Part shown: positions 1 through 54,983 of the stretch, piece after piece
Numbering within the stretch: the first letter of the stretch is position 1
Layout: the number at the start of each line of letters is the position of its first letter
Assembly (NCBI GenBank): GCA_015063195.1
Contig: SUSX01000004.1
Span: forward strand, 1-54,983
Length of the DNA stretch: 54,983 nucleotides
Reading direction: 5' to 3'
Origin: Thermoplasmata archaeon
Lineage (GTDB): Archaea; Thermoplasmatota; Thermoplasmata; Methanomassiliicoccales; Methanomethylophilaceae
The notes under the pieces: model-generated
Databases searched by the model: none
Told to the model about the DNA's origin: nothing
Seen by the model: the letters and a program-made list of their open reading frames with translations, nothing else
Position numbers and translations under genes: made by a program

Positions 1-97
1 CTTCATCGGTGGTCTGTCTTTCGTCTCCGGTCTTGTTTGTCTTCAGCGCATCCACGTGTCTCTCTACGTGAGCGTACATCTCTTCATAGGAAACCAT
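1..97 (-). CDS. N-terminal fragment, probable RIO1-type atypical protein kinase
   Basis: An ATG at 97-95 opens a frame that runs off the window edge (32 codons, starting MVSYEEMYAHVERHVDA). A GAGGTG ribosome-binding site lies just upstream, and the aIF1A gene ends 14 bases before the ATG, so the two are co-transcribed. In many euryarchaea aIF1A is followed by the RIO1 kinase used in small-subunit maturation, and the hydrophilic Thr/Asp/Glu-rich start fits. No kinase motif is visible in this fragment, so the identification rests on gene order. Confidence 0.4.
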   Translation of the reverse strand, partial: MVSYEEMYAHVERHVDALKTNKTGDERQTTDE

Positions 98-111
98 GGG
101 TGCACCTCAGT

Positions 112-441
112 TTAGAAAATGTCAAGGTTCTTGGGGATCTTGTTCCTCTTGCTGAGGTTAGATGCCTGTGTCTTGGTGTAACGGAACCTTACATCACATT
201 TGTCGGGCTGGAAATCCCAGATTGATATGATCAAAAGGTCTCCCTCTCTGATCCACATTCTCTTTTTGATTTTTCCCGGGATCCTTCCAACACGTGAGAT
301 TCCGTCCTCACACATAATCCTGATCTTGGATGCACCGAGCAACTGGTCCGCAATGCCGAACATCTCATTTTCTTTGATATTGGGAAGGCGTACACGTGTT
401 ACGTCCTCATCTGGACTCTCCATAGGCTCGTTGTCACTCAT
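112..441 (-). CDS. eif1A: Translation initiation factor aIF1A
   Basis: A 109-residue protein of normal length for archaeal IF1A, the OB-fold factor that binds the A site of the small ribosomal subunit and helps start-codon selection. After an acidic N-terminal tail (residues 1-14), the OB-fold core contains LLGASKIRIMCEDG and GRIPGKIKKRMWI, typical of eIF1A. The ATG at 441 is preferred over an in-frame GTG at 450 because an AGGAG sits about 7 bases ahead of it. The stop is TAA. The RIO1-like fragment follows after 14 bases on the same strand. Confidence 0.93.
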   Translation of the reverse strand: MSDNEPMESPDEDVTRVRLPNIKENEMFGIADQLLGASKIRIMCEDGISRVGRIPGKIKKRMWIREGDLLIISIWDFQPDKCDVRFRYTKTQASNLSKRNKIPKNLDIF

Positions 442-547
442 ATTTAGCACTCCTATAACAGAACCATACTTTCACCTTATATTAATCGTTTCGCATGGGC
501 GATTATAATAGGGAATGAAAAATCAGTGCCTTGAATCATAGCAAAGT

Positions 548-557
548 ATTTTAAAGA
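548..557 (+). promoter_or_regulatory. TATA box of the tRNA-Glu gene
   Basis: An AT-rich ATTTTAAAG element lies about 25-30 bases upstream of the mature 5' end of tRNA-Glu, the usual spacing for an archaeal TATA box (family knowledge). No other gene starts here on this strand. Confidence 0.55.
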
Positions 558-580
558 CCTATTGATACCCGAGTCATACT

Positions 581-653
581 GCTCATGTAGTGTAGCGGCC
601 AATCATTCAGCCCTTTCGAGGCTGACACCCGGGTTCGAATCCCGGCATGAGCA
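581..653 (+). tRNA. tRNA-Glu (anticodon TTC)
   Basis: A 73-base cloverleaf. The acceptor stem GCTCATG (581-587) pairs with CATGAGC (646-652), with discriminator A at 653. The anticodon arm is CAGCC-CTTTCGA-GGCTG with anticodon TTC, and the T arm is CCGGG-TTCGAAT-CCCGG. CCA is not encoded, since CTA follows. No intron is visible. Confidence 0.96.
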
Positions 654-720
654 CTATCTTTCTACACTTCCGTAATTGTTCAGAAGTATCGTTTTTTCCG
701 GTACATGCCAAATTGCCAAA

Positions 721-1821
721 TCAGTGGAATATGTGCTTCCTGTATTCGGCACTGATGGTGACGATGTCGTTGATGTTGTCCTCTTCGACGATGTATACTT
801 CCGGAAGTTTCTTGGGGAATTCTTCCAGCATCCTGTTCATAAGGTTACGGTCCGCACAGGACACCGTCTGAAGTCCTTCTTTGGTCCAGTTGTTGATGAG
901 GTTGTACACAGATTCGATTCCGCCGTTGTAGAATTCAGTTACAAGCACGGTGGCAACGATCGGTTTCTTCGACAGGACTGCGACGTTCGCACCCCTTATT
1001 GCGTACTCAGCACCGTTGAATGCCAATGCAAGACCTCCGCTGTCTCTCACGAGATCCATTGCCTGATAGTCGCTGTTGTCACTACCTACCATCACAGTGT
1101 CGCTCATCTCGATATCGTTCTTCCTGCAGAGTTCCAGTACTGCGTATGCTTTCTCGTTGGCACCGATCATGGTCATCTTCTTGACGGTTTCGTAGATCTC
1201 CATCTTGGACAGTTCCTTCTCAATCATGTCATCAAAGTAATCCACGAGTTTTGAATCGTCTTTGTTGAGGTACTTGTTCTCAGTTACGGTGTATGCTTCA
1301 TCGGACACTCTCAGATTGGATATTTCTGTAGTGATGTTCTTCAGAATTTTGGCATCCTGTCTGCTGATTTCCAGTTTATCGAATGCGATAAGGTTGAAAC
1401 TGATGTTGTGCAACGGAAACTCGGTCATATCGCTGACGTTCATGATGTGGTGCTCATAGGACCCCGTCGTCATGTAGGCAGGCATCTGACTGAGGATGTA
1501 ACGCAGAGCATGGTCTGCACCCGGCATGAGTTCTGTGACGTCTCTGCTGTATTCATACGCTGAATTGTCCAATATTCCCCAGGCTTTGAGGAAAGGTACC
1601 AACAGTTTAGTCACTCCTCCGGGATTGCCGCCCTCTCTCGAGAGTGCATACGACGTAACTGTATCGTAACGTGAGAACGCGTCGTATACCCTGTCACCGT
1701 TTCTAATGAATCTGGCACAGAGGTCCCTGGTTCCGTTTGTACGTGTGACAAATCCGTGATTGGAACATACGAACTGTTTCTCGGCAACAAGTCCCAACTC
1801 AGCCATAGGGTCGTATTCCAT
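721..1821 (-). CDS. HAD-superfamily protein, EhaR-like, with altered nucleophile motif
   Basis: A 366-residue protein resembling the archaeal HAD-fold family that includes the EhaR-annotated protein of methanogens. The C-terminal half carries VGSDNSDYQAMDLVRDSGG followed by FNGAEYAI, which matches the family's motif IV (usually GDSxTD) and its FNGNxYAL signature. The N-terminal segment FVCSNHGFVTRTNG aligns with the family motif FxxDxEGPxTxND, but the nucleophile Asp appears replaced by Ser20 and the following acidic residue by His, so it may not be a phosphatase. The ATG at 1821 has a GGTGA site that overlaps the end of the upstream formyltransferase gene, so the two are translationally linked. 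Function unknown. Confidence 0.6.
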   Translation of the reverse strand: MEYDPMAELGLVAEKQFVCSNHGFVTRTNGTRDLCARFIRNGDRVYDAFSRYDTVTSYALSREGGNPGGVTKLLVPFLKAWGILDNSAYEYSRDVTELMPGADHALRYILSQMPAYMTTGSYEHHIMNVSDMTEFPLHNISFNLIAFDKLEISRQDAKILKNITTEISNLRVSDEAYTVTENKYLNKDDSKLVDYFDDMIEKELSKMEIYETVKKMTMIGANEKAYAVLELCRKNDIEMSDTVMVGSDNSDYQAMDLVRDSGGLALAFNGAEYAIRGANVAVLSKKPIVATVLVTEFYNGGIESVYNLINNWTKEGLQTVSCADRNLMNRMLEEFPKKLPEVYIVEEDNINDIVTISAEYRKHIFH

Positions 1822-1822
1822 C

Positions 1823-2647
1823 TTATTCACCCAAAGATCCGTCCACCTCTTCCGAGAGGTTGAATGCGGAATCGAGAACCTTTCCGTCTACGATAAGCTG
1901 TTTGTTCTCGATCTTCACCCTTCCGTCGGCGAAGCTCTTGATGGTTTCCACGATAAGGGGCTGTTCGCGTTTGGCACCGTCTTCTCTGATCCTCTTGAAG
2001 AGCGGTTCGTTGACACCTTCTTCTGCAATGATCGTTTCGAGGTCCGATGTCTTCAGTTTCTCGTACATCTGTTCCCAGAGGATATCGTAGTCCCCTCCGC
2101 GTATAGGGAAGGAGCAGTATGTCAGAGGTGCACCTCTGTCCCATTCGGGTGTGCACAGATGAAGCATTGCACCCTGTGATTCCGCATCAGTCCTGATAAG
2201 TTCCCAGATGACTTCCTGCCATGTACCTTTTGGTCCGTCGGGAAGTGCAGGATGGAGGTTGAGCATATCATATGCTTCACATGTTTCGTCGTCCATCCAC
2301 AGCATATATCCTGCAAGTATTCCCAGATCTATGTTGTATTCGGAAGTGAGTCTTCTAATTTCCTTTCCGTACTCATCTCTCCATGCCTTCTCATCTGTGT
2401 CCCACAGGTCGGGCCTGAACGTCTTCCATGATTTGGTTATGAGAGGTATGTCATAACTTTTGACCAAATCGAAGAACATCTCTCTCTGTTCTTTCTTGGC
2501 ATTAGGTTCCTCGGTATTGTCCCAATTGCAGAATACGAAAGCTATCTCGATGTCTAATCCGTATTTTTTCTTCTCTTCCATTACAGTACGGAGAAGATTC
2601 CTGGATCCAGGGCCTCTTCCGGTGGAAAACCAACCTAATTTAAGCAT
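1823..2647 (-). CDS. Formyltransferase-fold protein (PurN/Fmt N-terminal family)
   Basis: A 274-residue protein with the formyltransferase Rossmann core. STGRGPGSRNLL at the N terminus corresponds to the SGxGSN loop of PurN. LGILAGYMLWM is followed by LNLHPALPDG, which holds the catalytic Asn and His, and EWDRGAPL supplies the catalytic Asp. All three usual catalytic residues are therefore present. Family members transfer formyl from a folate to glycinamide ribonucleotide or another amine; the true substrate here is unknown. The ATG at 2647 has a GAGG site and replaces a TTG two codons upstream. It is co-transcribed with the HAD-like gene; the stop and next start are one base apart. Confidence 0.7.
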   Translation of the reverse strand: MLKLGWFSTGRGPGSRNLLRTVMEEKKKYGLDIEIAFVFCNWDNTEEPNAKKEQREMFFDLVKSYDIPLITKSWKTFRPDLWDTDEKAWRDEYGKEIRRLTSEYNIDLGILAGYMLWMDDETCEAYDMLNLHPALPDGPKGTWQEVIWELIRTDAESQGAMLHLCTPEWDRGAPLTYCSFPIRGGDYDILWEQMYEKLKTSDLETIIAEEGVNEPLFKRIREDGAKREQPLIVETIKSFADGRVKIENKQLIVDGKVLDSAFNLSEEVDGSLGE

Positions 2648-2703
2648 GTTCAAACCTCTTTACTCAGTAGATGCGTTCCGTGTATTAAATCCGTATGAAT
2701 GTA

Positions 2704-3108
2704 TCAGATATCAAAGACCACTGTCAACTCAGGCACGGAAGGGTCCACTTTCATCATATGGTATGTGATAGCTTTCACCTCAGTCTTGGCACGGTGTTTT
2801 TTCACATCAAGCGGTTCTCCGTATATCTGTGCGGTAACCCTGTCTCCGTCAATGGTGACGCGGAATTCTGAGAATGCATAGTATTCCGCATCCTGGAGGA
2901 ACAGAATTTCAGACAGGAATGCGTACAGTCTTTCCTCATCGTCCCCGCCGGTGACATCTACAGAGAACATATCTTTGGCTTCCACCTTGGTGGCATCGAC
3001 AGTCTGGTCGGAGAGAGCATAGGCTACATTCTCAAAACATTCTTCCAATGTTTTACCGCGGCATCTGACCATCACGTCCGCCGTGTGTTCGAGAACCTCA
3101 TAACGCAT
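2704..3108 (-). CDS. Archease, activator of the RtcB tRNA ligase
   Basis: A 134-residue archease. MRYEVLEHTADVMV at the N terminus holds the family's H-T-A-D motif, and AITYHMMKV near the C terminus matches the conserved Ca-binding end. Archease speeds guanylylation and turnover of the RNA ligase RtcB during tRNA splicing; rtcB is not in the window. The ATG at 3108 lies about 24 bases below a TATA-like ATTATA at 3128-3136 and has no Shine-Dalgarno site, so the message is probably leaderless. An upstream in-frame TTG (3117) is rejected for that reason. Confidence 0.9.
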   Translation of the reverse strand: MRYEVLEHTADVMVRCRGKTLEECFENVAYALSDQTVDATKVEAKDMFSVDVTGGDDEERLYAFLSEILFLQDAEYYAFSEFRVTIDGDRVTAQIYGEPLDVKKHRAKTEVKAITYHMMKVDPSVPELTVVFDI

Positions 3109-3486
3109 ACGGGTCAATCGGCTATGGGATATAATGGGATTTCGTGTTCAGAATAAGCTGTGAGTGGATGCTTATGGGCCGAGGCATTTTTCCGTGACCT
3201 TTCGGACCTTCAATAGATATTCTTCTGAATACGTCCAAGGACTGTCCGTCCATTTTTTTTAGAAGGCGAGTTCTGTACTATTCCGATTGAATGCCGATAC
3301 TTTGTGCAATAAATCCGTTTAAACATATTCCTAAGTTTTCGGATTTCGGAGTCAGAGAAAATGTCGGTTTCTCAGGTCAAAGAGATAAAATACGCTATAA
3401 AGTCCGTCATCTGTTTCAGTATATCGGACAGTCAGCTCTGGCCTCTCTGTGCGTTCATTTTTATAATTCCATTCAATCTCAGATTT
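3109..3486. other. Divergent intergenic region without a gene
   Basis: About 380 bases between the archease gene (minus) and nadX (plus). It holds the archease TATA element (about 3128-3136), a T8 run near 3254 and the nadX TATA element (TTTTATAATT near 3458-3467). I see no tRNA, no conserved reading frame and no strong hairpin. The apparent N-terminal extension of nadX into this region has no family similarity. Confidence 0.5.
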
Positions 3487-4293
3487 ATGCGCATGACGAT
3501 TATAGGCTGCGGTTCCATCGGAACCAAACTTGCGAAAGCAGCCGATGAAATGGCAGAGGTCAAAAGGATCTACCTCATCGACATAGAGCGCCCTCTTGCC
3601 GAAAATCTCGCCTCTGAGCTTAACAAGGCGATTGTTGTCGATGATGTCGAAGAGGAACTGTATCACTGCGACCTTGTGGTGGAGGCAGCATCACAGGATG
3701 CAGCAAGGGATGCAATTCTGAAAGCATCTTCACGCGGTGTCGATATCATGGTAATGTCCGTGGGAGCACTCGTAGATGACGGATTCAGAGAGAACGTGTT
3801 CGCCAAGGCAAGGCAGACAGGTGCTAAGATCTTCATCCCCTCAGGTGCAATCGCAGGTGTGGACGGCCTCCGTGCAGCAAGTACTGCAGAGCTTGAAGAG
3901 GTTGAACTCGTCACTAAAAAAGGTCCTAAATCATTGGCAGGCATCAAATATTGTGAGGAAAAAGGAATCGACGTATACTCTTTCAAAGAGCCCACGGTCA
4001 TATTCTCAGGAGCTGCAAGGGAAGCAGTATCCAATTTCCCTAAGAACATTAACGTGGCAGCAACAGTCAGTCTGCTCGGTCTCGGATTCGACAATACCAA
4101 GGTCACAATCATTCTGGATCCAGAAGCGAAATCCAACTCTCACGAACTCAGGATTAAGGGAGCATTCGGAGAGATGAACTGTCACACATACAACGTTCCT
4201 TCACCGGATAACCCCAAGACGTCCATGTTGGCATCCCTTTCAGCCATTTCGGCACTTAAGAGGATCATAAGGAACGAATGGGCAGGAATCTAA
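3487..4293 (+). CDS. nadX: L-aspartate dehydrogenase
   Basis: A 268-residue NAD(P)-dependent enzyme that oxidises L-aspartate to iminoaspartate for NAD synthesis. The Rossmann motif TIIGCGSIGTKLAKA is at the N terminus. VMSVGALVDD and IFIPSGAIAGVDGLRAA, which shape the active site of this family, come in the middle, and the C-terminal half has the HELRIKGAFGEMNC stretch typical of archaeal enzymes. The start at 3487 (MRMTIIG) sits about 27 bases after a TATA box and fits a leaderless transcript. A 42-residue upstream extension in the same frame has no family match. nadA and nadC are not in this window. Confidence 0.88.
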   Translation: MRMTIIGCGSIGTKLAKAADEMAEVKRIYLIDIERPLAENLASELNKAIVVDDVEEELYHCDLVVEAASQDAARDAILKASSRGVDIMVMSVGALVDDGFRENVFAKARQTGAKIFIPSGAIAGVDGLRAASTAELEEVELVTKKGPKSLAGIKYCEEKGIDVYSFKEPTVIFSGAAREAVSNFPKNINVAATVSLLGLGFDNTKVTIILDPEAKSNSHELRIKGAFGEMNCHTYNVPSPDNPKTSMLASLSAISALKRIIRNEWAGI

Positions 4294-4329
4294 TCAGATA
4301 TTTATCCGACAAACCTCTTATCTTGCTTT

Positions 4330-5421
4330 ATGTCCACTTCCAGAGCCGAGAGGCTTGCAAACAATATGGAGAATGCGGATGCAGCCGTCATTCTGAACGC
4401 AACGGAACCATTTCTGGATTCCACTTATTGGTATCTTACCGGAATCTCTTCCGGAACGTTTGAGGGTGCCAGAGCAATAGTTACATCGGATGGTAAACTG
4501 CATACGGTTGTCAGTATTCTCGAGGAAGAGACAGCCAAATCAGGTAGCGGGGAAGTACACGTTTACCATACGGATGAGGAACGCAGGAACATAATGAAGG
4601 AAGTCCTGGGTGATTCTAAAAAGATCGGAATAAACTTTGGTTCAGCCGCTTACGGTTCCGCCGAATGGCTGAAGAATGCACTCGGTGACGGTATCGAACT
4701 GGTGGATATTTCATCCGCGATTGCCAAGACAATAAACGTCAAGGACGATAAAGAGATCCAGATAATTGAAAAAGCATGCAAGATCACATCCGCTGTGGCA
4801 CAGAAACTTCCCGATATGATATGGGAAGGTGTAACAGAGAAGGAAGTGGCATCTGAGATGGGCATAAGCATGCTGAGGTTGGGAGGTACCGGATTGGCCT
4901 TCGATACAATTGCAGCGTTCGGTGCATATTCCGCAGAACCTCACCACATGCCCTGCGATTATAAGCTGAAGAAGGGTGACACAGCACTGTTCGATTTCGG
5001 ATCGAAATACGATATGTACTGTTCCGATCTGACACGTACGATATTCCTGGGAGATCCCGGAGATGTGCTGAAAAGAGCATATAAAATTGTTAAAGAAGCA
5101 CAGTTGGCAGGAATCGAGAAAATCCGTGCAGGTGTACCCGCAAAGGATGCAGATCTTGCGGCAAGAAAGATAATCGACGATTCCGAGTTCAAAGGTAAGT
5201 TCATACATTCATTCGGGCACGGAATCGGAATGGATGTCCATCAGCCGATTTCCCTGTCTCCGAAATCGGAGCAGATACTTGAAGCAGGAAATATCGTATC
5301 CGCAGAGCCAGGAATATACATACCGGGCGTGGGCGGTATCAGAATAGAGGACACTGTACTGGTGACTGAGGACGGTTGCAGAATACTGACATCCTACGAT
5401 CACGATTTTACCGTGGTCTAG
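4330..5421 (+). CDS. Xaa-Pro dipeptidase/aminopeptidase (M24 metallopeptidase)
   Basis: A 363-residue pita-bread metallopeptidase that removes or cleaves next to proline in short peptides. The N-terminal creatinase-like domain covers about residues 1-125. The catalytic domain shows the five M24 metal ligands: the two Asp of FDFGSKYDMYCSDLTRT, the His of SFGHGIGMDVHQP, the Glu of SAEPGIYIPG and the Glu of GGIRIEDTV. The ATG at 4330 lies below a TATTTAT element near 4299 without a Shine-Dalgarno site. It ends with TAG, and that stop overlaps the TAG of the convergent neighbour. Confidence 0.88.
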   Translation: MSTSRAERLANNMENADAAVILNATEPFLDSTYWYLTGISSGTFEGARAIVTSDGKLHTVVSILEEETAKSGSGEVHVYHTDEERRNIMKEVLGDSKKIGINFGSAAYGSAEWLKNALGDGIELVDISSAIAKTINVKDDKEIQIIEKACKITSAVAQKLPDMIWEGVTEKEVASEMGISMLRLGGTGLAFDTIAAFGAYSAEPHHMPCDYKLKKGDTALFDFGSKYDMYCSDLTRTIFLGDPGDVLKRAYKIVKEAQLAGIEKIRAGVPAKDADLAARKIIDDSEFKGKFIHSFGHGIGMDVHQPISLSPKSEQILEAGNIVSAEPGIYIPGVGGIRIEDTVLVTEDGCRILTSYDHDFTVV

Positions 5422-5795
5422 AATGCTCTTTCGATTCTGATTCTCTGTCTGTCGCCTGCATCCTCAAGTGCGGAATACTCACCGGTCAGCTCACCTATTT
5501 TCACCACAGGATATGGCGCAACAGGTTCTCCGTCATCGCCACTGAGAGGAGTCGGGCCGAAGAAAAGGCATACTGCATTGGCTTTGGGCCAATATGCAAT
5601 ATCTCCTGTCTTCATCTTTGTAATCTGCTCTCCTTTGACATCCACATCTACAGGACACTCGAAGTAAATCATAGATCCAAGCATATTGATGTCAAAGAAT
5701 CTGGGAAGTGAGAGCCAGATGGTGTCGGAGACAGCTGACGAGTCCAGTTCTCCTGTAAAGTCTCCGGATCTTGCCTTGATAAGAATCTTGCTCAC
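5418..5795 (-). CDS. Cyclophilin-like beta-barrel protein (TM1367/DUF369-type)
   Basis: A 125-residue protein like the small archaeal and bacterial cyclophilin-like family. Features are the SDTIWLSLPRFFDINMLG segment, PVDVDVKGEQI, and GDIAYWPKANAVCLFFGPTPLS, where the Gly-Asp-Ile-Ala-Tyr-Trp and FFGPTP stretches are family hallmarks. The fold resembles peptidyl-prolyl isomerases but the biological role is unknown. The start is GTG at 5795, behind a GGAGAAGGTGG. It lies 17 bases downstream of ilvC on the same strand. The stop is TAG and overlaps the neighbour's TAG in the palindrome CTAG. Confidence 0.75.
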   Translation of the reverse strand: MSKILIKARSGDFTGELDSSAVSDTIWLSLPRFFDINMLGSMIYFECPVDVDVKGEQITKMKTGDIAYWPKANAVCLFFGPTPLSGDDGEPVAPYPVVKIGELTGEYSALEDAGDRQRIRIERAF

Positions 5796-5812
5796 GACAC
5801 CACCTTCTCCGT

Positions 5813-6802
5813 TTACTGTTTCTTCCTTTCGAAGAGTGCTCTTATGTCCTTACCGACAACTTCCAACTGGAGTTCCGATTCCTTCTTCTCAAGTGTTTTG
5901 AGTTCTGCAAGGTTGTTCTTCCAGTCGGCTCTCCATTCGTCCTTGAACTTTCCGGATTCGATGTCGTCGAGAACGGATCTCATTCCTGCCTTTGATTCAG
6001 CTGTGATAACGCGGTCTCTTCTTGTGAGTCCTCCGTATTCCGCTGTGTTGGAAACGACGTACCACATCTTTTCGAATCCGCCTGCGTTAATGAGATCTGT
6101 GATGAGTTTTGTCTCATGGAGGACTTCGAAGTATGCCATTTCCGGGGGATATCCTCCTTCGACAAGTGTCTCGAATCCTGCTTTGATCATAGCTGTGAGT
6201 CCACCGCAGAGAACTGCCTGCTCTCCGAAGAGGTCTGTTTTTGTCTCGTTGTCGAATGTGGTCTCGAAGACTCCTGCCCTGGTGGCTCCCATACCCTTTG
6301 CAAGTGCCAAAGCAATATCCTTGGCGTTACCTGTGTAGTCCTGATATACACATACCAATGCGGGGACACCGAATCCCTCGAGGAACACGAGTCTCTCCAT
6401 GTCTCCTGGGGCCTTGGGTGCCATCATGATGACATCTACATCGGCGGGAGGGTCGATGAGTTTGAATGTAATTGCGAATCCATGTGCGAATTCCAATGCG
6501 GCACCCTTCTTGAGGTTGGGTGCAACGAATTCCTTGTAGATGTCAGGCTGGACCTCGTCGGGGAGGAGCATCATGACGACATCTGCATCCTTGACTGCAT
6601 CCGGAATCTCAGCTACCTTGAGTCCGTCCTCTTTTGCTTTGTTCCAGGATTTTCCGTCCTTCCTGACTCCTACTGTGACATCAAGTCCTGAGTCGTGGAA
6701 ACAGAGTGCCTGGGCTCTTCCCTGTGCACCGTATCCGAGTACAGCTATCTTCTTACCCTTGATAAGGTCCATATCTACATCCGCATCGTGGTAGATCTGC
6801 AT
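5813..6802 (-). CDS. ilvC: Ketol-acid reductoisomerase
   Basis: A 329-residue class I KARI that converts acetolactate to dihydroxyisovalerate with NADPH in valine/leucine/isoleucine synthesis. The Rossmann motif KKIAVLGYGAQGRAQA is followed by the dinucleotide loop GVRKDGKSW. DVVMMLLPDE and the C-terminal knotted domain with TDLFGEQAVLCGG and the metal-binding EVLHETKLITDL region follow. The ATG at 6802 is chosen because AAAGGAG sits 8 bases upstream; the frame extends six codons further. It follows ilvB by 34 bases, so the pair is an operon. Confidence 0.95.
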   Translation of the reverse strand: MQIYHDADVDMDLIKGKKIAVLGYGAQGRAQALCFHDSGLDVTVGVRKDGKSWNKAKEDGLKVAEIPDAVKDADVVMMLLPDEVQPDIYKEFVAPNLKKGAALEFAHGFAITFKLIDPPADVDVIMMAPKAPGDMERLVFLEGFGVPALVCVYQDYTGNAKDIALALAKGMGATRAGVFETTFDNETKTDLFGEQAVLCGGLTAMIKAGFETLVEGGYPPEMAYFEVLHETKLITDLINAGGFEKMWYVVSNTAEYGGLTRRDRVITAESKAGMRSVLDDIESGKFKDEWRADWKNNLAELKTLEKKESELQLEVVGKDIRALFERKKQ

Positions 6803-6836
6803 TTCATTAACTCCTTTCATTGTTTATTGATTGTAA

Positions 6837-8504
6837 TCAGTAAGGGCAACGTCCTTTGACCATTGCCGTGTTGTTTGCGGGCAGCATGGGGAGGGCATCC
6901 TCCTCGGGGTCTACCCATATGTCTATCAGTGTGGTCTTTCCGCTGGCGAATGCCTGTCTGAGTGCATCTCCGATCTCTCCGGGTTTCTCGACTCTTATTC
7001 CGTTGGCACCGAATGCCTCTGCAATCTTTACGAAGTCGGGGTTGGAATCGAAGAGTTTGGTACTGGAGTATCTCTCATTCCAGAACAGTTTCTGCCACTG
7101 TTTGACCATTCCGAGCCATCCGTTGTTCATGAGACATATGACGACAGGATATCCGTAGTGAACTGCGGTTGCAAGTTCCTGGATGACCATGAGCAATCCT
7201 CCGTCACCGACGATTGAGATGACCTTCTTATCCGGGCATGCAACCTGTGCACCCATGGCAGCAGGGAGTCCGAATCCCATAGTTCCGAAGTTACCTGATG
7301 AGATGAACTGTCTCGGTTTCCTGATTCTGAGGTGGTGCATGGCCCACATCTGGTTCTGACCTACGTCAGTTGTGATTATGGTGTCGTCATCGATGAATTT
7401 GTTAATCTCATACATGACTCTCTGCGGGAGGATTCTCTCGTTATCAAAGTCGATACGGCATCCGTCACATCTTGCCTTGAATCCTGCCGCTACCGCCAAC
7501 CACTCCTGTTTGGGTGAAACATCCTCCAATCCTCCTATGAAGAGGGTGAGTGTCTCCTTGACATCAGCGAGTATGTTGAGTGAGTCCAATCCGTGTTTGC
7601 CGAACTCCGTGGCATCTATGTCGACGTGTATTATCCTGCATCCGGGAGATACGCATGATTTAGCACTGTACGTTCTGTCTGAGAATTTGGTACCTACTGC
7701 AATGAGCAGGTCTGCGTTTTTGATAGCATCCAATGCAGCCAGTTTTCCGTGCATTCCCAAAGGTCCGAGGGACAGCGGATGGTCATACGGGATGCATCCA
7801 AGACCCATCATGGACGTGACGACAGGTGCACCGAGCATCTCGGCAAGCTTTACAAGCTCGTTACTGGCGTTGGCCCCTATGACTCCTCCTCCGGCATATA
7901 TCACGGGCCTTCTTGCAGATTTCATCTCTGCAATCGCAGCAAGAAGCAGTGTCTTATCAGTGTTTATCTTCCTGGGCTCGTAACTGCAGTTCAACATGGA
8001 TTCGTCGATTTCCGAATTCATGGAATCCACAGGCAGATCTATGTGGACGGGTGCAGGCCTTCCGTACTGCATAATCTTCCATCCCTCATCTATGGCCTGC
8101 GGGAGCTGCTGAAGCTCCAATACTCTGTAATTGTATTTTGTGATAGGCATCATGAGGCTGAATGCATCGACTTCCTGGAATGCACCCATACCCAACATGC
8201 CTGATGCGACCTGTCCTGTCAGAACCATCATCGGAATGGAATCTGCCTGTGCTGTAGCCACACCTGTTACTGCATTCGTGACTCCGGGTCCGCTTGTTAC
8301 AAGACAGACTCCAGGTTCACCAGATGCACGTGTGAATCCGTCCGCCATATGTGCGGCGCACTGTTCGTGACGAACGAGGATGTTTTCAATGGACGAGTTT
8401 AAAACCTCATCAAAAATGGGTATGACTGAACCGCCCGGGTAGCCAAACGTCTGTTTGACTCCCCTATCCTCTAACATTTGGAGCAATGCTCTGGAGCCCT
8501 TCAT
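6837..8504 (-). CDS. ilvB: Acetolactate synthase, catalytic (large) subunit
   Basis: A 555-residue thiamine-diphosphate enzyme that condenses pyruvate for valine/leucine, or pyruvate and 2-oxobutyrate for isoleucine. The N-terminal domain has FGYPGGSVIPIFDE and the TPP-activating Glu in VRHEQCAAHMADG. The C-terminal TPP-binding motif runs from IVGDGGLLM to CLMNNGWLGM. A TTAATATAATATA element about 40-50 bases upstream of the ATG (8504) is its likely promoter. No regulatory ACT-domain subunit (ilvN/ilvH) is adjacent: the next gene downstream is ilvC and the upstream gene is on the other strand. Confidence 0.94.
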   Translation of the reverse strand: MKGSRALLQMLEDRGVKQTFGYPGGSVIPIFDEVLNSSIENILVRHEQCAAHMADGFTRASGEPGVCLVTSGPGVTNAVTGVATAQADSIPMMVLTGQVASGMLGMGAFQEVDAFSLMMPITKYNYRVLELQQLPQAIDEGWKIMQYGRPAPVHIDLPVDSMNSEIDESMLNCSYEPRKINTDKTLLLAAIAEMKSARRPVIYAGGGVIGANASNELVKLAEMLGAPVVTSMMGLGCIPYDHPLSLGPLGMHGKLAALDAIKNADLLIAVGTKFSDRTYSAKSCVSPGCRIIHVDIDATEFGKHGLDSLNILADVKETLTLFIGGLEDVSPKQEWLAVAAGFKARCDGCRIDFDNERILPQRVMYEINKFIDDDTIITTDVGQNQMWAMHHLRIRKPRQFISSGNFGTMGFGLPAAMGAQVACPDKKVISIVGDGGLLMVIQELATAVHYGYPVVICLMNNGWLGMVKQWQKLFWNERYSSTKLFDSNPDFVKIAEAFGANGIRVEKPGEIGDALRQAFASGKTTLIDIWVDPEEDALPMLPANNTAMVKGRCPY

Positions 8505-8591
8505 ATCGGATGCCTCTTTTATCTCTTTTAGGTTATTTCCTATATTATATTAAGGGTTTCTACCAAAATGGGTAAAGATAGGGGTTCGACT

Positions 8592-8609
8592 GAAAACTCT
8601 TATGTTTTC
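8592..8609. promoter_or_regulatory. Inverted repeat in the ilvB/gap divergent region
   Basis: GAAAAC and GTTTTC flank a 6-base spacer between the divergent ilvB and gap promoters. It lies upstream of the AT-rich CATAAGTATTATTTC presumed TATA region of gap. It may be an operator, but one short repeat of this kind can occur by chance. Confidence 0.25.
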
Positions 8610-8666
8610 TTTGCCCAAGCCCATAAGTATTATTTCCTCGTTGCAGTACTGGAAACGGTGAGCTTG

Positions 8667-9674
8667 ATGAAGGTCAAGGTAGGAATCAACGGATACGGAA
8701 CAATCGGAAAGAGAGTGGCGACAGCCGTCAATCAGCAGGACGATATGGAAATAGTCGGAGTTACAAAGACACGCCCGACATATGAGGCCAAGGATGCTGT
8801 GCGTCAGGGATACCCGCTCTATGTTCCCAAGGAGAACATCGAGGCCTTCGAGGCCGCAGGAATCAAAGTGGCCGGATCGGTAGAGGACATGATTGCTGCA
8901 GCAGACATTATTGTAGACTGTACACCCGGAAAAGTAGCAGAGGAATACAAGAAGAAGTATGCCGAAGCCGGCGTAAAGGCAATTTGGCAGGGAGGAGAGG
9001 ATCACAGTCTCACCGGAATCTCATTCAACGCAACTGCCAACTACAAGGAATCATGGGGAGTTCAGTTCTCAAGGGTCGTATCATGCAATACCACCGGACT
9101 TCTCAGAACACTTTACAATATCGATAAGAACTTCAAGGTCAAGAACGCCTTCGTTACACTCATCAGAAGGAGTGCAGATCCCAATGACAGCAAGAACGGA
9201 CCCATCAATGCCATCGAGCCCTCCGTGAAGCTTCCTACCCACCACGGACCCGATGTACAGAGCATCATGCCCTGGATAAGTATCAACACCATGGCAGTCA
9301 AGGTGCCAACAACACTCATGCATGTACATACAGTCGTCGCAGAGCTCGGTTCGGAAGTCACAACCGAACAGGTAAAGGAAGTAATTGCCAACTGTCCCCG
9401 TGTAAGGCTTGTCAAGAGCAAGGACGGAATCAAGTCCACAGCTCAGATTATGGATCTTGCAAGGGAACTCGGACGCTCACGCGGAGATATGTTCGAGATC
9501 GTCGTGTGGGAAGACGGAATCAAGGTTGTCGGAAACACACTTTACTACTATCAGGCAGTCAACCAGGAAAGTGACGTCATTCCCGAGAATATCGATTGTA
9601 TCAGATCCATGTGCAAACTCGAAGAGGATCCTGTCAAATCGATGGAGAAGACCAATAAGGCAATGGGAATCTGA
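8667..9674 (+). CDS. gap: Archaeal (type II) glyceraldehyde-3-phosphate dehydrogenase
   Basis: A 335-residue archaeal phosphorylating GAPDH of the tetrameric class with NAD(P) use. It begins MKVKVGINGYGTIGKRVA, the archaeal Rossmann start. The catalytic Cys is in VVSCNTTGL and the phosphate-binding segment is LIRRSADPND. The ATG at 8667 is preceded by GGTGA. A 33-codon upstream extension of the frame is rejected because it overlaps the promoter region and has no family match. pgk follows after 9 bases, so the two gluconeogenic/glycolytic steps are made together. Confidence 0.96.
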   Translation: MKVKVGINGYGTIGKRVATAVNQQDDMEIVGVTKTRPTYEAKDAVRQGYPLYVPKENIEAFEAAGIKVAGSVEDMIAAADIIVDCTPGKVAEEYKKKYAEAGVKAIWQGGEDHSLTGISFNATANYKESWGVQFSRVVSCNTTGLLRTLYNIDKNFKVKNAFVTLIRRSADPNDSKNGPINAIEPSVKLPTHHGPDVQSIMPWISINTMAVKVPTTLMHVHTVVAELGSEVTTEQVKEVIANCPRVRLVKSKDGIKSTAQIMDLARELGRSRGDMFEIVVWEDGIKVVGNTLYYYQAVNQESDVIPENIDCIRSMCKLEEDPVKSMEKTNKAMGI

Positions 9675-9683
9675 GGTGATCTC

Positions 9684-10907
9684 ATGAAGGATTTTCACAC
9701 GTTGGAGGATTTCGATTTCAAAGACAAGACCGTACTCTTGAGAGTGGACATCAACTGCCCTCTTGACAAGGAGACACTGGAAATCATCAACGATTCCAGA
9801 ATCAGAAGAATCATTCCGACTGTGAGAGAACTTATGGGAAAGAGGGCCAAAGTAGTAATATTGGCACACCAGAGCAGAAAGGGAAAGTGGGACTTCACTC
9901 CCCTGGATCAGCATTCAAAGAGGCTTGCAAGACACCTGAATCATGATGTCATCTATGTTGATGATGTGATGGGCGATGATGCAAAGAATGCCATAAAGAA
10001 TCTGGAACCCGGAAACGTACTTCTTCTCGGAAACGTCAGAGCATTAGATTTGGAAACTGCAAAAATCGATATGGAGGGACACTCAAAATCCGAACTCGTG
10101 ACTGAGCTGGCACCCTTGATCGATTACTATGTGTGCGATGCATTCGGAGCAGCCCACCGTTCACAGTGTTCACTTGTAGGATTTGCACCCAAGGTTCCTT
10201 CCGCATCCGGAAGGCTGATGGCAAAGGAACTGTTCGCACTCAGTGCAATCTTCGACAATCCCCGCAGACCCTCCGTGTTCATACTCGGCGGTGCTAAATT
10301 CGGTGATGCATCCGATATGATCGATCATGTACTCGGAAGCGGAATGGCTGACACTGTGATTCTTGTCGGATTGGCAGGCAATGCATTCCTTCTTGCAAGA
10401 GGTGTGGATATCGGAGCAGCATCCGAAAAGGTTCTTCAGGATGAACTTACAGAAGAGAACCTCAATGCAGCAAAGAGGATTCTTTCCAAGTACGGACAGA
10501 GGATTTTGCTTCCTGTAGATGTGGCCGTGGAACGTGACGGCAAACGTGTATCTGTATTGGTCGGAGACCTTCCCAGTGAAGAGCCAGCACTCGATATCGG
10601 AGATGCATCGATTGAGAAGTTCAGAAAAGTCCTTCTGTCATCAAAGACATGTTTCATGTCGGGACCTGCAGGTATGTATGAGAAAGCGGGATTCGAGGAC
10701 GGAACATATGAAATCATGAGTGCAATGATTCAGTCCGGTGCACAGTCTGTTATCGGAGGAGGTCACACGGTCGGTGCGGCAGACAAGTTCGATTTCACTG
10801 ACAGATTCTCATACGTAAGTACTGGAGGAGGAGCATTGGAAACATTCCTTCTCGGAGAACCTTTGCCGGTGGTCGAAGCACTCAGACACTCTTTCAAGAA
10901 TCTCTGA
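9684..10907 (+). CDS. pgk: Phosphoglycerate kinase
   Basis: A 407-residue enzyme interconverting 1,3-bisphosphoglycerate plus ADP with 3-phosphoglycerate plus ATP. The N-terminal substrate site has LLRVDINCPLD and ILAHQSRKGKWDF. VCDAFGAAHRSQCSLVGF carries the conserved Asp-Ala-Phe segment. The C-terminal nucleotide domain has SVFILGGAKFGDASDMI and a glycine-rich GGGHTVGAADKF. Its 407 residues are normal for archaeal PGK. The start follows a GAGGTGAT that overlaps the gap stop region. Confidence 0.95.
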   Translation: MKDFHTLEDFDFKDKTVLLRVDINCPLDKETLEIINDSRIRRIIPTVRELMGKRAKVVILAHQSRKGKWDFTPLDQHSKRLARHLNHDVIYVDDVMGDDAKNAIKNLEPGNVLLLGNVRALDLETAKIDMEGHSKSELVTELAPLIDYYVCDAFGAAHRSQCSLVGFAPKVPSASGRLMAKELFALSAIFDNPRRPSVFILGGAKFGDASDMIDHVLGSGMADTVILVGLAGNAFLLARGVDIGAASEKVLQDELTEENLNAAKRILSKYGQRILLPVDVAVERDGKRVSVLVGDLPSEEPALDIGDASIEKFRKVLLSSKTCFMSGPAGMYEKAGFEDGTYEIMSAMIQSGAQSVIGGGHTVGAADKFDFTDRFSYVSTGGGALETFLLGEPLPVVEALRHSFKNL

Positions 10908-10924
10908 TTGAAAATACAATCAAA

Positions 10925-10955
10925 TCTTCCGGAACACATATGTGATTCCGGAAGA
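10925..10955. terminator. Long inverted repeat between convergent genes (likely bidirectional terminator)
   Basis: TCTTCCGGAA (10925-10934) pairs perfectly with TTCCGGAAGA (10946-10955). The bases in between, CACATATGTG plus one A, are themselves nearly palindromic and extend the stem. It sits 17 bases after the pgk stop and directly against the stop of the minus-strand zinc-ribbon gene. That position fits transcription termination or mRNA 3' end protection for both genes. Confidence 0.55.
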
Positions 10956-11345
10956 CTATTTCTTCAACATGTTTCCGCATTTAGGACAGAAATCTCTGCT
11001 GGAAGCATCTACCTTTTCTCCGCATGAAGCACAGACAGAGATGTTCTTAACTTTGTCAAGATCCAATGCAGTGCCGCATTTTGCGCAGAATCCCTCATCA
11101 CCGACCTTTGCATAGCAATTGGGGCAATGTTTTTTGGATGACAGTCTGTAGATCATCTTTGAACCTTTAGAAAGGAATGCGAAATAAAGGAACAACAGTA
11201 CTCCTATGAGAATCATAAGTCCGTAGATTGCAATCCTTGCCTTTCCGTTGTCTGTAGACATATAGTAATCGAAATTAGTTACCAATTGTACAGTCCATAG
11301 AATAATCCAGATCAAAGGAAATATTGGAATGTAGTTGATTCTCAT
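10956..11345 (-). CDS. Two-helix membrane protein with C-terminal double zinc ribbon
   Basis: A 129-residue protein of unrecognised function. Residues about 5-25 and 38-60 are hydrophobic helices (IPIFPLIWIILW and YGLMILIGVLLFLYFAFL). They are followed by two zinc-ribbon units, CPNCYAKVGDEGFCAKC and CASCGEKVDASSRDFCPKC, each with paired CxxC motifs. Such proteins are common in archaea as membrane-tethered zinc-binding proteins; nothing here shows a specific role. It ends with TAG immediately before a strong inverted repeat. Confidence 0.7.
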   Translation of the reverse strand: MRINYIPIFPLIWIILWTVQLVTNFDYYMSTDNGKARIAIYGLMILIGVLLFLYFAFLSKGSKMIYRLSSKKHCPNCYAKVGDEGFCAKCGTALDLDKVKNISVCASCGEKVDASSRDFCPKCGNMLKK

Positions 11346-11443
11346 TGTGACTTACATCCTGGATACGGAATATAAAGCATTCTGCCCTGATCTGAGGCAT
11401 ATGTCAGGGTAATCGGAAACGTCAGAATTTCTGACAGATGGGG

Positions 11444-11590
11444 TCAGTTTTTCATCGAATCGTTAGACAATACGGAAACTCTCTTCTGCATCTGTCTTAT
11501 GATCGGCCCAACAAGCAGTGCTGCAATTATAGTGCCCTCTCTGGTTCCTGCAAATCCATGCAGGAAAATCAATCCGTCACAACCGTTAGG
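11444..11590 (-). pseudogene. C-terminal remnant of a multi-pass membrane protein (YczE/DUF6198-like)
   Basis: An open stretch of 48 codons plus TGA lies between the lysA stop and the zinc-ribbon gene. It begins right after an in-frame TGA at 11593-11591 and has no start codon with a ribosome-binding site. The translation contains GTREGTIIAALLVGPIIR, which resembles the conserved last-helix motif (G-x-x-E-G-T-x-I-A-A-L-x-x-G) of YczE/DUF6198-type integral membrane proteins. The rest of such a protein is absent, so this looks like a decayed gene. The match is from memory and short. Confidence 0.45.
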
Positions 11591-11602
11591 TCATGACGGA
11601 TT
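11545..11602 (-). terminator. Two hairpins downstream of lysA
   Basis: AATCCGTCA (11571-11579) pairs with TGACGGATT (11594-11602), and TTCCTGCA (11545-11552) pairs with TGCAGGAA (11559-11566). The first starts about 20 bases after the lysA stop. Together they may end the lysine operon transcript. They overlap the gene remnant, so part of the symmetry could be coincidental. Confidence 0.4.
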
Positions 11603-11619
11603 TGTTATAAGAGGTAAAA

Positions 11620-12882
11620 TCACTGTTTAGACAGTCTTTTAGGTACGATCTGGTGTCTCCAGAGGTCCTCAAAGTCTTCCTTCTCCCTGATGAGTTCTGC
11701 CTCTCCGTTGTTAACGAGGACTTCGGCACATCTGGGTCTGGAATTGTATGTACTGGACATGGCGAATCCGTATGCACCTGCGCAGTAAACTGCGACAATA
11801 TCGCCCTCTTCTGCCTCGGGAAGTGCACGGTCACGTGCGATATAATCTCCGCTTTCACAGATAGGGCCTACCACATCATACTTGGCAACGCCTGCCTTGT
11901 TGTGTTTGTTTGCTATGCTTACATAATGGTACGAATCATAGAATGCAGGTCTGATGAGGGTGTTGAATCCTGCATCGACACCGATGTAGTTCTTTGTACC
12001 TGCATTCTTGACATCTACACATTTTGTGAGAAGTATCGTAGAGTCGCATACCAGGTATCTTCCGGGTTCGAGTGCGATGGTTTTGATATCTGTTTCATTC
12101 ATCACCATATCTGTAATGATGGAACCCAGATCTTCCAACTCAGCTTCGGGGTCCTGAGGTTTGTACGGGACTCCGAATCCTCCGCCGAAGTCAAGGAATT
12201 CCAACTCAATTCCTGTACGGTCCTTTATGTCATTGACAAGTTCGCACAATACTTCGATGACTTCAATGAAAGGATCTACAGTGAGTCCTCCGGATCCTGT
12301 GTGTGCGTGTATTCCTTTCACATCGAATCCGAGTTCCTGTGCTCTTTCGTAGGTCTTGATGACTCTGTTGTACGGAATTCCGAATTTGGCACCTTTTCCG
12401 CCGGTCATGACCTTGCCGCTGTGGCCTGATGCAACTCCCGGTGTAATTCTGAATGAAATAGGGATGTCTGTGGTGATCTTAGCAAGACGTTCAAGTTCAG
12501 ACTCAGAATCTACATTGATCCTGCATCCAGTATCTACAACAGCCTGAAGTTCCTCGTTGCTGACGTTGCATCCTGTGTACATGATTCTGTCTGCAGGGAA
12601 TCCTGCTTTGAGGCATGTGAGTACTTCACCGATGGAAACCGCATCGATATGGCTTCCTTCCTGTTCCAGGATGCTCAGAATGGCAAGGTTCGTGTTCGCT
12701 TTGCATGCGTAGTGGACCTCAGTAGGCATGTGTGCGGCGAATGCGTTGTAGATCCTGCGGTAGTTCTCTCTGAGAATCTGCTCATTCGTAACATATACAG
12801 GTGTACCGAATTTGTTGGCAATGTCTACAGTGGACATTCCGCCGAAGATCATAGTTCCGTCTTTACTTTCGTAATCCCTCAT
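11620..12882 (-). CDS. lysA: Diaminopimelate decarboxylase
   Basis: A 420-residue PLP enzyme that makes L-lysine from meso-diaminopimelate. The PLP lysine lies in VHYACKANTNLAIL. The barrel carries GIHAHTGSGG and FLDFGGGFGVPY, and the C-terminal domain has GPICESGDYIARD and CAGAYGFAMSS, which complete the dimer active site. It is the last gene of the lysine operon; its ATG overlaps the lysC stop by four bases. Two hairpins follow its stop. Confidence 0.95.
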   Translation of the reverse strand: MRDYESKDGTMIFGGMSTVDIANKFGTPVYVTNEQILRENYRRIYNAFAAHMPTEVHYACKANTNLAILSILEQEGSHIDAVSIGEVLTCLKAGFPADRIMYTGCNVSNEELQAVVDTGCRINVDSESELERLAKITTDIPISFRITPGVASGHSGKVMTGGKGAKFGIPYNRVIKTYERAQELGFDVKGIHAHTGSGGLTVDPFIEVIEVLCELVNDIKDRTGIELEFLDFGGGFGVPYKPQDPEAELEDLGSIITDMVMNETDIKTIALEPGRYLVCDSTILLTKCVDVKNAGTKNYIGVDAGFNTLIRPAFYDSYHYVSIANKHNKAGVAKYDVVGPICESGDYIARDRALPEAEEGDIVAVYCAGAYGFAMSSTYNSRPRCAEVLVNNGEAELIREKEDFEDLWRHQIVPKRLSKQ

Positions 12883-14243
12883 TTCTTCACGCTCGATATG
12901 AATTTTTTATGGAGTATCCTGACGACATCCAATGCCGATTCTGTAGGTACGACGAAATTCAGAGAGACGTCGGAAGCTCCTTCCGAAATCATTTCAACGT
13001 TGGCTTCAGCCTCTTTGACTGCTCCGAAGATATCTCCTGAGAATCCGTTCTTGTCAAGGAGATCGTCTCCGACTGCACAGATTAAAGCAACATCGTTCTT
13101 GATTTCGATGCCTTCAATTTCTTCACTGTGCATTCCTCTGATCTCTCCGAGAATCCTTGCAGTGTCGTTGTTGTGGAACAGGAAAGCGATGGTTGACAGT
13201 GATGTCGATACTGCATAGAGCGGAATGTCCAAATCTCCGATCCTGTCGATGATCGTTGCGATGAGTTTGGGCCTGTATGCAAGCTCTCCCGCTCTGATGG
13301 TGACAATGGAAAGGTCGCTCTTCATCGCCACGGCCTTCAGAAGTGATTTGCTCTTCTTCCTGAGGTTGTAGATCAGTGTTCCGGGGTGCTCCGGCTGATA
13401 TGAGTTCTTGATCTTCACAGATATGTGCTTCATTCTTGCAGGTTCGATTGTTCTGGGGTGAAGAACTTTTGCTCCGAAGTATGCGAGTTCAGCTGCTTCG
13501 TTGAAGTTCATCTCCTTGATGGTGACAGCATCCTCAACAACTCTGGGGTCTGCACTCATGAAACCGTTTACGTCGGTCCAGATTTCGATTGTGTCTGCAT
13601 CAAGAGCATTACCGATTGCTGCAGCGGCGTAATCCGATCCGCCCCTTCCGAAGGTAAGCGGTTCTCCCGATTCGCTGATTCCGTAGAATCCTGTGATGAT
13701 CGGAATCGTTCCGTCGTCTATGAGGGGTTTGACATTGATGCCCATGGATGATGCGGTTCTTTCCAGATCGCATTCTCCCGACAGCGGTGCACCGACCGCA
13801 TAGATTCCTGCATCTTCGGATGTGAGGGCAACGGATTTGTATCCCATCTCCATGATAAGATGTGAAAGCATAAGGCTGGAGAATCTCTCTCCCTGCGAGG
13901 AGATATTGTCCTTGAAATAAGGGCTGTTCCAACCGTCCTTATCAGAATAGAGTTTCTTGAACTCGTCAAATCTCTTTTCGAATTCCTCAGTGAACTCTTC
14001 GAGTCTCTTTCCTTCGAAGAGTTCTTTGGCGACGGTCATGTGTCTCTCTTTGAATTTACAGAAGATGTCCTCGTCTTTCAGTGTCTTATCGTCCAATGCA
14101 CTGACCAGGAAGTTCGTGATTCCAGACATGGCGGAGACGACAACGGCCTTCTTTCCGCTTCCGGAGACGATGATGTTCGCAGATCTCTTCATAGCTTCAG
14201 CGGAACCTACGCTGGTTCCTCCGAATTTCATTACTGTAATCAT
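12879..14243 (-). CDS. lysC: Aspartate kinase
   Basis: A 454-residue enzyme that phosphorylates L-aspartate, the first step toward lysine, threonine and methionine. The N terminus has MKFGGTSVGSAEAM. The active site continues with GFYGISESGEPLTFGRGGSDYAA and EIWTDVNGFMSADPR. The last 150 residues form the two ACT domains that usually give lysine or threonine feedback control. It overlaps both dapB and lysA by four bases, so it is translationally coupled inside the operon. Placement with dap genes suggests it mainly serves lysine. Confidence 0.94.
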   Translation of the reverse strand: MITVMKFGGTSVGSAEAMKRSANIIVSGSGKKAVVVSAMSGITNFLVSALDDKTLKDEDIFCKFKERHMTVAKELFEGKRLEEFTEEFEKRFDEFKKLYSDKDGWNSPYFKDNISSQGERFSSLMLSHLIMEMGYKSVALTSEDAGIYAVGAPLSGECDLERTASSMGINVKPLIDDGTIPIITGFYGISESGEPLTFGRGGSDYAAAAIGNALDADTIEIWTDVNGFMSADPRVVEDAVTIKEMNFNEAAELAYFGAKVLHPRTIEPARMKHISVKIKNSYQPEHPGTLIYNLRKKSKSLLKAVAMKSDLSIVTIRAGELAYRPKLIATIIDRIGDLDIPLYAVSTSLSTIAFLFHNNDTARILGEIRGMHSEEIEGIEIKNDVALICAVGDDLLDKNGFSGDIFGAVKEAEANVEMISEGASDVSLNFVVPTESALDVVRILHKKFISSVKK

Positions 14244-15019
14244 AAGTTAAGCACCTCTTCCATGCTGTGGACTTTTCCGTCCTTTTTGTCGGAGATCCAC
14301 CTGATGGCTTTTACACACCCCATGGCGATTACTTCTCTGGAAACGGCCTTATGGGAGAATTCAATCCTTTCCATATCTCCGGCGAAGATCACTGTGTGAT
14401 CCCCTACGATATTTCCTGCCCTGATAGAATGGACTCCGATTTCCCTTTTCCTGGGGCCGGTTATTCCCTCCCTTCCGTGTACGACATCCTGTATTCCTGT
14501 AGTATTGCTCAGTCTTCTGACGGTTTCCAAAGCAGTACCTGACGGTGAATCCTTCTTGGCGCCGTGATGAGCTTCCACAACCTCGATATCGTATTCGGGA
14601 AGTGCCTTGGCCAGTATCTCGCAAATTTTCCAGAATATGTTTACGCCTGATGCGAAATTGGATGATATAATGGCAGATGTACCGTACTTTTCAGTATTTT
14701 CGGTCATCCTGTTTAATGCGGATGCATCCACTGCTGTGGTACCGAGAACGAGATTCGTTCCGGTTTCCGCAATCCTGTCCACAACGGCTGATGCCGCTAC
14801 AGGAGCGGTGAAGTCCACATAGACATCTGCATCCTTGAGAAGTGTTTCAAGTTCGGACGGAGCGGAGGCAAATATGCCGGGGTAGAGTTCTCTGCCGACA
14901 TTACCTCCGTTTTCCGAAACTATTGCACCTGTGAGTTTCAAATCATCGGATGATACAATTTGGTCGCATACCATCCTTCCGAGTTTACCGGTGGCTCCCG
15001 CCACCACTACGTTTACCAC
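14240..15019 (-). CDS. dapB: 4-hydroxy-tetrahydrodipicolinate reductase
   Basis: A 259-residue NAD(P)H reductase of the lysine/diaminopimelate pathway. VNVVVAGATGKLGRMVC is the nucleotide-binding start. VVEAHHGAKKDSPSGTAL carries the catalytic His and the Lys, and the C-terminal FSHKAVSREVIAMGCVKAI is typical. It lies 10 bases after dapA and overlaps lysC. Confidence 0.95.
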   Translation of the reverse strand: MVNVVVAGATGKLGRMVCDQIVSSDDLKLTGAIVSENGGNVGRELYPGIFASAPSELETLLKDADVYVDFTAPVAASAVVDRIAETGTNLVLGTTAVDASALNRMTENTEKYGTSAIISSNFASGVNIFWKICEILAKALPEYDIEVVEAHHGAKKDSPSGTALETVRRLSNTTGIQDVVHGREGITGPRKREIGVHSIRAGNIVGDHTVIFAGDMERIEFSHKAVSREVIAMGCVKAIRWISDKKDGKVHSMEEVLNL

Positions 15020-15029
15020 TAGGTATCCC

Positions 15030-15902
15030 TCAGATCAATCCGAGCATCGCTATGTCCTTATCCAACAGTGCACGGTTTGCGGGTGAGAGCTCCGTAAGAG
15101 GAAGTCTTGGAAGTCCGTTTCCGTATCCGAGCCTCTTCATCACGTATTTGATCGGAATTGGGTTGGATTCTACGAACAGGTCGGTGAATAAAGGCATCAT
15201 CTTGTAGTGCAGTGCAGATGCATCGATGAATTTCTCCTTAAGACAGAGATCTACCATCTGCGACATAGACCTGGGGCAGCAGTTGGATGTAACTGATATT
15301 ACTCCGACGGCTCCCAACGCAATCATCGGGAATGTGAGTCCGTCATCTCCGGAAAGAACCTCAAAATCCTTGGGTTTTGTCTCGATAATCTTCTGAACCT
15401 GAGGCATATTTCCGCTTGCTTCCTTGATTCCGACAATGCCGGGAAGTTCGGAAAGGCGGAGAGTAGTTTCTGCATTCATGTTGCTACCTGTCCTTCCGGG
15501 TACGTTGTAAAGTACAATGGGACAGTCAACACTTTCTGATATTTTCCTGAAGTGTTGATAGATTCCTTCCTGTGTGGGCTTAATGTAATAGGGGGAGATT
15601 GAAAGCAGTCCGTCTGCTCCGAGGTCTGCGGCACATTTGCTGAGCTTGATTGCTTCTTCTGTGCAGTTGCTTCCAGCACCGGCAAGGATCTTTGCCTTCT
15701 TTGCCTGGTCTATGACGATACTGATGACTCTTATATGCTCTTCATGACTGAGGGTGGCAGATTCTCCTGTTGAACCGCAGGGAACGAGTGTAGTGACTCC
15801 GTTCTCTTCTTGGAAATCAACCAGTCTTCTGAGGCCATCCTCGTCTATCGAACCGTCTTTTTTGAACGGTGTGATAATGGCTGTGGCTGTTCCTCCAAAC
15901 AT
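15030..15902 (-). CDS. dapA: 4-hydroxy-tetrahydrodipicolinate synthase
   Basis: A 290-residue aldolase that condenses pyruvate with aspartate semialdehyde. FGGTATAIITPFKKDG is the usual start, PCGSTGESATLSHEEH is the substrate loop, the catalytic Tyr is in VLYNVPGRTGSNM and the Schiff-base Lys in VGIKEASGNMPQ. The ATG at 15902 is chosen because GGGGAG lies 8 bases upstream; that site is inside the end of the lrp gene, whose TGA is one base before this ATG. This makes the regulator and the pathway one transcription unit. Confidence 0.95.
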   Translation of the reverse strand: MFGGTATAIITPFKKDGSIDEDGLRRLVDFQEENGVTTLVPCGSTGESATLSHEEHIRVISIVIDQAKKAKILAGAGSNCTEEAIKLSKCAADLGADGLLSISPYYIKPTQEGIYQHFRKISESVDCPIVLYNVPGRTGSNMNAETTLRLSELPGIVGIKEASGNMPQVQKIIETKPKDFEVLSGDDGLTFPMIALGAVGVISVTSNCCPRSMSQMVDLCLKEKFIDASALHYKMMPLFTDLFVESNPIPIKYVMKRLGYGNGLPRLPLTELSPANRALLDKDIAMLGLI

Positions 15903-15903
15903 G

Positions 15904-16326
15904 TCATTTCTCCCCAAAATGCTCTTTGAGAATCAGACGCGTACGTGTACTTAAAATGTTGTCATTGCGCCTGACCTTCTCGATGATGTCATTGAGATGC
16001 TGCGAAGATTCTACATCGATGATTGCTATGACATCCTGATCGCCGGTAACCTCAAACACTTCAATGATCCCGTCGTATCTTGCGAGTTCGTTGGCAACGT
16101 CCTCGGTGTCGGTGTTGACATCTATCCTGATTTCTACCAGTGCCTTAACGTTTTTAGAGCTTGTTTTGATGGTGAATCCGCAGATCACGTCATCGTCCAC
16201 CATCTTGTGTACCCTGCTTCTGATGGTTCCTTCCGAAACACCGAGTTTATCGGCAATCTCAACGAAAGGGCATCTGGAATCCTTTTTCAGGATTGCAATT
16301 ATACGTTTATCGAGGTTGTCAATCAT
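15904..16326 (-). CDS. Lrp/AsnC-family regulator, probable control of the lysine operon
   Basis: A 140-residue regulator. The N-terminal winged helix-turn-helix (IDNLDKRIIAILKKDSR, then VEIADKLGVSEGTIRSRVHKM) is followed by a C-terminal ligand-sensing RAM domain (ending ILSTRTRLILKEHFGEK). It is first in the operon with dapA, dapB, lysC and lysA. In Sulfolobus the related LysM controls lysine genes, so a lysine-responsive role is likely but inferred. The ATG at 16326 has GGTGA 5 bases upstream; a second ATG at 16338 is possible. An inverted repeat lies upstream of its TATA box. Confidence 0.85.
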   Translation of the reverse strand: MIDNLDKRIIAILKKDSRCPFVEIADKLGVSEGTIRSRVHKMVDDDVICGFTIKTSSKNVKALVEIRIDVNTDTEDVANELARYDGIIEVFEVTGDQDVIAIIDVESSQHLNDIIEKVRRNDNILSTRTRLILKEHFGEK

Positions 16327-16375
16327 TTCGCTCACCATGCAGGTTTTTCGTAGCTATGGTAACGCGATACATAAG

Positions 16376-16386
16376 CAAATATAAAT
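16376..16386 (-). promoter_or_regulatory. TATA box of the lrp-lysine operon
   Basis: On the minus strand TTTATATTT lies about 50-60 bases upstream of the Lrp start, which predicts a short leader carrying the GGTGA site. Confidence 0.55.
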
Positions 16387-16400
16387 AGAATTTTGAAAAA

Positions 16401-16415
16401 CGTAGACATCCTACG
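16401..16415. promoter_or_regulatory. Candidate Lrp operator
   Basis: CGTAG (16401-16405) and CTACG (16411-16415) form a perfect 5-5-5 inverted repeat. It lies about 15-25 bases upstream of the lrp TATA box, a place where archaeal Lrp activators such as LysM bind (family knowledge). A partial copy, CGTAGCTATGGTAACG, occurs nearer the start at about 16349-16364. Confidence 0.45.
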
Positions 16416-16508
16416 GAAATCATCAAACGTCAGAAAGATAAATTCCTTATTCGGAACAATGTTACGATTGCCGTGGGTATATATAAAAACATACGCCCGC
16501 ATACAAGT

Positions 16509-17360
16509 ATGATGGAGTCCGTCTACATAATTGCCGCAATCATCACATTGCTGGTACTGGTATCTGCATCGGTTTCCGATTGGAAGAAGAGGGAAGTCAG
16601 TGATATACATTGGTTAATCCTGTTTATCACCGGTACGGCAGTACTCCTGATCAGATACGGTTCGGATCCTCTGCCTACGTCATTCGCAGCACTTATGTTC
16701 ATCCTTATCTCAGCGGATCTGATTTGGGACAGGGAGCCTACGTTGAAATCCGAATCGTTATTGATGACAGGCATAATCATGTCGGCAACAATGGTTGTCA
16801 GAATGGCATGGGGTACTGATCTGGTACAGGCGGCTCTTACCGTATTTGCTGTGTTCTTCGTCATGAACCTTCTGTATTATACGGGCATCGTCAGGGGCGG
16901 AGCGGATGCAAAATGTGTGATTGCAATCTCAATGGTGTTCCCTTTGTATCCTGCATTCGGAGAATTTCCATTAGTGATGTCTTCATCCGACCCATTCGTC
17001 ACAGTATTCCCGTTTGCTGTTGCCGTTTTCATAGTTGCAGATGTGCTGGCTGTTTCTCCTTTGTTTTACTATTTGGCGAGAAATCTGATCAAAGGCGACA
17101 GGATGTTTCCGCAGATGCTCATAGGTTATGTGAAGCCCCTTTCGGCTGTGGATGAGGAGAAGGAATGGCCGATTCAGGACATTATCGATGGTGAGATAGT
17201 AATCAGAACCAGACCTGCGGACGATGGGGCAGTACAACGTCTGAAGGGAGCAGGCGCTGAAAATATCTGGGTCACTCCGATAATTCCGTTCATCATACCA
17301 TTGACGGCAGCGTATGTGATCGTACTGCTGATAGGGAATCCGTTCTTCCTCATCTTATGA
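16509..17360 (+). CDS. Prepilin peptidase-like A24 aspartic protease
   Basis: A 283-residue integral membrane protein with about six hydrophobic helices. Two conserved Asp motifs of family A24 are visible: SASVSDWKKREVSD after the first helix, and GGADAK (variant of GxGD) near residue 138. Archaeal members (FlaK, PibD) cleave class III signal peptides of archaellin and pilin subunits. No pilin or archaellin genes are in the window. The start at 16509 lies about 25-30 bases after GTATATATAAAAA and lacks a Shine-Dalgarno site, so it is probably leaderless. The soluble C-terminal region (about 200-260) is larger than in the smallest family members. Confidence 0.82.
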   Translation: MMESVYIIAAIITLLVLVSASVSDWKKREVSDIHWLILFITGTAVLLIRYGSDPLPTSFAALMFILISADLIWDREPTLKSESLLMTGIIMSATMVVRMAWGTDLVQAALTVFAVFFVMNLLYYTGIVRGGADAKCVIAISMVFPLYPAFGEFPLVMSSSDPFVTVFPFAVAVFIVADVLAVSPLFYYLARNLIKGDRMFPQMLIGYVKPLSAVDEEKEWPIQDIIDGEIVIRTRPADDGAVQRLKGAGAENIWVTPIIPFIIPLTAAYVIVLLIGNPFFLIL

Positions 17361-18366
17361 TTCTGAGGTCGTGTCCGCATTCAGCACATCTTGAACCGTA
17401 CATATCTTTGATTTCCACAAGGTATCCCGTACGGTTTATGACGGTTCTTCCGCAGCCCGGGCAGACGGTGTTGCCCCCATCTTCGGACATCATGTTTCCG
17501 ATGTAGACGTAATTCAGGCCCTCTTCCATGGCGATACGTCTGGCAGCATACATCGTCTCTTCAGGTGTCCAGGGGACGTTGTCAAAGTAATTGTCAGGAT
17601 GGAATCTTGTGAAGTGTACCGGGATTTTCCTGGACAGGTTGTCTCTGACCCATGCCGAGAATCCTCTGATCTCATGATCGGAATCGTTGTATCCCGGGAT
17701 GATGAGATATGTGAGTTCCAGATGTACTCCCTCCTCAAAGATTATCTTAACGGATTTCAGAACATCCTCAAGATGTGCACCGCAAACGTTCATGTAGAAT
17801 TCATCAGTGAATCCCTTAATGTCGATGTTGAAAGCATCGGTGACCTTACACAATTCTCTAAGCGGTTCCTCGTTACAGAGTCCGTTGGATACGAGTACAC
17901 ATCTCAGGCCCGGGTCTGCAGCAAGCACGTCCATGATGTATTCAAACCAAATCGTCGGCTCGTTGTACGTGAATGCTATGGAATCCATACCTTCCTTCCT
18001 GCACATGGTTACGATTTCCTCTGCAGATTTGAAAGTGGTTCTTTTATTGCCCGAGTTCGATTGAGATATGGAATAGTTCTGGCAATGTCTGCATGACATG
18101 TTGCATCCGATACTGCCGATGGAGAATATTTTACTTTTAGGATGGTAATGGTACAATGGTTTCTTCTCTATCGGGTCCGTACAGATGTATGAAATCTTAC
18201 CGTAGGTGTTGGCAATGAGTTTTTCAGAATCTCCTTTGCGGGCACCGCATCTTCCGACACCCCCGACAGGTATCCTGCATTCATGTGGGCACAGCTGACA
18301 TATGTACACGTCGCCGTCACGGATGTAGTACTTAGCTTCGATGGATACAGGGCTAATAAGTCCCAT
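17350..18366 (-). CDS. amrS: AmmeMemoRadiSam-system radical SAM enzyme (AmrS/PflA-like)
   Basis: A 338-residue radical SAM protein. The N-terminal CQLCPHECRIPVGGVGRCGAR segment is the signature of the AmmeMemoRadiSam family, and GCNMSCRHCQN holds the CxxxCxxC cluster motif that binds [4Fe-4S] and SAM. The C-terminal end adds CPGCGRTVINRTGY and CAECGH, a zinc-ribbon-like tail. The companion AMMECR1 and Memo genes are not in this window. The product is unknown. The start overlaps the 3' end of thiL by 14 bases, and its 3' end overlaps the convergent peptidase gene by 11 bases. Confidence 0.88.
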   Translation of the reverse strand: MGLISPVSIEAKYYIRDGDVYICQLCPHECRIPVGGVGRCGARKGDSEKLIANTYGKISYICTDPIEKKPLYHYHPKSKIFSIGSIGCNMSCRHCQNYSISQSNSGNKRTTFKSAEEIVTMCRKEGMDSIAFTYNEPTIWFEYIMDVLAADPGLRCVLVSNGLCNEEPLRELCKVTDAFNIDIKGFTDEFYMNVCGAHLEDVLKSVKIIFEEGVHLELTYLIIPGYNDSDHEIRGFSAWVRDNLSRKIPVHFTRFHPDNYFDNVPWTPEETMYAARRIAMEEGLNYVYIGNMMSEDGGNTVCPGCGRTVINRTGYLVEIKDMYGSRCAECGHDLRIIR

Positions 18367-19297
18367 CAGTCACCTTCCTGTATTTTTCATCCCTGCGGAG
18401 AACGACATCGTTTCCGTCGGTAATTATGCCGATTATATGGAACTGTATATCAAGCTCATTGAGGGCATCGGTATCATTCCTGTCGAATGTAAATAACAGC
18501 TCGTATTCCCCTCCGAAATCCATTACTAGTGATTCCAGTGGGATGTCCAGCATCTCTCCTACAGTCACAGTATCTTCATGTTTCGGAAGAAGATCCCATT
18601 CGATGATGCATCCCTTTTTGGACGATTCACATAATGTGTTCAATGCGGTAGACAGTCCGTCGGAAAGGTCGATACACGACGATACGATCCCGGAGGCTGA
18701 AAGTGCTATGCCCTCATTGACTCTGGGTATCGGAGTAGTAAGGCAGAATTCAGCATCCTCCAGGCCGAGAGATTCTTTCATTGAATGATATCCTGCTGCA
18801 GGACCTCCGAGTGGGCCGGTCACAGCAATGACATCTCCGATACGGGCGCCGTTCCTTCTCATCGGAGTTCTTCCTTCCATGACACCGATAGCAGTACCCG
18901 ATACGGAACCGTGACCCGGTTTTGTATCTCCGCCGATGACATGGGTGCCGCAGAATTCCGCACATTGATCGATTCCGCTCACGATTTCAGCGATTTCTGT
19001 TACGTCCATGTCTTCAGGCACAGACAGTGCGGAAAGGAACCCGACGGGCCTTGCACCCATACTTGCAATATCGCTGAAATTTACTGCCGCAGACATCCAT
19101 CCGAATCTTTCGGGACTCATGCCTTCAGGTCTGTGTCTTTCGAAGGTAACATTGTCAGTGGAGATGACAAGTATCTCGTTCCCGATAGGTATGAGTGCGG
19201 CATCGTCATCCATACTGTCCGGTGAATCCTCCTTTTGAAGGAGTTCACGAATCATTTTGACGGTCTGTCTTTCTCCCAGATCTCCGAAGGATGTCAT
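18353..19297 (-). CDS. thiL: Thiamine-monophosphate kinase
   Basis: A 314-residue enzyme that phosphorylates thiamine phosphate to thiamine diphosphate, the cofactor needed by acetolactate synthase in this window. It has SMDDDAALIPIGNE (metal/ATP-binding Asp residues), GDTKPGHGSVSGTAIGV, GDVIAVTGPLGG and SCIDLSDGLSTAL. A TATA-like ATTAATAAG lies about 25-30 bases upstream of the ATG. It ends in TAG and overlaps amrS. Confidence 0.93.
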   Translation of the reverse strand: MTSFGDLGERQTVKMIRELLQKEDSPDSMDDDAALIPIGNEILVISTDNVTFERHRPEGMSPERFGWMSAAVNFSDIASMGARPVGFLSALSVPEDMDVTEIAEIVSGIDQCAEFCGTHVIGGDTKPGHGSVSGTAIGVMEGRTPMRRNGARIGDVIAVTGPLGGPAAGYHSMKESLGLEDAEFCLTTPIPRVNEGIALSASGIVSSCIDLSDGLSTALNTLCESSKKGCIIEWDLLPKHEDTVTVGEMLDIPLESLVMDFGGEYELLFTFDRNDTDALNELDIQFHIIGIITDGNDVVLRRDEKYRKVTDGTY

Positions 19298-19339
19298 TCG
19301 GACCTTGTAAGGGCTGTTATCTTATTAATCTCACGCGTG

Positions 19340-19355
19340 TGTGCGCTGGCGCACA
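19340..19355. promoter_or_regulatory. Perfect inverted repeat between thiL and larA promoters (candidate operator)
   Basis: TGTGCGC (19340-19346) and GCGCACA (19349-19355) are separated by TG. The repeat stands 6-10 bases upstream of AAGTAAATATATG, the likely BRE/TATA of the larA operon, and downstream of the thiL TATA box on the other strand. GC-rich symmetry in an AT-rich promoter region is a good operator candidate for one or both genes. Confidence 0.5.
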
Positions 19356-19400
19356 GTGTAAAGTAAATATATGCGTCAAGGAATTGTGCCCCGGTTAAAC

Positions 19401-20642
19401 ATGAACATCGACATCAGATACGGAAAGGACGGAGTCCAGAAAGTGGACATACCCGAGAAGAATTTGATCGGAATATTTGCACCCAGGGACGTGGAGTGCG
19501 GAACGCCCGACGTAGTACTCAATGAAGCATTGGACAACCCTATCGGAGGGGAAGCTCTTGACAAGTTCCTCGAAGGAGGAGAGGATGTTGTGTTCATAGT
19601 CAATGACGGTACAAGGCCCACACCTACCGCAAAGGTTCTCGATGTACTTTCAAAGAGGATGGACCTCAGGAAGGCAAGATATCTCATCGCCACAGGAACC
19701 CACAGGGATATGACCGAAGAGGAATACAATTTCGTCTTCGGTTCACATTACGAGGAGCTCAAAGACAGGATCGTTGTTCACGATGCAAAGAAATCCGAAT
19801 GCACATACCTCGGGGATTCCAAGAACGGAACGCCTATGGAAGTCAACAAGGTGGCAGTTGATGCAGACAGGCTTGTAATCATCACAAGTGTAGAGCCACA
19901 CTATTTCGCAGGATATACAGGCGGTAGGAAATCATTCCTTCCCGGAGTTGCATCATTCAAGACAGTCGAAACCAACCACAAGTTGGCAATGAACATCGAA
20001 GCACAGTCATTGGTTCTCGAAGGCAACCCTGTCCACGAAGATATGATGGATGCCCTTGAAGTGGTAAAAGGAAAGAAGATCTTCTCCATCCAGATGGTTC
20101 TCGACAGACATCAGAACATCTATAAGGTTGCAGCAGGGGAGCTCAACCCCGCATTCGCACAGGCAGTTGAGTGGGCAAACACAGTGTTCATTGCACCCAT
20201 CCCTGAAAAGGCAGACGTGGTCATATCTGTTGCACCGTACCCCATGGATGTCGATCTTTACCAGTCACAGAAAGCACTGGACAACGGTAAATGGGCACTC
20301 AAGGAAGGCGGAAAGATCATCATGGTCTCAAAGTGCAGAGAGGGAGTCGGACACCCGACATTCCTTACACAGCTTTCCTCTTCAAAGGATCCAAAGGTTG
20401 TACTCGAGAACCTCAGATCTGAATACAAACTTGGATATCACAAAGCAGCAAAGATGGCGGAGATTGCAGTATGGGCAGACATTTGGGCAGTTACAGATCT
20501 GGATGATGAACTGATCTCCTCCGCAAACATCACTCCGTTCCCGTCCGTTGCGGATGCGATGAAGAAAGCGTTCGATGAGAATCCCGATGCAAGGGTAATC
20601 ATCCTCACGGACGGAAGCGTAACAATACCGAGGTTGGAATAA
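19401..20642 (+). CDS. Nickel-pincer racemase family protein (LarA-like, DUF2088)
   Basis: A 413-residue member of the LarA family, whose characterised members racemise lactate or other 2-hydroxy acids with a nickel-pincer nucleotide cofactor. FIVNDGTRPTPTA, IATGTHRDMT (first catalytic His) and SVEPHYFAGYTGGRKSFLPG (second His and the cofactor-linked Lys) match the family's active-site segments. The substrate is uncertain, because many archaeal homologues act on unknown hydroxy acids. The cofactor genes larB, larC and larE are not in view. The start MNIDIRYG at 19401 fits a near-leaderless message; an ATG ten codons earlier would overlap the promoter. The next gene begins directly after its stop. 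Confidence 0.82.
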   Translation: MNIDIRYGKDGVQKVDIPEKNLIGIFAPRDVECGTPDVVLNEALDNPIGGEALDKFLEGGEDVVFIVNDGTRPTPTAKVLDVLSKRMDLRKARYLIATGTHRDMTEEEYNFVFGSHYEELKDRIVVHDAKKSECTYLGDSKNGTPMEVNKVAVDADRLVIITSVEPHYFAGYTGGRKSFLPGVASFKTVETNHKLAMNIEAQSLVLEGNPVHEDMMDALEVVKGKKIFSIQMVLDRHQNIYKVAAGELNPAFAQAVEWANTVFIAPIPEKADVVISVAPYPMDVDLYQSQKALDNGKWALKEGGKIIMVSKCREGVGHPTFLTQLSSSKDPKVVLENLRSEYKLGYHKAAKMAEIAVWADIWAVTDLDDELISSANITPFPSVADAMKKAFDENPDARVIILTDGSVTIPRLE

Positions 20643-21740
20643 ATGTCAGAGTTCAAAGTAGATAATCTCGAGGCTGTAAGGAACGCAGTCAACATCTGTA
20701 CAATGTGCGGATTCTGTAAGAGCGTATGTCCTTCATTCAAGGCAATCAAATGGGATTCAGCACTTTCAAGGGGACGTATCATTCTTACATACGGGCTCCT
20801 CACCGGAGAAATAGAGGCAGACGATTCAGTCATGGAGAACCTTTACACATGTACCACCTGTGCAGACTGTGAGAGGCGCTGTACATCAAAGGTCAAAATT
20901 GTCGACATCGTAGAACTCTGCCGTGCAGATCTCGTCAAGAATGGTCACATTCTTCCCAAACACAAGGCTGTGTGCGAGAACATCCTCAAGTACAACAACC
21001 CCTTCGGCGAGGAGAAATCCGTAGTAGAGACATTGGGTATTGAACCCAAGAAGGCAAAGGTAGGATACTTCGCAGGATGTACAGCAACATACAGGAGTAA
21101 GAAGACATCCGCAGCATCACTTTCAATCCTTAAGAAACTCGGAGTGGATTTCACAACAGTCGACGAAGTCTGTTGCGGATCCGTCATGCAGAGAATCGGA
21201 TGGGATGAAAAGGATGTAGTCGAGCTCATGAAGAAGAATGTCGAAGCAATCAAATCATTGGGTGTTGAGACATTGGTCCTCTCATGTGCAGGTTGCTACA
21301 GGATGTTCAAGAAAGAGTATCCCAAATTCGTAGATGTTCCCTTCAGGGTACTTCACATGACAGAGTTCCTTCAGGAGCAGGAGATCGACCTTAAACCCCT
21401 CAAGGGTGTAGCAACATACCACGACCCCTGCCACCTTGGAAGACATGTCGGCGTATACGAAGCACCCAGGGCAGTCATTTCCAAGATCCCTGAACTTGAG
21501 TTCAAGGAGATGGAGTTCAACAGACAGTTCAGTCACTGCTGCGGTGGCGGAGGAGGAGTAAGGTCCGCATTCCCCGAGCAGTCTGGTGATATCGCACGCA
21601 CAAGGGTCGACGAGGCATCATTCGCAGATTACCTCATCACCACATGTCCCTTCTGTGTGAGCAACCTCGAACTTGGTCTCGGTGACAAGAAGGATATCAA
21701 GGTCGTAGATCTTACAGAACTCGTTGATGAGCTTCTCTGA
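20643..21740 (+). CDS. Ferredoxin-fused CCG-domain iron-sulfur protein (GlcF/HdrD-like)
   Basis: A 365-residue protein. The N-terminal half has two [4Fe-4S] motifs, CTMCGFCKSVCP and CTTCADCERRC. The C-terminal part holds two CCG domains: CCGSVMQRIGW with CAGCYRMF, then CHLGRHVG, FSHCCGGGGGVRSAF and CPFC. This layout is shared by HdrD (heterodisulfide reductase) and GlcF/LldE-type subunits of hydroxy-acid dehydrogenases. It starts immediately after the LarA-like stop, so the pair is co-transcribed. A partner flavoprotein (GlcD-like) would be expected for hydroxy-acid oxidation but is not adjacent. Confidence 0.8.
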   Translation: MSEFKVDNLEAVRNAVNICTMCGFCKSVCPSFKAIKWDSALSRGRIILTYGLLTGEIEADDSVMENLYTCTTCADCERRCTSKVKIVDIVELCRADLVKNGHILPKHKAVCENILKYNNPFGEEKSVVETLGIEPKKAKVGYFAGCTATYRSKKTSAASLSILKKLGVDFTTVDEVCCGSVMQRIGWDEKDVVELMKKNVEAIKSLGVETLVLSCAGCYRMFKKEYPKFVDVPFRVLHMTEFLQEQEIDLKPLKGVATYHDPCHLGRHVGVYEAPRAVISKIPELEFKEMEFNRQFSHCCGGGGGVRSAFPEQSGDIARTRVDEASFADYLITTCPFCVSNLELGLGDKKDIKVVDLTELVDELL

Positions 21741-21741
21741 A

Positions 21742-22560
21742 ATGAGATCCATAATGGGTTGCAGGAGTTCGTTGGGTTTTGATGCCCCGAAGGTAATGGG
21801 CATACTCAACGCAACTCCTGATTCTTTTTCAGACGGCGGAAAGTACGATAAATTAGAGTCAGCCGTAGCACATGCATTCTCAATGGAGGATGACGGTGCG
21901 GACATCATAGATATAGGCGCAGAATCCACCCGTCCGGGATTTGTTCCGATATCAGCAAGTGAGGAATTGAACAGATTGATCCCTGTTCTGGAAAACATCG
22001 TCCCTAACATTTCTCTTCCTATATCTGTGGACACATCCAAAACTGCAGTGGCGGAAGCTGCAATAGATGCAGGTGCGGACATAATTAATGACGTAAATGC
22101 AGGAAGAGATTCCGGAATGTTGGAACTGATCTCTTCTTCCGGAGTGTATTTAGTTATAATGCATTCCAATGGTTCCCCGGATAATCAGAGTCCTTTCGAA
22201 GGCGATCTTTTTGAGAACATGATTTCATTCTTCGATGAAAGGATAGATGCTGCATTAGACGCTGGAATCCGTAAGGACAGGATAATTATCGATCCCGGGA
22301 TTGGGTTTGGAAAGTCTCCTGAGCAAAATATGGAGATAGTTAACAATCCAATGTTCTACGGCAGGGAGTTCCCTGTTCTGATAGGTGCATCCAGGAAGAG
22401 ATTCCTTTCAGTAATGTATCCGGGTGAGGACAGGGATGTTGCTACAATTACGGCATCCGTGAGTTCTGTTATGAAAGGTGCCGACATAGTGAGGGTGCAT
22501 AACGTGAAAGATATGGTTTCCGCCCTCAGAGGATTATCCTGTAAACAAGGAAAAGTATGA
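21742..22560 (+). CDS. folP: Dihydropteroate synthase
   Basis: A 272-residue DHPS-fold protein. VMGILNATPDSFSDGGKYD is the pterin/PABA loop, IDIGAESTRPGFVPIS the second loop, and IIIDPGIGFGKSPEQN and LIGASRKRFLSVMY the Lys/Arg-containing active-site segments. In methanogens such proteins act in folate or methanopterin-type pterin synthesis; which pterin is not shown by sequence. The ATG at 21742 begins one base after the CCG-protein stop. An earlier ATG at 21724 inside that gene is possible. Its last 35 bases overlap the convergent zinc-finger gene. Confidence 0.9.
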   Translation: MRSIMGCRSSLGFDAPKVMGILNATPDSFSDGGKYDKLESAVAHAFSMEDDGADIIDIGAESTRPGFVPISASEELNRLIPVLENIVPNISLPISVDTSKTAVAEAAIDAGADIINDVNAGRDSGMLELISSSGVYLVIMHSNGSPDNQSPFEGDLFENMISFFDERIDAALDAGIRKDRIIIDPGIGFGKSPEQNMEIVNNPMFYGREFPVLIGASRKRFLSVMYPGEDRDVATITASVSSVMKGADIVRVHNVKDMVSALRGLSCKQGKV

Positions 22561-22720
22561 TTATTCCGATGGCTCCGTAGAACAGCAGATCCCTGAGGGA
22601 TTCACTTTTCTGTTCCTTTTCATAATCCGATTTACAGGAATTATCACAGAAATTTTCTCCGTAAGGCAGAGGGTCTCCGCAGTGGAGGCAGTGTGAATGT
22701 TCCGGCAGCTTCAAAGCCAT
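22526..22720 (-). CDS. Small zinc-finger, tail-anchored membrane protein (DUF2116-type)
   Basis: A 64-residue protein. HCLHCGDPLPYGENFCDNSCKSDY has four Cys in two pairs (CxxC and CxxxC) that would bind zinc, followed by a charged linker and a single C-terminal membrane helix (LLFYGAIGIIILFLVYRIIL). Such DUF2116 proteins are common in euryarchaea and have no assigned function. It is divergent from the E1-Ubl-E2-JAMM operon with 125 bases between, so the two promoters share that region. Confidence 0.72.
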   Translation of the reverse strand: MALKLPEHSHCLHCGDPLPYGENFCDNSCKSDYEKEQKSESLRDLLFYGAIGIIILFLVYRIIL

Positions 22721-22810
22721 ATGCTCCGTATGATGGCGGATATTTACAACCTTTTCGGATTAAATGTCTGTACGTTTCTGTGGGAGCAGATAATTCCTAA
22801 TTATTCGATA

Positions 22811-22822
22811 GGAATATTTATC
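22811..22822 (+). promoter_or_regulatory. TATA box of the ubiquitin-like operon
   Basis: AATATTTA (22813-22820) lies about 28-30 bases before the E1 ATG at 22846, with no Shine-Dalgarno site between. This predicts a near-leaderless transcript covering all four overlapping genes. Confidence 0.6.
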
Positions 22823-22845
22823 TTCATACATGACGATGTAATCTT

Positions 22846-23619
22846 ATGACGGACCTTTCCGCCGGCTATCAGGATAAGGACAGATATGACCGACAGCGTC
22901 GTATTGATTGGATTGATATGGATGGAATATTCCAGTCTAAGATCCTTGTTGCAGGAGCCGGTGCGTTAGGTAATGAAGTGGTAAAGAATCTGGTACTGTC
23001 CGGTTTCAGGCATATCGATGTGGTCGATATGGATGAGATCGTTCTTTCGAATCTCAACAGATGTCTGTTCTTCCGGGATTCAGATGTGAAGAAGATTCCT
23101 AAGGCGGTGGCTGTAGCCAATAAGGCATCCGAACTATCCCCGGATGCATATGTATATCCTATCGTGGGGAAGGTTCAGGACATCCAGACTTGGGATTATG
23201 ATATTGTCATAGGTTGTTTAGACAATATACTGGCACGTATGCATGTGAACTCCCACGCCTGCTATCATGGCATACCTTACATCGACGGTGCCACCGACGG
23301 TATGAGAGGTAAGGTCAATGCAGTCCTTCCCGGAGGCCCGTGTCTTCAGTGCACTATGAACAAATCCCACATCAGGGAGATGGAAAAGAGATTCTCCTGT
23401 ACCGGTGATGCAGTAATGTTCGTTCCGCATCTTGCTTCGGATGTTACAACAACATCCGTAGTTGCTGCGATACAGGTCAGGGAAGCAATGAAAATAGCTT
23501 CCCGCAGATATGATCTGTGTATCAGAAACGTATGCTATTATGACGGAACGGCCGGAGATATGTTCATATTGGAAGTTACCACAGATCCGAACTGTCCCAA
23601 CCATGAGGTGCAGAAATGA
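22846..23619 (+). CDS. E1-like ubiquitin-activating enzyme (ThiF/UBA3-like)
   Basis: A 257-residue adenylation-domain protein. GAGALG (residues 37-42) is the ATP loop, VVDMDEIVLSNLNR (59-72) gives the ATP/Mg contacts, and GCLDN (123-127) the second Asp. PCLQC (165-169) starts a structural zinc site that appears to end with CPNH (250-253), a His where MoeB/UBA3 proteins usually have Cys. RFSCTGDAVMFVP resembles the eukaryotic E1 active-site segment (FPxCTxxxxP), making Cys185 the likely thioester Cys. It lacks a ubiquitin-fold domain, so it is a minimal E1. Its TGA overlaps the Ubl ATG. A MoeB/ThiF role in sulfur transfer is the alternative, but the E2 and JAMM neighbours argue against it. Confidence 0.88.
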   Translation: MTDLSAGYQDKDRYDRQRRIDWIDMDGIFQSKILVAGAGALGNEVVKNLVLSGFRHIDVVDMDEIVLSNLNRCLFFRDSDVKKIPKAVAVANKASELSPDAYVYPIVGKVQDIQTWDYDIVIGCLDNILARMHVNSHACYHGIPYIDGATDGMRGKVNAVLPGGPCLQCTMNKSHIREMEKRFSCTGDAVMFVPHLASDVTTTSVVAAIQVREAMKIASRRYDLCIRNVCYYDGTAGDMFILEVTTDPNCPNHEVQK

Positions 23620-23858
23620 CAATAGTTATCGAAGTTAGAAATGTTGCCAGCGGAGCGGTATTGAAGATGGAACTGGATCCTGCAGACAAGATATACGATA
23701 TCATTGAAAGTGCTGCAGAATACTGGAACAAGGATGCGGGAGCATACGTTCTGAAGAAAGGTAAGAAACTACTCCACGGTTCGGAGACTGTTGCAGAGGC
23801 CAATCTGGTCACAAATGATGTTGTAGAGATGATTCCCGATCCGGAAGGTGGAATTTAA
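23616..23858 (+). CDS. Ubiquitin-like modifier protein with C-terminal Gly-Gly-Ile
   Basis: An 80-residue beta-grasp protein. AVLKMELDPADKIYDIIE aligns with the second strand and helix of ubiquitin (TITLEVEPSDTIENVK), and LKKGKKLLHGSETVAEANL aligns with LIFAGKQLEDGRTLSDYNI. The tail is MIPDPEGGI: Gly78-Gly79 followed by a single Ile, so one residue must be removed to expose the diglycine. The tail is acidic and proline-containing rather than the arginine-rich tail of ubiquitin. It has seven Lys (17, 25, 39, 47, 48, 50, 51) that could take chains. It overlaps the E1 gene by four bases and the E2 gene by one. Confidence 0.87.
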   Translation: MTIVIEVRNVASGAVLKMELDPADKIYDIIESAAEYWNKDAGAYVLKKGKKLLHGSETVAEANLVTNDVVEMIPDPEGGI

Positions 23859-24337
23859 TGGGGTTGCCGAAACCTGTTCTTCTGAGAAGAATATCTAAGG
23901 AACTTCAGGATTGTACAAGATATCTTGGATCAGACTTCTCTTTCGATGTCGAAAGAGCGGAATTTCCGATAAAGATCGATATGCACATGAGCAATGTCGT
24001 AGGGTATGACAGGCCTGATCATATAATCACAGAACATCAGTTCACCATAATACTGACCGAGGAATACGGTTTCAAGAAACCCGAAGTCAGATGGAGGTCC
24101 GAGATATTCCATCCGAATATATTGGGTCCTAAGGACGGAGGGTATGTGTGTCTGAAAATGCTGAACGATTGGTCTTTCGAAACCAGTCTGCTGTCTTTCC
24201 TGAAGAGTGTGGAATCTTTAGTCATGGAACCGAATCCGTCAAATCCGTTCGGAACAGATTCGTGTATGGCTGCTGCGGATTATTTCTCCAATAATAAATC
24301 AAAATTCAATGCTAAGATTGAATACGGGGTGAAATGA
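23858..24337 (+). CDS. E2-like ubiquitin-conjugating enzyme
   Basis: A 159-residue UBC-fold protein close to the length of a minimal eukaryotic E2 (about 150). After an N-terminal helix (LLRRISKELQDC), FHPNILGPKDGG carries the complete HPN motif (85-87). Cys98 in YVCLKML is the catalytic Cys, 11 residues after the Asn, as in classical E2s. The conserved Trp105 and a VMEPNPSNPF segment (123-131, like LLxEPNPxDPL in eukaryotes) follow, then the C-terminal AAADYF helix. This is one of the least diverged E2s one could expect in a euryarchaeon. It is coupled to the Ubl gene (TAATG) and overlaps the JAMM gene (ATGA). Confidence 0.9.
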   Translation: MGLPKPVLLRRISKELQDCTRYLGSDFSFDVERAEFPIKIDMHMSNVVGYDRPDHIITEHQFTIILTEEYGFKKPEVRWRSEIFHPNILGPKDGGYVCLKMLNDWSFETSLLSFLKSVESLVMEPNPSNPFGTDSCMAAADYFSNNKSKFNAKIEYGVK

Positions 24338-24849
24338 TGTCTCCGAGAGTTATGGAATCGGAGAGGAGAGAGATACCGTACAGGCGGAGGGCTGTGAAGT
24401 CCGCCTCATTCTTTGTTCATGAAAATATTCTCTCCTATATCGCAGATCATGCTGATGTAGGTTATCTCGATGAGAAGGAGGTTATGGGTCTCCTGATAGG
24501 TAATCTTCTCAGAGATGACGACGGCGAATATGCAGTTGTGACCAAAGTTGTAACTTCCGAGCTGATTGCAGACAGAGTCAGCGTCAAATTCGATCAGAAT
24601 TCGATGGAAGCATTGTTCGATGCAGTGGATGAGATGGAATTCGATGAGCAGATAGTTGGGTGGTACCATTCACATCTGGGATACGGATGCTACATGTCTG
24701 AGAAGGATATCAAAACTCAGGACACAATATTCGGAGGGGAGACCGGTTTCGCATTGGTGATAGATCCTGTGTTGCAGGAGATATCTGTATTCGATTCAAA
24801 GAAGGGTGCACCTGAAAAGGTGACGATGATTGTAATCGAATCGGATTAG
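24334..24849 (+). CDS. JAMM/MPN+ metalloprotease, Rpn11/CSN5-like deubiquitinase
   Basis: A 171-residue JAMM protein. Glu49 in EKEVMGLLIG and VGWYHSHLGYGCYMSEKD (H112, H114, S122, D125) complete the E...HxHx7Sx2D zinc site. The GWYHSH-x-GYGC-x2-S-x2-DIxTQ pattern is that of eukaryotic Rpn11/CSN5, with Leu where those usually have Pro after the second His. It probably trims the Ile from the Ubl precursor and/or removes conjugates. The start is ATG at 24334 within ATGATG. It ends in TAG and its last bases overlap the convergent hxlB gene. Confidence 0.9.
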   Translation: MMSPRVMESERREIPYRRRAVKSASFFVHENILSYIADHADVGYLDEKEVMGLLIGNLLRDDDGEYAVVTKVVTSELIADRVSVKFDQNSMEALFDAVDEMEFDEQIVGWYHSHLGYGCYMSEKDIKTQDTIFGGETGFALVIDPVLQEISVFDSKKGAPEKVTMIVIESD

Positions 24850-25397
24850 ACCCAAATCGCATGTCTCTTGCGCATATCGCTTTCGGTCATTTCCAGTTTC
24901 TTCATGAGATACGGGATGAGACAGTCGAACACGACTATGGCAGTGTCTTCAAATAATGTTCCGAGTGGCAACAGTTTTCCGTCGTAGTCTTCGGATGTAC
25001 CGATGATGATTTCCGTATTGGATGCGTGAGCCAGTTTACTGTTGGGTGAAGATGTTATGCATGCGACATGGGAGCCGAGACGTCTTGCGATGTTCGCTGT
25101 CTGTACTGCAGACATTGTCTCGCCGGTGTTGGAGATGAGCACTGTAAGATCTTCTTTACCGATAATCGGTGTAGTCATGTCTCCGACAAAATGTACATCG
25201 AGACCCAACTGAACCAGCCTTACTGCAAAGTATTGGCCTACAAGTCCGGATCTTCCGGAACCGTAGATGAATATCTTTCTCTTTGAAAGAAGGAGGTCGA
25301 TGAATTTTTCCAACTGTCCGCTGTCTACGCTTTCAGCGGCGGCCCTGATACCGTCTGTAAATTCACCGACTGTCTCTTTGAAGTTCATATCACTCAT
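24846..25397 (-). CDS. hxlB: 6-phospho-3-hexuloisomerase (SIS domain)
   Basis: A 183-residue SIS-domain protein that interconverts hexulose-6-phosphate and fructose-6-phosphate in the ribulose monophosphate pathway, which archaea run in reverse to make ribose phosphates. KIFIYGSGRSGLVGQYFAVRL is the sugar-phosphate loop, and LISNTGETMSAVQTANIAR and PLGTLFEDTAIVVFDCLI are typical. The partner hxlA is not adjacent. The start MSDMNFKE at 25397 overlaps the preceding gene's stop by eight bases; a 26-codon extension into that gene is rejected. Confidence 0.87.
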   Translation of the reverse strand: MSDMNFKETVGEFTDGIRAAAESVDSGQLEKFIDLLLSKRKIFIYGSGRSGLVGQYFAVRLVQLGLDVHFVGDMTTPIIGKEDLTVLISNTGETMSAVQTANIARRLGSHVACITSSPNSKLAHASNTEIIIGTSEDYDGKLLPLGTLFEDTAIVVFDCLIPYLMKKLEMTESDMRKRHAIWV

Positions 25398-26430
25398 CGG
25401 AATCAGTAAGTGCTTCTGCTTCCTTCTTCTTGGCTCTGAGCATCTTGGCAATTCTCTTGTTGACAACTCTCTCATAGATGATTCTCATGTACATCGCATC
25501 GTGTTCGAGAAGAGGCGAGGATGAGATGATTGTGGACTCAGGTCTGATTTCAGCCAATGCTTCGGCAAGAACTTCGAACTTCAGGTCTCCTTTCTTGATA
25601 GGTGTGAGTCTGAGTTCGTTTCCGTCGTTGTGTTCAACTCCTGCAAAGTGCATGTAGAGTCTTCCGTCCGCATACGGGAGGCACTGTTCAATTGCATCTG
25701 CGAAATCGCTTGCATCAAGGAGTGATCCGTTCGTGCGTGAATGAAGGTGAGGGAAATTCAGAACAGGGACAAGACCGTCGATTTCGCTGCAGAGGTCGAG
25801 AACATCATCAAGTGAACCGAAGACATTCTGCTGACCTGTGACCTCGATACCGAGTTTTGGTGTGAGTCCCTCGTCGTGCCACCAATCCATGATCATCGCA
25901 ACATTATCAAAGATGTTGTTCCTGATCTCTTCCTCATCGAGAAGTCCGTTATACAGACCGAGGCTGGTTGCCACTACATCTCCCTGAAGTGCGTTGACGA
26001 TAAGTCCTGCGTGTCTGATGCTGTTCATGCAGGCATCTGTGAGTTCGTTGTTTGAACCCAGGTCCATGTAGTTCGGAGTGTGGAGTGAAACAGATACGTC
26101 AAGTCTCTTGGACATCTCACCGATGGATGACAGTTCGCCGAATGAATCTACGATTCCGGACGTCATCATGATAAGCTCATCATCTTCCTCGATGGGCTCG
26201 TTGGGGTCGGTGATTGATTCTCCATCTCTGATGATTTCTACAATCAGACCTTCAATGTCCTTGATTGTAAGTCCGATTTCTTCGTCTTCGGGATATACCG
26301 GGGTCGTCCTGGCACGTACCATTTGGATTTCCATAGCCGTAAGGCTGAGGTTGTGTACGTCTTCAATTCCGTCCTTCAGGGTGCGTCCTTTACAGGAAAG
26401 AGGTATTCCGGCTGGTCCGAATCTGATCAT
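25390..26430 (-). CDS. TIM-barrel protein, endonuclease IV/xylose isomerase-like
   Basis: A 346-residue protein starting MIRFGPAGIPLSCKGRTLKDGIEDV, the typical start of archaeal AP-endonuclease-2-like barrels. LDVSVSLHTPNYMDLGS, KLGIEVTGQQNVFGSLDDVLDLC and VPVLNFPHLHSRTNGSLL carry His, Glu and Asp residues in positions typical of the metal site of endonuclease IV. Whether it cuts abasic DNA or isomerises a sugar is not known. It overlaps hxlB, so it is in one operon with a sugar-phosphate isomerase. A TATA-like TTATTAATTAGGG lies about 40-46 bases upstream. Confidence 0.75.
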   Translation of the reverse strand: MIRFGPAGIPLSCKGRTLKDGIEDVHNLSLTAMEIQMVRARTTPVYPEDEEIGLTIKDIEGLIVEIIRDGESITDPNEPIEEDDELIMMTSGIVDSFGELSSIGEMSKRLDVSVSLHTPNYMDLGSNNELTDACMNSIRHAGLIVNALQGDVVATSLGLYNGLLDEEEIRNNIFDNVAMIMDWWHDEGLTPKLGIEVTGQQNVFGSLDDVLDLCSEIDGLVPVLNFPHLHSRTNGSLLDASDFADAIEQCLPYADGRLYMHFAGVEHNDGNELRLTPIKKGDLKFEVLAEALAEIRPESTIISSSPLLEHDAMYMRIIYERVVNKRIAKMLRAKKKEAEALTDSDE

Positions 26431-26939
26431 AATCTAATCTCCGTATCTCGGTCAAAGCATGTCCCTAATTAATAAGTATCGCACGTGCGCGACTGTATTG
26501 TGCACATACTTCTGTTCAAAATCCAAATGGTTTTGCGGATGGTATGGCATTGGATCTGGTTTTTCTACAGCAAAGAGGGGGTTTAATTCGGGATATGCGG
26601 GATTTCAGAATACCCAGAGTTAAAAGAGTAATGTCGGTGATGGCTTCAACATCCGAAGATATGCCGCAGTGCTGGGTATATGTTTTTAAATCATTCAGAT
26701 GTAGACGGATTAGACATTATCAACGATGATTGTTTCAGGTCAGGACCTTATCCGATAAAATCGTCAGTGCTGTCAGAATTCGGCATCCTGTTCTTTTTAT
26801 ATCTCTGCAGGTGGCGGATATGTTGAACTAGATGGACAATTTGCTTTCCCGTTTTCCCTTTATAATAATAAAGAAAGGGATAGCTTTATTAACAACCTCC
26901 ATATTCGAGATGTTACCCAATGTCGGGAGAGTCAGAAAA
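26431..26939. other. Long intergenic region upstream of the ribosomal protein operon
   Basis: About 510 bases between divergent genes. It contains the palindrome CGCACGTGCG (26480-26489), TATA-like elements near 26678-26690 (TATATGTTTTTAAA), 26796-26803 (TTTTTATA) and 26858-26870 (TTTATAATAATAA), and no convincing reading frame. The last TATA probably drives the L18e operon with a leader of about 45 bases holding GGGAGA. The upstream TATA elements could drive a small RNA, but I cannot identify one. No SRP or RNase P RNA signature is seen. Confidence 0.45.
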
Positions 26940-27302
26940 ATGAAGAAAATTCAGAAGACGGACTTGTCCCTCATTGCTTTGATCGACGATCTTAAAGCAA
27001 AAGAGAGGGAAACAGGAGCTGCAATCTGGCGAGACATTGCTGTGAGGCTTGAGAAACCCAGGAGAAACTGGGCAGAGACAAACCTCAGCAAGCTCGAGAG
27101 ATACGCAGAGGACGGAGAGACAGTTATCGTCCCCGGAAAGGTACTTGCAGCAGGCAGTATTTCTAAGAAAGTAACAGTAGCAGCATTCAGCTTCTCAGCT
27201 GCAGCAGCAGACGCAATCAAGGCAGCTGGAGGATCAGTTGTCTCAATTCAGGACCTTATGGCACAGAACCCCAAAGGATCCAAAGTCAAGATTTTGAGGT
27301 GA
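26940..27302 (+). CDS. rpl18e: 50S ribosomal protein L18e
   Basis: A 120-residue large-subunit protein. It begins MKKIQKTDLSLIALIDDLK and contains AIWRDIAVRLEKPRRNWAETNL and GKVLAAGSISKKVTVAAFSFS, all typical. The ATG at 26940 follows a GGGAGA; a 36-codon upstream extension in frame is promoter/leader sequence. It is first in the archaeal L18e-L13-S9-RpoN cluster, with the L13 ATG five bases past the stop. Confidence 0.96.
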   Translation: MKKIQKTDLSLIALIDDLKAKERETGAAIWRDIAVRLEKPRRNWAETNLSKLERYAEDGETVIVPGKVLAAGSISKKVTVAAFSFSAAAADAIKAAGGSVVSIQDLMAQNPKGSKVKILR

Positions 27303-27307
27303 TTTGG

Positions 27308-27733
27308 ATGGTTACTGTTATTGACGGAAAGAACGCAGTTCTCGGAAGGCTTTCGAGCGCAGTCGCAGAGAAGATTATGGCAGGCGAGGAAATCGTCGTT
27401 GTTAACTGCGAGAGCATCATCATCACGGGAGACAGGGACAAAGTATTCGCAGCCTACAAAGCAAAAGTAGACCGCGGAGAGTGCAAGTCAAGGAAAGGAC
27501 CCTTTTACCCCCGCAGGGCAGATCTCTTGTTCAAGAGGTGTGTCAGAGGAATGATCCCCTGGACATCAACATCCGGAAGGAACGCATACAGGAGACTTCA
27601 CGTATTCGTAGGAGTTCCCAAACAGTTCTCAGACGCAGAACTTGTTGTTGAAGAACAGGCAATGAAGAAGATCACAGGAAAATACACTACTCTCGGAGCA
27701 GTTGCTAAATTCCTCGGATCAAAGGTTTGGTGA
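27308..27733 (+). CDS. rpl13: 50S ribosomal protein L13
   Basis: A 141-residue large-subunit protein with TVIDGKNAVLGRLSSAVAEK at the start and RCVRGMIPWTSTSGRNAYRRL in the middle. The ATG at 27308 has GAGGTGA 6 bases upstream, overlapping the L18e stop, so translation is coupled. Confidence 0.97.
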   Translation: MVTVIDGKNAVLGRLSSAVAEKIMAGEEIVVVNCESIIITGDRDKVFAAYKAKVDRGECKSRKGPFYPRRADLLFKRCVRGMIPWTSTSGRNAYRRLHVFVGVPKQFSDAELVVEEQAMKKITGKYTTLGAVAKFLGSKVW

Positions 27734-27738
27734 TTTCG

Positions 27739-28137
27739 ATGGAGTGCGTAAACACAAGCGGAAAGAGAAAGACAGCAGTTGCAAGAGCAGTTGTTAAAGA
27801 GGGAACCGGAAAGGTTACCATCAACAAAGTACCTATCGAGGTCTACACACCTGAGCTTGCAAGGCTCAAGATCAAGGAGCCCTTGGAGCTCGCACCTGAG
27901 AAGGCAGCAAAGATCGATATTGCAGTCAACGTTCAGGGAGGAGGAGTCATGGGACAGGCAGCAGCCATCAGGACAGCCATCGCAAGAGGAATGGTTGACT
28001 ACTACAAAGACGATGAGCTTGATGCAATGTTCAGGGCTTACGACAGGACTCTCATCATCAACGATGACCGCAGAAAGTTGCCCAAGAACCCCCTCGGTCC
28101 TGGTGCACGTGCCAAGAAGCAGAAGTCATACCGTTAA
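27739..28137 (+). CDS. rps9: 30S ribosomal protein S9
   Basis: A 132-residue small-subunit protein. TSGKRKTAVARAVVKEGTGKV begins the fold, and LGPGARAKKQKSYR is the characteristic basic C-terminal tail that reaches toward the P-site tRNA. The ATG at 27739 has a GGTGAT overlapping the L13 stop; earlier in-frame TTG and GTG codons are rejected. Confidence 0.97.
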   Translation: MECVNTSGKRKTAVARAVVKEGTGKVTINKVPIEVYTPELARLKIKEPLELAPEKAAKIDIAVNVQGGGVMGQAAAIRTAIARGMVDYYKDDELDAMFRAYDRTLIINDDRRKLPKNPLGPGARAKKQKSYR

Positions 28138-28146
28138 GGTGATATC

Positions 28147-28338
28147 ATGATCATACCTGTTAGATGTTTCACATGCGGTAAAGTCGTTGGATCGGCTTAC
28201 CCTGAGTACAAGAAGCGCGTAGACATGGGAGAAGATCCCCAGAAAGTCCTCGATGATTTGGGACTTGAGAGATACTGTTGCCGCAGGATGATCATTTCTC
28301 ACGCCAATCTTATCGAGGAGATTTCTCCACTTGGCTAA
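28147..28338 (+). CDS. rpoN: DNA-directed RNA polymerase subunit N
   Basis: A 63-residue zinc-binding RNA polymerase subunit, homologous to eukaryotic Rpb10. [15 protein letters not shown] and [13 protein letters not shown] hold the CxxC and CC zinc ligands. The start has AAGGTGAT. tRNA-Pro follows 47 bases later, a common archaeal arrangement. rpoK is not present in the cluster. Confidence 0.97.
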
Positions 28339-28385
28339 GCTGGCATACTAAACTTTTTATCCTATAAACTATTTCCCGACTTTGA

Positions 28386-28461
28386 GGGCCCGTGGGGTAG
28401 CTTGGTATCCTTCTTGCTTGGGGTGCAAGTAACTCCAGTTCAAATCTGGGCGGGCCCACCA
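28386..28461 (+). tRNA. tRNA-Pro (anticodon GGG), CCA encoded
   Basis: The acceptor GGGCCCG (28386-28392) pairs with CGGGCCC (28451-28457), followed by discriminator A and an encoded CCA (28459-28461). The anticodon arm is CTTGC-TTGGGGT-GCAAG with anticodon GGG, and the T arm is CCAG-TTCAAAT-CTGG-like. No intron. It may be read through from the rpoN operon. Confidence 0.95.
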
Positions 28462-28501
28462 CTTCTTTCAAAATTTATCTAAAAAATGTGTCTTTGTACA
28501 C

Positions 28502-29380
28502 TCATTCTGCGAGTGTTTTGATGATATATTCTGCATATGCCGCAGCAACATTTATTCCTGTGACTTTCTCGAACTCTCTGAAGAATGCGTTGGAGTTCAC
28601 TTCGCAGATTCTGAACCCATCTTCAGTGAACAGTAGGTCGATTCCGCAATAATGCAGGCCAAGATCCTTGGCGATATCGACACACATCCGTTTCGTGTCA
28701 TCGTCCAGAGGATAAGGGGTTGCACTTCCCCCGTTCTCAACGTTGGATCTGAAATCACTGTCCGAACTGCGGAGCATCGACCCTATCACTTCATCGCCGA
28801 TTACAATGGCCCTGACATCTCTGCCTTCGCTACTGTCAATGTATTCCTGGAAGAGGTGTGCGGAACATTTCACCTTGTTGCAGATGTTGATGGCATCCTG
28901 ACGGTCCCTGACGAGGAATACGCCCTTTCCGAGAGAACCGTATGATTCTTTCACAATGAATGGATATCCGAATCTCTTTTCGAGAAAATCAATCATTTCA
29001 ATTTTGACATTCGCGTTTGGATCATAGCATAAGATTCCCGGAACAGTATCGGGTACATCATAACCGAGATTTGCAAGTTCAATGTAAGTCATCATCTTGT
29101 CATCACAGATTTCGATGGGTTCAAAGGCATTGAATACGGGGATATTTGATTTTTCAAGACATCTTAGAAGATATTTGTCTTTGTCAAGATAGATACAGAA
29201 ATCATAATCGGATAATTCGGATTTCAGAACACTGTTTCTTATTTCCGACAGGAGAACACGGTTTCTGATGATATCTGTCGGAATGTTCCTGTTTTCCAAT
29301 TCTTCTTTCAGTCGCATCGGCTGATACATCATACTTTCAAGTTCTGAGTATCCGTTTATTATGATGCAACATTTCATCAT
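28502..29380 (-). CDS. RimK-type ATP-grasp ligase
   Basis: A 292-residue ATP-grasp protein of the RimK/LysX group, which ligates amino acids to carboxylates. After an N-terminal pre-ATP-grasp domain, FIVKESYGSLGKGVFLV is the ATP-binding loop. EYIDSSEGRDVRAIVIGDEVIGSMLR and a C-terminal FRICEVNSNAFFREFEKVTG (the Glu-x-Asn metal ligands) follow. The substrate is unknown. Candidates in methanogens include F420 or methanopterin glutamate ligases (CofF/MptN), lysine carrier modification and protein tail modification. It is divergent from the YqaJ-like nuclease. Confidence 0.8.
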   Translation of the reverse strand: MMKCCIIINGYSELESMMYQPMRLKEELENRNIPTDIIRNRVLLSEIRNSVLKSELSDYDFCIYLDKDKYLLRCLEKSNIPVFNAFEPIEICDDKMMTYIELANLGYDVPDTVPGILCYDPNANVKIEMIDFLEKRFGYPFIVKESYGSLGKGVFLVRDRQDAINICNKVKCSAHLFQEYIDSSEGRDVRAIVIGDEVIGSMLRSSDSDFRSNVENGGSATPYPLDDDTKRMCVDIAKDLGLHYCGIDLLFTEDGFRICEVNSNAFFREFEKVTGINVAAAYAEYIIKTLAE

Positions 29381-29482
29381 TTACAGGTATGGGGTGATGG
29401 GTTAAACGTTTTGTCTGGACACAATAGCAGCCACATCAGATGTAAGACTAAGAATTATCAACTTTGAGATGGATTAACGTCC

Positions 29483-30250
29483 ATGGCATTCGATGGCAGA
29501 ATGAACATCGTTGAGATCGATGACGATGAGAAAGTAGTGATATTCGACACATGGAAACCGAAGAAGATTACAGGTCACAGAATAGGCGGTATCTTCGGTT
29601 ACAGTGAGTTCTCAACACCGTTCAAGGTTGCATGCGAGATTGCAGGTCTTTATCCGGGAGATAAGGCCAATAAGTACATCGATGCAGGAAACATAATCGA
29701 ACCCATTCTGAGAGAATATGCGAGAAAGAACATACCTCTCATTGCAGAGATGACAGGCATTTCCGACATTTCGATCGAAGAGCCCGCTCCCCCGGAGCAA
29801 TGTCAATATGACCATTTCCATAATGAGAAGCTGTTCGGAGGGATGGTAGACGGATACATATCCTCTGCGGGCAAGAGGTCCGCCATATTGGAGATTAAGA
29901 CCTCATCCAGCAGGGAGAAGTGGGATGACGGAAACGGCGGTTACACAAACGTCCCCATGTCATATATGATGCAGGCATCACTCTATGCGCATCTTTCAAA
30001 ATTGGATCAGATTGTATTTGTAGTAGGGTTCCTGGAAGAGGGAGATTACAGAGTCCCATCCAAATGGGTGCCCAATGAGGATAATACATTCTTCATAGTA
30101 AAAACGAAGCTTGAAATGGAACAGTATCTGAAGGATGCTGAGGATTGGTACAAGGAATACATCCTCACAGGTTGTACCCCGGAGTGGACGGATGCGGACG
30201 AAGAACTGCTGAAGTACCTCCGTGCAGGACTCAAGAAGCAGAAGAGATAA
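29483..30250 (+). CDS. YqaJ-like PD-(D/E)XK nuclease
   Basis: A 255-residue nuclease-fold protein. GHRIGGIFGYSEFSTPFKV resembles the N-terminal IGGSD region of YqaJ/lambda-exonuclease relatives. The catalytic core is Glu73, Asp123 (GGMVDGYI), Glu137-x-Lys139 (AILEIKTSS) and Gln164 (YMMQASLYA), a complete PD-(D/E)XK set. YqaJ proteins usually work as phage recombination exonucleases. No recombinase or other phage gene is near, so it may be a domesticated repair nuclease. Its stop abuts the convergent TctA-like gene. Confidence 0.72.
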   Translation: MAFDGRMNIVEIDDDEKVVIFDTWKPKKITGHRIGGIFGYSEFSTPFKVACEIAGLYPGDKANKYIDAGNIIEPILREYARKNIPLIAEMTGISDISIEEPAPPEQCQYDHFHNEKLFGGMVDGYISSAGKRSAILEIKTSSSREKWDDGNGGYTNVPMSYMMQASLYAHLSKLDQIVFVVGFLEEGDYRVPSKWVPNEDNTFFIVKTKLEMEQYLKDAEDWYKEYILTGCTPEWTDADEELLKYLRAGLKKQKR

Positions 30251-31528
30251 TCACAGGATGCCTGTGGTGAACAAGATCACAGGAACTATCAGACAGCCTG
30301 TAAGATGGATCCTGTTCGTATCCGTGATTACGGGGATAATGCCGATTGCCGTACACAGAAGTAACAGTATTATTCCCCAATATCCTGTCATCAAATATGT
30401 CAGTGCAACAGTGAATGCAATTATCATCAGATTCATTCTGTTAATGTCTATTGCAGAGATTACCTTACTGAATATCTGTCCTGCACTTATCGTTACAAAA
30501 TAGGCAAATACGGATGTTATTGCCAAAGTAATCATCACTATCGTGAACAATTCGCTTCCGGGCGTTATCGATGCATTTTCGATTATGTTGCTCACTGCAG
30601 TCATGGTTCCCGATCTTTCACTTCCGGATATGCAGAACGTGATAAAAGCGAACATGGTTGATGCAGTGCCTATCGAAGATGTCATGGAAATGAATCCTTT
30701 CGAATCCTCTTCTCCAAAAATGTAACCTGCTATCGTTGCACCTGATGTTGATGTAATGCCGGGAAACCAACCTGTAAGGCTTCCGGTCAGTACGCCCTTT
30801 ATTCCTGGCAGTAAGCCCACAGGACGTCGAATCTCATCAGATTGTGGAGGAATGGAAGAACTGCCCTGAAACATGATTATAGCGGGCATACCGAAGAGTC
30901 CTGACAGTAAGGGAAGCATCAGTCCTGAATCAAATCCTAAAAATCCTATGGACGGAATCTTGCCGCTCATACTGATTATGCCGATCACTCCTGAAACTAT
31001 GATAAGTGCAGTGCCTATTACCCTGTTGCGTCCATCCTCTTTGATAATCATCAGTATCAATACCAACAGAAGTACTCCTACAGTGATACTGTCCATGTAT
31101 TCCCCTAGCCATGTGGACAGAAGATAATACATCGGTATTGCCAGGACAATTGATGTGAATGCCCCGACCAGGCTGCCAATGGCCGCCGATCTGACCGCAA
31201 TCATACCCTTCCCTTCAAAGAGCAGTCTGTGGGCTGGAAGAACATTCAGCGCCGAATCCGCATCCGGCAGTCCCATGAAAGTAGACGGAATGAAATCTAC
31301 GGCAGAATGCATGACCGCTGCAGACATTATACAGCAAACCATCATCGCCGGTACATAATCGATCGGAATGAAAGAAGACAGAGCGGAAGATATACTGTCC
31401 TGAAAAATGACAATCAGTGCAGCCAATGTATTGACGTGAATTCCCGGTATCAGTCCGGACACAATCCCGATAAGGGATCCGGCAATACACATGTACAGAA
31501 TTAACAGAATCAGATCAGGCTCCATCAC
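30251..31528 (-). CDS. TctA-like integral membrane protein (COG1784)
   Basis: A 425-residue protein with about 10-12 hydrophobic helices. GIVSGLIPGIHVNTLAAL near the N terminus and GSLTGWFPGITSTSGATIAG in the middle are the paired Pro-Gly loops shared with TctA subunits of tripartite tricarboxylate transporters. Archaeal COG1784 proteins stand alone, without the periplasmic binding or small membrane partner, as here. The substrate is unknown. Confidence 0.82.
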   Translation of the reverse strand: MMEPDLILLILYMCIAGSLIGIVSGLIPGIHVNTLAALIVIFQDSISSALSSFIPIDYVPAMMVCCIMSAAVMHSAVDFIPSTFMGLPDADSALNVLPAHRLLFEGKGMIAVRSAAIGSLVGAFTSIVLAIPMYYLLSTWLGEYMDSITVGVLLLVLILMIIKEDGRNRVIGTALIIVSGVIGIISMSGKIPSIGFLGFDSGLMLPLLSGLFGMPAIIMFQGSSSIPPQSDEIRRPVGLLPGIKGVLTGSLTGWFPGITSTSGATIAGYIFGEEDSKGFISMTSSIGTASTMFAFITFCISGSERSGTMTAVSNIIENASITPGSELFTIVMITLAITSVFAYFVTISAGQIFSKVISAIDINRMNLMIIAFTVALTYLMTGYWGIILLLLCTAIGIIPVITDTNRIHLTGCLIVPVILFTTGIL

Positions 31529-31570
31529 TGATACATTCTGTATAGACTGTATTTGTACGGAGGATTACGG

Positions 31571-32146
31571 TTAGTTTACCTTCGGTATTCCTTCCTCTAC
31601 ACACAATTTGACAGCAGCTCTGACATCAACGCCCAATCTCTCAGAAACTGCGGAAATATCATCACTTTTGTCCACTGCGACCAGAACTTCTGTGACAGTA
31701 CAGTCTATCTCTCTGAGGGCGTCTATGATAGCCTTAAGCGTGCCTCCGGTGCTTACGACATCATCAACGATAACAATTCTCTCTCCGCCTTTGAGGCCGT
31801 TGATGTACATGGATGATTTCGAATATCCGGTGGTGGTTCCTATTTCGATTTCTCCGTCCAATCCGTATGGTCTCTTCCTAATCACAGAATATGGGATTTC
31901 AAGTTCAAGAGCCAAAGGAATTGCCAACGGAAGACTCATTGCTTCAGGTGCAAGTATGAGGTCACAATCGAATTGTCCGATGTTCTTGAGAAGATCTATC
32001 GTCTCTCTGAGTACCTTGGGATTCATGACGGGTATGCCGTCCAGAATGGGGCAGACAAGATATGGATATCCGTTTTTGTCAATCACGGTTCCAGACTCGA
32101 TACTCTCTTTGAGAAGATTTCCCATGGTTGGGAAATAATTCTTCAT
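31571..32146 (-). CDS. hpt: Purine phosphoribosyltransferase (archaeal Hpt/Apt-like)
   Basis: A 191-residue enzyme that salvages hypoxanthine/guanine (or adenine) with PRPP. The PRPP-binding motif is VIVDDVVSTGGTLKAIIDAL. CDLILAPEAMSLPLA and SVIRKRPYGLDGEIE are typical of the archaeal HGPRTase group. The start MKNYFPTMGNLL at 32146 fits the family and lies about 25 bases below a TTATAG element; 12 upstream codons are rejected. Exact base preference is not shown by sequence. Confidence 0.85.
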   Translation of the reverse strand: MKNYFPTMGNLLKESIESGTVIDKNGYPYLVCPILDGIPVMNPKVLRETIDLLKNIGQFDCDLILAPEAMSLPLAIPLALELEIPYSVIRKRPYGLDGEIEIGTTTGYSKSSMYINGLKGGERIVIVDDVVSTGGTLKAIIDALREIDCTVTEVLVAVDKSDDISAVSERLGVDVRAAVKLCVEEGIPKVN

Positions 32147-32298
32147 CGTAATAAGTCTGACCCTATAACAATCGTATTTCAAACCTGAGAAAACGATTCA
32201 GACCAGCGACCAAGAATCTTTTCTAAGGTATTCATCCGATATAATCTGGCATTGGACATAGCCATTTATATCAGTATTTCATCCAAGATTCGATTCAA

Positions 32299-33363
32299 AT
32301 GGATGTCGAACAGAGATATGCACTTGTCACGAGAAATGCAGAAGAGGTAATCACAGAAGATGAACTTAGAAAGGTTCTCGCAGAGAACCCCAACCCGACT
32401 GCATATATCGGATTTGAGCCTTCAGGCCTCGTTCACATGGGATGGGCACTGGTGGCAGCTAAGATTCGTGATCTCGCAGAAGCAGGATTCAAAGTAACAG
32501 TATTCTGGGCCGATTGGCATGCGTATATCAATGACAAACTCGGCGGAGATCTGGAGAACATCCGTATTTGTGCCAGATATATGGAGGATTGTTTCCTCGC
32601 ACTGGGCGTTCCCGCTGAAAGTGTTCAGTTCAAGTATGCTTCTGAGATTCTGAACGACATCGAATATTGGGAGAAAGTAATCAAGGTCGCAAAGGTCACC
32701 TCTCTTTCAAGGGTGAAGAGGGCAATGACAATCATGGGAAGATCAGAGGATGAAGCAGAAGTCGATTCATCTAAACTGTTCTATCCTATTCTTCAGGCAA
32801 CAGATATATTCTGCATGGATGTGGATCTCGCTTATGCAGGAATCGACCAGAGGCGTGCACATATGCTCGCCAGGGATGCAGCAGAGAAGCTCGGATGGAG
32901 AAAACCAATTGCACTTCACACTCCTCTTCTTCCCGGTCTTTCAGGTGGAGACAGGATGAATCCTGCAGCATCTAAGATGTCCAAGAGTAAGCCAGATAAC
33001 AGCATCAACATCCACGATACTCCTGACGAGATCAGAAGGAAGATGGGAAAGGCATTCTGCCCCATGGAGAAAGAGGAAGAGGATACAAATCCTGTTCTCA
33101 TGATCTGCAGGTACATTCTCTTCCCTTCACTCGGAAAGTTGGATATCGACCGTCCTGAGAAGTTCGGCGGACCTTTGTCCTTCGATTCTTACGAAGCACT
33201 CACAGAATCCTATTTCGGTGGAAAGCTTCACCCGATGGACCTTAAGAAGGGTGTTGCAGAGGGAATGGTCAAAGCACTCGCACCTGTTGCTGAGTACTTC
33301 GAGAAGAAGCCTGAGAATTATAACGATATGATTGAGGTTCTTAAGAACCTCGGAAGGCTTTAA
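32299..33363 (+). CDS. tyrS: Tyrosyl-tRNA synthetase
   Basis: A 354-residue archaeal/eukaryotic-type class I synthetase. AYIGFEPSGLVHMGWAL contains the HIGH-like motif, VDLAYAGIDQRRAHML the tyrosine pocket, and AASKMSKSKPDNSI the KMSKS loop. The ATG at 32299 is about 30 bases after TTTATATCAG, so the transcript is probably leaderless. Confidence 0.95.
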   Translation: MDVEQRYALVTRNAEEVITEDELRKVLAENPNPTAYIGFEPSGLVHMGWALVAAKIRDLAEAGFKVTVFWADWHAYINDKLGGDLENIRICARYMEDCFLALGVPAESVQFKYASEILNDIEYWEKVIKVAKVTSLSRVKRAMTIMGRSEDEAEVDSSKLFYPILQATDIFCMDVDLAYAGIDQRRAHMLARDAAEKLGWRKPIALHTPLLPGLSGGDRMNPAASKMSKSKPDNSINIHDTPDEIRRKMGKAFCPMEKEEEDTNPVLMICRYILFPSLGKLDIDRPEKFGGPLSFDSYEALTESYFGGKLHPMDLKKGVAEGMVKALAPVAEYFEKKPENYNDMIEVLKNLGRL

Positions 33364-33370
33364 AACCGAT

Positions 33371-34339
33371 TTATTCCGCAGGATACATCGATTTCTTTAT
33401 CCTGCGGAATTCATCCATCGTTCTTTGCATACAGATGTGGAGCATAGCTTCTGCATCGCCTGTTCCGGTCATTCCCGCGGCTGCGTTATGTCCGCCCCCG
33501 TCAGTCAGTGTCTCTTCACCGATGCCGTTGAGGATCTCGCCTAGGTGTATGCCCCTCTTGACCATTTCCTGAGTTGTTCTGGCACTTAGACGGAACGTGT
33601 CTTCTCTTTGAGAAGCGACAAACACTACGTCCGCACCGCTGCTCAGAAGTGCTCTGCATCCGGATGCTTCAAAACTTCCGCCCATCGATGTTGCAACTAT
33701 CATATCGCCGACACGGTCGAATTTTGATCTCTCGATGCATTTCATAGTGGCTACACGTTCTGACATACTCATTTCTGTTCTGGTGAGCATGAATGCCTCT
33801 TCCATGTTGATATCAAATTCATCCATCAAATCAGCGAAGTCACGAAGAAGTGTGGAGTTGGCAAACTGAAAGTGTCCTCCATCTGTAATCATTCCTCCGA
33901 CCAAAGCCAATGCAGTATCTCTGTCCGGTTTCAATCCTGCATGTTTGATCAGCCTCAATACAATCTCAGTACAGGAGGTCATGGAGTCGTCACATAGTGT
34001 CACCATATCTTTCCATTTTCCAGTGGGTGTGTGGTGGTCGATGACGATACTTCCCGCAGGAACATCAATTTCTTTCGGTCTGTACTGTTCCGGTGAGGAT
34101 GTATCCACGGCTACAACAAGGTCATATTCCAAAATGTCGCAGTCTTCCAGAATCTGTATGTTCATTTTGTCTATGACGGTTTTTGCTACACGGTCTATAC
34201 CAGCAGGCGCATATATCTCACAGTTACCAAAAGTACGGGCTATGGCATATGCGGAACCTATGGCGTCCATATCAGCATTGCCATGAACAAGAATGACTTT
34301 TTTTCCGTCTTTCAACATATCTGCGACCGTGTCATACAT
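33371..34339 (-). CDS. DHH/DHHA1-family phosphoesterase
   Basis: A 322-residue protein. ILVHGNADMDAIGSAYAIA is the N-terminal metal motif, VIDHHTPTG the DHH motif, and GGGHNAAAGM the DHHA1 end motif. Family members are RecJ-like exonucleases, oligoribonucleases or cyclic dinucleotide hydrolases; archaeal ones often degrade short RNAs. The ATG at 34339 lies about 28 bases from ATTATATG; a GTG three codons earlier is less likely. Confidence 0.86.
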   Translation of the reverse strand: MYDTVADMLKDGKKVILVHGNADMDAIGSAYAIARTFGNCEIYAPAGIDRVAKTVIDKMNIQILEDCDILEYDLVVAVDTSSPEQYRPKEIDVPAGSIVIDHHTPTGKWKDMVTLCDDSMTSCTEIVLRLIKHAGLKPDRDTALALVGGMITDGGHFQFANSTLLRDFADLMDEFDINMEEAFMLTRTEMSMSERVATMKCIERSKFDRVGDMIVATSMGGSFEASGCRALLSSGADVVFVASQREDTFRLSARTTQEMVKRGIHLGEILNGIGEETLTDGGGHNAAAGMTGTGDAEAMLHICMQRTMDEFRRIKKSMYPAE

Positions 34340-34381
34340 AAGAGACACAAATGCAGGACTGATACATATAATAGCTGATTG

Positions 34382-34402
34382 AGTCCGGCTATTTGCCGGA
34401 CT
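34382..34402. terminator. Hairpin after the prefoldin operon
   Basis: AGTCCGGC (34382-34389) and GCCGGACT (34395-34402) form a perfect 8-base stem with a 5-base loop. It lies about 25 bases downstream of the prefoldin beta stop, the end of a long minus-strand operon, and upstream of the DHH gene promoter. Confidence 0.5.
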
Positions 34403-34426
34403 TTCAGTCAGAAAGTGATAAGATGT

Positions 34427-34771
34427 TTACTGAGGCTGTCCCATCGCTTTGTTGATGGATTCCTGCAATGATTCGTACTTCTCGCGAAGTCCCTTCTCCT
34501 GACGCTCGATGGCCTTGATCCTGATCTCAAGGGTCTCCATGTTCTCCTCAAGGTCGGATTTGATCTTTGATTTGTCATCGACTTTGATGAGGAGTGAACC
34601 GACGTTCTTGTATACGTCACCTGTTGCTGCATCGAGTTCGGCAATTGTCCTCTCGATTTCTTTGGTCTGTGCGTTCATTTGGAGCTTCTGTGTGTTGAGT
34701 GTCTGAATCTGCTGCTGGAGCTGCTGGAACTGCGCAATCTGATTCTGAAGCTGAGGGCTCATGTTGTTCAT
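34427..34771 (-). CDS. pfdB: Prefoldin beta subunit
   Basis: A 114-residue coiled-coil chaperone subunit. Two long helices flank the conserved VYKNVGSLLIKVDDKSKIKS beta hairpin (residues about 52-72). Prefoldin hexamers hand unfolded proteins to the thermosome. Its ATG is directly after the Pcc1 stop with AGGTGAT upstream, so it is translationally coupled. Last gene of the exosome-proteasome operon. Confidence 0.93.
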   Translation of the reverse strand: MNNMSPQLQNQIAQFQQLQQQIQTLNTQKLQMNAQTKEIERTIAELDAATGDVYKNVGSLLIKVDDKSKIKSDLEENMETLEIRIKAIERQEKGLREKYESLQESINKAMGQPQ

Positions 34772-35005
34772 TTAATCACCTGTGATCTGTTCGATATCTT
34801 CCGTGATTTTTATGCATCCGAGGTAAGAGTTCAATGCTGCTCTCATAGCGGAGGTGTCCGTCGCATCGAATGTGATGGTCACATTTTTTCCGTCACAATC
34901 CATGGATACCTGAGTACGGGGGAGTTCCCTCCCCATTTCAGGCTTGAGTGCGGAGACTATTGTTTCCGCATCATCGGTTTCAATCCTGAGAACTGCATTC
35001 AACAT
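34772..35005 (-). CDS. pcc1: KEOPS complex subunit Pcc1
   Basis: A 77-residue protein with the Pcc1 fold: NAVLRIETDDAETIVSALKPE at the start and FDATDTSAMRAALNSYLGCI near the end, the helix that forms the dimer/Kae1 contact. KEOPS makes N6-threonylcarbamoyl-adenosine in tRNA. Position between RpoP and prefoldin beta is the standard euryarchaeal order. Confidence 0.88.
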   Translation of the reverse strand: MLNAVLRIETDDAETIVSALKPEMGRELPRTQVSMDCDGKNVTITFDATDTSAMRAALNSYLGCIKITEDIEQITGD

Positions 35006-35013
35006 GATCGTAT

Positions 35014-35145
35014 TCAGTCGGATTTGAGGACCTTTTTAATGTTAGGTCTTTCTTTGTAGAAGATCTTGGATCCGCATTTCTCACACTGGAGTCCGAGAGT
35101 CTTCACATCCCTGATGGGTTCATTGCATTTTCCGCATCTGTACAA
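35014..35145 (-). CDS. rpoP: DNA-directed RNA polymerase subunit P (TTG start)
   Basis: A 43-residue protein. The frame begins with TTG at 35145, 5 bases after GAGGTGA, and reads YRCGKCNEPIR, LQCEKCGSKIFYKERP and VLKSD before TGA. The CxxC pairs at residues 4/7 and 21/24 are the zinc ligands of archaeal RpoP (Rpb12 homologue), and GSKIFYKERP is its hallmark. No ATG is available in frame before the first Cys. It is located between L37ae and Pcc1, the usual place. Confidence 0.92.
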   Translation of the reverse strand: MYRCGKCNEPIRDVKTLGLQCEKCGSKIFYKERPNIKKVLKSD

Positions 35146-35167
35146 TCCTGTCACCTCTTATTCGAAT

Positions 35168-35419
35168 TCAGTTCTCGGAGACCTGGGAGATTGTTTTCTT
35201 CGCGACGGGTGTGTATGCGCCTGCTGCGAATTTTGCACCGCAGTGCCTGCAGTTCCAAATTCCGGAGCTTACTCTCTTAACGGAGACGTGGTGACATACG
35301 GGACACTCGTGGTATTTCTTCTGCTCTGCTTCTATGGTCCTTACCCTGTTACGGATAACGACACCGTATCTTGCGCCGAATCTTCCAGATGTTCCGGCCT
35401 TGTTAGTTCTCTTTGCCAT
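35168..35419 (-). CDS. rpl37ae: 50S ribosomal protein L37Ae
   Basis: An 83-residue zinc-ribbon ribosomal protein (L43e family). AKRTNKAGTSGRFGARYG leads, and CPVCHHVSVKRVSSGIWNCRHC forms the zinc ribbon. The ATG at 35419 has GGGTGAT upstream that overlaps the end of rrp42. Confidence 0.96.
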   Translation of the reverse strand: MAKRTNKAGTSGRFGARYGVVIRNRVRTIEAEQKKYHECPVCHHVSVKRVSSGIWNCRHCGAKFAAGAYTPVAKKTISQVSEN

Positions 35420-35424
35420 TGGTA

Positions 35425-36198
35425 TCACCCGATGATCTTTCTGATTTCCTTGCCCTTCTCAACAGCGGCGTCGAGGCACTGACTGAGTTCATCCAAAGTG
35501 ATGGAACCCTGTCCGCCCTTCTGCATAGCTCTGAAGTTGCCGTTATCGTCGGTTGTGACGGTAAGGCGTGCAGAGGATATGTGCTCTTCGTCGAAATTTG
35601 GGTCAAGTATTAAAGTATTTCCTATTTTGCATGACGTGACAGAGATAGGGAGACATGTGATTGGCAGAGGTTTGTTCTCTCCCTTACCATATTGCTCTCC
35701 GGGAATGATTGCTGTCTTGAGCGCCATGACTGCTGCGAGGTTGGCTGCGTCGAAGAGATTTCCGTCGTAGTCGAGTGCATAGATGTCGATGAAACACATC
35801 CAGACTTCTTCGCCCTCGGTGATGCACAATGCATCGACGTCGACCATTCCTGATTCTCTGATTCCACGGTCTACGACACGTGCGAGTTCGATTGCGTCCT
35901 CTCCTGGGGGTCCGGACTCAAATGACTGGTGGGCCATAGGGATGAGTTCGGCACCGGTGGTGAGTACTCCTGAACGGGGGGTGTCCGGGAAAGGTGTACC
36001 GGGTATGATTTTAACTCCCGCAATAACCTCTGTGTTTCCGAGCTTGATCCTTGCGGATCCGTCTGCGGATTCGATACAGTCTGTTGTAATCTGTATCTCT
36101 CTGATGTCAGTGGGGGAACGTCCGTCAGTCCTGGTTCCTTTGTTGAGGAGGTTGATGATGTGATCCCTCTTGATTTCAGATATTACTTCATTACTCAT
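35425..36198 (-). CDS. rrp42: Exosome complex RNase PH-like subunit Rrp42
   Basis: A 257-residue RNase PH-fold protein. [17 protein letters not shown] begins the fold, and [16 protein letters not shown] and [20 protein letters not shown] are typical. Rrp42 is the non-catalytic partner of Rrp41 in the hexameric ring that degrades RNA 3' to 5'. The ATG at 36198 follows GGGAGGTGA; it overlaps the rrp41 end by eight bases. Confidence 0.94.
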
Positions 36199-36934
36199 TG
36201 GATTCACCTCCCTTCTGTACAGAGTAGCGCCTCTTGAGGGCGTCCTTCTGTATGTCGTATACTTCGTGACAGGCGTTGACTGCCATGGAGATGGCTTTGT
36301 CGAACTCCTCTCTTGTCATGTTTCCGTCCATCTGAAGGAGAACAATCTCGTCTGTGGAGGGAACAATGGCAATGGGTACATCTGCCTGTCCGTAGTTGTC
36401 TTCCTCTTTGTTGAGGTCGAGAAGAACATGTCCGTCCGCTTTTCCTGCAGCTATTGCAGGTACAATGTCCCTCATGGGGATTCCTGCATCTGCAAGTGCG
36501 ACGGATGCTGCTGTAAGTCCTGCACATCTTGTTCCGGCGTTTGCCTGGAGAATCTCAATGTAAACATCGATGGATGCACGGGGGTAGAGCTCTGTGAGAA
36601 CGACGTTCTCAAGTGCTTCTGCTGTGATTTTGGAAATCTCGATGGATCTCCTGTCTGTACCAGGCCTCTTACGGTCGCTGACTGAGAATGCCTGCATGTT
36701 GTACTTGCACTGCACGATTGCCTTTGTGGGGTTCTGAAGGTGTCTGGGGTGACACTCCCTGGGGCCGTATACTGCTGCAAGCACCTTGTTCTTTCCGATT
36801 TCTACATATGCTGATCCGTCGGCGTTTTTCAGTACGCCGGCCTCGATCTTGATTGGCCTGTGTTCGGTGGCGGTTCTGCCATCGATTCTCATGCCGTTAT
36901 CGTCAACTAATACCATATCAGTGTGTCCGCTCAT
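36191..36934 (-). CDS. rrp41: Exosome complex catalytic subunit Rrp41
   Basis: A 247-residue RNase PH-fold protein with [54 protein letters not shown] (phosphate/RNA-binding Arg residues) and [20 protein letters not shown] (catalytic Asp region). It is the phosphorolytic active subunit. The ATG at 36934 follows GAGGAGGAGTGA, within the end of rrp4. Confidence 0.95.
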
Positions 36935-36936
36935 GT

Positions 36937-37635
36937 TCACTCCTCCTCTTCGTCGTCCGGGAGGTTGCTTTCGATAAATGCTTTGATTTTTTCGGTAAGG
37001 TTGCTGGACTGGGCCTCTTCCTCTATGATCTTGATGGCGTCTGCCACGACCATTGCCCTCTCATCATTTCCGTCGATCCAGATCCTTCCGTTCTGTCCTA
37101 CGAAGATACGACAGTCTGAAAGGGTCTTAAGCATCTGAATCATGGATCCGCTCTTTCCGATGACTCTGGAGACTTTTGAATGTGCAATCTCCACGATGAG
37201 TCCGCCCTCGAGTCTTCTGAGTCCGGAATCGTTCATCGTGACCTGTATCTTCTTGCTTTCATCTACGGACAGAATCTTCAGCATCACAACGTTACCTATG
37301 TTGAGGTATCTTGATGTGTCACCGAATTCCACTTTCCAAGGTACTTCATTTACGTGAAGTGGTGCAGGATATGGTGCATTAATGTCAACCATCCAGTTGG
37401 ATGATCCGATGTCTACGATTGTACCGATGACAAGGTCTCCTGCACTGGGCATGTACTGTCCCCAGAGTGGGATGACGCTTACACCGAGCTGGGAGACATT
37501 CTTGACACCCAAAACTGCTGCGTACACCTTTCCGTCCCTAACGTATGCGTAGTCTCCTGCCTTCATACCGGAATCGTCGAGAAGGTCTCCGGGGAGTACA
37601 AGCTCACGCTTGGATTTGGTGTTTCTTCTTTCCAT
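36937..37635 (-). CDS. rrp4: Exosome RNA-binding subunit Rrp4
   Basis: A 232-residue cap protein. The N-terminal domain has [21 protein letters not shown], the S1 domain includes [21 protein letters not shown], and the KH domain carries [15 protein letters not shown], the GxxG RNA-binding loop. It guides RNA into the Rrp41/42 ring. It ends with an acidic DDEEEE tail. Confidence 0.95.
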
Positions 37636-37656
37636 TGTATCACTCTCGAATGTAAT

Positions 37657-38352
37657 TTATGATAGTGCCTTCACTTCTGCGGCACCCTTTGTTTTGTTGT
37701 TGAGTTTGGTTCTGACCTCGTCGATGAGTCCGGCAGGAATTTCGATAATTCCTATCCATGATCCGTCAGCCTGCCATTCCTCCTTCTCCACAAGTCCGAA
37801 GTGGATAAGGTCATCGTAGCATTTTCCGTAATCGTCCCCTTTCAGTTTCACAGCGATCTTTGTTTTCTCGAACTTAATCGGTATGATCGGTTTCAGTAGG
37901 CGCATTGCTTCTTCGACCTGTTTCTCCACAGGTTTGAAAGGATCGACACGGAACTTCGCCTCTTCAAGGGCGAGCTCGATTCTGAGGGGAGGATGGGGGA
38001 GCTTGTTCTGCGGGTTTATAGCATTGGCAGCGATGTATGTGATAATCTGCTGCCTTTTTGCCTGAAGCATTTCTTTACGTTGTTCGGCTGTTATCTGCAC
38101 TTCGCCTTTGGCGATAATTTTCTGTGCTATTTCCTTAACATCCGATGTGTCAAAAGCCTCTTTGATCTTGTCTTCCGCAGGACGTGTTCCCTTCCTGGCG
38201 TTGTTGAAGATGTCTTCAACCGCCATGTAATCCAGAAGGTCGACCTCTTTCCCGTTCTTGAGAAGGTTGATCACTGCGGGATCCAGCAGAACTTCGAATG
38301 TTTCGCCATGACTCTCAAGTCTGGCTACGATTGCATCGTCAAGATTGACCAT
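37657..38352 (-). CDS. SBDS-family ribosome maturation protein
   Basis: A 231-residue aSdo1/SBDS homologue. Its N-terminal FYSH domain has [22 protein letters not shown] and [17 protein letters not shown] central helical domain ([26 protein letters not shown]) and a C-terminal RNA-binding-like domain follow. It helps release aIF6 from the large subunit. In archaea it is regularly placed between PsmA and Rrp4, as here. Confidence 0.94.
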
Positions 38353-38358
38353 GTATCC

Positions 38359-39069
38359 TCAAAGTTTTGCGATATATCCGTTGAGTTCATCATCGGTAAG
38401 TCTTCTGAAAGGCTTTCCGAATTCGACGATACCGCATTCAACGGTCTGTGCATCCAATTTCTCTTCGATAGCAGCGGACAGAGCTCTGAGTCCGAGGTTG
38501 ACTGCCTCGTCCATGTTCATTCCGTCCTTGTATTCCTTTTCGAACATGTCCATGACGACAGGGCGTCCTGAACCGATGCTGCTTGCTTTGTATGCTACGA
38601 GTGCACCTGAGGGGTCTGTTTCGAACAGGTGGCATCCGAGATCGTCACATCCTGCAACGAGGAGTGCGGTACCGAACGGACGTGCTCCGCCGTACTGTGT
38701 GTAGTTCTGTTTGAGGTCGCAGACTCTCTTCACAAGTGACTCAACACCGATGTTTTCACCGTATGTAACCTTGTGTGACTGAGCAGCCTTTCTGGCCTCA
38801 TCTACGAGAACTCTAGCATCTGCTACGAGACCGGATGTTGCGCATCCGATGTATTTATCGATGTCATAGATTTTCTCGATGGACTTAGGTTCCACGAGTT
38901 TGCTCGAGACACGCTTGTCAACAATGAGTACTACTCCGTCGTTGAATTTGAGACCGATCGTAGTTGTTCCCTTTTTGACAGCTTCACGGGCATACTCTAC
39001 CTGGAAAAGCCTTCCGTCAGGGGAGAAAACAGTGATACCCCTGTCATAAGCCATTTGTCCTGGTTGCAT
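38359..39069 (-). CDS. psmA: 20S proteasome alpha subunit
   Basis: A 236-residue alpha subunit. MAYDRGITVFSPDGRLFQVEYA is the conserved N-terminal gate region, and VEPKSIEKIYDIDKYIGCATSGLVADARV contains the Lys pocket that binds HbYX tails of ATPases. There is no N-terminal Thr, so it is the structural ring subunit. The beta subunit and PAN are not in this window. Possible connection to the ubiquitin-like system is inferred only from co-occurrence in the window. Confidence 0.96.
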   Translation of the reverse strand: MQPGQMAYDRGITVFSPDGRLFQVEYAREAVKKGTTTIGLKFNDGVVLIVDKRVSSKLVEPKSIEKIYDIDKYIGCATSGLVADARVLVDEARKAAQSHKVTYGENIGVESLVKRVCDLKQNYTQYGGARPFGTALLVAGCDDLGCHLFETDPSGALVAYKASSIGSGRPVVMDMFEKEYKDGMNMDEAVNLGLRALSAAIEEKLDAQTVECGIVEFGKPFRRLTDDELNGYIAKL

Positions 39070-39116
39070 ATTTTGTTCTCCTTCGGATGCGGTTATACTT
39101 CCCCACTATATATTAC

Positions 39117-39422
39117 TTAACGCGCGTGGCGTATCCTAGTAGATTCCAGTGGCGGATATTTCCTACGGAGTGTGATGAGCGTACCCGAAGTAGAAACGGA
39201 CTTGGAAGTAGGGTCGGCATGCGACATCATGTCGATAACTTTCCTGACATCATTCGGGGCAGACCTCACTATGCACCATCCGGATGCACACTGTATGACC
39301 TTGAACTCCGTTCCTCCCGAGTAAGCAGAGAGTTTTCCTGCCAGAGTCTCTTTGGTAAATGTCTCGGACAGTGTGAACGCGACGTACCTGCGTCTGCCTC
39401 TCTTCGATTTTACAACCATCAT
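39117..39422 (-). CDS. rnp2: RNase P protein component 2 (Pop5)
   Basis: A 101-residue protein. GRRRYVAFTLSE at the N terminus and VSTSGTLITLRRK at the C terminus are the conserved Pop5 segments. The gene order Pop5-PsmA-SBDS-Rrp4 is standard in euryarchaea. The ATG pair at 39422/39419 lies about 25 bases from TTTATA (39443-39448), so a leaderless start there is preferred over a GTG ten codons upstream that lies in the promoter itself. Confidence 0.85.
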   Translation of the reverse strand: MMVVKSKRGRRRYVAFTLSETFTKETLAGKLSAYSGGTEFKVIQCASGWCIVRSAPNDVRKVIDMMSHADPTSKSVSTSGTLITLRRKYPPLESTRIRHAR

Positions 39423-39460
39423 CGGTCCAATCATGGTTTGTGTATAAACCACTTTTCAAA

Positions 39461-39790
39461 TCATTCGGAATCGAATTCCGAGAACTTCCTGTTGCAGTAG
39501 GGGCAGAATCCAGTAGGTTCCGCACAGCTTCTGTGAAAGATCTTTCCGCAAGGACATTTCGATACGGATTCATCACCAATGAGATCAAAACAGATGTCAC
39601 ATTTCATCTCGGCATCTTCCGAGGCTATGACTGTAGCTGGATTTGATGTTCTGTGATTAATCAGATGCTCGTTCTGATGTCTGAATCTGGCCACAAAATT
39701 CTTCATGCCGCCTATGATTTTTTCACGTACAAGTATCAGGGAAATGACGATGAAAATCAGACCCAGTACCATAGGCAGCTCCAGATTCAT
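39461..39790 (-). CDS. Membrane-anchored RING-like zinc-finger protein
   Basis: A 109-residue protein. Residues about 5-22 form an N-terminal membrane helix (LPMVLGLIFIVISLILV), followed by a basic stretch. The C-terminal zinc region is C64-x2-C67, C79-x-C81, H86-x2-C89, C96-x2-C99. This order (four Cys, His, three Cys) is that of RING-CH/RINGv-type fingers, with CDICFDL at the first pair as in many E3 ligases. Spacing between the fourth Cys and His is shorter than usual. It could be an E3-like partner of the E1/E2 system at 22.8-24.8 kb, or simply a binuclear zinc protein of other use. It sits just upstream of Pop5-PsmA on the same strand. Confidence 0.65.
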   Translation of the reverse strand: MNLELPMVLGLIFIVISLILVREKIIGGMKNFVARFRHQNEHLINHRTSNPATVIASEDAEMKCDICFDLIGDESVSKCPCGKIFHRSCAEPTGFCPYCNRKFSEFDSE

Positions 39791-40129
39791 GTTTTGTAAT
39801 TGCCCTCACGGTTTAAATTTCTTCATATTCAATCGATGATTTTTTATGGAAATATATTTTGGATAAGTACGAAATATTTTGAATAAAGGTACAAAAAATA
39901 AGGTAGCATTACCCTCTAGAATAATAGTTTAAACTGGGCTAAAAGTAAATGTCTGGATAATAGTTTTTTTGGATAGCCTAAAAATTAAGTTAGTTTTGAG
40001 TAGGTGCAATTAGAACTAGTTCTATAATAAAGAACAAAATAATATATAAATATATTGTAGAAATGGTTTTAATAGTCCTTTCTCATCTTCTTTTCGTTCC
40101 AACATATTAAATTGTAAGGAGGCAAAAGA
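39791..40129 (+). promoter_or_regulatory. AT-rich promoter and leader region of the hdrA-mvhDGA operon
   Basis: A 339-base gene-free stretch that is much more AT-rich than its surroundings. It contains the TATA element AATATATAAATATA (about 40041-40054), the 12-base palindrome AGAACTAGTTCT (40012-40023) ahead of it, a direct repeat ATAATAGTTT (39921-39930 and 39957-39966, 36 bases apart) and a GTTTAAAC palindrome near 39927. The ribosome-binding site AAGGAGG (40116-40122) is 7 bases before the TTG start. The transcript leader should be about 50-60 bases. Confidence 0.6.
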
Positions 40130-43100
40130 TTGACTAAATCAGCATTGGTTATCGGTGGAGGAATCGCAGGTATCCAGGCTTCGTTGGATCTTGCCGACAG
40201 GGACATCCACGTCTACTTGGTAGAGAAAGACCCTACCATCGGTGGAAAGATGTGCCGTCTCGACAAGACATTCCCTACGAACGACTGTTCCGCTTGTATC
40301 CTCTCGCCTAAGATGGCAGATTGTGCAGGTCACCCCAACGTTACCGTTTTGTCCTATTCAGAGGTCATTAAGGTCGACGGAGAGGCAGGAGACTTCAAGG
40401 TTACCGTTAAGAAGAAGCCCAGGTACGTTAAGCTCAACGAGTGTACCGGATGCGGTGACTGTATCGCAAAGTGTCCTACAAAGAACATCCCCGACGAGTT
40501 CGAATACGGACTCACAACAAGGAAAGCAATCTACATCCCCCACGCACAGGCTGTTCCCAGGGTTGCACTTATCGACCCCAACTACTGCCGTAAGATCCTC
40601 AAGGACAAGTGTGGACTCTGTGAGACTGCTTGTAAGAAGGGAGCAATCAACTACAAAGATGTCGAGACAGAGGAAGTCATCGAAGTCGGTTCAATCATCG
40701 CCGCAACCGGATTCCAGCTTTGGGACGCAGGAATCGCCACAGAGTACGGCTACGGAAGGTACGACAACGTCGTTACATCCATGGAATTCGAGAGAATGAT
40801 GTGTGCATCCGGTCCTGACCACGGACACATCAAGTGCCCCTCCAACGGAGAAGCACCCGAGAGAATCGCATTCATCCAGTGCTGTGGATCAAGGTCCGAA
40901 AAGAAGGGCTGGAAGAAATACTGTTCATCAGTCTGCTGTACATATGCAACCAAGCAGGCAATGATCACAAAGGAACACGCAGACGTTCACGAGGATATCT
41001 TCTTCATGGACATCAGGTCCTACGGAAAGGAATTCGAAGCCTACATCAAGAGAGGAGAATCCCAGTACGGAATCAACATGCACAGGAGTGCACGTGTCTC
41101 CAACATCGAGGAAGACCCCGAGACAAAGAAGCTCACCGTCTTCTACACAGACAAGGACGGAAACCCCGTCAACGCACAGTACGACCTCGTCGTTCTCTCA
41201 ATCGGTCTCAACCCACCTGAGGGAGCAGAGGAACTCTCAAAGGTCCTCGGAGTCGAACTCAACGAGTACGGATTCTGTGAGACATCAGTCTTCAAGCCCT
41301 TGGAGACAACCAGGCCCGGTATCCTCGTTTCAGGAGCATTCTCCGCACCTAAGGATATCCCCACAACTGTCGCAGAGTCATCAGGAGCAGCAGCAAAGGC
41401 AGGTTCCTACATCGTAGATGAGAACTTCGAGCCTTGCGCACCCAAGGTCTATCCCCCAGAAAAGGATGTTTCCGGACAGGAACCCCGCATCGGAGTCTGG
41501 GTCTGTGAATGTGGTATCAACATCGGAGCAACAGTCGATGTTCCCGCAGTCGCAAAATACGCAGAGAATCTCCCCGGAGTCGTCTATTCAACATCCACAA
41601 TGTACGCATGTGCACAGGACACACTCCAGGCAATCTCACTCGCAATCAAAGAGCACGACCTCAACCGTGTCGTCGTTGCATCCTGTACACCCAGGACACA
41701 CGAGCCCCTCTTCAGGATTGCATGCCGTGAGGGAGGACTTAACCAGTACCTCTTCAACATGGCAAACATCCGTGACCAGTGTTCATGGATTCACATGCAC
41801 GAGCCTGAGGCAGCAACAAAGAAGGCAAAAGACCTCGTAAGGATGGCAATCGCAAAGGCAGCACTTCTCGAGCCTCTCGAGGGTTCAAAGATCCCTGTCA
41901 CCAACTCCGCAGCAGTTATCGGAGGAGGAATCACAGGTATGACCACCGCACTCGACATCGCAGCACAGGGATTCCCCGTACACCTTGTCGACAGGGCAGG
42001 ACAGCTCGGAGGTCAGGCACTCGCATTCAGGCACAAGGAAGACGGAGTCGACACACAGGAATTCGTCCAGGACCTTATCAAGAAAGTAGAGGCAAACAAA
42101 CTCATCACAGTTCACCTCAACGCAGAAGTCAAGGACCTCCCCGGATTCGTTGGAAACTTCAGGCTCCAGCTTAAAGACGGAACAGATGAGGCAGTCGGTG
42201 CAGTCATCCTCGCAGTAGGATCACCTGCATACGCACCTACAGAGTACAACTACGGAAAGGACGCAAAAGTCATGACCGCACTCGAGGCAGAGAATGCAAT
42301 CGCAGACGGCAAATTCAACGCAAAGAACGTTGCATTCATCCAGTGTGTCGGATCAAGGAACGAAAACGTCAGCTACTGTTCACGTGTCTGCTGTACAACT
42401 GCACTCAGGAACGCAATCCAGATCAAACTCGCAGATCCCACAACCAATGTCACAATCTTCCACAAGGACATCAGGACATACGGATTCCGCGAGGAGATGT
42501 ACAAGAAGGCATCCGAAGTCGGAGTTAAATTCCTCAGATACGCAGAGGACGCACCTCTCCCCGCATACGACGGAAACAACGTCACAGCATTCGACACAAT
42601 CCTCGGAGCAGACGTTTCAGTACCTGTCGACTGCGTCATCCTCTCCAACGGTATCACACCTGTCCGCGAAGAGAAGGAAGAGCTTGCAAAGATGCTCAAA
42701 GTCCCCATCAGCAAAGATGGATTCTACTTCGAAGCACACCAGAAGCTCAGGCCTGTTGATTTCGCAACAGAAGGAGTATACGTTGCAGGACTTGCACACT
42801 GGCCCAAACACATGGACGAGTGTATCGCACAGGGATCAGGAGCAGCTTCAAGAGCACTCACCATCATCTCCAAGCCCTTCCTCACATCAGAGGGTATCGT
42901 TGCATCAGTCAACGAGAACTACTGTGACGGATGCGGAGTTTGTGAAGGATGCTGTGAATACAAAGCAATCACAATCGAAGAAGTCGATGGCAAACTCAAG
43001 TCCAACGTCAACGCAGGACTTTGTAAGGGATGCGGATGCTGTGTTGCAGCATGTCCCTCTGGAGCAATGGAACAGAAAGGATTCAAGAACAACCAGATTC

Positions 43101-43147
43101 AGGCAGAGATTGATGCCTGTCTTGACTTCCCCGTAGGAGGAGAGTGA
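40130..43147 (+). CDS. hdrA: Heterodisulfide reductase subunit A, double-FAD fused form
   Basis: A 1005-residue flavo-iron-sulfur protein, against about 650 for ordinary HdrA. Residues 1-440 form one FAD domain (VIGGGIAGI at 7-15) with an inserted ferredoxin (CTGCGDCIAKCP at 105-116 and CGLCETAC at 161-168). Residues 453-590 are the HdrA N-terminal domain (VWVCECGINIG, VVASCTPRTHEP). A second FAD domain starts at VIGGGITGM (597-605), and two [4Fe-4S] motifs end the protein (932-942 and 965-976). HdrA splits electrons from hydrogen between ferredoxin and CoM-S-S-CoB. The start is TTG with a strong AAGGAGG. HdrB and HdrC are not adjacent. Confidence 0.93.
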   Translation: MTKSALVIGGGIAGIQASLDLADRDIHVYLVEKDPTIGGKMCRLDKTFPTNDCSACILSPKMADCAGHPNVTVLSYSEVIKVDGEAGDFKVTVKKKPRYVKLNECTGCGDCIAKCPTKNIPDEFEYGLTTRKAIYIPHAQAVPRVALIDPNYCRKILKDKCGLCETACKKGAINYKDVETEEVIEVGSIIAATGFQLWDAGIATEYGYGRYDNVVTSMEFERMMCASGPDHGHIKCPSNGEAPERIAFIQCCGSRSEKKGWKKYCSSVCCTYATKQAMITKEHADVHEDIFFMDIRSYGKEFEAYIKRGESQYGINMHRSARVSNIEEDPETKKLTVFYTDKDGNPVNAQYDLVVLSIGLNPPEGAEELSKVLGVELNEYGFCETSVFKPLETTRPGILVSGAFSAPKDIPTTVAESSGAAAKAGSYIVDENFEPCAPKVYPPEKDVSGQEPRIGVWVCECGINIGATVDVPAVAKYAENLPGVVYSTSTMYACAQDTLQAISLAIKEHDLNRVVVASCTPRTHEPLFRIACREGGLNQYLFNMANIRDQCSWIHMHEPEAATKKAKDLVRMAIAKAALLEPLEGSKIPVTNSAAVIGGGITGMTTALDIAAQGFPVHLVDRAGQLGGQALAFRHKEDGVDTQEFVQDLIKKVEANKLITVHLNAEVKDLPGFVGNFRLQLKDGTDEAVGAVILAVGSPAYAPTEYNYGKDAKVMTALEAENAIADGKFNAKNVAFIQCVGSRNENVSYCSRVCCTTALRNAIQIKLADPTTNVTIFHKDIRTYGFREEMYKKASEVGVKFLRYAEDAPLPAYDGNNVTAFDTILGADVSVPVDCVILSNGITPVREEKEELAKMLKVPISKDGFYFEAHQKLRPVDFATEGVYVAGLAHWPKHMDECIAQGSGAASRALTIISKPFLTSEGIVASVNENYCDGCGVCEGCCEYKAITIEEVDGKLKSNVNAGLCKGCGCCVAACPSGAMEQKGFKNNQIQAEIDACLDFPVGGE

Positions 43148-43151
43148 TTAC

Positions 43152-43568
43152 ATGGCAGATTTTGAACCAAGGATCGTAGCATTCTGCTGTAACTGGTGTT
43201 CATACGCCGGAGCAGACGGAGCAGGAGTTGCAAGGCTTCAGATGCCTACCAACTTCCGTATCATCAGGACAATGTGTTCAGCACGTGTCGACCCCGAGCA
43301 TGTTCTCAGAGCATTCTCAAAGGGAGCAGACGGAGTCATCGTTCTCGGATGTCACCCCGCAGACTGCCACTACATCGGTGGTAACTACAGGGCAAGGAGA
43401 AGAATCGCATTGTTGAGGATGGTTCTCGAACAGTACGGATTCGACCCCAAGAGATTGAAACTCGAGTGGGTTTCAGCATCCGAGGGAGAGAAATTCCAGA
43501 AGACCATCGTAGAGTTCGTTGACACAATCAAGGAGCTCGGACCTACACCTCTCAAAGGAGATGAGTAA
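43152..43568 (+). CDS. mvhD: F420-non-reducing hydrogenase iron-sulfur subunit MvhD
   Basis: A 138-residue [2Fe-2S] protein that connects the hydrogenase to HdrA. AFCCNWCSYAGADGAG, IIRTMCSARVDPEHVLRAF and LGCHPADCHYIGGNYRA are the conserved Cys-containing segments. The start follows GGAGGAGAGTGA, four bases after hdrA. Confidence 0.96.
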   Translation: MADFEPRIVAFCCNWCSYAGADGAGVARLQMPTNFRIIRTMCSARVDPEHVLRAFSKGADGVIVLGCHPADCHYIGGNYRARRRIALLRMVLEQYGFDPKRLKLEWVSASEGEKFQKTIVEFVDTIKELGPTPLKGDE

Positions 43569-43569
43569 G

Positions 43570-44817
43570 ATGGGTGTCGTTGATAAATTGAAATCAGTTT
43601 TCAAGAAGAAAGACGGTGAGGCAGCACCTGCAGCAGAAGCCAAAGCAGCTCCCGCAGCAGCACCCAAGGCAGCACCTGCAGCAGCACCCGTCGTAGCAGC
43701 TGGAGAGTCCACAATGGACGGTTCAGTTTACGCAAAGGCATCCGCATTGGGCCCCATTCCCGGATACGTTCCCGGACTCGGAGCACCCGAAGGCGGAAAG
43801 ATTAAGGTCGCTCTCTACTGGGCAGCAGCATGCGGAGGATGTGATGTTTCAGTCCTCGACTCAGATGAGAAGATCTTGAACATCGGTGCAATGGCAGACA
43901 TCGTCATGTGGCCTATTGCAGCAGATGGAAAAGAGAAGGACATCGAAGAGATGGAAGACGGTGCAATCACCGTTTCAATCATCAACGGTGCAGTCAGGAA
44001 CAGCGAGAACGAGCACATGGTCAAACTCCTCAGGAAGAAATCCAAGCTCGTTGTTGCATACGGTACATGCGCAGCATTCGGAGGAACACCTTCACTTGCT
44101 AACCTTACCGGCGGAGCACAGGACATCTTGGACTACGTATACACCAAGACACCTACCTCAGCAGACTTCCAGGCACAGTACCACGCAGACAAGCCTGTCA
44201 TCCCCCAGACCGAAATTCAGGTCCCAGAGGGAACATTGACACTCCCTGTCCTTTACGACACAGTAAAGTCATTGGATCAGGTCATCGATGTCGACTACTA
44301 TGTACCCGGATGCCCCCCTACACAGGAAACACTCGCAGTTCTCTTGGACGCAGTCGTAGGATTCGTCTACAAGGGAGAGGCACTTCCTCCCAAGGGAGCA
44401 ACAATCGGAACAACAAAGAAGACACTCTGTGAGGAATGCCCCAGGCACAAAGAGAACAGAAGAATCGACAGAATCTACGAACCCCACGAGGTTGACGTTG
44501 AGCCCGATCTCTGTTTGATGGACCAGGGAATCCTCTGTCTTGGAGCAGCAACCGCAGGTGGATGCGGTGCAAAGTGTACACGCGCTGGACAGCCCTGCCG
44601 TGGATGCTACGGACCCACAGATGCAGTTTCAGAACTTGGAGCATCTGTCTTCACAGCAGTTGCATCACTCTTCCCCGTCATCGAGGAAGACCCCACCTGT
44701 AAGGAAGATAAGATCATCGAGATCATGTCATCAGTCAAAGATCCTCTCGGATACTTCTATGCATTCTCGATGTCTAAGTCATTGATCAAGAGATCAGTCA
44801 AAGAAGGAGGTCAGTAA
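43570..44817 (+). CDS. mvhG: F420-non-reducing hydrogenase small subunit MvhG with Ala/Pro-rich linker
   Basis: A 415-residue small subunit, longer than the usual 300 or so. Residues about 15-45 are an Ala/Pro/Lys low-complexity stretch (repeats of APAAA and KAAP). The catalytic-cluster region has ACGGCDVSVLDSDEK, with YGTCAAFGGTP and VPGCPPTQETL after it. The C-terminal clusters are CEECPRHKENRRIDRIYEP and GGCGAKCTRAGQPCRGCYGP. It carries electrons from the NiFe site to MvhD. The ATG at 43570 has GGAG about 10 bases upstream; ATG 43561 is too close to it. Confidence 0.94.
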   Translation: MGVVDKLKSVFKKKDGEAAPAAEAKAAPAAAPKAAPAAAPVVAAGESTMDGSVYAKASALGPIPGYVPGLGAPEGGKIKVALYWAAACGGCDVSVLDSDEKILNIGAMADIVMWPIAADGKEKDIEEMEDGAITVSIINGAVRNSENEHMVKLLRKKSKLVVAYGTCAAFGGTPSLANLTGGAQDILDYVYTKTPTSADFQAQYHADKPVIPQTEIQVPEGTLTLPVLYDTVKSLDQVIDVDYYVPGCPPTQETLAVLLDAVVGFVYKGEALPPKGATIGTTKKTLCEECPRHKENRRIDRIYEPHEVDVEPDLCLMDQGILCLGAATAGGCGAKCTRAGQPCRGCYGPTDAVSELGASVFTAVASLFPVIEEDPTCKEDKIIEIMSSVKDPLGYFYAFSMSKSLIKRSVKEGGQ

Positions 44818-46335
44818 ATGGCCGGACCTATTATTTGGGATGAGAAGAAGAAAGTAGACTCAAAGAGAATCCTCGTCGACCCCATTACCCGTCTTGAGGG
44901 ACACGGAAAGATCGAGATTTTCCTTGACGACAACGGAAACGTCGAGAACTGCTACTGGCAGGTTCCCGAACTCAGAGGATTCGAGAGATTCTGTGTCGGA
45001 AGGAAGGTAACAGAGCTCAACCAGATTACCGCAAGGCTTTGCGGAGTCTGTCCCGGAGCACACCACCTCGCAGCAACAAAGGCAATCGACGGATGTTACA
45101 GCACAAAGCCTACTGAGACAGCATTCCTCATCAGGGATCTGTTCTACCACGCACACTTCGTACACAGCCACATTGCACACTTCTACGCATTGGCTGCACC
45201 CGACTTCGTCTGCGGACCTGCAGCACCTGCAGCAGAGAGGAACGTCCTTGGAGTCGTTGGAAGGGTCGGACTCGAGCTCGGAGGAGCAGTCCTCAGGGCA
45301 AGGTCACAGGCACAGAAGATCCAGGCAATCATCGGTGGAAAGGCAACACACCCCCTCATGGGAGTTCCTGGTGGAGTTTCAAAGCCCATCAACGCCGCTG
45401 AGCAGAAAGAGATTGTCGAGTACGCAGAGAACCTCGTCGAGTTCGCAAAGACCTCAATGCAGGTCCTTAAGGACGTCGTTCTTTCAAACTCCGAGTACGT
45501 CGACATTATCAAGAACCCCGACCTTTACTACCAGGACTCATACTACATGGGTCTCGTAGGAGAGGGCAACACACTCGAATTCCACGACGGACCTGTAAGG
45601 GTTCTCGACCCCAACGGAAAGGAATTCGCAAAGTATGACGCATATGACTACCTCGACAACATCTCCGAGGCAGTCGAGCCCTGGTCATACGAGAAGTTCC
45701 CCTACCTCAAGAAGATCGGATACAAGGGACTTGTTACCGGAATGGACTCAGGTATCTACCGTGCAACACCCCTTTCAAGGATCAATGTATGTGACAAGAT
45801 CTCCACACCTATCGCACAGGAAGAGTTGGAAGCATTCCGTGGATTCTTCAAGGATCTCGGAGTCGAGGGACCTGTCCACTTCACACTCGCAACACACTGG
45901 GCAAGGATTATCGAGTTGATCTACGCAGCAGAGAAGACCTTGGAAGACGCACAGTGCAAGGACCTCCTCAACGGAGACATCAAACAGAAGGACATCGTAC
46001 CCGGCGGACGCGGAGTAGGATGTGTAGAGGCACCCAGAGGAACACTCACACACGACTACACATGCGACGAGAACGGTATCGTTACAGCATGTAACCTCGT
46101 TGTCGGAACAACCAACAACAACGGTTCCATGAACATCGATGTCAAGAAGGCAGCAATGGGATTGATCAAGAACTTCGAAGTCTCTCCCGGTCTGTTGAAC
46201 ATGGTGGAAATGGCCTTCAGGGCATACGACCCCTGTAACTCATGTGCAACACACAGCCTTCCCGGAAAGATGCCTCTCACTGCAGTCATCAAAGACAGAG
46301 ATGGCGCAGTTCTTGAGACAGTCTCCAGGCAGTAA
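44818..46335 (+). CDS. mvhA: F420-non-reducing hydrogenase large (NiFe) subunit MvhA
   Basis: A 505-residue NiFe-hydrogenase large subunit. RLCGVCPGAHH (C75, C78) and DPCNSCATH (C473, C476) bind the Ni-Fe centre. A 26-residue tail after His479 should be removed by an endopeptidase after metal insertion. The ATG directly follows the mvhG stop with GGAGG upstream. Codon use in this operon is strongly biased (AAC, ATC, TTC, GCA), as expected for highly expressed methanogenesis genes. Confidence 0.96.
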   Translation: MAGPIIWDEKKKVDSKRILVDPITRLEGHGKIEIFLDDNGNVENCYWQVPELRGFERFCVGRKVTELNQITARLCGVCPGAHHLAATKAIDGCYSTKPTETAFLIRDLFYHAHFVHSHIAHFYALAAPDFVCGPAAPAAERNVLGVVGRVGLELGGAVLRARSQAQKIQAIIGGKATHPLMGVPGGVSKPINAAEQKEIVEYAENLVEFAKTSMQVLKDVVLSNSEYVDIIKNPDLYYQDSYYMGLVGEGNTLEFHDGPVRVLDPNGKEFAKYDAYDYLDNISEAVEPWSYEKFPYLKKIGYKGLVTGMDSGIYRATPLSRINVCDKISTPIAQEELEAFRGFFKDLGVEGPVHFTLATHWARIIELIYAAEKTLEDAQCKDLLNGDIKQKDIVPGGRGVGCVEAPRGTLTHDYTCDENGIVTACNLVVGTTNNNGSMNIDVKKAAMGLIKNFEVSPGLLNMVEMAFRAYDPCNSCATHSLPGKMPLTAVIKDRDGAVLETVSRQ

Positions 46336-46343
46336 ACGAATTA

Positions 46344-46362
46344 GGGGGATTTCCCCCTTTTT
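46344..46362 (+). terminator. Terminator of the hdrA-mvhDGA operon
   Basis: GGGGGA (46344-46349) pairs with TCCCCC (46352-46357) and is followed by TTTTT, 8 bases after the mvhA stop. It is the most intrinsic-terminator-like element in the window. Confidence 0.65.
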
Positions 46363-46422
46363 CACTTTAAACTTCTGTAATAACAATATGATAAATGGTG
46401 TTCTAAATTCATGAACGGACAA

Positions 46423-47202
46423 TCACTGATTATCAGTGTTTCTTTTTCCGAATGGTGAACGACGGCATTTCACCATATTGTCAGATCTTTTACCCAAAAA
46501 TATTCCGTCAAGAAGGAATATTTCTGAATTATCCAGATCTATGAATTCTTCCTTCATAAGTGGCCCTAGGAAATCTCCGTCTATTGTATTTACAGCAGAT
46601 CCCCCTAGGATTCTATTGAATGCCGGAACAACGATGAATGACTCCGGATGTTCAGAATATTTTTCTCCTCCGGAAATAAACTTCCCTCTTAGCCAGCAAG
46701 GTTCTGTTGTCTGTTTTCCTACGCCGTCCACGAAAGTCATAGCAGGATGATTGTGTGCCATAACCAGTGTCTTACACCTCATAGTGTCTGCGGACGGCCA
46801 TGTGTGTCCGTGAACGAAACCTACATCACCGATCCTAATGCCTGTGGCAGGCGCCAGTTTAATTTCCGGAGGCAGGAACTCTTCGATATTGGTATCGTGA
46901 TTGCCTCTGACAATAATCACATCATCAAACAGTTCTCTTAATCCGCAGAAGAAATCTGGTATCTCTCTATATTCCTGTTTGGATGAACCAGGGACGCTGT
47001 TTTTCACATCCCCTAGCACGATCAATCTGTTGCATCCTTCCGATGCTTCAGTAATGGTATCAAACATGTCCTGGGTCCTGGACGTCAAATGGAATCCTTT
47101 ACTCATAAGATGAGATTCAACACCAATATGCAGGTCTGCAATCACAAGATTGTTATCAACACGCAGTGCAGGAATTCCGTATATCGGTTGAATCTCAGTC
47201 AT
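46423..47202 (-). CDS. Calcineurin-like metallophosphoesterase (COG1407/ICC-like)
   Basis: A 259-residue protein. VIADLHIGVESHL, VLGDVKNSVPG, VRGNHDTNIEEF and FVHGHTWPS are the metal-binding motifs of the archaeal COG1407 phosphoesterases. Substrate unknown; in many archaea a related gene lies next to Lhr-like helicases. It overlaps the NAD(P)HX repair gene by eight bases. Confidence 0.85.
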   Translation of the reverse strand: MTEIQPIYGIPALRVDNNLVIADLHIGVESHLMSKGFHLTSRTQDMFDTITEASEGCNRLIVLGDVKNSVPGSSKQEYREIPDFFCGLRELFDDVIIVRGNHDTNIEEFLPPEIKLAPATGIRIGDVGFVHGHTWPSADTMRCKTLVMAHNHPAMTFVDGVGKQTTEPCWLRGKFISGGEKYSEHPESFIVVPAFNRILGGSAVNTIDGDFLGPLMKEEFIDLDNSEIFLLDGIFLGKRSDNMVKCRRSPFGKRNTDNQ

Positions 47203-48565
47203 GTAGCCTCTCTTTCAATACGTGTCCTATCTCGTTGGTAACATCGACAGAGGTCATACCGTATGAATGTTCGGAAAATGCTCTTTCGCCGGCCAGACCG
47301 CATATATGGGTACCTAGGCAGGCTGCATCAAATGAGTCCATGCCCTTAGATCTCAGCCCTGCGATAATTCCTGAAAGGACATCTCCTGTTCCGCCTACTG
47401 TCATTGCAGGGCATCCTGTATGGTTTTTTCTGGATTTTGAAGAGCAGTAGATTATGTCCACTGGTCCTTTTCTGACAACAGTCCCATATAAGGAACAGAA
47501 GTCATATAAGGACTGGTCAGATGGATTGTCTATTAACCTTTTCAGTTCTCTGCTGTGTGGAGTAAATATAAGATCTTTATTTCTGGGTATGTTGTTAGCT
47601 ATAGCTGTAATGCCGTCTGCATCAATTACAGTCGGTATCTCCAGTCTTTGAACCAATTCCCTGACTGCATCTATGGTCTTTTCATCAAGACCAAGTCCGG
47701 GGCCGATCAATACTGCATCAACGTTTTTAGACATTTTCAGTATTAGTGGGATGTCATCCATGCATAATACATCTGAAGTTAGTTGTTTGACCATGTATGC
47801 CGGAGACATCGATGCAATAGGGGCAAAGCTGGTTTTTGGGGTTGCTATGGTTACCAAATCTACACCTGCCCTAAGTGCAGACAGAGCAGATGATACGGGT
47901 GCTCCAATATATGGTCCTCCGCCAATAATCAGTAGTCTGCCGTTCTGACCTTTATGACTGTCTTTTTTAGATTTAGGATATCTGAGAAAATCACCTGCGT
48001 TTACCGTTTCAACGGCATCAACAGGAATGCCGATATCTGCGACAATAATCTTTCCGCAATTGTCCTGGCTCATGCCTTCTTTGATATCATGGAAAGTTAC
48101 AGTAATGTCAGATTTTACTAAGGTCTCAGTTCCGAATCCCGTAGGTACATCGCAGGAAATGACTTTGATGCCAGCCTGATTCACTGAACTGATATATTCT
48201 GTGTATTCAGGTCTCAGATTACCTTCTACGCCCGTTCCCAAAACACAATCTACGATAAGGTCGTAGTCTGTGAGTTTTACATCTTCATAGGGCATGTATT
48301 CTATGTTGTTCGATGCTTCTATACACAATGGACTTTTTGGTTTTTTGAACGAGGCAACGGTAACATCTTTTTTACAGAATTTGGCAGCGGTGTATCCGTC
48401 ACCGCCGTTGTTGCCGTTACCACAAATGATCAGCGTTCTGCCCGTACATTCAGAGTCTATGATTTCAGCCAGAGCTTTACCTGCGGATTCCATGAGTGAT
48501 TTGACGGGTACTCCGAGACATTCGGAATTTGCATCCAGTATGCGTGAATCCATTATTGAAATCAT
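47195..48565 (-). CDS. nnr: Bifunctional NAD(P)HX epimerase / ADP-dependent dehydratase
   Basis: A 456-residue fusion that repairs hydrated NAD(P)H. The N-terminal epimerase domain (YjeF_N) has LIICGNGNNGGDGYTAAKF. The C-terminal kinase-fold dehydratase has AVLIGPGLGLDEKTI, PTVIDADGITAI, LIFTPHSRELKRL and VGGTGDVLSGIIAGL. Length is close to E. coli YjeF (Nnr). It overlaps the downstream phosphoesterase. Confidence 0.92.
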   Translation of the reverse strand: MISIMDSRILDANSECLGVPVKSLMESAGKALAEIIDSECTGRTLIICGNGNNGGDGYTAAKFCKKDVTVASFKKPKSPLCIEASNNIEYMPYEDVKLTDYDLIVDCVLGTGVEGNLRPEYTEYISSVNQAGIKVISCDVPTGFGTETLVKSDITVTFHDIKEGMSQDNCGKIIVADIGIPVDAVETVNAGDFLRYPKSKKDSHKGQNGRLLIIGGGPYIGAPVSSALSALRAGVDLVTIATPKTSFAPIASMSPAYMVKQLTSDVLCMDDIPLILKMSKNVDAVLIGPGLGLDEKTIDAVRELVQRLEIPTVIDADGITAIANNIPRNKDLIFTPHSRELKRLIDNPSDQSLYDFCSLYGTVVRKGPVDIIYCSSKSRKNHTGCPAMTVGGTGDVLSGIIAGLRSKGMDSFDAACLGTHICGLAGERAFSEHSYGMTSVDVTNEIGHVLKERLHD

Positions 48566-48606
48566 AACGTCGTTATGGATGAAGAAATATAAAAACGGTC
48601 AACGAC

Positions 48607-48897
48607 TCAGCTGTTGGATACAAGAATTTTTCCAATCTCTGCAAGGAGTTTGGTTTTGGAAATCTTTCCTTTTTCTACGCGTACGCATCCAGCTTTCGCT
48701 GCCCAGTTCGCGGGGTATGCAGCGTCCTCGAAAATCTTGTATTCAAGATCGAGGACCATTGCTCCCTTCGCTATTATATCAAGTTCTGGTTTTTCCACAC
48801 AGAGGGATAATGGCGCTCTACGACCTTCAGCACGTGTCCTGGAACTATCGAAGTATTCGGGCCAGATGACTATCGCATTGTCGTCGTCGTATGCCAT
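48607..48897 (-). CDS. srp19: Signal recognition particle protein SRP19
   Basis: A 96-residue SRP RNA-binding protein. IVIWPEYFDSSRTRAEGRRAPL is the conserved start (xPxYxDxxxTxxEGRR), and GCVRVEKGKISKTKLLAEIGKIL continues the fold. SRP RNA is not in this window. It follows S8e on the same strand after 38 bases. Confidence 0.93.
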   Translation of the reverse strand: MAYDDDNAIVIWPEYFDSSRTRAEGRRAPLSLCVEKPELDIIAKGAMVLDLEYKIFEDAAYPANWAAKAGCVRVEKGKISKTKLLAEIGKILVSNS

Positions 48898-48935
48898 ATT
48901 ACCAAAAGGGAAGTGAAGATTGAAAAGGTTTAGGA

Positions 48936-49316
48936 TTATGCAATCAGCACTGCGTTAACGGCTCCATCCTGGCCAGGCCTGGATGTTACGATGGCGTCAC
49001 CAAGTTCGGTTGTGATTGTTGCACCCTTGTTGAGGATGTTACGCTGAACGAAGTTGGGGTCAGCCGGGTTAGCCTTAACATTGACGATCTTGACCTTTGT
49101 GATCTTGTTGGTCTTCTTGTCGACAACGTTTGCGTATTCTGCTGCGAGCATTCCTACCTTGACATTTCCTCCGCAGACGCGGTACGTCTTAAGGCTCTGC
49201 TTTCCGAGCTTTGTGTACTGCTTCTCTCTGCCGATTTCGAATTTCCTCTTTCCCTTGCTGGGGACCAGCCTTCCGCCGGTGGATTTCTTATTGGATTTGC
49301 CTTGCCAAAGTGCCAT
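48936..49316 (-). CDS. rps8e: 30S ribosomal protein S8e
   Basis: A 126-residue small-subunit protein. It starts ALWQGKSNKKSTGGRLVPSKGKR, typical for archaeal S8e, and contains CGGNVKVGMLAAEYANV and NPADPNFVQRNILNKGA. A TTTAAA-like element lies about 30 bases upstream. Confidence 0.96.
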   Translation of the reverse strand: MALWQGKSNKKSTGGRLVPSKGKRKFEIGREKQYTKLGKQSLKTYRVCGGNVKVGMLAAEYANVVDKKTNKITKVKIVNVKANPADPNFVQRNILNKGATITTELGDAIVTSRPGQDGAVNAVLIA

Positions 49317-49385
49317 GATTACTCAAACTACCGAATCATGGTTCTATATTTAAACCTTTACCTTCAGGTTCTTCCTATATGGCGA

Positions 49386-50033
49386 TCAATCCAACGGTCC
49401 ATACACCTTTATGTCGATGCTGTCTCCGTCGGTTTCCATAATGGCGTATCTGCCGTCCATTGCAGGGCCGGGATTGACATAGATTGTACCGTCGATGTCC
49501 TGTCTTCCGAAGGATTCGTGTATGTGTCCGGAAAGAACAGCCTTAGGTTTGTATTTCTTAGCAATCTCCAAAACAGATTTGCTTCCGACGCTGATTCCAG
49601 AGGGGATGATGTCGTTGATTCCGTAAGCGGGTGCATGAACCATCAGAATCATTCCCTCTTTAGATATAGAATCCAATTTCTCAAAAATTTCTTCTTCTGA
49701 GAATTCAGAGGGAGTACCGAAAATAGTGGGGTTGGATCCTCCGAAACCTGCAATATAGATTCCGTCAACATCTTTTCCTACGCCGTGCATGTTCTCAGAA
49801 ACTGTATCGAGAATCTGAGGGAGGTCTCTGGCGTCAATGTTGCCGGGGATAGCAAGAACCCTCTTACAGTCGATCATCCCTATCATTGCAGCGGAATCCT
49901 CCTTTGGGGATGGGACAGCTACTGCATCTCCAAGGAAAAGGACACAATCGATTTTCTCTTTCACGATTACGGCATTAATCCACTCTATGGCAGACTTTTT
50001 TCCGTGCAGGTCCGTAAGAATCATGAATTTCAT
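49386..50033 (-). CDS. YfcE-like metallophosphoesterase
   Basis: A 215-residue calcineurin-fold phosphodiesterase. MKFMILTDLHGKKSA, LFLGDAVAVP, VLAIPGNIDARD, MVHAPAYGIND and AVLSGHIHESFG are the metal-binding motifs. Similar archaeal proteins hydrolyse generic phosphodiesters. The ATG at 50033 begins the conserved core; the six upstream codons include no Shine-Dalgarno site. It is divergent from the DUF5714 gene. Confidence 0.85.
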   Translation of the reverse strand: MKFMILTDLHGKKSAIEWINAVIVKEKIDCVLFLGDAVAVPSPKEDSAAMIGMIDCKRVLAIPGNIDARDLPQILDTVSENMHGVGKDVDGIYIAGFGGSNPTIFGTPSEFSEEEIFEKLDSISKEGMILMVHAPAYGINDIIPSGISVGSKSVLEIAKKYKPKAVLSGHIHESFGRQDIDGTIYVNPGPAMDGRYAIMETDGDSIDIKVYGPLD

Positions 50034-50082
50034 AATTTTTTGAATAGACAATCCTTATTTTATTTGTTGTCATCCAGGGTGT

Positions 50083-50661
50083 ATGGACGGCCTCTATTCG
50101 TCAATGATAGATGTATGTGTTTCACTAAACACTAAGGATCCTGTAGAAATTTTCAGAATTCTTGTCGGCATGGACGGAATTCCCGTCAACGGAAAGGAGC
50201 ACCACGTCATCGTACCTCTTGCATTGGTCACTGCATTCTGGAACGCATCTCCAGATTTTGATCTTAGGAGTTATCTAACAGAAACTGTCGAAAGAGCGTC
50301 TGAAGTCCCGCAGACCATCTGTGGTTATTGGGGTTGTTGCGGATCTGCTGTAGGTACAGGGATATTCTACAGTGTAATAACAAAGACAAATCCTCTGACC
50401 AGAGGAAAGAGGTGGGGACTGTGCAACAGGATGACATCGGAATCACTTCTCGATATATCGGAAGTTGGCGGTCCGAGATGTTGCAAAAGGAATGCCGTTC
50501 TTTCCATACGTAAAGCAAGGGAGTTCGTTATCAGGGAGTTGGGAATCGAGATGGATATATCGGATTTCCAATGCAAGACTCACGGCGGAAACGATGTCTG
50601 TATAGGATATAACTGTCCATTCTACATAAGGTCCGAAGGTTCCAACGAGATTCATACATGA
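50083..50661 (+). CDS. DUF5714-type Cys-rich protein
   Basis: A 192-residue protein of unknown function. ICGYWGCCGSAVGTGIFYSVI, VGGPRCCKRNAVLSI and CKTHGGNDVCIGYNCPFY are Cys-rich segments typical of DUF5714, found in anaerobic archaea and bacteria, often near methyltransferase or radical SAM genes. It probably binds metal or is redox-active. The ATG lies about 25 bases after ATTTTATT. Followed after 40 bases by a carboxymuconolactone decarboxylase-like gene. Confidence 0.68.
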   Translation: MDGLYSSMIDVCVSLNTKDPVEIFRILVGMDGIPVNGKEHHVIVPLALVTAFWNASPDFDLRSYLTETVERASEVPQTICGYWGCCGSAVGTGIFYSVITKTNPLTRGKRWGLCNRMTSESLLDISEVGGPRCCKRNAVLSIRKAREFVIRELGIEMDISDFQCKTHGGNDVCIGYNCPFYIRSEGSNEIHT

Positions 50662-50701
50662 TCCGTAGGAAGGATTATCTCATTTCCTGTCATGTAGGTG
50701 T

Positions 50702-51043
50702 ATGAGATTCATCGAGGAGTATTTCCCGGAGTTCGTGGAAGCAATGGATGAGGTAGATGCAGCCTCGGAAATGAAAAGACCTATCGACGATAAGACATTC
50801 CATCTGATTTGTTTCGCGTTGGCAGCAAGAACCAGGAGTTCAACCTCATTAAAGGCACATTTTCATGCAGCGATAAAGTGCGGGGCATCTCTTAGGGAAT
50901 TGGCGTATGTGATGTCTGTCGTAGAAAACGAAGGCTCCAGAATGGATGATACGTGGATGCACGATACTCTCGGGGATTGGACACAGCTCACCCGTGATGA
51001 GTACGATTCCGGATGTAGATGTGGGGTCGTGAGGCGTTACTAA
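50702..51043 (+). CDS. AhpD-like/carboxymuconolactone decarboxylase-family protein lacking CxxC
   Basis: A 113-residue all-helical protein. DDKTFHLICFALAARTRSSTSLKAHFHAAIKCGASLREL matches the CMD domain pattern, where the usual CxxxH or CxxC before the paired His is replaced by Ser/Thr (RSSTSLKAHF). It therefore cannot use the AhpD thiol mechanism at that site. A CRC motif is found near the C terminus. It is likely co-transcribed with the DUF5714 gene. Function unknown. Confidence 0.7.
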   Translation: MRFIEEYFPEFVEAMDEVDAASEMKRPIDDKTFHLICFALAARTRSSTSLKAHFHAAIKCGASLRELAYVMSVVENEGSRMDDTWMHDTLGDWTQLTRDEYDSGCRCGVVRRY

Positions 51044-51075
51044 TCTATATATACGTACAAATCTAACCAAAGTGT

Positions 51076-51813
51076 ATGTCAGATGCGTTAATCCTGAAGG
51101 ATGTCTGCAAAAGATACGGCGACAGGGACGCTGTAAAAGGCATCAGTTTCAGTGTGAAAGAAGGGGAGATTTTTGGTCTTCTCGGTCCGAACGGGGCTGG
51201 AAAGACTACTACATTAAGGATGATTTCAACAATTCTTCAGATAACATCCGGAACGATAAACGTGTGCGGATATGATGTCGCAACGGAACCGGATTCTGTC
51301 AGGAAAGTAATCAGTTATCTTCCCGAAGATGCAGGTGCTTATAAGGATCTTACAGGTAGAGAATATCTGAAGTTCATAGCCAATTTCTTCGCAGAAGGAA
51401 AAGAAAGGGAAGAGATGCTGGAGAAGGCTTTGAAAGTTGCAGATCTCGGAGAGAGAATCGATTCTAAAGTGGACACATACAGTAAGGGTATGATGCGCAG
51501 GCTGCTCATAGCCAGAGCAATCATGCCGTCTCCGAAGTTCGCCATATTGGATGAAGTGACTTCAGGTTTGGATGTCATAAATGCCTTCGAGATCAGAGAG
51601 ATCATCAAAGAGATAGCATCATCGGGAGTAACAATTCTAATGTCTTCACACAATATGTTCGAAGTTGAACTCATGTGTAATCGTGTTGCGATGATTAATA
51701 ACGGAAAGATAATTGAAATCGGAACGCCTGATGAACTGAAAGAGAAATTTTCGGCAAAGAACCTTGAGGAAGTCTTCATTAAAGCAGTGAAACAGTCGGA
51801 GGGAGAACAGTGA
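51076..51813 (+). CDS. ABC transporter ATP-binding protein (NatA/DrrA type)
   Basis: A 245-residue ATPase. Walker A is LLGPNGAGKTTTLRM, the signature motif is YSKGMMRRLLIARAI, Walker B is FAILDEVTSGLD, and the switch His is in LMSSHNM. It lies about 27 bases after TATATATA, so it is leaderless, and overlaps the permease gene by four bases. The exporter is probably of the Na+/drug type, but substrate is not known. Confidence 0.92.
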   Translation: MSDALILKDVCKRYGDRDAVKGISFSVKEGEIFGLLGPNGAGKTTTLRMISTILQITSGTINVCGYDVATEPDSVRKVISYLPEDAGAYKDLTGREYLKFIANFFAEGKEREEMLEKALKVADLGERIDSKVDTYSKGMMRRLLIARAIMPSPKFAILDEVTSGLDVINAFEIREIIKEIASSGVTILMSSHNMFEVELMCNRVAMINNGKIIEIGTPDELKEKFSAKNLEEVFIKAVKQSEGEQ

Positions 51814-53126
51814 ATGCTCTTTGGAATATTACCAAGAAAGAATTGAAGGAGTTGCTGACTCCCTCGTCGATTGTATCTGTGGTAATAGTCGTTGTTATGT
51901 TCGCAGCTTTGGGAACAATGATAAATTCTACAGTGGAGGATGTAACTTCTCCGAGTGAGATTCTACTCATTAACCAGGATTCCGACGGCTACGGTGTGGA
52001 AATATTCAATCAGGTCTATGATGCCGTATACGGTGAAGGGATGGCTGAGGAATACGTTACTTATGTGACCGAGTCCGACATCTCCGATCAGCAGATCTAT
52101 GATTTAATGACAGAGCTGGGAATGTCCGATGCAATGGTGATAGCGTCCGGATTCAGCAGTAATATACATTCCGATCCAATGGTGCCAGGAGTCATAGATC
52201 AGTATTACATCTACACCTCCGCAGGAATGTTTGGATCAACAACATCGATGATTCTTCCAGAGATCATCAGCAATATGAACTATCTCATTTCGACAGAGCT
52301 TCTGGGTCCTGAAGAAGTTCCAAAGCTGAATCCTATCAGCTATACTAACACCAATACTTTTGTTAACGGAAATATGGCTGAAGGTGTAACACCTGCACTT
52401 GTGGATGGTGCAGTAATGGGTCAGACGATGATGATGCCCATTATTATCATGATCATCATAGTAATGATCGGAAGTATCGTCATAGGTTCTGTCGGAAATG
52501 AGAAGGAGAATAAAACGCTTGAAACACTTCTCACATTGCCTGTAAAACGTACAGTCATAGTTGCAGGAAAACTTCTCGCATCTGCAATCACCGGGCTTGT
52601 TTTCGGTGCAGCATATATGCTGGGTATGATGATGTATATGGGAAGTCTGATGAATACCATGACTGGAGATGTAACGCTTGAGTCATTGGGTATGGCATTG
52701 GGTTTAGTTGACTGGGCAATGGTATTGGTAGTATTGTTCCTTGCAATATTGTCTGCGCTTGGATTGTGTATGATTCTCGGAGCATTCACTAAGAATTATA
52801 AAGCGGCACAGACAATGACTCTGCCGATAAGTGTGCTGGCTATGATTCCTATGTTCATATTGATGTTCATGGGATGGGAATCACTCTCTGTTGTCGCTAA
52901 AGTGTTGTTGTTTATAATTCCGTTCACACATCCGATGATGGTCATGAACAACCTAATGTTCGGCAACATAGAATTGGTAATTCTGGGTATGGGTTATCTC
53001 CTGGTATTTACGGCAGTGATAATCTACATCACGGTCAGGTTGTATAAATCAGACATATTGATAACGGGGCTTTCTCAGAATCCCTATGTGGTAAAATTCA
53101 AAAATATGTTTACAAAAAAGAGTTGA
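51810..53126 (+). CDS. ABC transporter permease (NatB/ABC-2 type)
   Basis: A 438-residue membrane protein. An N-terminal helix (about 20-40), a large extracytoplasmic domain (about 45-200) and six C-terminal helices form the ABC-2 layout. EKENKTLETLLTLPVKRTVIVAGKLLAS is the coupling region. It pairs with the overlapping ATPase gene. A hairpin follows its stop. Confidence 0.9.
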   Translation: MNALWNITKKELKELLTPSSIVSVVIVVVMFAALGTMINSTVEDVTSPSEILLINQDSDGYGVEIFNQVYDAVYGEGMAEEYVTYVTESDISDQQIYDLMTELGMSDAMVIASGFSSNIHSDPMVPGVIDQYYIYTSAGMFGSTTSMILPEIISNMNYLISTELLGPEEVPKLNPISYTNTNTFVNGNMAEGVTPALVDGAVMGQTMMMPIIIMIIIVMIGSIVIGSVGNEKENKTLETLLTLPVKRTVIVAGKLLASAITGLVFGAAYMLGMMMYMGSLMNTMTGDVTLESLGMALGLVDWAMVLVVLFLAILSALGLCMILGAFTKNYKAAQTMTLPISVLAMIPMFILMFMGWESLSVVAKVLLFIIPFTHPMMVMNNLMFGNIELVILGMGYLLVFTAVIIYITVRLYKSDILITGLSQNPYVVKFKNMFTKKS

Positions 53127-53127
53127 T

Positions 53128-53140
53128 GGGGCTCAGCCCC
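53128..53140. terminator. GC hairpin between convergent genes
   Basis: GGGGC (53128-53132) and GCCCC (53136-53140) with a TCA loop fill the gap between the permease stop and the YbjQ-like stop. Likely a bidirectional terminator. Confidence 0.5.
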
Positions 53141-53455
53141 TCACTCAATAAATTTTACAGCGGTACCGAATGCTAAGACTTCGGCAGCTCCGGCTGCGAC
53201 TGTGGACGATGTATATCTCATTCCAACAATGGCATCTGCACCTATTGCATTGGCCTGTTCTATCATTCTCTTGGTTGCTGTAGCTCTGGACTCGTTAACC
53301 ATGTCCACGTAGGATTTCAATTCTCCTCCTACAAGGGATTTCATTCCCTGTGTAAAGTCGCGACCGATGTTTTTGGTCTGGATCATATTTCCCTGAACAA
53401 TGCCGAGAATTTCGTATTTCTTTCCGGGAATTTCATCAGTAGTTGTTACAATCAT
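53141..53455 (-). CDS. YbjQ/UPF0145-family protein
   Basis: A 104-residue protein. MIVTTTDEIPGKKYEILGIVQGN is the conserved family start, and IGADAIVGMRYTSS and AFGTAVKF complete the fold. The fold is a small pentameric assembly once annotated as heavy-metal-binding; the role is unknown. The ATG at 53455 overlaps the upstream gene by 20 bases; an ATG five codons earlier is possible. Confidence 0.88.
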   Translation of the reverse strand: MIVTTTDEIPGKKYEILGIVQGNMIQTKNIGRDFTQGMKSLVGGELKSYVDMVNESRATATKRMIEQANAIGADAIVGMRYTSSTVAAGAAEVLAFGTAVKFIE

Positions 53456-53663
53456 CGTCCTGCCCCTCATTTATTTCATCAAAGCGTTCTTTAGCTACAT
53501 AAATAAGAACTGCGGAAATTACTGCAAATATAACAAATATCGCGGCACAAAGTACCAGCGGTGCATCTACTAGATAATACAGTATCAGTTCGAATGCAAG
53601 CAGCCCTATTATCAGTAAAACTATAGCGAGTACTCCTGATTTCTTCACAGTATTTTTTTCCAT
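53436..53663 (-). CDS. Small two-helix membrane protein
   Basis: A 75-residue protein of unknown function. Two hydrophobic helices (about 11-31 and 36-57: VLAIVLLIIGLLAFELILYYL and LVLCAAIFVIFAVISAVLIYV) are followed by an acidic C-terminal tail. It overlaps the YbjQ-like gene by 20 bases, so the two are likely made together. Confidence 0.65.
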   Translation of the reverse strand: MEKNTVKKSGVLAIVLLIIGLLAFELILYYLVDAPLVLCAAIFVIFAVISAVLIYVAKERFDEINEGQDDDCNNY

Positions 53664-53816
53664 AGTTCTCTCCGTCTGTGATATTAGATATGTTACCCAC
53701 AGATATTTGGCTCTGTCGGAATACAGGACTCAATTAATTCCCGATGGAGTTCAATCCTTTCGTCTGTGTTTGAATTTATGAGGTAATTATAAGACCTATT
53801 TTCAATATGGGGCCAT

Positions 53817-54698
53817 ATGGATAAATCCAGGTCGAAAACATGGCTATTGATGTTCATAACGTCCGTGTTACTGTTCGGCACCAACGGAATCGTATCCAAC
53901 GGAATATCTCTCCAAAGTTCTCAGATTGTCCTGTTGAGAACACTGATCGGATCTGCAGCTCTTACTGTTATTTTCCTACTGATGGGAAACAGATTCGAAT
54001 TCATGAAACATAGGCGCTCTTTCTTTTTTATAGTGATATCCGGCGTATCGATGGGATTGAGCTGGCTATGTTTATTCGAGGCTTACGATAAGATCGGTGT
54101 AGGGCTTGCAACCATTGAGTATTATTGCGGACCTATCATTGTGATGGCCCTGTCATCTGTAATCTTTAAAGAGAAACTTACTGCTGTGAAAATAATCGGA
54201 TTCATCACAGTTTTCATCGGAATGCTGATTGTTACATTATACGGGGCAGATATGTCCAATGATTCTGCAGGTATAACATTGGGGATATTGTCTGCAATCC
54301 TGATGGCTACGATGATAATATCTAACAAGTTGGCCACAGAGATAACAGGCATGGAGAATCCTGTTCTTCAGTTGACGGTGGCATTCATCACAGTTTTCAT
54401 CGGATCTCTGTTTGGAAATTCCGTACCATTCGAAATTATGTCTGATGATGTATTGCCAATAATTGTGCTGGGCCTGATAAATACGGCATTCGGATGTTTC
54501 CTGTATTTCATGGCATTGCCACATTTAAAATCACAATCGGTTGCTGTATTGGGGTATCTGGAGCCGCTGGTTGCAGTAATTCTTTCAATATTGATATTGT
54601 CTGAGTCTGCAGGTTTATTGGATGCAGTCGGCATAATCATGATATTCGCAGGATCTATAATTTGTGAACTTTATGGCAATAATCCAAAAAAGGTTTGA
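53817..54698 (+). CDS. EamA/DMT-family transporter
   Basis: A 293-residue membrane protein with ten predicted helices in two EamA repeats. FGTNGIVSNGISLQSSQIVLLRTL and GVSMGLSWLCLFEAYDKIGVGLA belong to the first repeat, and MALPHLKSQSVAVLGYLEPLVAVI to the second. Such carriers export amino acids or other metabolites; substrate unknown. The ATG lies about 27 bases after AATTATAAG. Confidence 0.88.
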   Translation: MDKSRSKTWLLMFITSVLLFGTNGIVSNGISLQSSQIVLLRTLIGSAALTVIFLLMGNRFEFMKHRRSFFFIVISGVSMGLSWLCLFEAYDKIGVGLATIEYYCGPIIVMALSSVIFKEKLTAVKIIGFITVFIGMLIVTLYGADMSNDSAGITLGILSAILMATMIISNKLATEITGMENPVLQLTVAFITVFIGSLFGNSVPFEIMSDDVLPIIVLGLINTAFGCFLYFMALPHLKSQSVAVLGYLEPLVAVILSILILSESAGLLDAVGIIMIFAGSIICELYGNNPKKV

Positions 54699-54914
54699 AC
54701 CTGTTCGATTGATAAGAAACACGATTAAACGTCAGAACCTTGAAAATTTCTTAAAAAGACCGCCCAATTAAAAACTGAGCTCGTGCATTCAAATGTTGCC
54801 TAATACATTGAACGAATCGCACGAGCGATTCTGATATCGTGATCGAAGATAAAAGATTATGCTGTCACTCCCGATGCTGTCCGTTCCGTGTATCGGCGAA
54901 CGGATGGTGAATGG
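54699..54914 (+). mobile_element. Noncoding segment upstream of the transposase, likely insertion-sequence left end
   Basis: About 215 bases with no reading frame and several inverted repeats: AATCGC/GCGATT (54815-54820 and 54825-54830), and CCGTTCCG (54881-54888) against CG at 54894-54895 plus GAACGG at 54898-54903. In IS110-type elements the segment upstream of the transposase encodes the bridge RNA, so this is where one would look. I could not find the element's left boundary. Confidence 0.35.
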
Positions 54915-54983
54915 ATGAGAATAGCAGTCGGAATGGATTTGCATAAATCCACAGCGGTCTGCTTCGCCAGCTTCGCAGGCGAA
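54915..54983 (+). CDS. IS110-family (DEDD) transposase, N-terminal fragment
   Basis: The last 23 codons in the window read RIAVGMDLHKSTAVCFASFA after the Met, with GMDLHK corresponding to the G-x-D-x-x-K start of IS110/IS1111 DEDD transposases, where the Asp is the first catalytic residue. The gene continues beyond the window edge, so intactness is unknown. Confidence 0.62.
   Translation, partial: MRIAVGMDLHKSTAVCFASFAGE

Follow-up and report, generated by a model that had tools for sequence, protein, structure and literature searches.

The 54,983-nucleotide stretch of DNA analysed here (the window) comes from a genome of 1.19 Mb, 85% complete, that groups with Methanomassiliicoccales, the relatives that carry names being Methanomethylophilaceae, Methanoplasma and Methanomassiliicoccales MAGs. 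It contains genes for an E1-like enzyme, a ubiquitin-like modifier (Ubl), an E2 and a JAB isopeptidase in a single operon without an E3 gene, and raises the question of whether the ligase is a small RING protein encoded elsewhere, at the head of a proteasome-exosome cluster. The first-pass annotation had put this protein forward as a plausible E3 about 15 kb from the conjugation operon; by our measurement the distance is 14.6 kb, and the E1 and E2 genes are present as it had stated.

The conjugation operon and the RING locus

The genes of the operon are as follows.

22846..23619, plus strand: E1-like activating enzyme of ThiF/MoeB type, 257 aa (PF00899, 1.6e-45; NCBIfam ThiF, 2.2e-33, and UbaA-type, 1e-24)
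23616..23858, plus strand: Ubl, predicted ubiquitin-fold modifier, 80 aa, tail PDPEGG-I (AlphaFold2, pLDDT 86.7, and Foldseek)
23858..24337, plus strand: E2 (UBC fold) with HPN motif and Cys (UQ_con, 1.8e-15; UBE2A, 1e-12; conservation)
24334..24849, plus strand: JAB/JAMM isopeptidase, HSH...SxxD (PF01398, 5.6e-17)

These genes overlap or abut in an operon-like manner (22846-24849), and folP flanks them both in the window and in genome G124. The nearest models of the E1 are ThiF, MoeB and UbaA, and in the E2 the loop-7 proline is replaced, with WSF instead of WSP. The Ubl matches weakly by sequence and its ubiquitin fold comes from the predicted structure, for which Foldseek gives 882 hits in the PDB at E<=1e-3, headed by ubiquitin, Ubls or designed variants, with Caldiarchaeum ubiquitin among the best 50. 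A ubiquitin-like system of E1, Ubl, E2 and JAB is really present in this genome. Just before the E1 gene, on the minus strand, lies a 64-aa open reading frame (22526-22720) with a CxxC...CxxxC motif and a membrane helix.

JAMM genes have been described in archaeal ubiquitin/E1/E2 operons, and E3-like RINGs have been named for Caldiarchaeum and Asgard archaea (Fuchs 2018, PMC6043591). The window resembles those operons in that E1, Ubl, E2 and JAB share one operon from which an E3 gene is absent, and differs from that account in having its candidate E3 encoded at another place, a separation seen in other genomes too. The locus of this candidate comprises the following features.

39461..39790, minus strand: candidate E3, membrane-anchored RING protein, 109 aa (open reading frame with ATG start; Pfam zf-RING_2, 8.3e-6; AlphaFold2 and Foldseek)
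39728..39784, minus strand: its N-terminal transmembrane helix, about residues 3-21 (hydropathy, positive-inside charge pattern, AlphaFold2 helix 4-44)
39485..39604, minus strand: its RING domain, about residues 63-102 (alignments A1 and A2; profile against the PDB)
39117..39452, minus strand: Pop5-like RNase P component, the next gene downstream (orthologue L070; synteny)
38359..39069, minus strand: proteasome subunit alpha, PsmA (TIGR03633, 3.9e-104)
37657..38352, minus strand: SBDS (TIGR00291, 1.8e-85)
36937..37635, minus strand: exosome Rrp4 (NF003181, 1.8e-77)
36191..36940, minus strand: exosome Rrp41 (TIGR02065, 1.8e-110)
35425..36207, minus strand: exosome Rrp42 (NF003282, 2.5e-93)
40130..43147, plus strand: HdrA-like protein, divergent neighbour and synteny anchor (domains; conserved position beside RING)

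The position beside a proteasome operon holds, as the Pop5-like and proteasome alpha genes lie directly downstream and the RING reading frame stops 8 bases ahead of the Pop5 start; the identity of Pop5 is taken from the orthologue L070, which matches RNase P component 2 at 3.5e-7. The run Pop5-PsmA-SBDS-Rrp4-Rrp41-Rrp42 is referred to in PMC2695463, citing Koonin 2001, as the known archaeal exosome superoperon.

Zinc ligands, fold and family of the RING protein

The eight ligands of the protein (C64, C67, C79, C81, H86, C89, C96 and C99) stand in C4HC3 order with the spacing C-x2-C-x11-C-x-C-x4-H-x2-C-x6-C-x2-C, an order and spacing that fit a RING. Hydropathy is highest (KD19, 2.73) in the segment starting at residue 3 and is followed by a charge of +3; because this charge comes after the hydrophobic helix, the RING is predicted to be cytosolic. 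The reading frame, hydropathy and alignments thus bear out the earlier description of eight ligands in C4HC3 order behind an N-terminal membrane helix. Among 45 homologues C81 is the one ligand that varies, at a conservation of at least 90%, and in alignment A1 all eight are invariant; the family f5 has seven. In the f5 copies that we read (L063-L065, L226-L231), ligand 4 is replaced by S, T or A.

Several comparisons point to a predicted cross-brace treble-clef fold. The best Pfam match is zf-RING_2, at 1.5e-6 for the domain alone and 8.3e-6 for the whole protein, scoring 28.8 bits for the isolated domain, over the cut-off of 27.3, and 26.4, just under it, for the whole protein. A single-sequence search of the PDB finds the RINGs of Arkadia and RNF165 at 1e-4, and the 26-sequence family profile finds RNF165 (5.6e-7), Arkadia (1.9e-6) and AMFR (1e-5); an order-level profile, which includes the window sequence, finds the protein in the window's genome at E=8e-21. 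Over the RING the AlphaFold2 model, made from 45 homologues, reaches pLDDT 94-96. In Foldseek searches of the PDB its best 50 matches all seem to be E3 structures of RING or U-box type (probability 0.89-1.00), reaching 1.00 for RING E3s with an rmsd of 2.0-2.6 for many, while for so short a domain no match falls below E=0.001; the closest structures are RINGs of the RNF165, TRIM21 and TRAF6 types. The model thus resembles RING E3s and not two separate zinc ribbons, the two outcomes that the first-pass annotation had set against each other. Pfam, the family profile against PDB E3s and the predicted structure together support a RING fold.

The label RING-CH, which the first-pass annotation had also attached to the protein, does not stand as family membership. 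MARCH/RING-CH ligases share with the window protein the C4HC3 order and membrane anchoring, and on these two grounds it might be a true MARCH-type ligase or have come from a eukaryote by gene transfer; but PF12906 (RINGv) gives no match in the protein at E<=10, the spacings differ (C-x4-H and C6-x6-C7, as against C-x7-H and a longer C6-C7 loop), the closest structures are of other RING classes, and the gene occupies one syntenic place order-wide. The number and position of membrane helices in MARCH/RING-CH ligases are also different. We regard such an origin as highly improbable. NCBIfam holds no family for the protein by our search. The best matches in sequence and fold are eukaryotic RING-H2 E3s (RNF165, Arkadia, gp78/AMFR and synoviolin), of which gp78 and synoviolin are also membrane ligases, although RING-H2 E3s are large proteins with C3H2C3 ligands and a longer, Trp-containing C6-C7 loop.

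The surfaces expected to face E2 are conserved in part. In alignment A1 the first zinc loop, C-x-I-C, has a hydrophobic I, L or M in 26/26 sequences and the proline of CPxC is present in 26/26; there is no Trp in the C6-C7 loop of these RING sequences and no basic linchpin after the last Cys, where the residue is mostly G, E or N. As the RING is without both Trp and linchpin, it may activate E2~Ubl only weakly or in another way. The nearest precedent is srfp of Caldiarchaeum subterraneum, a small RING encoded in an E1/E2/RING operon for which E3 activity was shown (Hennell James 2017, PMC5654768), and in which the Trp (Csub W58), the linchpin (Csub R69) and an Ile equivalent to the C-x-I-C position matter, the Ile being needed (PMC5654768). 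The two systems are alike in having an archaeal E1-like and E2-like enzyme, ubiquitin, JAMM and a small RING with an E2-facing Ile, and the extra Cys (C3B) and two-residue offset of C3 and H4 in srfp (PMC5654768) resemble the CxC-x4-H of the window RING. Compared by description, however, srfp lies in the ubiquitin operon, is assigned C3H2C3 and has both Trp and the Arg linchpin, whereas the window RING is unlinked, C4HC3, membrane-anchored and without either residue, and heads a proteasome-exosome cluster.

Orthologues within the order are about 160-270 aa long, with a membrane helix in most, then the RING and 2-8 more CxxC motifs that we read as putative zinc ribbons. The window copy has 10 residues after the RING, as against at least 68 in all other copies read, and in this assembly is short by nature, a feature that the first-pass annotation does not mention. 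The C-terminal zinc ribbons of the other orthologues read are lost from it (39461-39790).

These features bear on a different role, in which the protein works with E2 without being a ligase, as a membrane anchor or recruiter: E2, Ubl or conjugates would be kept at the membrane or in the vicinity of the proteasome, and E2 would transfer Ubl unaided. The missing linchpin Arg and RING Trp would fit this role, as would a very small protein with a membrane helix whose relatives have zinc ribbons with a possible role in binding substrate or Ubl, and the fact that f5 lost one ligand and still kept the gene. However, the RING fold and its E2-facing hydrophobic positions are conserved, and its zinc sites, which a pure anchor would not need, are kept order-wide. 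We consider this role unlikely, and favor the reading of the protein as an E3.

Distribution of the RING gene and of E2

Among 147 Methanomassiliicoccales genomes, RING orthologues occur in 93 (E<=1e-3) and E2 in 97; 91 genomes have both, 48 neither, two RING only and six E2 only. In five of the six E2-only genomes (G041, G043, G113, G002 and G118) the normally adjacent PsmA is also missing, and in the other (G144) PsmA lies 65 bases from the contig end; the two RING-only genomes (G068 and G122) are without folP, the usual flank of the E2 operon, which is present in 12/12 E2-less genomes checked. In all eight exceptions the gene that normally lies beside the missing one is itself absent or marks where the contig breaks off, which points to assembly gaps. 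A profile search for missed RINGs recovered none.

The raw Fisher test for co-occurrence of RING and E2 (p = 1.9e-29) ignores phylogeny, and we therefore used independent contrasts on a tree of 67 genomes built from PsmA, SBDS, Rrp4, Rrp41, Rrp42 and HdrA, for which we chose genomes with the locus assembled and took presence labels from the full searches. On this tree there are seven RING changes and eight E2 changes, the extra one being G122, and E2 changes with RING in 6/6 supported independent contrasts (sign test, p = 0.031), with independent co-losses numbering only about 6-7. Over the same contrasts the control genes of the window give 0.1/6 (YqaJ) and 2/6 (TctA). RING is kept or lost together with E2 across the order, and within it RING is absent from every E2-less genome whose locus we found assembled, so that the link to E2 is more than one of position; this is the outcome of the co-occurrence check that the first-pass annotation had proposed. 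The TctA-family transporter (window 30254-31528) is absent from four E2-less, RING-less f5 genomes and present in E2-less g7 and g10. As TctA is also missing from these four genomes, a general loss of genes may contribute to the f5 share of the signal.

The loci themselves are informative. Wherever RING is present in the loci read it adjoins hdrA, divergently in nearly all, and if the contig is long enough Pop5 follows downstream in the same orientation. Eighteen E2-less genomes whose locus is assembled, namely nine from genus g10, four from g7, one from g5 and four from family f5, retain hdrA together with the Pop5-PsmA-SBDS-exosome run and lack RING alone.

RING also parts company with the other components of the system. 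Two genomes (G034 and G040) keep relatives of E1 and JAB, and in two more (G039 and G042) E1 and JAB persist beside a Ubl that has no GG; all four are without E2 and RING, and the latter two have the same empty site between hdrA and Pop5. Conversely, seven g7 genomes and G067 combine a JAB without HxH with a retained E2, and every one of them whose RING locus is assembled has RING. Since E1 and JAB remnants occur without RING, and E2 with an HxH-less JAB keeps it, RING follows E2 and not E1 or JAB, which should be the behaviour of an E2 partner.

Two side observations concern the same operons. In L247-L254 (G037, G045, G038, G041, G046, G047, G043 and G067) the JAB lacks HxH...SxxD and the Ubl, where read, has no residue after GG; the processing enzyme and the tail in need of processing are lost together. 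In G073 and G076 of genus g10 (L284 and L286) a GG-less Ubl-like and a JAB-like reading frame lie next to folP, with E1, E2 and RING gone, and these may be repurposed remnants.

A further explanation makes the RING-like domain a zinc module with a structural role in a membrane protein associated with the proteasome, exosome or RNase P, unrelated to Ubl, which vanishes with E2 in streamlined lineages. Its lead position in the Pop5-PsmA-SBDS-exosome cluster, the loss of TctA from the four E2-less f5 genomes and the RING-like domains of other architectures in E2-less Thermoplasmata would accord with this, but the remaining cluster is intact where RING is absent, control genes do not track, and genomes with other Ubl-operon genes and no E2 are also without RING. 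We think this explanation quite improbable, and keep to a ligase partner of E2.

Those other architectures emerge from a 400-genome sample of the class Thermoplasmata in which, outside the order, a RING-like match is found in 55/56 E2-containing genomes and also in 77 E2-less ones. We therefore rejected class-wide co-occurrence of the domain as support, as at least some of the matches in E2-less genomes are in proteins of about 1500 aa with a different architecture; the domain alone is not diagnostic, and because it is used elsewhere we confine the claim to the orthologues within Methanomassiliicoccales. Among the proteins read from outside the order are a soluble RING-plus-ribbon type, the proteins of about 1500 aa with a C-terminal RING-like domain and one multi-membrane protein. 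Those of about 1500 aa (L161-L165, L167 and L178, some partial) include several with a VALKI/F-type tail and occur also in the E2-less family f27.

A candidate membrane-tethered ligase

Taken with the fold prediction, the co-loss with E2 strongly supports the original proposal of a membrane-anchored RING that is a plausible, proteasome-linked E3 of the E1/E2 system. From sequence and modelled structure we consider it probable that the protein is a RING-type E3, or an obligate E3-like partner of E2, of the E1-Ubl-E2-JAB system, tethered at the cytoplasmic face of the membrane, and it is likely to be the missing ligase of this archaeal ubiquitin-like system. Points that weigh against this reading are the missing Trp and linchpin, the distance of the gene from the conjugation operon, the replaced ligand 4 in f5, the replaced loop-7 proline of the E2, the RING-like domains of E2-less Thermoplasmata and the small number of independent co-losses. 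We infer a pathway in which E1 would activate the GG tail of Ubl and E2 would carry Ubl as a thioester, the RING would use its first zinc loop (C-x-I-C) and CP-x-C loop to bind E2~Ubl and would direct Ubl to membrane or membrane-proximal substrates, and the conjugation products may feed the proteasome, this last step being suggested because the RING gene heads the Pop5-proteasome-exosome cluster.

A broader reading, which we offer tentatively and would put slightly short of an even chance, is that methanogens have a membrane-based route like that of ubiquitin and the proteasome: an order-wide E1-Ubl-E2-RING cascade that takes its membrane-anchored candidate E3 from the proteasome-exosome cluster, would be the archaeal counterpart of ER-associated or inner-membrane protein quality control, and gains or loses RING and E2 as a single functional unit. 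In a literature search that was incomplete and does not prove priority, we found no report on a ubiquitin-like E2/RING system in Methanomassiliicoccales or Thermoplasmatota.

Descriptions of archaeal E1/E2/RING cascades come from Caldiarchaeum and Asgard archaea, organisms that are difficult to cultivate. If our reading is correct, a complete E1-Ubl-E2-RING-JAB set together with a 20S proteasome would be widespread in Methanomassiliicoccales, gut methanogens included, and its E3 would have been identified by co-loss and not by operon. Whether an archaeal E3 marks proteins for the proteasome, and whether membrane protein quality control is an old use of RING ligases, could then be tested in methanogens closer to cultivation. 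The lineages without E2 and RING but with relatives of Ubl and JAB are natural knock-outs.
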